Shown here one piece after another: positions 1 to 33,044 of a stretch of 33,044 bases of DNA. Numbering within the stretch: the stretch's first letter is position 1; every line of letters starts with the position of its first letter. Both the position numbers and the translations under genes were made by a program. Under the pieces are notes generated by a model, which was not told the origin of the DNA, did no database searches, and saw only the letters and a list, made by a program, of their open reading frames with translations. This DNA is from an uncultured Ignavibacteria bacterium (GTDB taxonomy: Bacteria; Bacteroidota; Ignavibacteria; Tepidaquicellales; Tepidaquicellaceae), in assembly GCA_937872315.1 (NCBI GenBank), contig CALMST010000001.1:1-33044 (forward strand), in the 5' to 3' direction.

Positions 1-173
1 TGTCCAAAACAATTTTTTTAATTTACAAAAAGTATTAATACATTCAAAAATCATAATATAAATTTTGTTTTTTAAAACAAACCCGCCTTTGATTTGGGAT
101 TTGGTATATCAGATTTGGAATTTATATGTTTTTATAAAACGTAAGATTGGTATTCAAAAACAAAAACCCGCCT

Positions 174-323
174 GTGATTCATTGCCGAAAAGGAATTCAG
201 AATATTGGCGAAAAGCAAAAATTTCTTGTCTGAGACGCACGGCAATGCTCTTCTGCCGGGCGGTGAGTTGTCCCAAGTACTCGGGATTGCCGGCAATACT
301 CTGAATTTCCGGCAATGTATCAC
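174..323. repeat. Degenerate palindromic intergenic element, copy 1
   Basis: The left arm (174-210) and right arm (about 285-323) are imperfect inverted copies. Both carry GTGAT-x-CATTGCCG followed by AATTCAG and a-TATTG-type sequence, read on opposite strands. The left half (198-234) also matches 23659-23696, sharing the order CAGAA-x-ATTGGCG, AAGCAAAAA and TC-x-TCTGAG with scattered mismatches. Internal symmetry plus a second dispersed copy suggest a decayed family of intergenic repeats rather than a gene. I recall similar GGCGGGAAGCAAAAA-type repeats between genes in related genomes but cannot verify this here. Confidence 0.6.
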
Positions 324-363
324 CAGCGTGAGATTATTCTATTGCCAAGCTTTTCGAGCCTGT

Positions 364-384
364 CCCCGAGTGCTTTAGTCGGGG
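364..384. repeat. GC-rich hairpin CCCCGA/TCGGGG
   Basis: A six-base-pair perfect stem (CCCCGA at 364-369, TCGGGG at 379-384) closes a nine-base loop. It stands out in an AT-rich surround. There is no T-tract after it, so it is not a standard intrinsic terminator. It sits just downstream of the degenerate palindrome and may be part of the same decayed element. Confidence 0.45.
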
Positions 385-553
385 TATCATTCAAAAGAAA
401 AACGGGTAAACTTTCTATACTTAAATACAGAACAATCTGAATAAAACTTTTTGGACCAGTATGGTGTCATGCCATTTAATGAAAATTTTTATGAATGTTT
501 ATAGTATTCCGAAAAAATTATATTGTAAAAATTTTTGAAACGATTCACACTAA

Positions 554-3496
554 ATGAAGAAAGTTCTCCTAATTTTTCTATTCACATTCCAGTCTTTATA
601 CTCCTGGCAAAGCATTGATCAGATCCTTGATTATACACTTTCCTTCAGAGGGCTCACACGTGAAGATATCAATATTCCTGTTAATTTTGATTTTGATAAA
701 GAAAAAACTCCCCGGAATAATGCTAAACTTCTTCTTCCTGTTGTGAAGGATCTGATGCAGGAACCTTTGCAATCCTTTGGGTTTACGGATAGTGTTATAT
801 TGTTAAAGGATAAAGATCTTGTAGATCTGGTTAAAAAGATGTTTGAATATAATAATTATATACCGGTTACAAATGAAAATGAATTATCCAAAATGACAAT
901 TTTTAATGTTGAGTGGTTAAAATCCGTAGGAATAAATTCCGGATATGTATTTATGAAAGATTCAGATGATCTTGGTAATGATATTGTCGATTTTGTTAAA
1001 AAGAGAAGGATTGAACAAAAAAATTTTCTTAATTCCTTTTCAAAAGAGGAATTAAATTATTTATCAAAGAATCTGATGTCATTGGTTTCCGAATCTGAAG
1101 ATAGTGACAATGAAAGTGGTAACAGTACTGATATATTTAAATATAACATAGCCCGAGATTCTTCAATGATGATCTCAAAAAGAACTATAGATATACTTAG
1201 TCAGGTTAACCGGGATTCGATTTTGGATAATTCCGGTGCTGATATTAAGGAATGTTTCACGCTATATGAACTTTTAAAGAAAAATGTAAATGATGTCAGT
1301 TCTAATAGTGAAGAGCAAATAAACAATGAATATGTTCAGGGAAATTTTCTTTACTATTATGATGAAGGTGGGATCAGGATTGCAATTGGAGGGAAAGGAA
1401 AAAATATTTATACCGGACATTTTGATTTTATAATCGATGTGGGCGGAGATGATGTGTATAATATAGAGAATGCTGATGCAGAGTCTTCAGGGAAACGGTT
1501 TAAACCGTTTTCCCTGAGCGGGTTCAATTGTATAATCGATCTTTCAGGAAACGATTACTATTTATCGTCATCCAATTTTTCATTAGCCGGCGCAGTATTC
1601 TCGTCAGGATTTATATTTGATAAAGAAGGAGACGATACTTATAAAGGAAAGAATGTTTCTCTCGGATCAGCTATTTGCGGACTCGGGGTTTTATACGATG
1701 AAAGCGGCAACGATACTTATCACGCAAATCAGTTCTCGATAGGAGCTGCTTCCTTTGGTGTTGGACTTCTTATTGACAGAGGCGGCAATGACATTTACAT
1801 TGCAAATTCATATTCACAGGGATTCGGAATGACTGAAGGCGTTGGAGCAATAGTAGATAATAAAGGAAATGACAATTATTTAATTGACGCGCGCTCTCTG
1901 GATATAGGAAGATATGAAGATCATTACGTTTCAATGTCGCAGGGTTACGGTTTAGGTCTGCGTCCTTACTACGCAGGCGGGATTGGACTTATTATCGAGG
2001 GCGAAGGCAATGATATTTATTCGACAGATATATTCGGTCAGGGCGGAGGATACTGGTACGGACTGGGATGCATTGCTGATAAGTCGGGTAATGATAAATA
2101 TAATTCTTATCAGTATGCGCAAGGTGCGGGTATTCATTTAGCTGTCGGACTTTTAAAGGATTATGAAGGCTGGGATTTTTATTCATCCAACGGAGTTTCG
2201 CAGGGATGCGGTCATGATTTCGGTTTCGGATTATTATATGATGTAAAAGGAAATGATAATTATTCGGCATATTCACTTTCACAGGGAGCCGGTAATGCTA
2301 ACGGCATTGGAATGCTGATAGATGAATCCGGACGAGACGGTTATCTTAACAAAGAACCGGGCAATTCAAGAGGATATGGAAATTCAAGACGTGAATTCGG
2401 CAGTCTCGGAATTTTTCTTGATGCTTCGGGTGAGGATTTTTACTCAGTCGGCGGAATGGACAGTGTAATGAGCAACTCTTCCATGTGGGGAGTTTTTAAT
2501 GATTATTATCTCATGCCTGAAAATACTTCACAGCAATCTGATGTTTCTGCCGGTTTTAAAATACCTTTTACTGATTCAGATTCAAATAAGATTTATACTC
2601 AGGATGAATTATTCATAATGGCAAAGACTATAGAACCAAGATTTTCTAAATGGCAGGAATTCGGTTTCAGGAAACTTGCAGATGACAGTCTTAATACTCC
2701 CGCATACATTATGAAATATCTTGATACGGATGATCACAGAGCCGGGCTTGTATTGAGAAACCTTAGTCTTAAGATCGGATATTCGACCGGAAATTATTTC
2801 AAACAACAATTAAATCAGTACAATACTTCAATGCGTTCGAAGCCGACCATGAACACAAATCAGGTAGCTTTCATCTGTTATCTTTTCGGAGAGACCAGAA
2901 ATCCTGCCGGAAAGGAAGAATTGCTTGCACTTACATATGTCAATGATATAAGAATAAGAACAGCAGCACTTAACGCTCTTGGCAAGATCAGGTATGACAC
3001 ACTGGATAATGCATACATTCTGAATGTTTCGGAAAGATTAAGAGAGCTTGCAGCAGATACTTCACAAAATAAACTTTATAAAAAAGATATTTCTTATGCA
3101 TTTAAGAATTACTATAATTTTGATAATATTGCATCTCTTATTAACTTAATGGATTTTGATTATTTTGGTGTCAGGTTTCCGGCAGCTGAAGCTCTGAAAA
3201 TATACAGGAATGAATATTTTGGATTTATTACTGATGAACTGATAAGCAGTATTTCACATGATAAGAAATGGTTTCAATGTTTTTTATATTCAACGGAAGA
3301 TCTGCCCGACGAAAATTTCAGATCGGTTTATCTGAGATGTGAGAATTATTTTAATGATAACGATGATATTGTAAACATGAACAGGCTGGAAATTTTAAAA
3401 AGAAAAGTTAAAACTTTTAGTGATTCAGAAATAATTTACTGGGCTGAATCAAAGATCAAAGAACTTCAATCAAAAAGTATTTTAAAAATAAATTAA
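554..3496 (+). CDS. Secreted GND-x-Y repeat solenoid protein with HEAT-like C-terminus
   Basis: I recognise no named family. The first ~18 residues form a signal peptide (MKK start, hydrophobic core, ending near LYSWQ), so the protein is exported. Residues ~20-280 are a non-repetitive alpha-rich region. Residues ~284-634 hold 13 repeats, mostly 26-27 residues long, of the form G-[ND]-D-x-Y-x(5)-S-x-G-x(5)-G-x-G-x-[LI]-x-D-x-x-G. The Gly/Asp spacing suggests a beta-solenoid whose Asp-rich turns could bind Ca2+, but this is not the classic nine-residue RTX nonapeptide. Residues ~690-980 look like HEAT-type helical repeats (for example AALNALGKI). The next gene starts 4 bases after the stop, so the two are probably co-transcribed and act at the cell surface or in the periplasm. 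Function is unknown; adhesion or scaffold roles are only guesses. Confidence 0.85.
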   Translation: MKKVLLIFLFTFQSLYSWQSIDQILDYTLSFRGLTREDINIPVNFDFDKEKTPRNNAKLLLPVVKDLMQEPLQSFGFTDSVILLKDKDLVDLVKKMFEYNNYIPVTNENELSKMTIFNVEWLKSVGINSGYVFMKDSDDLGNDIVDFVKKRRIEQKNFLNSFSKEELNYLSKNLMSLVSESEDSDNESGNSTDIFKYNIARDSSMMISKRTIDILSQVNRDSILDNSGADIKECFTLYELLKKNVNDVSSNSEEQINNEYVQGNFLYYYDEGGIRIAIGGKGKNIYTGHFDFIIDVGGDDVYNIENADAESSGKRFKPFSLSGFNCIIDLSGNDYYLSSSNFSLAGAVFSSGFIFDKEGDDTYKGKNVSLGSAICGLGVLYDESGNDTYHANQFSIGAASFGVGLLIDRGGNDIYIANSYSQGFGMTEGVGAIVDNKGNDNYLIDARSLDIGRYEDHYVSMSQGYGLGLRPYYAGGIGLIIEGEGNDIYSTDIFGQGGGYWYGLGCIADKSGNDKYNSYQYAQGAGIHLAVGLLKDYEGWDFYSSNGVSQGCGHDFGFGLLYDVKGNDNYSAYSLSQGAGNANGIGMLIDESGRDGYLNKEPGNSRGYGNSRREFGSLGIFLDASGEDFYSVGGMDSVMSNSSMWGVFNDYYLMPENTSQQSDVSAGFKIPFTDSDSNKIYTQDELFIMAKTIEPRFSKWQEFGFRKLADDSLNTPAYIMKYLDTDDHRAGLVLRNLSLKIGYSTGNYFKQQLNQYNTSMRSKPTMNTNQVAFICYLFGETRNPAGKEELLALTYVNDIRIRTAALNALGKIRYDTLDNAYILNVSERLRELAADTSQNKLYKKDISYAFKNYYNFDNIASLINLMDFDYFGVRFPAAEALKIYRNEYFGFITDELISSISHDKKWFQCFLYSTEDLPDENFRSVYLRCENYFNDNDDIVNMNRLEILKRKVKTFSDSEIIYWAESKIKELQSKSILKIN
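1403..2455 (+). repeat. Coding repeats: 13 GND-x-Y solenoid units
   Basis: Within the gene at 554-3496, the [GN]-D-x-Y motif recurs 13 times, the first one degenerate (KNIY). Typical spacing is 26-27 codons (78-81 bases). Two longer units, near the second and seventh motifs, carry insertions. At the DNA level the copies have diverged, so this is an old duplication rather than a recent tandem expansion. Confidence 0.8.
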
Positions 3497-3500
3497 TATA

Positions 3501-4226
3501 ATGTCAAAATTAAATCTGTTGAAAATAATATCATTTGTAATGCTCACAGTAAGTATGTCGAGCTGCATAAATGTTAATCAGAAGACCAAAATAAATAAAG
3601 ATATGTCCGGTGAAATGGTGCTGCATTACTGGTCCCCTACTAATTTTGTTGATATTGGAGACATCAATATGGGAGATGATATAGCTGGATTCAGTTATAT
3701 GGATTCAGAAATTAAGAAAAAATATTCTTCCGGGAATATGGAAATTACAAATATGAGAAGAGTTACATCAAATGTGGATACAACAACGCATATTGAAATA
3801 AACATTGTTTTCAAAGATATCAATAAACTCCCCGAATCAAATGGATTTGCCAATATTGAAGTAAGCTATGCCAAGGGTAAGGACGGTATGGATTTCAGGT
3901 ATTTCATTCCAAAGGATACTTCCATAAGATTAAATTATGTAAAAGATATAAATACACTTGAATATATATTTGAATTTCCGGATGAGGTCATTTCGACAAA
4001 CGGTACTATAGAACCAACCACTAATGATAAAGGTGAAAAAATAAATAATCAGGTCAGATGGAAATTTCAGGTAAGCGATCATGCTTCGGAGGATTTTGAG
4101 TTAACAGCTACAGTAAAAGAAAGTTTCAGTGTTTGCGGATTGTTTGGAATCGAACTTCCGGTAATCTTTCTTTTTGGAATGGTTTTAATGAATTCAAAAA
4201 GGATCTTTAGAAAAAATATCAAATAA
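3501..4226 (+). CDS. Lipoprotein, LppM-like, with C-terminal membrane segment
   Basis: The N-terminus has a lysine-containing start, a hydrophobic stretch and a lipobox ending at Cys22 (SMSSC), so it should be a lipoprotein. Residues just after it (VNQKTKINKDMSGEMVLHY) resemble the start of LppM/DUF3153-type domains, in which a beta-rich domain precedes one transmembrane helix. A hydrophobic segment near residues 212-231 followed by KRIFRKNIK fits that layout. The match is by impression, not alignment. It lies 4 bases behind the solenoid gene and before a strong terminator, so the two form a two-gene unit. Role unknown. Confidence 0.75.
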   Translation: MSKLNLLKIISFVMLTVSMSSCINVNQKTKINKDMSGEMVLHYWSPTNFVDIGDINMGDDIAGFSYMDSEIKKKYSSGNMEITNMRRVTSNVDTTTHIEINIVFKDINKLPESNGFANIEVSYAKGKDGMDFRYFIPKDTSIRLNYVKDINTLEYIFEFPDEVISTNGTIEPTTNDKGEKINNQVRWKFQVSDHASEDFELTATVKESFSVCGLFGIELPVIFLFGMVLMNSKRIFRKNIK

Positions 4227-4340
4227 CGGATCTGATAAAAAGTTTTTATTAACTTCAAAATTAAACATAAGGAAATAGATTTTAAGAAAATGTAACTTTT
4301 GAAGTAAATTTCTATCGGGAAATTACAGATCCTTTTTCTC

Positions 4341-4376
4341 AGCCCTGTTCATTTTTTGTGGACAGGGCTTTTTATT
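4341..4376 (+). terminator. Intrinsic terminator
   Basis: AGCCCTGTTC (4341-4350) pairs with GGACAGGGCT (4360-4369) in a ten-pair stem with one G-T wobble and a nine-base loop. The T-rich tail TTTTATT follows. It lies about 115 bases after the lipoprotein stop and should end the two-gene unit that starts at 554. Confidence 0.88.
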
Positions 4377-4501
4377 AACTGGCTTACTTGTTTTATTATA
4401 AGAATCAAAGATTTTCAGACAAATAATATTCGATATTATTACTTTTCCATTTTTCAATTTTTATAAATCATAAAAAAAGTTCATTTAAATGTAAATTGAA
4501 C

Positions 4502-4507
4502 AAGGAG
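4502..4507 (+). promoter_or_regulatory. Shine-Dalgarno-like AAGGAG
   Basis: AAGGAG is the best ribosome-binding-site match I noticed in the window, whose genes otherwise mostly lack one. It lies 6 bases before a TTG (4514) and 26 bases before the ATG of the hydrolase gene at 4534. It is therefore well placed for the short leader ORF and too far to serve the ATG directly. Confidence 0.45.
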
Positions 4508-4513
4508 ATTTAA

Positions 4514-4537
4514 TTGAATATATTTACCGCACAATGA
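4514..4537 (+). CDS. Possible seven-codon leader peptide
   Basis: A TTG start with a well-spaced AAGGAG is followed by six sense codons (reading MNIFTAQ) and a TGA. That TGA overlaps the ATG of the hydrolase gene as ATGA. The arrangement fits translational coupling, with ribosomes ending the leader and restarting on the ATG. It could equally be chance; the peptide is too short for compositional evidence. Confidence 0.25.
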   Translation: MNIFTAQ

Positions 4538-5724
4538 ACAGATTCAGTCCGGTATTATTTTTATTTATAATTTTGTTTAAATCAGCTTTATCCTTTGGAT
4601 ATTCCACTGATTATGATTTTACAGAAATTGATGAGATCATCTCTGGTGGAATCATAAACGGTGCATTTCCGGGTGCACAGGTTCTAATAGGTAATGAAAA
4701 TGAAATACTTTACAATAAGAGTTATGGAAATTTTACATATGATGAGAATTCACCGGCAGTAACTGACAGGACAATGTATGATCTGGCTTCCTTAACAAAG
4801 GTCATTGCAACCACTTCAGCAATTATGAAACTATATGATGAGAAAAAGTTTAATCTTTCAGATAAAGTTTCATCTTATATTCCGGAATTTGGAAGTAATG
4901 GAAAAGAAGACATAACGATACTGAATCTTTTAGTTCATAATTCAGGATTAACAGCTTTTGTACCATTTTACAAAACATATTCAAACAGTGAGGATGTTTT
5001 GAATGCCATCTACAGTGCAGAGTTAGTTTATCCGACAGGAACAGATTTTATTTACAGTGATCTTAATGCGGTAGTTCTTGGCAAGCTAGTCGAAAAGATC
5101 TCAGGAAAAGATCTGAATCAGTATTGCATTGAAAATATTTTTTTGCCTCTGGATATGCATAGTACGATGTTTGTTCCTGATGAAAGTTTAAAAAATAAGA
5201 TAGCTCCGACCGAAAATGATACATACTGGAGAGGCAGACTGCTTCAGGGTGAGGTACATGATGAGACCACCGCAATGCTTGATGGTATATCGGGTAATGC
5301 CGGACTCTTTTCCAATGCCACTGATATTTATAAACTTGTAAGAGTATTGCTTAATAACGGCAGATATTATAATCCATATACAAGATCGCTGAAAGAAGAA
5401 AGGATGTTTAATGAATATACAGTAGAATTGTTCACAAAAAAATATGAGGATGTTTATTATGAAAATTCCAGGGCTTTAGGCTGGGATACCAAACCTCTTG
5501 AATCATCAACAAGATACAGAATTCCATGCGGTGAGCTTATCTCCGATAATTGTTTTGGTCATACGGGATATACAGGAACAAGTGTATGGTGTGACAAAGA
5601 CAGGAAGATAATTGTAATATTATTAACAAACCGTGTTTATCCGACAAGAAATAATTACGGGATCAGGGACATAAGACCTGAGATCCATAATGCGGCAATT
5701 GAGATAGTAACATCTCAAAACTAA
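4534..5724 (+). CDS. Exported serine hydrolase, beta-lactamase/PBP-like (class C fold)
   Basis: The signal peptide spans the first ~20 residues (hydrophobic, ending near LSFGYS), so the enzyme acts outside the cytoplasm. The beta-lactamase family (PF00144) motifs are present. S-x-x-K is Ser86-Leu-Thr-Lys89, with Ser as the acylated nucleophile. The tyrosine motif is Tyr174-Ser-Asp, and the third motif is His343-Thr-Gly345. This set is typical of the large PF00144 group of esterases, D-amino-acid peptidases and penicillin-binding-like proteins, where YSDLN and GHTG are common. The substrate cannot be told from sequence, and antibiotic resistance should not be assumed. It heads the plus-strand run, 25 bases before pruA. 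Confidence 0.9.
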   Translation: MNRFSPVLFLFIILFKSALSFGYSTDYDFTEIDEIISGGIINGAFPGAQVLIGNENEILYNKSYGNFTYDENSPAVTDRTMYDLASLTKVIATTSAIMKLYDEKKFNLSDKVSSYIPEFGSNGKEDITILNLLVHNSGLTAFVPFYKTYSNSEDVLNAIYSAELVYPTGTDFIYSDLNAVVLGKLVEKISGKDLNQYCIENIFLPLDMHSTMFVPDESLKNKIAPTENDTYWRGRLLQGEVHDETTAMLDGISGNAGLFSNATDIYKLVRVLLNNGRYYNPYTRSLKEERMFNEYTVELFTKKYEDVYYENSRALGWDTKPLESSTRYRIPCGELISDNCFGHTGYTGTSVWCDKDRKIIVILLTNRVYPTRNNYGIRDIRPEIHNAAIEIVTSQN

Positions 5725-5749
5725 AATTAAAATATAAACAAAAAATACA

Positions 5750-7306
5750 ATGAGACTACCTAAATTTAAAAATGAGCCATTTACAAATTTTTCAGACAGG
5801 AAAAACAAACAGGCATTTGAAAAAGCTCTGGAAAAAGTTACCGATAGATTCAAAAAGGAATACCCTGTTACGATAGGCGGAGAGGATTTTTATACCGACA
5901 ACAAATTATATTCATACAATCCTTCCAAAAAGGATGAGATACTTGGTACATTTCAAAGAGCAACAGCCGAGATGGGAATAAAGGCAATCGATATTGCAAA
6001 TAATGTTTTTGCCGAATGGAAAAATGAATCTGTAAAGAAAAGAGTAAAATATCTGGTAGAAGCAGCAAGAATAATGAGAAAAAGAAAACACGAGTTTTCT
6101 GCAATGATGGTATATGAAGTAGGAAAAAACTGGGCTGAAGCTGACGGTGATACAGCCGAAGCAATTGATTTCATGGAATATTATGCAAGGGAAATGTTAA
6201 GATATGCTGAAGGTCAGGATACTGTAAAGTATCCCGGCGAAAAGAACAGGGTAGAATATATTCCTTTAGGTGTTGGCGTAGTCATACCGCCATGGAATTT
6301 CCCTCTTGCGATACTGGTCGGAATGACAACTGCGGCAATAGTATCAGGAAATACAGTGGTATTAAAACCTTCAAGCGACTCCCCTGCCATTGGGAGAATG
6401 TTCTTTGAATTACTTGAAGAAATAAAATTACCAAAAGGAGTTGTCAATTTTATCACAGGTGACGGAAGTGTTATCGGTGATCTTCTTATTTCACACCCTC
6501 TCACAAGATTCATTTCGTTTACCGGATCAATGGAAGTCGGATTAAGAATAAATGAATTAGCCGCAAAAAATCAGCCTTCCCAGATCTGGATAAAGAGGGT
6601 TGTTGCGGAAATGGGCGGTAAAGATTCTATAGTTGTTGATAAAGATCTTCTTGATTTCAATGATACAGTCAAAGGGGTAGTATCGGCAGCATTTGGTTTT
6701 CAGGGACAAAAATGTTCGGCTTGTTCAAGAGTAATAGTAGATGAAAACATTTATGAAGAATTCTGTGAAGCATTAGTTGATGAGACTAAAAAATTAACTG
6801 TAGGTGAATCAAAAGATAACCCGGGCTTAGGACCTGTCATAAATGAAAAATCAAAGAACAGCATTACGGGTTATATAAAGACTGCTTTGAATGAAGGCGG
6901 AAAACTGATACACGGCGGAAATGAACTTTCAGATACAGGATTTTTCATACAGCCGACCATTATCAGAGATGTAGAACCGGATGCAACTATAGCTCAGGAA
7001 GAAATATTCGGACCGGTGCTTGCGGTTATAAAATCTAAGAATTTTGAAGACGGATTAAAAATTGCCAATAATACAATATATGGTCTAACGGGAGCTGTTT
7101 ATACAAAGCATAAGAAAAAACTTGAAAAAGCCGAGAAGGAATTCTTTGTAGGAAATCTTTATCTTAACAGAAAATGTACCGGAGCATTGGTAGGTGTTCA
7201 TCCGTTCGGCGGATTTAACATGAGCGGAACAGATTCCAAAGCAGGAGGAAGAGATTATCTCGGATTATTCTTACAGGCAAAATCAATTGCGCAAAAAATA
7301 AAATAA
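5750..7306 (+). CDS. pruA: L-glutamate gamma-semialdehyde dehydrogenase (P5C dehydrogenase)
   Basis: This enzyme oxidises glutamate-5-semialdehyde (in equilibrium with 1-pyrroline-5-carboxylate) to glutamate with NAD+, the last step of proline catabolism. The aldehyde dehydrogenase fold covers the whole 518 residues. The motif PPWNFPLAI is near residue 181, general base Glu287 lies in AEMGGKD, and nucleophile Cys322 lies in GQKCSACSR. The length and the N-terminus (a KNEP motif, a K-rich helix, then TIGG) match the stand-alone RocA/PruA type of about 515 residues, not the bifunctional PutA. No proline dehydrogenase lies in the window. The start ATG follows an A-rich leader without a Shine-Dalgarno sequence. 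Confidence 0.95.
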   Translation: MRLPKFKNEPFTNFSDRKNKQAFEKALEKVTDRFKKEYPVTIGGEDFYTDNKLYSYNPSKKDEILGTFQRATAEMGIKAIDIANNVFAEWKNESVKKRVKYLVEAARIMRKRKHEFSAMMVYEVGKNWAEADGDTAEAIDFMEYYAREMLRYAEGQDTVKYPGEKNRVEYIPLGVGVVIPPWNFPLAILVGMTTAAIVSGNTVVLKPSSDSPAIGRMFFELLEEIKLPKGVVNFITGDGSVIGDLLISHPLTRFISFTGSMEVGLRINELAAKNQPSQIWIKRVVAEMGGKDSIVVDKDLLDFNDTVKGVVSAAFGFQGQKCSACSRVIVDENIYEEFCEALVDETKKLTVGESKDNPGLGPVINEKSKNSITGYIKTALNEGGKLIHGGNELSDTGFFIQPTIIRDVEPDATIAQEEIFGPVLAVIKSKNFEDGLKIANNTIYGLTGAVYTKHKKKLEKAEKEFFVGNLYLNRKCTGALVGVHPFGGFNMSGTDSKAGGRDYLGLFLQAKSIAQKIK

Positions 7307-7335
7307 CCGGTTTTAAAAATTAATCATATAACATA

Positions 7336-7581
7336 TTGAAATTAATATCAGCGCTTGTAATGCTGTCAGCTTTTATTTCAATGACAGGTTGTGGAAAGAG
7401 TGAACTTGAGATAGAAAAGGAAAAGATCAGGCAGCAGGCTTTGGAGCTGCAGCAGAAAATAGATTCCACACAGAATATTATTGATTCAGAAAGAGTATCA
7501 TTAGACAGTCTGATGTACAGGATCAAAAAAGATTCGGTTGAAATTGATTCGATGATGAATAAGATCAAAAAATTAAAATAA
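7336..7581 (+). CDS. Mini coiled-coil lipoprotein A (Lpp-like)
   Basis: This 81-residue protein has a lipoprotein signal with lipobox MTGC, lipid-bearing Cys19, and a mature chain of about 63 residues. The mature chain is almost entirely charged heptad-like helix with five Asp-Ser pairs (KIDST, IIDSE, SLDSL, KKDSV, EIDSM) and ends in lysine. I chose the TTG at 7336 because the next ATG would remove the lysine of the signal peptide. Size, coiled coil and terminal Lys recall Braun's lipoprotein, but no homology is claimed. It is followed after 6 bases by a similar gene. Confidence 0.75.
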   Translation: MKLISALVMLSAFISMTGCGKSELEIEKEKIRQQALELQQKIDSTQNIIDSERVSLDSLMYRIKKDSVEIDSMMNKIKKLK

Positions 7582-7587
7582 TATATC

Positions 7588-7857
7588 ATGAAATATTTCA
7601 TTGCAGTTGCTTTATTAATATTTGCAACGCATTCAGGTTGCGGATATATTAAGGACAAGGCTACTGAAAAGATAAACGAAAAAATTGATAATACAATTGA
7701 TGAGAATATGCGATTGATTGATTCAATTACAGATAACAAGCTGAAAAATCTGGACTCCTTATCCAAAAGTACCGGAATGTCAGTGGATTCTCTGAAAGCT
7801 CAGATAGATTCTATGAGCCGGATAACGAAGGAAGCTTTAAAAAAGAATATGAAGTAA
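7588..7857 (+). CDS. Mini coiled-coil lipoprotein B (Lpp-like)
   Basis: This 89-residue protein has the lipobox HSGC with Cys18. The mature chain of ~72 residues is predicted helical and rich in K, D, I and S. It repeats the [LIV]-D-S-hydrophobic motif four times (LIDSI, NLDSL, SVDSL, QIDSM) and also ends in lysine. Motif and layout match the preceding gene, so the pair is probably an old tandem duplication. Expected location is the periplasmic face of the outer membrane. Function is unknown; a spacer or peptidoglycan tether is an inference from shape alone. Confidence 0.75.
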   Translation: MKYFIAVALLIFATHSGCGYIKDKATEKINEKIDNTIDENMRLIDSITDNKLKNLDSLSKSTGMSVDSLKAQIDSMSRITKEALKKNMK

Positions 7858-7908
7858 TTTTGAAAAATCTTTAAAAATAATATTAAGAATTAAACTAAAT
7901 TAATTTAA

Positions 7909-9132
7909 ATGAAAATTCACGAATATCAGGCAAAAAATTTATTAAAGAATTTCGGAGTACCAGTTCAGGATGGTGTAGCTATTACAAGTATCGATGAGTA
8001 TGATGATGCGATAAACAGTTTACAGAACAGAGGCGTCAATCAGTATGTCGTAAAATCTCAGATCCATGCAGGCGGAAGAGGAAAAGGGATTGTTTACAGA
8101 AAAGATAACAAACATGAGATAGTAGTAGAAGGCGGAGTTAAATTCATCGGAAGGGATGTTCAGAAAGGAAAGGATTATGCATCCAAACTTCTTGGTAACA
8201 TACTTGTAACTCACCAGACCGGTGACGAAGGAAAAGAAGTTCAGACTCTGTTTATTACCGAAGGTCTGGATTACAGGAAAGAATTATATCTCGGGATTTT
8301 ACTTGACCGCAACGTTTCCAGAAACGTCATAATGGCATCAACAGAAGGCGGAGTTGAGATAGAGAAAGTGGCGGAGGAAACACCTGAAAAAATCATCAAG
8401 GTCTGGGTGGATCCGGCTGTTGGATTACTTTCTTATCAGGCTCGTGAACTGGGATTCGGTCTGGGTCTTGAGGGGACAGCATTTAAAGAATTTGTGAAGT
8501 TCATAACTCTATTGTATAAAGCTTATGAAGTAACAGATGCATCACTTCTTGAGATCAATCCTATGGTAATCACAAACGATGACAAGGTAATAGCACTTGA
8601 TGCTAAAGTAACACTGGACGATAATTCTTTTTACAGGCATAAGGATTATCCGGATTTAAAAGATGAAAATGAAGAGGATAAACTTGAACTTGATGCGGCT
8701 AAATACAATCTTAATTATATAAAACTTGACGGTAATGTAGGTTGTATGGTAAACGGCGCAGGTCTGGCTATGGGAACCATGGACCTTATAAAGCTTGCAG
8801 GCGGCTCCCCTGCCAATTTTCTTGATGTCGGTGGAACAGCCACACCAGAAACCGTTGAAAACGGTTTCAGGATCATCCTTTCAGACAAAAACGTAAAAGC
8901 AATCCTGATAAACATTTTCGGCGGAATTGTCAGATGCGACAGAGTAGCTTTAGGAGTAATACAGGCTGCAAAGAATATTGACATTCAGGTGCCTGTGGTT
9001 GTAAGACTGCAGGGAACAAATGCCGTTGAAGCAAAAAAGATACTTGATGAATCCGGATTAAATCTTGTATCTGCTACCACACTTGAAGATGCAGCAGCTA
9101 AAGTAAATGAAAGTCTTTTATCAGCTGAATAA
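7909..9132 (+). CDS. sucC: Succinyl-CoA synthetase, beta subunit (ADP-forming type)
   Basis: With the alpha subunit (SucD), this makes succinate and ATP or GTP from succinyl-CoA in the TCA cycle. The N-terminus (MKIHEYQAKNLLKNFGVPV) is the canonical SucC opening. An ATP-grasp domain follows with QIHAGGRGKG near residue 51, then metal and substrate residues in EINPM. The C-terminal CoA-ligase domain carries GGTATPE and FGGIVRCDRVA. At 407 residues it is slightly longer than E. coli SucC (388). sucD is not in the window, so the alpha subunit must be encoded elsewhere. Confidence 0.96.
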   Translation: MKIHEYQAKNLLKNFGVPVQDGVAITSIDEYDDAINSLQNRGVNQYVVKSQIHAGGRGKGIVYRKDNKHEIVVEGGVKFIGRDVQKGKDYASKLLGNILVTHQTGDEGKEVQTLFITEGLDYRKELYLGILLDRNVSRNVIMASTEGGVEIEKVAEETPEKIIKVWVDPAVGLLSYQARELGFGLGLEGTAFKEFVKFITLLYKAYEVTDASLLEINPMVITNDDKVIALDAKVTLDDNSFYRHKDYPDLKDENEEDKLELDAAKYNLNYIKLDGNVGCMVNGAGLAMGTMDLIKLAGGSPANFLDVGGTATPETVENGFRIILSDKNVKAILINIFGGIVRCDRVALGVIQAAKNIDIQVPVVVRLQGTNAVEAKKILDESGLNLVSATTLEDAAAKVNESLLSAE

Positions 9133-9168
9133 CAGAATTTTAAAAAGCAGTAATATTAAAAAAATAAA

Positions 9169-10254
9169 TTGCAAAAATCAATTTCAGAAAAACCGGTTTT
9201 ATCGGTAAACGGCTCAGGCGCCGGTTTTAAAAAAATAAGTGATACCTACTCATTTACTTATGATGATATATCACTACTTCCCAATCAGATATCCGGTATC
9301 AGGCACAGATCTGAATGTGATACAAGTGTGGATTTTCTGGGAATCCGGCTGGATCTGCCGGTCATTGGATCCCCTATGAATACAGTTGTGGGCGGAAGAA
9401 TGGCCAGAGCATTGTCTGAACTCAGCTGTCTCGGCATAGTTCACAGATTCAATTCCATTGAAGAGCAGATAAAGGAATTTTCAGATAATGAAATGTCTGA
9501 TTCTGAATTTAAATCAGCAGCCATAGGAATTAACAAAGAGACGGATATTGAAAGATTAAAAAAACTTGCAGATTTCGGAATAAAAATAATCTGTGTCGAT
9601 ATTGCAAACGGCGGTTCGGGAATGATAGAGGAATTTTTGAATTCCATTAATAATCTTATCTCCGAATATGATCTCAAGATCATTGCAGGTAATGTAGCAA
9701 GCTATGAAACTACTGAATTTCTTATCAATGCGGAAGTTCATTCGATACGTGTAGGGATTGGAAACGGCGCTATGTGTTCTACTTCAGTCAAATCAGGAAT
9801 AGGGATCGGACAGGTTGATGCTATCATAAGAGCGCTTGAGGCTAGGGAGAATTTAAATAGTAATGTCAGGATAATAGCTGACGGAGGAATAAATACGCCG
9901 GGAGCAATGTGCAAAGCATTGGCTTTGGGATGTGATGCAGTTATGTTTGGCAGAGTACTAGCAGGTACCGAAGAGTCACCCGGAGATGTTCTTAAATACA
10001 ATTCACAGAGATGGAAGAAATACTGCGGGAGCGCTTCATTTGCGGTCAAGCAGGATAAGAAAAATTATATTGAAGGTGAAGAATCTCTTGTACCATATAA
10101 AGGCGCAGTTTCAAAGATCATAAGGGATTATAAAGAGGGATTGCAGTCGTCCATGAGTTATCTTAATTCAAGAACCATAGCGGAATTTCAGAACAATGCA
10201 TCGTTTGTAAAACTAACGAGTAATTCATTTAATGAGCGTAAACCTCAGGTCTGA
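9169..10254 (+). CDS. IMP dehydrogenase / GMP reductase family protein without CBS domains
   Basis: This is a TIM-barrel enzyme of purine nucleotide metabolism. It has FTYDDISLLP at the start, SPMNTV, and catalytic loop GIGNGAMCSTS with Cys203. The phosphate-binding ADGGIN is followed by MFGRVLAGTEESPG, and the C-terminus holds VPYKGAV and a typical FVKLTS-x-SFNE tail. At 361 residues it lacks the ~120-residue CBS pair of normal GuaB. Several features (HRFNSIEEQ, GTEESPG) look more IMPDH-like than GMPR-like, so a CBS-less IMPDH is my first choice. The loop reads CSTS where GuaB usually has CTTR, so the reaction is uncertain. The start is TTG after an A-rich leader. The stop overlaps the next start (TGATG). 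Confidence 0.85.
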   Translation: MQKSISEKPVLSVNGSGAGFKKISDTYSFTYDDISLLPNQISGIRHRSECDTSVDFLGIRLDLPVIGSPMNTVVGGRMARALSELSCLGIVHRFNSIEEQIKEFSDNEMSDSEFKSAAIGINKETDIERLKKLADFGIKIICVDIANGGSGMIEEFLNSINNLISEYDLKIIAGNVASYETTEFLINAEVHSIRVGIGNGAMCSTSVKSGIGIGQVDAIIRALEARENLNSNVRIIADGGINTPGAMCKALALGCDAVMFGRVLAGTEESPGDVLKYNSQRWKKYCGSASFAVKQDKKNYIEGEESLVPYKGAVSKIIRDYKEGLQSSMSYLNSRTIAEFQNNASFVKLTSNSFNERKPQV

Positions 10255-11696
10255 TGCTTCATATATTCTGGTTCAGAAAAGATCTTCGTTTAACCGATAA
10301 CAGGGCTTTAGGAGAATTTATAAATGCAATTCCGGAAAATGAAAAATTCCTTTTCCTGTATGTCAAGAACAGTAACACTTACAGATATTTTGGTGAAAAA
10401 AGGATTGGATTTCTATATGAGTCACTTATAGACCTCAAAGAAGAGTTAGAAAAATCAGGTTTTCATCTTGTTACAATTGAGGGAAAAAGCAGGGACGTTT
10501 TTAAAAAACTGAAAGATAAGTATAAAAATATTTCAGTGTATTGTAACAGTCAGGTTGAACCATATTGCCGTGGGCGGGATGAAGAAGTGAAATCAATACT
10601 TAATGAAACAGGTAATGAATTCCATTCATTTACGGATACTACTCTCTTTGAACCAGGTGAGATATTAAATGGTGAAGGAAATCAATACAAAGTTTATACA
10701 CCATTTAAAAATCAGTGTTTAAATGTTTTAAAGGATACTCATTTCAAAAAGATCGATTCAGATCCCGGAAAGCTGAATCCTGAAAATGAAGAGGCATTAA
10801 CCGGATTTGATATTATTGATTTAAATTCCGAGTTAAAGAAAATCAACAGATCTGATTTTATCAAAGGCGGAAGGCAGGAAGGATTAAAACTGTTAAAGGA
10901 CTTTTATGAGAACGGGATAATAGAGTATAAATCCAAACGGGATTTTCCGTCCGTAAGCGGAACAAGTTTAATTTCTTCACATTTGCATTTCGGAAATACC
11001 GGCATCAGAGAAGCTTTCAGAACCGCTTTTGTTAAACTAAAAAAAGCAAATGAAGAAACAGTTAAAAATGAAATTCAAACATGGATAAATGAATTACTCT
11101 GGAGAGAGTTTTATTATAACATAACTTTTCATAATCCGGCGATAATGTTTGAGTCTTTTAAAAAGGAATGTGATAATATCAGATGGAATTATGATAAGGA
11201 TATTTTTGAGAAGTGGTGTCAGGGAAAAACAGGTTACCCGATCGTTGATGCGGGAATGAGACAGCTTGTAAAGGAAGGATGGATGCATAACAGAGTGCGA
11301 ATGGTGACGGCAATGTTTCTTACAAAAGATCTTTTAACGGACTGGCGATGGGGCGAGAAATTCTTTGCAGAGCACCTGATCGATCTGGATTTTTCAAGTA
11401 ACAACGGAGGCTGGCAATGGAGCGCTTCCACAGGAGTAGATGCGCAGCCGTATTTCAGGATCTTTAATCCTTATCTGCAGAGTAAAAAATTTGATCAGGG
11501 AGGAATATACATCAGAAAGTATGTGCCGGAGTTAAGAACTCTGCCGGCCGAATTCATACATAATCCTTCTATAATGAATGAAGACCAGCAAAAATTTTTT
11601 GGAGTGCTCATTGATAAGGACTATCCTTCCCCGATAGTTGAACATTTTAAAGTCAGAGATGAAGTTTTAAAAAGATTCAAAGAAGCGCTAAATTAA
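10254..11696 (+). CDS. phrB: Deoxyribodipyrimidine photolyase
   Basis: This flavoprotein uses blue light to split cyclobutane pyrimidine dimers in DNA. The N-terminal alpha/beta antenna domain opens with HIFWFRKDLRLTDNRAL. The C-terminal FAD domain shows LLWREFYYN, GYPIVDAGMRQL, GWMHNRVRM and a WRWGEKFFAEHLIDLDFSSN stretch followed by NGGWQW. It ends with the usual RIFNP and KKFD region. Length 480 fits class I CPD photolyase. Cryptochrome or (6-4) activity cannot be fully excluded. Its ATG overlaps the TGA of the preceding gene, implying translational coupling of an odd functional pair. Confidence 0.95.
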   Translation: MLHIFWFRKDLRLTDNRALGEFINAIPENEKFLFLYVKNSNTYRYFGEKRIGFLYESLIDLKEELEKSGFHLVTIEGKSRDVFKKLKDKYKNISVYCNSQVEPYCRGRDEEVKSILNETGNEFHSFTDTTLFEPGEILNGEGNQYKVYTPFKNQCLNVLKDTHFKKIDSDPGKLNPENEEALTGFDIIDLNSELKKINRSDFIKGGRQEGLKLLKDFYENGIIEYKSKRDFPSVSGTSLISSHLHFGNTGIREAFRTAFVKLKKANEETVKNEIQTWINELLWREFYYNITFHNPAIMFESFKKECDNIRWNYDKDIFEKWCQGKTGYPIVDAGMRQLVKEGWMHNRVRMVTAMFLTKDLLTDWRWGEKFFAEHLIDLDFSSNNGGWQWSASTGVDAQPYFRIFNPYLQSKKFDQGGIYIRKYVPELRTLPAEFIHNPSIMNEDQQKFFGVLIDKDYPSPIVEHFKVRDEVLKRFKEALN

Positions 11697-11727
11697 TAAA
11701 TTAAAAAATTTTAAATCATAAAATACA

Positions 11728-13200
11728 TTGTCATCAGTTTACGATAAATATGAATCTGTAATCGGACTTGAAGTTCATGCTCAGATGAAAACAAATACCA
11801 AAGCATTTTGCAGATGTTCCACTGATTTTCATTCATCTCCGAATTCAAATGTATGCCCCGTGTGTCTCGGTTATCCCGGAACGTTGCCGGTCCTGAATCA
11901 GGAACTGGTGGAATACACAATAAGAATGGGTCTGGCAACTAACTGCAGCATAAGAGAGGTTTCCATCTTTTCGAGAAAAAATTATTTTTATCCTGATCTT
12001 ACAAAAGGTTACCAGATCACTCAGTTTGATACACCGGTATGCTATGACGGATATCTTGATGTTATGTTAAATGATAATGTAAAACGGATCGGTATTACAA
12101 GAATTCACATGGAAGAGGATGCCGGAAAATCTGTTCATGACTTTTCTGACAATGACACACTGATAGATTTTAACAGATGCGGTGTGCCATTGATCGAAAT
12201 AGTAAGTGAACCTGATATCAGATCAAGTGAGGAAGCTTACCAGTATCTTTCAAAAATCAGACAAAGACTTGTATATCTGGATATCAATGACGGAAATCTT
12301 GAAGAAGGTTCTATGAGATGTGATGCAAATATTTCCGTAAGACTCAAAGGCGCAGAAGAATTCGGAACTCGCACGGAAGTAAAGAATCTGAATTCCTTTA
12401 AGAATGTATCAGAGGCAATTGAAGCAGAAATAAAAAGACAGATAGACGTGATCGAAGGCGGCGGTAAGGTAAACTATCAGACGATGACCTATAATGCAAA
12501 AGACAAGAAGACTTCCGCTACAAGATCAAAAGAAGAAGCGCATGATTACAGATATTTCCCTGAGCCTGATCTGGTAAAGGTAAGAGTTGGAAAAGAATGG
12601 ATCAGTAATATAGAGAAAGAACTTCCGGAGTTTCCGGAAGTGAGGAGAGAAAGATTTATAAATGAATATGATATCAGCCGGTCGGATGCGGACGAGATCA
12701 CGCAGGATAAATTCTTTGCTGATAAGTTTGAAAGATGCATAGGTTTTCTTTTAAAAAAGGATGAAAAGTCTTATAGATCTATAGCTAATATTTTCAGAGT
12801 TGATATTAAGCGTATTATGAATGAACAGAAACTTTCTCATGATGAAATTCATTTGTCTGATAAAGTCATTGCAATGCTTGCTGATTCTGTCTCCTCAGGA
12901 ACAATAAGCGCTACCGCATCCAAAGAGATTTTCAATCACATTCTGAATGGAAAGACAGAAGAAGAGCAGATAAGCATTTTCAAAAAGAGTGAACAAAATC
13001 TTTCACAGGTTTCAGATGATTCCGAAATTGAAATTATTGTTAAAAAAATACTTGACGAAAATCCGGGAGAAGTCGCACGTTATAAGATCGGAGAAAAAAA
13101 GCTCGCAGGTTTTTTTGTCGGTAAGATTATGCAGGAAAGTAAAGGAAAAGCTAATCCAAAGATCGTAAATGAAATATTAATTAAAAATTTAGAAATATAA
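11728..13200 (+). CDS. gatB: Aspartyl/glutamyl-tRNA(Asn/Gln) amidotransferase subunit B
   Basis: GatB is the kinase/tRNA-binding part of the GatCAB complex, which converts misacylated Glu-tRNA(Gln) and Asp-tRNA(Asn) to the amidated forms. The opening KYESVIGLEVHAQ, the Cys pairs CRCS and CPVCLGYPG (zinc site), RKNYFYPDLTKGYQI, GVPLIEIVSEPD and EGSMRCDANIS are diagnostic. The C-terminal YqeY-like helical domain covers the last ~140 residues and ends with GKANPKIVNEIL. I chose the TTG at 11728 because it gives the normal short lead before KYE. tpiA starts 7 bases downstream. gatA and gatC are not in the window. Confidence 0.96.
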   Translation: MSSVYDKYESVIGLEVHAQMKTNTKAFCRCSTDFHSSPNSNVCPVCLGYPGTLPVLNQELVEYTIRMGLATNCSIREVSIFSRKNYFYPDLTKGYQITQFDTPVCYDGYLDVMLNDNVKRIGITRIHMEEDAGKSVHDFSDNDTLIDFNRCGVPLIEIVSEPDIRSSEEAYQYLSKIRQRLVYLDINDGNLEEGSMRCDANISVRLKGAEEFGTRTEVKNLNSFKNVSEAIEAEIKRQIDVIEGGGKVNYQTMTYNAKDKKTSATRSKEEAHDYRYFPEPDLVKVRVGKEWISNIEKELPEFPEVRRERFINEYDISRSDADEITQDKFFADKFERCIGFLLKKDEKSYRSIANIFRVDIKRIMNEQKLSHDEIHLSDKVIAMLADSVSSGTISATASKEIFNHILNGKTEEEQISIFKKSEQNLSQVSDDSEIEIIVKKILDENPGEVARYKIGEKKLAGFFVGKIMQESKGKANPKIVNEILIKNLEI

Positions 13201-13207
13201 AAATAAG

Positions 13208-13975
13208 ATGAGAAGAAAATTTATTGCGGGTAACTGGAAGATGAATCTGGGATACAGGGAATCGGAAAAACTGGCTAAAGAGATCAAATCAAAATTGGAA
13301 GATAAATATTTAAAAAAAACGGATGTTCTGATCTGTCCTTCTTTCATTTCACTTGGAATAGTGAATAAGACCATCAGGGATACAGAAATTAAACTAGGGG
13401 CGCAGGATCTTTATTTTGAAAATGACGGCGCATTCACCGGAGAGGTATCTTCCGATATGATTAAATCTGTCGGATGTGAATACGTCATTATCGGACACAG
13501 TGAGAGGAGAAAGTATCAGCATGAGTCTAACAAATTGATCAATCTGAAGATCAACAAAGCAATAAGATCCGGATTAAAACCAATTTTATGTATCGGTGAA
13601 TCACTTGAGGAAAGAGAAGATGAGATTTATGAAAGCGTAATCATTGAAATGCTCAGGGACGGACTGCTTGAAATATCTCCGGAAGATATGTCAAAGATAG
13701 TAATAGCTTATGAACCGGTGTGGGCAATTGGAACAGGTTTGAATGCAACTCCTGAACAGGCAAGTGAAATTCACGGATTTATCAGAAAATATATTACTGA
13801 TAAATATGATCCGGAAATAGCAAAAGATCAGGTCATTCTATATGGAGGCAGTGTCAATGGAAATAATGCAAGAGAGATTTTATCAGCTAAAGATGTTGAC
13901 GGAGCGTTGATTGGCGGCGCTAGTCTGAAGCCTGATGAATTCTGTGATATAGTCAAAATTGCATATTCGGTTTAA
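13208..13975 (+). CDS. tpiA: Triosephosphate isomerase
   Basis: It interconverts dihydroxyacetone phosphate and glyceraldehyde-3-phosphate. Substrate Lys11 lies in AGNWKMN, electrophile His97 in IIGHSERR, and catalytic base Glu169 in AYEPVWAIGTG. The phosphate grip is YGGSVNGNN followed by GALIGGASL. Full length at 255 residues, with nothing missing. It is likely co-transcribed with gatB, although the two are functionally unrelated. Confidence 0.98.
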   Translation: MRRKFIAGNWKMNLGYRESEKLAKEIKSKLEDKYLKKTDVLICPSFISLGIVNKTIRDTEIKLGAQDLYFENDGAFTGEVSSDMIKSVGCEYVIIGHSERRKYQHESNKLINLKINKAIRSGLKPILCIGESLEEREDEIYESVIIEMLRDGLLEISPEDMSKIVIAYEPVWAIGTGLNATPEQASEIHGFIRKYITDKYDPEIAKDQVILYGGSVNGNNAREILSAKDVDGALIGGASLKPDEFCDIVKIAYSV

Positions 13976-14028
13976 GAAATTGATTTTATTATAATTATAT
14001 AAACACTAAACAATAAATAAACAAATAA

Positions 14029-15210
14029 ATGAAAATGAAAGAAGTCGTGATAGTATCTGCTGTGAGAACACCGGTGGGAAGTTATCAGGGAAGTTTATCT
14101 TCACTAAAAGCAACGGAACTCGGAGCCATAGCAATTAAAGAAGCTGTTAAAAGAGCAAATATAAAACCGGAAGATGTATCGGAAGTAATAATGGGATGTG
14201 TTTTACCGGCAGGACTCGGTCAGGCGCCGGCAAGACAGGCTGCAATAGGCGCAGGGTTACCTGTTTCAGTTCCATGTCTTACAATCAATAAGGTCTGCGG
14301 TTCCGGATTGAAATCTGTAATGCTTGCAGACCAGGCGATCAAATGCGGTGATGCTGAAATAGTGGTTGCAGGCGGATTCGAATCCATGAGTAATGCGCCT
14401 TATTATCTTGATAAAGCAAGAACAGGATACAGAATGGGAAACGGGACTCTGATAGACGGAATGATCAAAGACGGACTCTGGGATGTTTATAATGATTTTC
14501 ATATGGGAAGCGCTGCAGAGATGTGTGCAACTGAAATGAAGATCACACGTGAGGAGCAGGATGCATTTGCTGAAACCAGTTATAAAAGAGCTTTGAATGC
14601 AATTGAAAAAGGACTTTTTAAAGAGGAGATAGTTCCGGTTGAAGTTAAAGGCAGGAAAGAAACTATTACGGTATCCGAGGATGAAGATCCCGGAAAAGTG
14701 AATTTTGAAAAGGGAAAAACCCTGAGAGGAGCTTTTCAGAAAGACGGAACCGTGACAGCATTCAATTCTTCTAATCTGAATGACGGAGCAGCAGCTATGG
14801 TGCTTATGTCAGCTGATAAGGCAAAAGAGCTTGGACTAACTCCCCTTGCAAAGATCGTTGCCCAGGGTTCATTTGCGCAAAAGCCTGAATGGTTCACAAC
14901 TGCGCCGGCTTACGCAATTAAAAACGTACTTGAAAAATCCGGATTGAAAGTTGAAGACATAGATCTTTTTGAAGCCAATGAAGCATTCTCTGTTCAGGCT
15001 TGCGCTGTAAACAAAATTGCAGAGCTTGATCCCGGGAAAGTAAATGTTCATGGTGGTGCTGTCGCTATCGGTCACCCGATAGGCGGAAGCGGTGCAAGAA
15101 TTCTTACTACACTTCTGCATGCAATGAAAACACGTGATGCAAAAAGAGGTCTTGCTACTTTATGCATAGGCGGCGGAGAAGCAAGCGCTCTTATAGTTGA
15201 AAGGATCTGA
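14029..15210 (+). CDS. Acetyl-CoA C-acetyltransferase (thiolase)
   Basis: It catalyses the reversible condensation of two acetyl-CoA to acetoacetyl-CoA, or thiolytic cleavage in beta-oxidation. Acyl-accepting Cys90 lies in [10 protein letters not shown]. The second conserved loop [10 protein letters not shown], the His motif [14 protein letters not shown] and the C-terminal Cys in LCIGGGEA complete the active site. Length 393 is standard. The start may be 14029 or the second Met two codons later (14035). It begins a three-gene acyl-CoA set with a 3-hydroxyacyl-CoA dehydrogenase and an acyl-CoA dehydrogenase. Confidence 0.95.
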
Positions 15211-15262
15211 TAGATCCGGAAATTGTAATAATTATTTTTCTACAAACTTAAAGAATTAATAT

Positions 15263-16114
15263 ATGAATAACATAGCAGTAATAGGATCAGGAACAATGGG
15301 TAACGGAATTGCTCATACTTTTGCGCAGTTTGGTTACAAGGTAATATTAATAGACATAAAACAGGAATTTCTTGACAAAGGACTTGAAACTATTTCAAAG
15401 AATATTGACAGACAGGTGAAAAAGGAAATACTTACAGAAGAACAAAAGAAAGAAATACTTTCCAATATCAGTTCTTCAGTAAATTTATCAGATGCAAAAG
15501 ACTGTGATCTTGTGATCGAAGCAGCAACTGAAAACAAGGATATCAAGAGATCTATTTTTGAAGAACTGGATAAGAACTGTAAACCGGAAACAATACTTGC
15601 AAGCAATACATCTTCAATTTCCATTACGGAGATCGGAGCATTCACCGGCCGTGCAGATAAAGTGATCGGAATGCACTTTATGAATCCGGTTCCTTTGATG
15701 AAGCTGATTGAAATTATCAGAGGACTTGCGACTTCACAGGAGACCTATGAAATTATAAAAACATTATCGGAAAAAATTGAGAAAGTCCCTGTTGAAGTTC
15801 AGGATTATCCGGGATTTGTCGCAAACAGAATATTGCTCCCAATGCTTAACGAAGCAATGTATTGTGTAATGGAAGGCGTTGCTACCCCGGAATCAATCGA
15901 TACCGTAATGAAACTCGGAATGAATCATCCCATGGGTCCTCTTACTCTTGCTGATTTTATAGGACTGGATGTATGTCTATCTATAATGGAAGTTCTTCAT
16001 GAAGGACTCGGAGATTCAAAATACAGACCATGTCCCCTTCTTAAAAAGATGGTAGCCGCAGGTTATCTCGGAAGAAAAAACGGTAAGGGCTTTTATGATT
16101 ACTCAAAAAAATAA
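15263..16114 (+). CDS. hbd: 3-hydroxybutyryl-CoA dehydrogenase
   Basis: This NAD(P)-dependent enzyme interconverts acetoacetyl-CoA and 3-hydroxybutyryl-CoA. The Rossmann domain opens with [18 protein letters not shown] and continues to [16 protein letters not shown] and [15 protein letters not shown] carry active-site residues, including the conserved His. The C-terminal dimerisation domain shows [11 protein letters not shown] and [15 protein letters not shown]. At 283 residues it is the monofunctional type, with no crotonase fusion. It sits 52 bases after the thiolase and 24 before the acyl-CoA dehydrogenase. Confidence 0.96.
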
Positions 16115-16138
16115 TTAATTAATTAAAATAAAACAAAA

Positions 16139-17281
16139 ATGAATTTTGATTTAACTGAAGAGCAGATTGCAATAAGAGATGCTGCCAGGGATTTTGCGGA
16201 ATCCGAAATTGCTCCATCAGCCGTAGAGCGGGATCTTACAGCTGAATTTCCTTCTGAGATAGTTCAGAAACTTGGTGAACTTGGATTTATGGGTATGATG
16301 GTGTCACCTGAATGGGACGGAGCCGGAATGGATACTTTGTCATATGTACTGGCTATTGAAGAAGTATCTAAGATAGATGCTTCTGTAGGTGTGATAATGT
16401 CAGTTAATAATTCTCTTGTCTGTTATGGAATTGAAAAATGGGGATCGGAATTTCTTAAAGAGAAATATCTTAAACCGCTTGCATCAGGAAAATTGTTAGG
16501 AGCATTTTGTTTATCAGAACCGGAAGCAGGCAGTGATGCGACGCAGCAAAAAACTGAAGCTGTTCTTGAAGGAGAACATTATGTTTTAAACGGAATGAAA
16601 AACTGGATCACAAACGGTACAAAAGCAAATATTTATCTTCTTCAGGCAATGACAGATAAATCAAAAGGTCATAAAGGAATTTCTACCTTTATAGTAGAGC
16701 AGGATCTGGAAGGCATTGAGATCGGTAAAAAAGAAGATAAAATGGGTATCAGAAGTTCTGATACCTGCACTCTTGGATTAAATAATGTCAGAGTTCCGAA
16801 AGAAAATTTACTCGGAGAAGAAGGGGTCGGATTCAAGATCGCAATGAACACACTAAACGGAGGCAGGATCGGCGTGGCAGCTCAGGCTCTAGGAATAGCT
16901 CAGGCAAGTCTTGAAGCTTCAGTAAAATATTCAAAGCAAAGAAAAGCATTTGATTCCACTATTTCCAATCTTCAGGCAATTCAATTTAAATTATCTGAAA
17001 TGGCAACAATTGTTGAAGCTGCAAGATTGCTTATTTACAAAGCTGCAAAATGTAAAGATGAAGGTAAAAATTATATTAAGGAAGCATCCATGGCAAAACT
17101 TCTTGCAAGCCAGGCGGCTGTGTATTGCGCTCTTGAAGCAATTCAGATTCACGGCGGTTATGGTTATGTAAGGGAGTATCTTGTTGAAAGATTTTTAAGA
17201 GATTCTAAGATCACGCAGATTTATGAAGGTACCAGCGAGATTCAAAAACTTGTTATTGCGCGGGAACTATTGAAAGCCTGA
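16139..17281 (+). CDS. Short-chain acyl-CoA dehydrogenase (butyryl-CoA type)
   Basis: This flavoenzyme introduces or reduces the 2,3 double bond of acyl-CoA. The family N-terminus is FDLTEEQIAIRDAARDFA. FAD contacts lie in CLSEPEAGSDA and NWITNG, and the C-terminal helical domain in GGYGYVREY. Catalytic Glu363 in IYEGTSEIQ is at the position typical of short- and medium-chain enzymes. Length 380 is standard. Together with the two genes upstream it covers three of the four steps between acetyl-CoA and butyryl-CoA. The enoyl-CoA hydratase and the electron-transfer flavoprotein genes are not in the window. Confidence 0.95.
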   Translation: MNFDLTEEQIAIRDAARDFAESEIAPSAVERDLTAEFPSEIVQKLGELGFMGMMVSPEWDGAGMDTLSYVLAIEEVSKIDASVGVIMSVNNSLVCYGIEKWGSEFLKEKYLKPLASGKLLGAFCLSEPEAGSDATQQKTEAVLEGEHYVLNGMKNWITNGTKANIYLLQAMTDKSKGHKGISTFIVEQDLEGIEIGKKEDKMGIRSSDTCTLGLNNVRVPKENLLGEEGVGFKIAMNTLNGGRIGVAAQALGIAQASLEASVKYSKQRKAFDSTISNLQAIQFKLSEMATIVEAARLLIYKAAKCKDEGKNYIKEASMAKLLASQAAVYCALEAIQIHGGYGYVREYLVERFLRDSKITQIYEGTSEIQKLVIARELLKA

Positions 17282-17303
17282 TCTTTAAACATTGGCTTTT
17301 AAA

Positions 17304-17380
17304 AATATTCTATAATCCAGTTTCTGATAAAATTAAATATTAAGTTTATTATTGATTTATCAGAAACTGAATAGAATATT
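17304..17380. terminator. Long AT-rich hairpin between convergent genes
   Basis: The left arm (17304-17331) and right arm (17356-17380) pair over 24 bases, interrupted only by a small bulge. AATATTCTAT and CAGTTTCTGATAAA both match perfectly. The loop is about 24 bases. The arms are flanked by A/T-rich sequence on both sides. It lies between the plus-strand acyl-CoA dehydrogenase and the minus-strand outer-membrane protein. The right arm overlaps the last codons and stop of that protein. It probably acts as a bidirectional terminator or RNA 3'-end stabiliser. Confidence 0.6.
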
Positions 17381-18067
17381 CCCGGTAAGATTTATACTGT
17401 TAAAATTTGTTGCCAGACTTGTTATAAGAGGATTGCTTTTTACATCATGCGGCAGCGGAACAAATCTGTAACTTACTTCAAATCCAAACCCGATCTTGGA
17501 GAAACTTCCGGTTCCAATCATTATCTCATAATTTCCAGTCCAGAAATTGTCCGAAGCAGAACGGTTGCCAATAAAAACCTGACCTTCATCAGAATAGATC
17601 TGACCTGTTATTTCCTCATTTATATACATAGGACCTGCTCCGATTCCAAAATACATTTTACTGAATGATGATGAATAGTTTTTGGCAAAAGGATAGTATT
17701 TGAATTTTGCATTCAGTGGAATTGTATAAAATCTAGACTGGGTCGGAACATAAAATCTTCTCTCAGTTTCAGAGTCATAGTAATAACCGTCATTATTCAG
17801 AGCATTGCTGTATAAATATCCGGGTGAAAATTCAAATCCGTATTGTTCATTAAGAGTAATTCCAATTATTCCATCGATCTCTTTCAGAAAATCCCCTCCT
17901 GACAGCTGAAAAAACGGATAAGCATCACTTGCCTGAGGATCTGTAAGCCAGATCAGTTTAAAGCCAATTCCCACATATACATTTTGCTTCATTGATCTTT
18001 GCTTGATCTGAGAACGGGAAATTACGGGAACCAGTAAGAGTAATACGATTATTATTATTTTCTTCAT
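17360..18067 (-). CDS. Outer-membrane beta-barrel protein, function unknown
   Basis: A signal peptide (MKKIIIIVLLLLVPVISRSQ) precedes ~215 residues of alternating hydrophobic and aromatic strands. Frequent YVGIGF-, YFGIGAGP- and FGFEVSYRF-type segments fit a small eight-stranded barrel of the OmpA/PF13505 kind. The chain ends in Phe (NILFSF), as expected for a BAM-recognised C-terminal strand. The gene is last in the dprA-rpoN-hslVU operon, 13 bases after hslU, and its 3' end forms one arm of a long hairpin. Function is not determinable. Confidence 0.8.
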   Translation of the reverse strand: MKKIIIIVLLLLVPVISRSQIKQRSMKQNVYVGIGFKLIWLTDPQASDAYPFFQLSGGDFLKEIDGIIGITLNEQYGFEFSPGYLYSNALNNDGYYYDSETERRFYVPTQSRFYTIPLNAKFKYYPFAKNYSSSFSKMYFGIGAGPMYINEEITGQIYSDEGQVFIGNRSASDNFWTGNYEIMIGTGSFSKIGFGFEVSYRFVPLPHDVKSNPLITSLATNFNSINLTGNILFSF

Positions 18068-18080
18068 AATTAAAAAACGT

Positions 18081-19538
18081 TTATAATATATATCTGCTTA
18101 GATCACGGTTTTTTACAATGGCATTAAGCTTTTCATTTACATATTTTTTGTTGATCTCAATTTTACTCTTTTTTACTTTATCCGGGACATCAAAAAGTAT
18201 TTCATCAAGAACAGTTGTCAGAATGGTGTGAAGTCTTCTTGCGCCGATATTTTCAACCTGTTCGTTTACTTCAGCGGCGATCTTGGCAATTTCCTTTATC
18301 GAATCATCTGTAAAAATCAGGTCTATATCTTCGGATTTCAGCAATGCCTTGTATTGTTTTATCAGAGCATTTTCCGGTTGTGTAAGAATTTTATAAAAAT
18401 CCTTTTCATCAAGACTATTAAGTTCAACTCTTATAGGGAATCTGCCCTGAAGCTCTGGTATAAGATCACTGGGTTTTGAAATATGAAATGCTCCTGAGGC
18501 TATAAATAAAATGTGATCAGTCTTTACCGGACCATACTTTGTAACAACGGTCGAACCTTCCACTATCGGAAGCAGATCTCTCTGAACTCCCTCTCTTGAA
18601 ACATCCGGTCCTCCGCTTCCCTGTGATGATTTGGACTGACCGCCGGCTACCTTGTCAATTTCATCTATGAATACAATTCCGGAATTCTGTACCTTATCAA
18701 CGGCTTCATTGATAACAGCATCCATGTCAATGAGTTTAGCGGCTTCATCCTGAGTAAGTACTTTTTTCGCCTCGGCAATTGTAAGCTTTCTTTTCTTTGA
18801 TTTCTTCGGCATCATGTTTCCAAACAGATCATTGATGTTTATTCCCATTTCCTCCAGACCTATAGGTCCCAGAACCTGCAGCATGGGAAAATTATCCGCA
18901 GAAAGATCTAGCTCGATCATTCTTTTATCAAGATTTCCTTTTTTTAACTGTATGCGTAATTTTTCTCTCGTAGAGGCATTTAATTCTTCCTGCGTCTGGC
19001 TTGTTGTGTTTTCTTTATTTTCAGCGGAACCGTTGGAAACTTTTTTGACCGGAGGCAAAAGTATGTCAAGTATCCTTTCTTCACTGTTTTCTTCTGCCTT
19101 GAGCTGAACTTCCTTCATCTTTTCATTTTTGACTATAGTAACAGACAGATCTGTCAGTTCTCTTATCATTGACTCTACATCTCTGCCTACATATCCAACT
19201 TCAGTAAATTTGGAGGCTTCAACCTTTATAAATGGCGCATTTGCAAGTTTGGAAATACGTCTTGCAATTTCAGTCTTTCCTACTCCTGTCGGTCCGATCA
19301 TAATGATATTGTTAGGCATGATCTCATCTTTCATTACGTCACTGACCTGCTGTCTTCTCCATCTGTTTCTTAAAGCAATTGCAACTGATTTTTTGGCATT
19401 ATTCTGACCAATAATATATTTATCAAGTTCATCTACTATTTCTGAAGGAGTTAACTGTTTGATTCCGTTTGATGCGCTTATCAATTTTTCTATCTTTGTT
19501 TTCACTTTACTGCTTTGTTTCTTATCTTCTCTGATCAA
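18081..19538 (-). CDS. hslU: ATP-dependent protease ATPase subunit HslU (ClpY)
   Basis: This AAA+ unfoldase docks on the HslV peptidase ring and feeds it proteins. [17 protein letters not shown] is the canonical start region. Walker A is GPTGVGKTE at residues 82-90, followed by GYVGRDVE (pore loop region), the variable I-domain, and Walker B FIDEIDK near residue 288. The sensor and arginine region [18 protein letters not shown] is near the end. The TTG at 19538 adds ~28 residues before the canonical start, giving 485 against about 443 in E. coli. A later TTG at 19484 gives a shorter lead, so the true start is unsettled. It lies 30 bases after hslV. Confidence 0.96.
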
Positions 19539-19568
19539 TTTCGTTTTAATTAAGTTAATATTTTTTTT

Positions 19569-20102
19569 CTATTTCTTTAATTCTTCAATGGAAATATTAT
19601 GATTTGTATATATACATATATCTGCCGCCTGATTCAATGATTCTGTAACTATCTCTTTTGCGCTGAGTTTGGAATATTTCACAAGCATTCTTGCCGCCAC
19701 CAGCGCATACTGACCACCCGAACCAATCGCTACTATACCGTCATCAGGCTCTATAACATCACCTGTACCTGATATTACAAGTGCTTTTTCACTATCGACA
19801 ACAGCAAGAAGCGCTTCAAGTCTTCGGAGATACTTATCTGTTCTCCATTCCTTTGCCATCTCAACTGCCGCTCTCGAAAGATTTCCTTTGTATTCTTCAA
19901 GCTTTGATTCAAATTTTTCAAATAAAGTAAATGCATCAGAAGTAGCTCCCGCAAATCCCACAAGTACTTTATCATTAAAAATCTTTCTTACTTTACGTGT
20001 AGTGTGTTTCATAACAGTGTTGCCCATTGTTACCTGTCCGTCACTGCCTATCACTGCTTTTCCGTTTCTGATCAGACCAATGACTGTGGTCGAACGGATC
20101 AT
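19569..20102 (-). CDS. hslV: ATP-dependent protease peptidase subunit HslV (ClpQ)
   Basis: This N-terminal-threonine protease forms the core of the HslUV complex. [21 protein letters not shown] aligns with the mature N-terminus of the family, followed by [15 protein letters not shown] and [27 protein letters not shown] and the NISIEEL tail are also typical. I chose the ATG at 20102, which leaves only M-I-R-S before the catalytic Thr and resembles HslVs with a very short propeptide. A TTG at 20117 would give a nine-residue propeptide. Either way, Met excision alone would not expose the Thr, so processing is needed. It is 30 bases upstream of hslU. Confidence 0.96.
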
Positions 20103-20134
20103 GTTTTCTTTCTTCAATTTTTATTTTTTTAAAA

Positions 20135-21637
20135 TTATAAAATTTCTCTTCTTAATTTCGACGGTGGGATATTCAATGATTCCCTGTATTTTGCAACCGT
20201 CCTTCTTGCTATCTTCAGACCTTTGTTATTCAGCTCATGAGAAAGATCTTCGTCGGATAATGGCTTTGATTTATCTTCATTGTCTATCAGTTCCTTTAAA
20301 GTGATTTTGACTTCAGAATTTGAAACATCATCACCTTCACTGTTTGATAACGCAGTCGTAAAAAATGATCTCAGCTCATGTATCCCCGAAGGTGTCTGAA
20401 CATATTTGCCTCTGACTGCTCTGCTGACTGTGGATGGATCCATGTGAATATCTTCAGCAATTTCCTTTTCAAACATAGGCTTAAGTCCTGTGTCATTATT
20501 CTCAAAATAAAATCTCTGACGTTCGACAATTGCACCCATGATCTTCAATAGTGTATCCTTTCTGGAATTAATTGCATCTATAAACCACTTCGCCTTATTA
20601 AAATTATTAACTATAAATTCCTTCGTATCCTTATCCAGTTTATTTGATTTATCTTTATACATTTTCTTATAAGCTCTGTTTATCCTGAGTGACGGGGAAT
20701 TTCCTTCATTAAGTGAAATTTCAAAATCACCTTCATTATTTTTAACTATGAGATCCGGTATAATGTAATCCTTAACTGATATCTGAATATCATTTCCCGG
20801 TCTCGGGTTAAGTTTCTGAATGAATTCAAAAATCTCTTTTACCTGCTGAAGATCTATATTCAAAGCCTTACTAATGTTCTCATACCTTTTGAGACGCAGA
20901 TCTTCAAAATGATTTTCAATAATATCTATCGAATTTTTCTTTAGTTCAGAATTACTTTCAGATCTCTCTATCTGCAGTATGAGACAGTCTTTAAGACTTC
21001 TTGCAGCTATGCCCGGAGGATCAATTTTATTTTGTATGAATTTAAGGGTCTCTTCAAGTTCTTCTTTCGTAAATTCATCATTAGCAAAAACAGTCCCGAT
21101 CTTCTTTTTATTCAGATCCGATAAAATATCTTCATCACTGTCAACGAAGAATCCTTCATCGTTAAGTGACCATATTATTTCCTCGCCGATGAATATCATT
21201 TTATCAGATAAACCTGACAGATGCATCTGAAGCGTAAGAGAATCTTTTAGTGAACTCGTATATTCCGAAGTTATAACAGGCTCATAAATCTCATCTTTTT
21301 TGTCTCCTGCTGAATATTTTTCAAACTCTTCATTATCAAAATATTCATCCCAGTTATATTCGTCTTCGCTATTTTTATCTTTTTCTGATTCATAATTTAC
21401 ATCATCTTCATCTATTTTTGTTTTCTCTTCATTGATATCGGAATTTGCGGCATCATCGCTCAAACCGGTTTCTTCCGGTTCATATTCACTTCCCTCTTCC
21501 AGCATGGGATTCAGTTCAAGTTCTCTTTTAATTATATTGTCAAGCGACAGCAGAGGAATGGCAAGAATATTCTGCTGCATTATGATCTTCGGCAGTGTCT
21601 TCTGAGTTTGCTTTTGTGATAAAGACTGACTATACAT
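20135..21637 (-). CDS. rpoN: RNA polymerase sigma-54 factor
   Basis: RpoN directs RNA polymerase to -24/-12 promoters and needs an AAA+ activator to open them. The Gln/Leu-rich region I opens the protein (SQKQTQKTLPKIIMQQNILAI). Region II, residues ~50-115, is a very acidic low-complexity linker. The core-binding region and a helix-turn-helix (DIHMDPSTVSRAVRGKYVQTP, near residue 400) follow, then the RpoN box ARRTVAKYRE at about 477-486. At 500 residues it is complete. It lies between a DUF3109 gene and hslV in one tight operon. No activator gene is in the window. Confidence 0.97.
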   Translation of the reverse strand: MYSQSLSQKQTQKTLPKIIMQQNILAIPLLSLDNIIKRELELNPMLEEGSEYEPEETGLSDDAANSDINEEKTKIDEDDVNYESEKDKNSEDEYNWDEYFDNEEFEKYSAGDKKDEIYEPVITSEYTSSLKDSLTLQMHLSGLSDKMIFIGEEIIWSLNDEGFFVDSDEDILSDLNKKKIGTVFANDEFTKEELEETLKFIQNKIDPPGIAARSLKDCLILQIERSESNSELKKNSIDIIENHFEDLRLKRYENISKALNIDLQQVKEIFEFIQKLNPRPGNDIQISVKDYIIPDLIVKNNEGDFEISLNEGNSPSLRINRAYKKMYKDKSNKLDKDTKEFIVNNFNKAKWFIDAINSRKDTLLKIMGAIVERQRFYFENNDTGLKPMFEKEIAEDIHMDPSTVSRAVRGKYVQTPSGIHELRSFFTTALSNSEGDDVSNSEVKITLKELIDNEDKSKPLSDEDLSHELNNKGLKIARRTVAKYRESLNIPPSKLRREIL

Positions 21638-21672
21638 ATTTTCTAACCGTAATTAAATTTTTTATAAATTAT

Positions 21673-22236
21673 TTATCTGGATTCTTTATTTGTAAAATAT
21701 TTGGATTTAAGGTCTTTATAAAACTGCTCTCCGTATTCCCTTACAAAAGCATCTTTTGCAAATTCAAATATCGTAATATTTTCGGATTTACCTTTTGCAA
21801 GCGCATCTTCACATTCACTGATTTCCTCATATCTGATAATGTTTCTTTTCTTGCCCGAAATTCTGACAGGAAACAAATGGCAGGATATGGGTTTTTGAAA
21901 ATCTGTCTCATTGTTGATGTATGCCTGCTGAAAAGAGCACTTTGCTATTCCCTCTTCATAGAATGCAAAAATGCATTCTTCATCGTTTACACTTTTAAGA
22001 GAATAATCCCCGGGTTCACCTTCTATAACTCCCCCGGTGTCAATGTGGAATATATTAATAACACTGAGATATTTTCTGGCAATTTCAGTATTGCGTTTAA
22101 TTATCCTCACTTCCTCATCAAGCAAAGGCGCTCCTCCTGCACCTTTTAAAGTACAGCATGCTCCCCTGCATTTTGATACATCGCAGGAAAATTTCAGATT
22201 GAATATTCTGTCATCAATAATAAATTTTTCAGACAT
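21673..22236 (-). CDS. DUF3109 family cysteine-cluster protein
   Basis: The 187 residues contain the cysteine pattern of DUF3109, related to YkgJ-type metal or Fe-S cluster proteins. Cys18, Cys23, Cys27 and Cys28 lie in a C-x4-C-x3-CC cluster, with further Cys in CIFAF, KCSFQ and SCHLFPVRI. A metal cluster is likely from the family; no reaction is established. Its ATG overlaps the dprA stop as TAATG, and rpoN starts 35 bases downstream, so it is firmly in the dprA-rpoN-hslVU operon. Confidence 0.88.
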   Translation of the reverse strand: MSEKFIIDDRIFNLKFSCDVSKCRGACCTLKGAGGAPLLDEEVRIIKRNTEIARKYLSVINIFHIDTGGVIEGEPGDYSLKSVNDEECIFAFYEEGIAKCSFQQAYINNETDFQKPISCHLFPVRISGKKRNIIRYEEISECEDALAKGKSENITIFEFAKDAFVREYGEQFYKDLKSKYFTNKESR

Positions 22237-23372
22237 TAAGCTTTTATGAAATTTTTTCCGGGCAATTGTCTTACAAGATCCATGAACTCAAGTGACAATA
22301 AAATAACAAGACAATCAGATATACTTAGTCCGGTTATTTCACTTATCATATCAATATGAGTTGGCTCGCTTGGCAATTTATCGTATAATTCTTTTTCAGT
22401 TTCTTTAAGTCCTCTCAGATCCGGCAAAGATCTTTCATCTCTGAGAACAAGGTTTTTATCTAAAAACGGTTTGAATTTCATTTCAAGCTCTGTGAGAATA
22501 TCCTCAATACAGGTGATAAGTTTTGCCTGTCCGCGTTTTATTATCTCATTTGTGCCGTCTGACTGTCTTGAATTAATGTAACCCGGAACAGCAAATACTT
22601 CCCTGTTCTGATCCACCGCAAAATCCGCAGTTAGTAAAGATCCTCCCTTGATACCGCTTTCTATTATTATGCTGCCTAAACTTATACCGCTGATGATCCT
22701 GTTTCTTCTTGGAAAATTCAGCTTTTCCGGTTTCGATCCTGCTGGAAATTCAGAGATCACAGCGCCGTTTTCTATCAGCTCATTATATAAATTTCTGTTT
22801 TCATAAGGATAGATTATATCCGCTCCGCATCCAAGTACCGCATAAGTTAGATTTCTATGTTTCATACAGACCCTGTGAACAATCGAATCTATTCCTCTTG
22901 CAAATCCGCTTATCAAAGGTATCCCAAGATTTGAAAGTTTCTCTGTGAAATTCTCACAGGTAAACTTTCCGTATTCAGTCGGATTGCGCGTCCCGACTAT
23001 GCTTAGCGAATACCTGTCTATCTTTTTTATATTTCCTTTAAAATACAGGATCGCAGGTGAATCATAGATCCTTTTTAGATTTTCAGGGTAATCAGTATCT
23101 GTTAATGTCAGAATGTTAATATTCTTATTTCCGGCATCCCTGATCAGTTTGTCGGCAGCTGTGTTATGATCTGATATGTTTTGTTTTGCTTCAAAAATAT
23201 TTCTTACTATACTCTGATCAATACCTTCTACCTTCTTCAGATCACCCGGACTGCAATTAAAAAAATCATATGGCTCGGGTATTCTTAAAACAATGTTCCT
23301 TATTCTGTTATTTCCGAGATTTTTAACATTCATCAGAAAATTAACATACCTGATCTTCTCACTGTCATTCAT
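22236..23372 (-). CDS. dprA: DNA-processing protein DprA
   Basis: DprA protects incoming single-stranded DNA and loads RecA during natural transformation. The order is an N-terminal helix-hairpin-helix region (~1-75), then the Rossmann-like DprA core: SIVGTRNPTEYG, SGFARGIDSIVHR, AVLGCGADIIYP, FPRRNRIISG, ESGIKGGSLLTADFA and FAVPG. A C-terminal winged-helix domain (~315-378) completes the protein. Length 378 is full. It heads the minus-strand operon. Its promoter must lie in the 23373-23921 spacer. No other competence gene is in the window. Confidence 0.96.
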   Translation of the reverse strand: MNDSEKIRYVNFLMNVKNLGNNRIRNIVLRIPEPYDFFNCSPGDLKKVEGIDQSIVRNIFEAKQNISDHNTAADKLIRDAGNKNINILTLTDTDYPENLKRIYDSPAILYFKGNIKKIDRYSLSIVGTRNPTEYGKFTCENFTEKLSNLGIPLISGFARGIDSIVHRVCMKHRNLTYAVLGCGADIIYPYENRNLYNELIENGAVISEFPAGSKPEKLNFPRRNRIISGISLGSIIIESGIKGGSLLTADFAVDQNREVFAVPGYINSRQSDGTNEIIKRGQAKLITCIEDILTELEMKFKPFLDKNLVLRDERSLPDLRGLKETEKELYDKLPSEPTHIDMISEITGLSISDCLVILLSLEFMDLVRQLPGKNFIKA

Positions 23373-23921
23373 AATTACTGCTTAATTTAATTAATATAAT
23401 TTTCTAATAGTATTACAATAATTTTGAATTTTTATACCGGTATTAATTTCTTCAAAATTAATGCTGTTTTCCCGGAGTAATTTAACTTCCCGGACAAACT
23501 TTTTCAATTAGAAATATATGCATTTGTGAAAATGAAATTTTAAAAAAAATGATTTATCAGAATGCAGATTCAGTTAAAAATAACGGCTTTTCCGGAGTCC
23601 GATCCCGAAAGTCCGGATATTAATTGAAACTGCCTTTCATATAACACCTGAGGTGAATCAGAAAATTGGCGGGAAGCAAAAAAAATCATCTTTGAGCGGA
23701 AATAGCAACATAACAAACGGCTTATTTCTCCTGATTCTTCTATTTTGATCATTTGACATAAAAGATAAACCAGAATATATCTTAATCTTATTCAAAAGTT
23801 TTTTATACTTTATACACAGGGTTGGACATTTCGGGATCTGCTTTTTTAATTTGACTTTATTTCAATTTTTATACTGAACAAGTTATCAGTTAATTATTAC
23901 CACCCGTAAAATACTGAATTA
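23373..23921. other. Divergent-promoter spacer with repeat remnant
   Basis: This AT-rich stretch separates dprA (minus) from the glycosyltransferase (plus). No gene is supported; the 60-codon minus frame at 23570-23752 overlies the repeat. It contains repeat copy 2 near 23651-23740 and a TCCGGA pair near 23591 and 23611. Both promoters should be here. TATACT at 23870-23875 is a -10-like box, but the TTGACT before it is only 13 bases away, so I do not call a promoter. Confidence 0.65.
23651..23740. repeat. Degenerate palindromic intergenic element, copy 2
   Basis: Bases 23659-23696 align with 198-234: CAGAA-x-ATTGGCG, AAGCAAAAA and a TTTGAGCG-like end are shared in order, at roughly 80 percent identity by eye. 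Short ends GAATCAG (near 23655) and CTGATTC (near 23731) are inverted copies bounding the element. Together with copy 1 this is a dispersed decayed repeat, always outside genes here. Confidence 0.55.
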
Positions 23922-25502
23922 ATGAAAAAATATCTTTCTCTGCTGATTATTCCGCTTATTTTTATTGTTTATTCTACCGCCTTAAAAAAAGCCGATGGAC
24001 CTAATTATAATTACAGTCTGGCTGATCCCTCTTATGTTTATCTGCTTAATTCCCTTACTATGTCAGAACTCGAAGGCTCAGGTCACACCGATCATCCCGG
24101 AACGCCCCTTCAGATCGCAGGAGCTTTTATTGTTAAATCTTATTTTTACATTTCGCATGAAAAAGATAATATCACCGAAGATGTTATATACCGGCCGGAA
24201 GCTTATTTAAGAGTATTTGATTATTCACTGATTGTTCTTAATGCCATTGGATTATTAATTTCAGGCCTTATTATGTTTTTTATCTTTAAAAATATTTTTG
24301 CAGGCATGATCTTTCAGACAATTCCTTTTATCTCCATAAATGTTATAGAAGTATTCTCTCTGGTCAAAACCGAAAATTTTGCATTCTTTCTGATATTAAT
24401 TCAGATTACACTTATCATTAAATATATCTTTGATCATGATTCCGATACTAAAAAGTATTATCTGTATTTTTCAGGTCTGATCTGCGGTATAATACTATCT
24501 GCTAAAATCAGCTTTATTTGTATAGTTTTTCTTCCCCTGATTGTTTTTCCCGGATTCAGGCAAAAAATGATTTTTGCAATAACAATGATTGCGTCATTTG
24601 TAATATCAGTTATTCCTGTATTATCCAATATGGAATATTTCATTAACTGGATCAGCAATCTTTTTATTCACAACGGTCGGTACGGCTCAGGTGATTCTAC
24701 TGTAATCAACAAATCCGAATTTTTTAATAATATTCTTAAAATTATTTCAAATGAAAAATTCTTTTTCTTTTCATATATCTTCCTTTCCGGTTCAGCACTT
24801 ATTGTTTTTTTTAAAAGAGATAAACTGAAAGAGATTTTTTCATCAAAAGAAATGAAACTCTGCACGGCAATATTTTTTGCTATGAGCATAAATATACTTA
24901 TGGTAGCAAAGCATTATTCTTCAAGATATATGTTCCCTGCACTGCTGCTGTCCGTTCCGGCATTGTTTGTTTCAGTAAATATTTTGCGCAGGATCTACTT
25001 TAAAAAATTAGGTGTGAGATTTATTTATGCGGGGATATTATTATTTCTGATTCTCTTCGGATTTTACAATGGAAGAAAGCAGCTTGCAAAATCAAATCAT
25101 ATAAGATCAGAATGCTCAAAGTTAGTTGAATTTCTGAATACAAATTATAAAGGAGCTTCTGAAATTTTATCACCGGGTGTTACAAGTGAAAAAGCGGCTC
25201 TTATTTTTGCTTATTATTATACTCCTGATAAGAGCAGAGCGGTATTGAGTAAATATTTGGATCAGAGATTTCCGGGATTATTCTGGTATGATGTTTTTAA
25301 TCAAAAGTTAATTTTGTTTAATGGCAAGTATGAATCAATTGATATGACAGCTGATAAATATCCATTAATTTACAGAACTACGGATGAAAATTACAATGTA
25401 ACATTTATAAGGGATTATGAAAAATTATTTAAGGAAAGAAATTTAAAACTGACTAAAATATTTTCAAATGATAATGGTGAACTGATCTATAAAATTGAAT
25501 AA
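23922..25502 (+). CDS. Multi-pass membrane protein, GT-C glycosyltransferase-like
   Basis: The 526 residues hold about ten or more hydrophobic segments, then a soluble C-terminal part of ~130 residues. The first outer loop has the Asp-Pro of LADPSYVYLLNSL and later HTDHPGTPLQI. Acidic and His residues in that loop are typical of GT-C enzymes (ArnT/PMT/RgtA type) that move sugars from polyprenyl phosphates at the outer face of the inner membrane. Assignment rests on topology and this loop, not on a clear family signature. It stands alone, with no sugar-biosynthesis neighbours, and ends convergent to a lipoprotein gene. Confidence 0.65.
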   Translation: MKKYLSLLIIPLIFIVYSTALKKADGPNYNYSLADPSYVYLLNSLTMSELEGSGHTDHPGTPLQIAGAFIVKSYFYISHEKDNITEDVIYRPEAYLRVFDYSLIVLNAIGLLISGLIMFFIFKNIFAGMIFQTIPFISINVIEVFSLVKTENFAFFLILIQITLIIKYIFDHDSDTKKYYLYFSGLICGIILSAKISFICIVFLPLIVFPGFRQKMIFAITMIASFVISVIPVLSNMEYFINWISNLFIHNGRYGSGDSTVINKSEFFNNILKIISNEKFFFFSYIFLSGSALIVFFKRDKLKEIFSSKEMKLCTAIFFAMSINILMVAKHYSSRYMFPALLLSVPALFVSVNILRRIYFKKLGVRFIYAGILLFLILFGFYNGRKQLAKSNHIRSECSKLVEFLNTNYKGASEILSPGVTSEKAALIFAYYYTPDKSRAVLSKYLDQRFPGLFWYDVFNQKLILFNGKYESIDMTADKYPLIYRTTDENYNVTFIRDYEKLFKERNLKLTKIFSNDNGELIYKIE

Positions 25503-25589
25503 GATTTGATATTCACAGATTTAAAAGTGATACTTACGGATAAAAATTCACATTGGGATTTAAATGATTTTATGCCAAGATTTTTACAA

Positions 25590-26057
25590 TTATTCTTTAC
25601 CGACATTTGATATCTCATCATTCAGATTATCCAGAAATATTGCTACATTCTCATTCATGATCCTTATTTTAGTATCATTTTGAATGCTTATTGTATCTGC
25701 TCCGGGCTTATGTTCAAAATTCTGAATGATCATCAGATTATCATCTATTGAAGTAAGAAATTTGGTTTTCAAAACAGTGGAAGGTTCATAACTGGGAATA
25801 ATTTTCACGGCATCTACGTCCATATATAATTTATTCATTCTCTTTTTGTACTGTTCAAAATCTTTTTCATAGTTAAGAATACCTGTATATTCTCTGAACA
25901 AAGTCGCATAATTATTCATCTTATACAGATATTCAAATTTTCTCCGCTGATCTCCCTGGCTTATCTTGTTGCATCCGTAAATTTCTATAATCAGGAAAAG
26001 TATTATAACCAATGGCGTGAATATTTTTAAACCACTGTAGTTTCGTACATATTTCAT
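25590..26057 (-). CDS. Small lipoprotein of unknown function
   Basis: The N-terminus has positive residues, a hydrophobic core (residues ~12-26) and lipobox IYGC with Cys29. The mature ~127 residues are charged and mostly helical, with no motif I recognise. It begins 19 bases after the tsaD stop, so it probably shares the tsaD transcript. The 3' end is convergent with the GT-C gene, with 87 bases between and no clear terminator hairpin. Confidence 0.7.
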   Translation of the reverse strand: MKYVRNYSGLKIFTPLVIILFLIIEIYGCNKISQGDQRRKFEYLYKMNNYATLFREYTGILNYEKDFEQYKKRMNKLYMDVDAVKIIPSYEPSTVLKTKFLTSIDDNLMIIQNFEHKPGADTISIQNDTKIRIMNENVAIFLDNLNDEISNVGKE

Positions 26058-26076
26058 GTCAGACTGTTTATGATTT

Positions 26077-27102
26077 TTAAAATTCAGAATAATTCAGTTT
26101 TGGATATGCTTTTTGCGCCAGTGAATCAAGTTTAAAATATTCTTTATTCTCTGAATATTTATATTTTAAAAAACCCGTCAAGCCTATCATAGCCGCATTA
26201 TCCGTTGAATATTCCATACAGGGAAAATATACATTGTAACCATTTTTCTTCAGACCATAAAATCTTTCTCTTAGGCCGGAATTTGCCGAAACGCCTCCGG
26301 ATACAGCTATATTCTTTACTTTATATTTCTTCGCGGCTTTAAGCGTTTTATCAAACAAAGTCTTTATCATTGTTTCCTGAAAGGATGCGCAAATGTCACA
26401 CAGCAGTTTTTCATCTTTCTTATTTTCGTAATCAATATCACGAAGAAAATATAACACTGCTGTTTTTATACCCGAAAATGAAAAATCAAATTCATTATTC
26501 TTCAGTTGCGGGATTGGAAATCTGTGAAAATCCTTATTGCCTTTTTTTGAATAGTCATCTATCTGCTTTCCTCCCGGATATTCCAGACCAAGTAATTTTG
26601 CTGTTTTATCATATGCTTCTCCTGCAGCATCATCAACAGTACTTCCTATTATCTTATGTTTAAAAAAATCTTCGGCAAGTATCAGCAAAGTATGTCCTCC
26701 AGAAATTATCAATCCTAAAAACGGGAATTCTGCTTTCTGCTCTGAAAGAAAATTTGAATACAGATGAGCCTGAATGTGATTGACCGGAACAAATGGTACA
26801 TCCAAAACAGCAGAAATAGTTTTACCGAAATTCAGACCAATCAGCAATGCCCCGATCAGCCCCGGCTCGGATGTGGCGCAGATAAGTTCCATATCAATTA
26901 ACTTTTTATCTGAACGCTTCAATGCTTCGTCAGTAATTTCTGTAATCTTTTTTAAATGTTCGCGGGATGCAACTTCAGGAACAACTCCTCCGAATTTAGT
27001 ATGAAAAAGCTGAGATGATATTACATTTGATAATACTTTTTCATTCTCAAGCACAGAAGCTGATGTTTCGTCACAGGATGTTTCTATGGCAAGTGTTATC
27101 AA
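26077..27102 (-). CDS. tsaD: tRNA N6-adenosine threonylcarbamoyltransferase TsaD
   Basis: TsaD transfers threonylcarbamoyl to A37 of ANN-decoding tRNAs, with TsaB, TsaC and TsaE. The ASKHA-fold opening LAIETSCDETSASV, metal ligands His109 and His113 in HIQAHLYSNF, SGGHTLL, and VDDAAGEAYDKTAKLLGL are all present. SGGVSANSGLRERF and the final metal Asp in YSTDNAAMIG complete the set. Length 341 is normal. The start is a TTG (27100-27102), the only one giving the usual short lead before AIETSCD. Confidence 0.97.
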   Translation of the reverse strand: MITLAIETSCDETSASVLENEKVLSNVISSQLFHTKFGGVVPEVASREHLKKITEITDEALKRSDKKLIDMELICATSEPGLIGALLIGLNFGKTISAVLDVPFVPVNHIQAHLYSNFLSEQKAEFPFLGLIISGGHTLLILAEDFFKHKIIGSTVDDAAGEAYDKTAKLLGLEYPGGKQIDDYSKKGNKDFHRFPIPQLKNNEFDFSFSGIKTAVLYFLRDIDYENKKDEKLLCDICASFQETMIKTLFDKTLKAAKKYKVKNIAVSGGVSANSGLRERFYGLKKNGYNVYFPCMEYSTDNAAMIGLTGFLKYKYSENKEYFKLDSLAQKAYPKLNYSEF

Positions 27103-27497
27103 TTTTACAATTTTTATTATTAAAACTTTTTTGGAGATAATAGCATTGTACTAAATCAGTTGAACAACTTAAGAAAATTCTGAATACATAGTTTTTCCGT
27201 GTAATAATGGTCGCCCGATAATAAAAAATCACAAGTGCATCGAAGGCTCACAGAATAAAATTTTGATGGTTTCTATACTGTTTAATTTATGTTCTCAGAA
27301 TCTATTATCCTTTGAGATAAATATAACGTATTCAGTCAGCCAGATTCATACGGGGATCAATATAAAGTGACTGAAACATGTTAATGAATGCCTGAGATCT
27401 TAAAAATTATCAGGTTATCAGATAATCAGAATTTTTACTTAAAGATACTTTTCAATTACGTTGATTTAACTTCTTATTAAAACTAATTTTCAATTAT
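27103..27497. other. Divergent spacer upstream of tsaD and the secreted protein gene
   Basis: No gene is seen in these 395 AT-rich bases. The one structured item is a run of three 8-base units at 27406-27429. Promoters for tsaD (minus) and for the gene at 27498 (plus) should lie here. I could not identify clear boxes. Confidence 0.6.
27406..27429 (+). repeat. Three tandem octamers upstream of 27498
   Basis: ATTATCAG, GTTATCAG and ATAATCAG follow one another directly, sharing x-T/A-A-TCAG. The block ends 68 bases before the ATG at 27498. ATTATC and GATAAT also make it weakly palindromic. Direct octamer arrays near a start can be operators, but no regulator is implied by context. Confidence 0.4.
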
Positions 27498-28781
27498 ATG
27501 AATAATAACAGAATCAAAATTTTTTTAATACTCTTAATTTCTATCCTTTTTGTAACTTCATCATTTTCACAGGTAAAGTTACTCATACCAATGGAGTCAT
27601 CTCAAACCGATCATCTGAAAGCTTACGGAATCGCATACAGACATTTACTGAATAATAAAGAACTCGACTGGTTATTAAATTTCAGAGGCGGTTCTTTTTT
27701 ATTTAATTATTCAAAAGCCCTTGAAGATGAATGTAATTCAAAAGGTGTTTCCTTTGAATTAAAGGACGGAACTCAGACTGCTCAGATTTATGCCGAAGTA
27801 AAGGATGAAGATGATAAAAATAACATGGATGTAGTGCGACTCGAGAAAGTTGCAAAGATCGCTGTTTACGTTCCTCCGAATGCTCTTCCCTGGGATGATG
27901 CAGTTCAGCTTGTTCTTGAATATGCCGAAATACCTTATGATAAGTTATGGGATGAGGAAGTTCTCACTGGCGGTCTCAAAGGTTACGACTGGCTTCATCT
28001 TCATCACGAAGATTTTACGGGACAGTTTGGTAAGTTTTTTGCTACATACGGCACAGCATCATGGTATCTCCAGCAGAAAGATATTAATGAATCAATGGCA
28101 GCTAAAATGGGATACAAAAAAGTATCTCAGCTCAAACTTGCAGTAGTAAAAAAACTAAAAGAGTATATTGCCAACGGCGGATTTCTTTTTACAATGTGTT
28201 CGGCTACCGATACTTACGACATAGCCCTCGCAGCACAATATACAGATATTTGTGAATCAATGTATGACGGTGATCCGGCTGATGCCGATGCAAATTCAAA
28301 ACTGGATTTTTCCGAAACGATTGCATTTGAGAATTTTACAGTTGACATGAATCCTTATGTATATGAATATTCGAATATTGATGTAACCAACGAATTACTA
28401 GCTTTCGGTCAGTATAATGATAACTTTAAACTGGTTGAATTCTCAGCAAAATATGACCCGGTACCTTCGATGCTGACACAGGATCATACTTCACTTATCT
28501 CAGGATTTCTCGGACAGACAACGGGTTTCAGGAAAGATCTTTTAAAGAAGAATGTTACTATTCTCGGAATGAATGAAGGAACGGATGCGGTGAAATACAT
28601 TCACGGAAATTACGGTAAAGGAACTTTCACATTCTTCGGCGGCCATGATCCCGAAGATTATCAGCATGCAGTCGGCGATCCTAAAACCGAACTTAAGAAT
28701 TTTCCGCATTCACCGGGTTACAGACTTATTCTGAATAATGTCCTCTTCCCCGCCGCAAAAAAGAAAAAGTTAAAAACCTGA
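27498..28781 (+). CDS. Secreted conserved protein (family often labelled asparagine synthetase B)
   Basis: The signal peptide (residues ~1-24, ending SSFSQ) is followed by KLLIPMESSQTDHLKAYGIAY, which I recall from a Bacteroidota family commonly annotated asparagine synthetase B. It has no Cys2 glutaminase nucleophile and no synthetase ATP loop, and it is exported, so that label is almost surely wrong. WLLNFRGGSFLF, GYDWLHLHHEDFTGQ, FLFTMCSATDTYD and FFGGHDPEDY suggest a class I amidotransferase-like or ThuA-like alpha/beta fold, with possible metal-binding His/Asp. The reaction is unknown. A binding-protein gene starts 3 bases after its stop. Confidence 0.75.
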   Translation: MNNNRIKIFLILLISILFVTSSFSQVKLLIPMESSQTDHLKAYGIAYRHLLNNKELDWLLNFRGGSFLFNYSKALEDECNSKGVSFELKDGTQTAQIYAEVKDEDDKNNMDVVRLEKVAKIAVYVPPNALPWDDAVQLVLEYAEIPYDKLWDEEVLTGGLKGYDWLHLHHEDFTGQFGKFFATYGTASWYLQQKDINESMAAKMGYKKVSQLKLAVVKKLKEYIANGGFLFTMCSATDTYDIALAAQYTDICESMYDGDPADADANSKLDFSETIAFENFTVDMNPYVYEYSNIDVTNELLAFGQYNDNFKLVEFSAKYDPVPSMLTQDHTSLISGFLGQTTGFRKDLLKKNVTILGMNEGTDAVKYIHGNYGKGTFTFFGGHDPEDYQHAVGDPKTELKNFPHSPGYRLILNNVLFPAAKKKKLKT

Positions 28782-28784
28782 TAA

Positions 28785-29744
28785 GTGTTGAATAAATTTA
28801 TTGTCAGTAAAATTCTTTCAGTTCATCTTATTGTTTCTTACTTTAGTCTGTGTTTTATTTTATGCCTGATACTGTTTTCATGCAGCGATAGTGCAAAGAT
28901 TCAGCATCAAACATCAAACATCAAAGATACCCAAATTACTGACGATGCAAATATTCAGGTAAGATTTGATTCCATCCCCAAAAGAATAGTATCCCTTGCT
29001 CCCAACATCACTGAAACCATATATGCATTACATGCGGATTCACAGCTCGTCGGTGTTTCTGAATTCTGCACTTACCCGCCTGAAGCAAAATCCAAAGCTA
29101 ACACCGGAAGTTATCTGAGTCCGGATTATGAAAAAATAGTTTCATTAAATCCTGATCTTGTTTTGATAAATGTTGAGAATACTTCAAATCCGACTTATCA
29201 GTCTCTAAAAAATCTCGGATTGAAATTGTTTCTCTCAAATGCAAGGGATATAAACGGTATAAGAAAAATGGTCTCGGATCTGGGTAATATTACAGGTAAA
29301 GTTTCTTCAGCTGATTCAATTTTAAACATACTTGACAACGGATCAGAAACAATTGATACAGCAAAGAAGCCAGATATGAATTCACTCATCATAATTTCGA
29401 TCAATCCTTTAATGACAACCAACGGTAAAACATTCATTAATGAGATCACCGGAATGGCAGGGCTTACAAATATATATTCAAATGAAATTATAGATTATCC
29501 TTCTGTAAGTTTTGAAGATGTTTTAAAGAATAACCCAGACTGGATCGTATTTCCCGCAGATACTTTAAATACAGCTCAACTAATTAATTACAGAAAAGAG
29601 TTAGTATCCAAACTGGGTGAGACGAATGCTGTAAAAAATGATAAAGTTATATTTATTGATGAGAATATAATGTTCCGACCCGGACCGAGAGTTCTTGATG
29701 CTGCGAAGTTACTGAAACAAAAGATCTCAGACCTTTCTGATTAA
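28785..29744 (+). CDS. BtuF-like periplasmic binding lipoprotein
   Basis: A signal peptide with lipobox-like LFSC (near residue 33) precedes a TroA/BtuF-type substrate-binding domain. RIVSLAPNITETIYAL opens lobe 1. YEKIVSLNPDLVLI follows, then the long linking helix near DINGIRKMVSDLG. Lobe 2 includes the NNPDWIVFPA and RPGPRVLDAAKLL region. This family serves ABC importers of cobalamin, haem or Fe-siderophores. The start is GTG at 28785 or TTG at 28788, directly after the preceding stop. No permease or ATPase gene is nearby, so the substrate is open. Confidence 0.85.
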   Translation: MLNKFIVSKILSVHLIVSYFSLCFILCLILFSCSDSAKIQHQTSNIKDTQITDDANIQVRFDSIPKRIVSLAPNITETIYALHADSQLVGVSEFCTYPPEAKSKANTGSYLSPDYEKIVSLNPDLVLINVENTSNPTYQSLKNLGLKLFLSNARDINGIRKMVSDLGNITGKVSSADSILNILDNGSETIDTAKKPDMNSLIIISINPLMTTNGKTFINEITGMAGLTNIYSNEIIDYPSVSFEDVLKNNPDWIVFPADTLNTAQLINYRKELVSKLGETNAVKNDKVIFIDENIMFRPGPRVLDAAKLLKQKISDLSD

Positions 29745-29861
29745 ACCAAAAATATCATATCTTATTCTTTTTTATTTACCACAAATCCAATTCGGCGTAA
29801 TGAATGCAACAATATAATTGCATATCGTCAACAATGTATTCCCAGAAAATTTACCGTTTTA

Positions 29862-29875
29862 ATGATTAAAATCAT
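29862..29875. promoter_or_regulatory. Palindrome ATGATT-AA-AATCAT upstream of the peptidase gene
   Basis: A perfect six-base inverted repeat with two central bases lies 55 bases before the ATG at 29931. The half-site resembles CRP/FNR-type TGA-N-TCA operators in form. In AT-rich DNA such a palindrome can occur by chance. Confidence 0.25.
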
Positions 29876-29930
29876 ACCACTATTGTTCATAAAAACCTAT
29901 TTTATATCTGAATCTTAAAATAAATAAAAA

Positions 29931-32204
29931 ATGAAAAAAATCATTCTAACACTTCAGATCATATTGATGCTGAATGCCGTTTTATATGCGCAGGTCAATA
30001 TAAAAAAAGGTTCAGAAATGTGTTCTGATAAAAAAATGAACAGTAAGAACCTGTCAAATTTATTTAATTTTGATTCCCCAAATAGTCCGGCGCATAGTTT
30101 TGATGTACAGGACTACAAAATTTATTTAGATCTAAGAAATTGTTTTATCTCACCGTACCCTAAGAGTTTCAATGCTAATGTGATCGTCACTTTCAGAGTA
30201 GACACAGCATTGAATTCTATTGCTCTTAATGCTGTGAATAGTTCCCTGACAGTAAGCTCCGTCAGCATGGGCGGTGTCAGTTTTACACATTCATCTAACA
30301 TTCTGACAATACAGCTTGACAGATCTTATGCTGCCGGAGAAACAGCACAGGTTAAGATCAATTACAGTCACAATAATGTTTCGGATAATGTAGTGTATGT
30401 TAGCAGCGGGTTTTTCTTTACTGACTGCGAACCGGAAGGTGCAAGAAAGTGGTTTCCTTGTTATGATAAACCTTCCGATAAAGCCACTGTAGATATTACT
30501 GCAAAAGTACCGGCTAATGTGAGACTCGGATCAAACGGCAGACTTAATGACTCACTGCTGACCGGTGATACATTGTATTATCACTGGATAAGCAGAGATC
30601 CTGTCGCAACTTATCTGACAGTTCTGACGGGAAAAGTAAATTATAATCTGAATATTGTTTACTGGCATAAGATCTCAAATCCATCCGACAGCGTACCTGT
30701 CAGATTCTATTATAATTCCGGAGAAAACATTACAAGCATTAAAACGAAAGTGCTGAATATGATGACTTATTTCTCGGAAAAATTCGGCGAACATCCATTC
30801 GAAAAGAATGGCTTTGCTACTCTCAATAATCAGTTCCAGTGGGGAGGCATGGAAAATCAAACGCTTACAAGTCTGTGTACCAATTGCTGGAATGAGAATA
30901 TCATCTCACATGAATTTGCGCATCAATGGTTCGGAGATATGATCACATGCGGCACATGGGCTGATATCTGGCTTAATGAAGGTTTTGCGACTTATAGTGA
31001 AGCTTTATGGTATGAAAATACAGGCGGATACAATTCATATAAAAATGATATTAATAATGATGCAAACAGTTATCTGTCAGGAAATCCCGGCTGGGCAATG
31101 TACAATCCTTCCTGGGTAATTGTTACTCCCGGAGTAAATGAACTGTTCAATACGCAGATAACATATTACAAAGGTGCATGTGTACTTCATATGCTGAGAT
31201 ACACGCTCGGCGACAGTTTATTTTTTGAAGCTATAAAATCTTATGGGACAGACGTTGCAGGTGGTTTTAAATATAATTCAGCGGTAACGGATGACTTTAC
31301 GGCAAAGATCAGCTCGGTTGCTGGTCAGGATCTTTCATGGTTCATAAACCAGTGGGTTAAAGAACCGAATCATCCAGTTTATCAGAATTATTATAATTTC
31401 AATTCTTTGGGAGGCGGTAACTGGAGTGTGAATTTTATTGCTCGTCAGATTCAGACAAATACTGTGTTTCATAAAATGCCTGTCGAACTGAAAATTTCAT
31501 TTAATTCAGGGGCTGATACAGTGATCAGAGTAATGAACGATGCTAACTATCAGTCGTTTGCTTTTAATTTTAACAGACAGCCAACCGGTCTGACTTTTGA
31601 TCCGGATAATAACATAGTGCTGAAACAAGGAACTACAACTCTTCAGTCAGCATCAGTTAAAACACTTACCCTGAATGCCTGCATTCAGGGATTTTATGAT
31701 GAAAATACTAATTCTATGATATCCGATACGATGACAGTATTCATGAGAAATACTGTGCCGCCTTTTTCGGTGATTGAATCAGATAAAAAAGTGTTGAATT
31801 CATCCGGACAGGGAATATTTACATTCTCTAATGTATTCAATGATGCGCCTTATTATATTCAGTTACAGCATAGAAACTCAATTGAAACATGGAGCAGTTC
31901 GCCGGGACAGATGTTCTCAGGTAATTCTCTTACTTATAATTTCACAATTGCTCAGTCAAGCGCATTCGGTAACAATGAGATCCTGGTGGATAATTCACCT
32001 GTGAGATATGCAATATACGGCGGAGACGTTGATCAAAATGATGCTGTTAATCTTGCGGATATAGTGGATATATATAATGATGCCGGCTCATTTATGACCG
32101 GTTATATTCCAACAGATGTAAATGGTGACAATATTACAGAATTAAGTGATATGATCATTGCATATAACAACTCCGCAGCATTCGCAATAGTGATCAGTCC
32201 ATGA
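29931..32204 (+). CDS. Secreted M1 family metallopeptidase with dockerin-like C-terminus
   Basis: The signal peptide covers the first ~20 residues (ending LYAQ). The aminopeptidase-N-type N-terminal beta domain (~40-240) includes EGARKWFPCYDKPSDKATVDI. The catalytic domain has the substrate motif GGMEN (305-309), zinc site HEFAHQWFGD (His327, Glu328, His331) and the third ligand Glu350 in WLNEGFATY. Residues ~555-690 look like an accessory beta domain. Residues ~698-757 carry two EF-hand-like loops (DVDQNDAVNLAD and DVNGDNITELSD), as in type I dockerins, ending FAIVISP. It probably cleaves N-terminal residues outside the cell. The C-terminal module may bind Ca2+ or serve secretion or attachment. 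Confidence 0.92.
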   Translation: MKKIILTLQIILMLNAVLYAQVNIKKGSEMCSDKKMNSKNLSNLFNFDSPNSPAHSFDVQDYKIYLDLRNCFISPYPKSFNANVIVTFRVDTALNSIALNAVNSSLTVSSVSMGGVSFTHSSNILTIQLDRSYAAGETAQVKINYSHNNVSDNVVYVSSGFFFTDCEPEGARKWFPCYDKPSDKATVDITAKVPANVRLGSNGRLNDSLLTGDTLYYHWISRDPVATYLTVLTGKVNYNLNIVYWHKISNPSDSVPVRFYYNSGENITSIKTKVLNMMTYFSEKFGEHPFEKNGFATLNNQFQWGGMENQTLTSLCTNCWNENIISHEFAHQWFGDMITCGTWADIWLNEGFATYSEALWYENTGGYNSYKNDINNDANSYLSGNPGWAMYNPSWVIVTPGVNELFNTQITYYKGACVLHMLRYTLGDSLFFEAIKSYGTDVAGGFKYNSAVTDDFTAKISSVAGQDLSWFINQWVKEPNHPVYQNYYNFNSLGGGNWSVNFIARQIQTNTVFHKMPVELKISFNSGADTVIRVMNDANYQSFAFNFNRQPTGLTFDPDNNIVLKQGTTTLQSASVKTLTLNACIQGFYDENTNSMISDTMTVFMRNTVPPFSVIESDKKVLNSSGQGIFTFSNVFNDAPYYIQLQHRNSIETWSSSPGQMFSGNSLTYNFTIAQSSAFGNNEILVDNSPVRYAIYGGDVDQNDAVNLADIVDIYNDAGSFMTGYIPTDVNGDNITELSDMIIAYNNSAAFAIVISP

Positions 32205-32614
32205 GATAAACATTTTATTTAACCTTTATCTGATTGCAGAGAATTATATTTGCTATTCATACATGAAAAACTAATTGCAACACTGATGACACTGATTTCT
32301 CTGGATTTATGCTTATATCTAAATGATCTTTGTATTCATATTTTTTAATTTTAATCTAAAAAATGTGAAAGTTAATTTTTCATAAAAAAATTAATAAATC
32401 CGTTTTTTTAGTTTAATCAGTGTAATCAGTGTGCAGTTTTTGTCATGAGCAGAGATTTCTGTTAATCCGGATTGCGTCTCAGCAGTTTTCAAATTTTCTT
32501 CCAGATCAGAAAAGTTCTTTCGGCAAATCTGTTATTATATATGTAAAATATTTAATCACACTTTTTACACTTTACCTAAAGCAATCTAACTTAGTTAAAT
32601 ATATGGCAGATATA
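32205..32614. other. Convergent spacer with large palindromic element
   Basis: No gene is supported; the plus frame at 32429-32659 overlaps both the palindrome and the minus-strand gene and has no family resemblance. Most of the spacer is the element at 32262-32447. The rest is AT-rich. Confidence 0.65.
32262..32447. repeat. ~186-base palindromic element with 9-base tandem units
   Basis: The left arm contains ACACTGATG-ACACTGATT (from about 32280) and the right arm AATCAGTGT-AATCAGTGT (32415-32432). These are two tandem 9-base units, inverted relative to each other. Flanking matches extend the symmetry: GC and CATGA-x-AAAACT outside, GGATTT (32303-32308) and AAATCC (32396-32401) inside. The centre is ~90 AT-rich bases. 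It lies between convergent genes. Similar intergenic repeats of ACACTGATT/GGATTT-type words occur in many bacterial genomes as I recall, but this cannot be checked here. Confidence 0.65.
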
Positions 32615-33044
32615 CTAGTATCCCGTAAGTTCAACATAGCCTCTGCCTTTTATTTCTGAACCATTTTTTCTTCCTTCTATCTTTACAGCCCCTTCCCAGT
32701 ATCTGACCGACACATTCATAAGCTGATCTTTTACAGCAGGTGATATTTTTAATTCAATGTTGTCTGAAGGAATTTTCAGGCTCCATCCTGAAGGATATTT
32801 CACACCATCCGGACTTTCCCAGTATTCAGTTACCTCAAGTATAACATTTTCTTTAATTACCGTTTTGACACTGCCTTTTTTATCTACTATTGTTCCTTTA
32901 CTGAAAATATCCGGACTGCCGTCATTCTTCCTCATCTGATAATACATTATCTCGGTGCTGTCATCGAGTTGAAGTGCAAACCAGTCCCAGCCTTTCTGAT
33001 CGTCACTTAATGCACTTGTGCTCCATTCACGGTCCATCCAGGAA
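32615..33044 (-). CDS. AttH/CrtC-type lipocalin-like protein, 5' end outside window
   Basis: The visible 143 codons are the C-terminal part of a larger protein. The frame stays open to the window edge and reads SWMDREWSTS at the point of entry, so the Met in that motif is internal and not a start. DREWSTSALSDDQKGWDWFALQLDD, MYYQMRKNDGS, WSLKIPSD, YWEGAVKIEG and GRGYVELTGY are hallmarks of the AttH/CrtC lipocalin-like family (PF07143/PF17186). These are often exported proteins beside MacB-like ABC transporter genes, which would lie beyond the right edge. The role in this organism is unknown. Confidence 0.85.
   Translation of the reverse strand, partial: SWMDREWSTSALSDDQKGWDWFALQLDDSTEIMYYQMRKNDGSPDIFSKGTIVDKKGSVKTVIKENVILEVTEYWESPDGVKYPSGWSLKIPSDNIELKISPAVKDQLMNVSVRYWEGAVKIEGRKNGSEIKGRGYVELTGY

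Follow-up and report, generated by a model that had tools for sequence, protein, structure and literature searches.

A gene-less inverted-repeat element with arrays of 9-bp units in an Ignavibacteria genome and its relation to repeats beside GxxExxY nuclease genes

The DNA analyzed in this study, referred to as the window, was a stretch of 33,044 nucleotides from an uncultured Ignavibacteria bacterium. Near its end, two convergent genes were located, namely, an M1-family peptidase gene on the forward strand (29931–32204; PF01433 and PF17900) and a lipocalin-like gene on the reverse strand (32615–33043; PF17186), which continued past the window end. A palindrome was present between these genes. 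Its left arm (32280–32297) consisted of two 9-base units of the general form ACACTGAT[GT], namely, ACACTGATG at 32280–32288 (+) and ACACTGATT at 32289–32297 (+), and faced two inverted copies, AATCAGTGT AATCAGTGT, at 32415–32432 (−). The outer ends were CATGA (32262–32266, +) and TCATG (32443–32447, −). On the inner side, AAATCC (32396–32401, −) formed the inner unit of the right arm, and GGATTT (32303–32308, +) was a possible inner-unit remnant of the left arm, judged by eye against the consensus of 30 related arms. The AT-rich centre (32309–32395) contained no remnant of a gene recognisable by hmmsearch or peptide comparison. The mirrored units and symmetric flanks described in the original prediction were therefore read directly at these positions. 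The arms were 18 nt each, 94% complementary, inverted, and separated by 117 nt.

The same prediction held that this order was too regular for chance, and comparison with shuffled sequences agreed. When the pattern was defined as a tandem 9-mer (≥8/9) whose 18-mer had an inverted partner (≥17/18) within 300 nt, it occurred once in the window and in none of 200 dinucleotide shuffles. The double unit ACACTGATNACACTGATT with up to three mismatches matched twice in the window, compared with a shuffled mean of 0.11, and two matches were reached in 2 of 100 shuffles. The RNA folds predicted for both strands, a check that had been proposed beforehand, were strong, with z values of −5.9 (+ strand) and −5.3 (− strand). 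It had also been stated that no known feature explains the palindrome. This was upheld as far as Rfam is concerned, whose covariance models gave no match at E up to 1 in 31500–33044, but not in full, as the element is a member of a group of inverted repeats with units of about 9 nt that are often found beside GxxExxY genes.

The insertion site was examined in three genomes of the same genus, including that of the window (G000). In G002 (locus L122), both neighbouring genes were adjacent, and the intergenic DNA aligned on either side with approximately 199 bases missing. In the blastn comparison of 32101–33044 with this locus, 32101–32255 (82.6%) and 32455–33044 (77.1%) matched contiguous G002 DNA with an overlap of 10 bases. 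The palindrome is thus an insertion relative to G002, and the likely insert, as delimited by blastn, spans approximately 199 bp (32256–32454), slightly more than the 32262–32447 originally proposed. In G001, more than 1 kb of other sequence lay between the end of the peptidase gene and the lipocalin gene. The arm profile described below gave no match in L122 or in the other same-genus locus (L121). Because the element was absent from both same-genus genomes, its gain in the lineage of the window is favoured. The ends of the insert were marked ambiguously. A possible degenerate 10-bp target duplication, uncertain and recognised by eye, consisted of ATATTTGCTA at 32246–32255 (ATATCTGTTA in G002) and ATTTCTGTTA at 32455–32464, which were identical at 7 of 10 positions, and its rival was an exact 7-bp direct repeat, GCAGAGA, at 32236–32242 and 32449–32455. 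Palindromes of the form GCAGAGA...TCTCTGC were also observed downstream of genes (L122, 2048–2104; L121, from 221; L026, from 840) and are perhaps a dispersed terminator-like repeat.

The empty G002 site folded as a terminator-like hairpin (−23.8 kcal/mol, z −5.9), which is split by the element in the window. This bears on the reading of the element as a bidirectional RNA hairpin between convergent genes, acting as a terminator or as a protector of mRNA 3′ ends. The position between convergent genes and the good folds of both strands speak for such a role, but the insertion interrupted a hairpin that probably serves as the terminator in G002, and the long centre keeps the arms 117 nt apart. 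Moreover, a scan for terminator-like sites with a compact GC-rich stem, a T tail and a loop of 3–8 gave none in 32100–32700.

The relation of the arms to repeats elsewhere was assessed with a profile built from 30 arms of other loci, the window being excluded from training. In the window, the two arms ranked first and second: the right arm matched at 32432–32398 (−), over model positions 3–38 of 40 and thus into its inner unit (22.4 bits, E 3.9e-6), and the left arm at 32279–32298 (+; 17.2 bits, E 1.7e-4). On the whole genome of the window, the same arms ranked third and eighth among 32 matches at E up to 1, so that other matches exist there. A second full copy of the element was not found in this genome, in which two further matches spanned 46 and 32 query bases only, and when 40 genomes, that of the window among them, were searched at the DNA level, partial matches only were obtained besides the window itself. 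Over 26 nt, the right arm shared 96% identity with repeats in G017 (C107) at 30459–30484 and 30992–31017, which bracket a GxxExxY gene at 30535–30867. The double unit ACACTGATNACACTGATT with at most one mismatch was detected in 20 of the 59 genomes searched, one of which was that of the window, and its reversed control in none. With regard to the genome scan that had been proposed at the outset, related elements were present in this genome and in others, though no second full copy was found.

Among the 28 double-unit loci from other genomes, which included two that overlap (L067 and L079), some were compact hairpins whose arms contained four units each, with the consensus GAACACNGATNACACNGATNNNACNGATTTNCACGGATA. 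A covariance model of the whole hairpin, trained on elements shorter than that of the window, matched 20 of 40 genomes at E up to 0.1, including those that supplied the training sequences; it gave no match in G000 at this threshold and missed the window element, with just chance matches elsewhere (11 bits). This miss may be due to the longer centre of the window copy and its degenerate inner units. A strict gapped pattern designed to capture near-perfect hairpins proved too narrow, matching 2 of 44 genomes, both previously found. In G014, about 40 CACNGAT units, densely arrayed in a single orientation, covered approximately 1.6 kb of C84 (L067/L079/L114), and further hairpin-model matches were present on C94.

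The genome of the window also contained a gene-less repeat of approximately 200 bp, of which 17 copies were aligned (L264, L265, L267, L270, L271, L274–L282, L284, L289, and L290). Its inverted ends, resembling TTACTAAAGTTGACCG and, inverted, TTTACTTAAGTTGACCG, surrounded a CACAGATT/ACACGGATT core, and by eye the repeat resembled the arms of an open GxxExxY cassette in the same genome (L108). Other repeats were noted in G000. At L024 (C277, 1–1150), a 123-bp repeat containing GCCACAGATT...ACACGGATT units was present in four copies and one partial copy, followed by eight copies, from about 977, of a 21-nt tandem repeat containing CACCAACAGTATC, and L027 (C378, 1–155) started with a long run of TTCAATG heptamers at the contig start.

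GxxExxY genes (PF13366/TIGR04256), which encode proteins of the PD-(D/E)XK type, were present in 36 of the 40 genomes examined, including that of the window. In 28 aligned proteins, D71 and K83 were invariant and E81 was shared by at least 90%; these residues fit the D...ExK motif. A search with the family profile gave no solved structure at E up to 1. The protein of L108 showed weak similarity to a Cas4b profile (E 9e-4).

A GxxExxY ORF was found in 5 of the 28 double-unit loci, compared with about 0.1 expected by our own estimate from 130 genes in 40 genomes, and none was found in the other 23. The reverse comparison started from the 130 GxxExxY matches, of which 91 loci were used in sets of 20, 11 and 60, the last chosen mostly by rank; some matches near contig starts and some of low rank were left out. 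One locus (L110) had no ORF, three (L099, L108, and L168) had flanks too short for an arm score, and one gene was present twice (L098 = L132) among the 90 rows obtained but was counted once in the following proportions. For 57 of 89 GxxExxY genes, a unit cluster lay no more than 200 nt away, compared with 9 of 78 at a distance of 400–600 nt and 4 of 89 within the gene itself; by the same test, 32 of the 89 genes had no cluster. When the upstream and downstream flanks were scored as inverted arms, 34 of 86 loci reached a score of at least 36, compared with 1.9% of mispaired flanks, and the medians were 33 and 20, respectively. In a further set of 80 loci, 78 of which had usable flanks, the medians were 40 for own-locus and 26 for mispaired flanks; because these loci belong to a single clade with common unit types, high scores arise between mispaired flanks as well, which weakens the contrast. 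The 9-nt periodicity over the flanks of the 90 rows was visible but weak (lag-9 identity of 0.338 vs. 0.286 in far flanks). In L100, L101, and L104 (G017, G032, and G025), whole repeats flanked the gene in direct rather than inverted order. GxxExxY cassettes also adjoined homologous neighbours in several genomes (synteny groups L080/L081, L083/L084, L086/L090, and L087/L088/L097/L106), and some of these neighbours resembled operon genes (ABC ATPase, NADH dehydrogenase), by eye only.

Within the window element, neither a GxxExxY gene nor a convincing remnant was found using ORFs, hmmsearch and peptide matches. The best hmmsearch E of its frames was 2.5, and the best short peptide match (E 0.029 over 9 residues) was taken as chance. 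Seven further loci of the genus were studied by inspection only. In G001 (C330), a TGAT-clade GxxExxY gene with a stop lay between such arms, and in the genome of the window, an arm on C50 lay next to a possible C-terminal GxxExxY relic, with a 14-residue match at E 0.002 against 90 proteins; another frame of this locus matched a different GxxExxY clade at E 0.004. This genome had five GxxExxY matches, four of which were in other clades and the fifth an unplaced fragment, and for this reason the window copy looks like an orphan.

Subsequently, the type of unit was compared with the phylogeny of the nuclease. Labels could be assigned for 56 of 90 rows, and no type was given to the remaining 34, which included both rows of the duplicated gene, so that the test was not affected by it. 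On the GxxExxY tree, the 56 labelled loci required 8 changes of unit type, compared with 19–25 in 300 shuffles. When one locus was kept per synteny group (29 loci, 20 draws), 5–6 changes were required, compared with at least 8 after shuffling. A clade of 13 GxxExxY proteins (SH-aLRT 99) contained eight GAT-labelled loci (L100–L104, L162, L176, and L182) and no other label, and its member L105 was of the GAT type by eye. The remaining 6 of the 14 GAT labels (L108, L147, L149, L169, L173, and L177) were placed elsewhere in the tree; because of this scatter, the GAT class as defined is not one lineage. The co-variation of unit type and nuclease may have come from cassettes inherited or moved whole, rather than from recognition.

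This co-variation is relevant to a simpler explanation, in which an unrelated transposase moved the element, an ordinary MITE-like hairpin, and the GxxExxY genes are passengers or parasites settled in the repeats. The 17-copy repeat of the same genome, gene-less and with inverted ends, looks like a classic MITE, and the 23 of 28 pattern loci in which no GxxExxY ORF was found would also be expected from this explanation. However, unit type tracked the nuclease clade even with one locus per synteny group, and we consider the MITE-like explanation unlikely, though it is the strongest of the alternatives. The window element itself shares with MITEs its short, AT-rich and gene-less body, inverted ends and clean insertion relative to the empty site of a relative, but differs from them in that its ends are unit arrays and only one full copy exists; its target duplication is ambiguous.

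Whether the arms are maintained as DNA words or as an RNA stem was evaluated in 15 related elements, hairpins chosen by eye and by a regular expression from loci already collected. The CACNGAT positions were conserved on both arms, and the variable unit position was mostly mispaired. In total, 73.1% of stem cells paired, compared with 26–40% when the arms were slid, which agrees with an RNA hairpin, though inverted copies must pair in any case. Covariation was no better than in shuffled alignments (score 0.061, shuffled mean 0.078; 485 of 500 shuffles at least as high), and changes on both sides were found in 9 pairs and 11 cells, compared with shuffled means of 9.8 and 19.2. As paired changes were no more frequent than in shuffles and CACNGAT was kept on both arms, conservation seems to concern the words and not the stem, favouring sequence recognition over an RNA stem for the arms. 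An RNA element is not the favoured candidate, as Rfam gave no match and covariation did not exceed shuffles despite the strong fold z, and a terminator or 3′-end protector is regarded as improbable. An isolated copy without structural conservation had been named in advance as the result that would speak against the palindrome: the full copy was indeed single in its genome and covariation support for pairing was absent, but the arm sequence was conserved across genomes.

Conservation of CACNGAT at the sequence level would also suit a regulatory operator, in which a DNA-binding protein would occupy inverted tandem sites of 9 bp, and a spacing of 9 bp is near one helical turn. However, the site lies between convergent gene ends, promoter-like sites were near chance (5 vs. 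3.5 in shuffles), and no such element was present at the site in the two same-genus genomes. An operator is thus very improbable.

In our assessment, the window element is probably a decayed non-autonomous inverted-repeat element similar to those of REPIN/RAYT systems, with a PD-(D/E)XK nuclease in place of the transposase, the mobilisation by the nuclease being inferred. Tandem words in inverted arrays, together with their co-variation with the nuclease clade, suggest recognition by the nuclease and spread in trans. In this reading, an old gene-less element entered this Ignavibacteria lineage at the terminator-like hairpin that separates the two convergent genes. Each of its arms is an array of approximately 9-bp units with the core CACNGAT, and the same arm type adjoins small GxxExxY genes in related genomes. 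A GxxExxY nuclease of the matching clade may recognise the repeated CACNGAT units and nick or cut at them, by which the element would be copied or moved in trans. This putative action parallels that put forward for RAYT transposases on REP doublets. The window copy, having no partner gene, would then decay.

In the available text of two reports on REP/REPIN and RAYT systems, a gene lies beside inverted repeats, gene-less copies occur elsewhere, and repeat and protein co-diversify (PMC2817692, PMC3116915). As far as these texts go, the present class is similar in that the repeat type co-diversifies with a partner protein, here GxxExxY, while the window copy has no partner gene. It differs in that the protein beside related arms belongs to the GxxExxY PD-(D/E)XK family (PF13366) and is not a Y1 transposase, that the arms are arrays of approximately 9-bp units, and that only one copy of the window type exists in its genome. 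Compared with GxxExxY/PDDEXK_3 cassettes (TIGR04256/PF13366), whose genes in related genomes are accompanied by arms of this kind, the window element lacks a GxxExxY gene, whether between its arms or next to them. In the open-access literature searched, to the extent of its available text, no paper on GxxExxY function, GxxExxY-linked repeats, PDDEXK_3 or the literal unit strings was found.

A broader proposal is put forward more tentatively, at somewhat less than even confidence. In this REPIN-like system, a PD-(D/E)XK nuclease (GxxExxY), and not a tyrosine transposase, would recognise arrays of approximately 9-bp units, each clade having its own word (CACNGAT, CACNAATT, C[AG]CNAAG, or CACAGAG), and would spread gene-less inverted arrays in trans, the window copy being a CACTGAT-type orphan. 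Taken alone, the window copy is a modest relic, and the interest rests with the class. If every clade does use a repeat word of its own, the common GxxExxY family would gain a testable DNA target, and short periodic repeats, a widespread class, would have a likely maker. Another enzyme type would then stand behind REPIN-like repeats.
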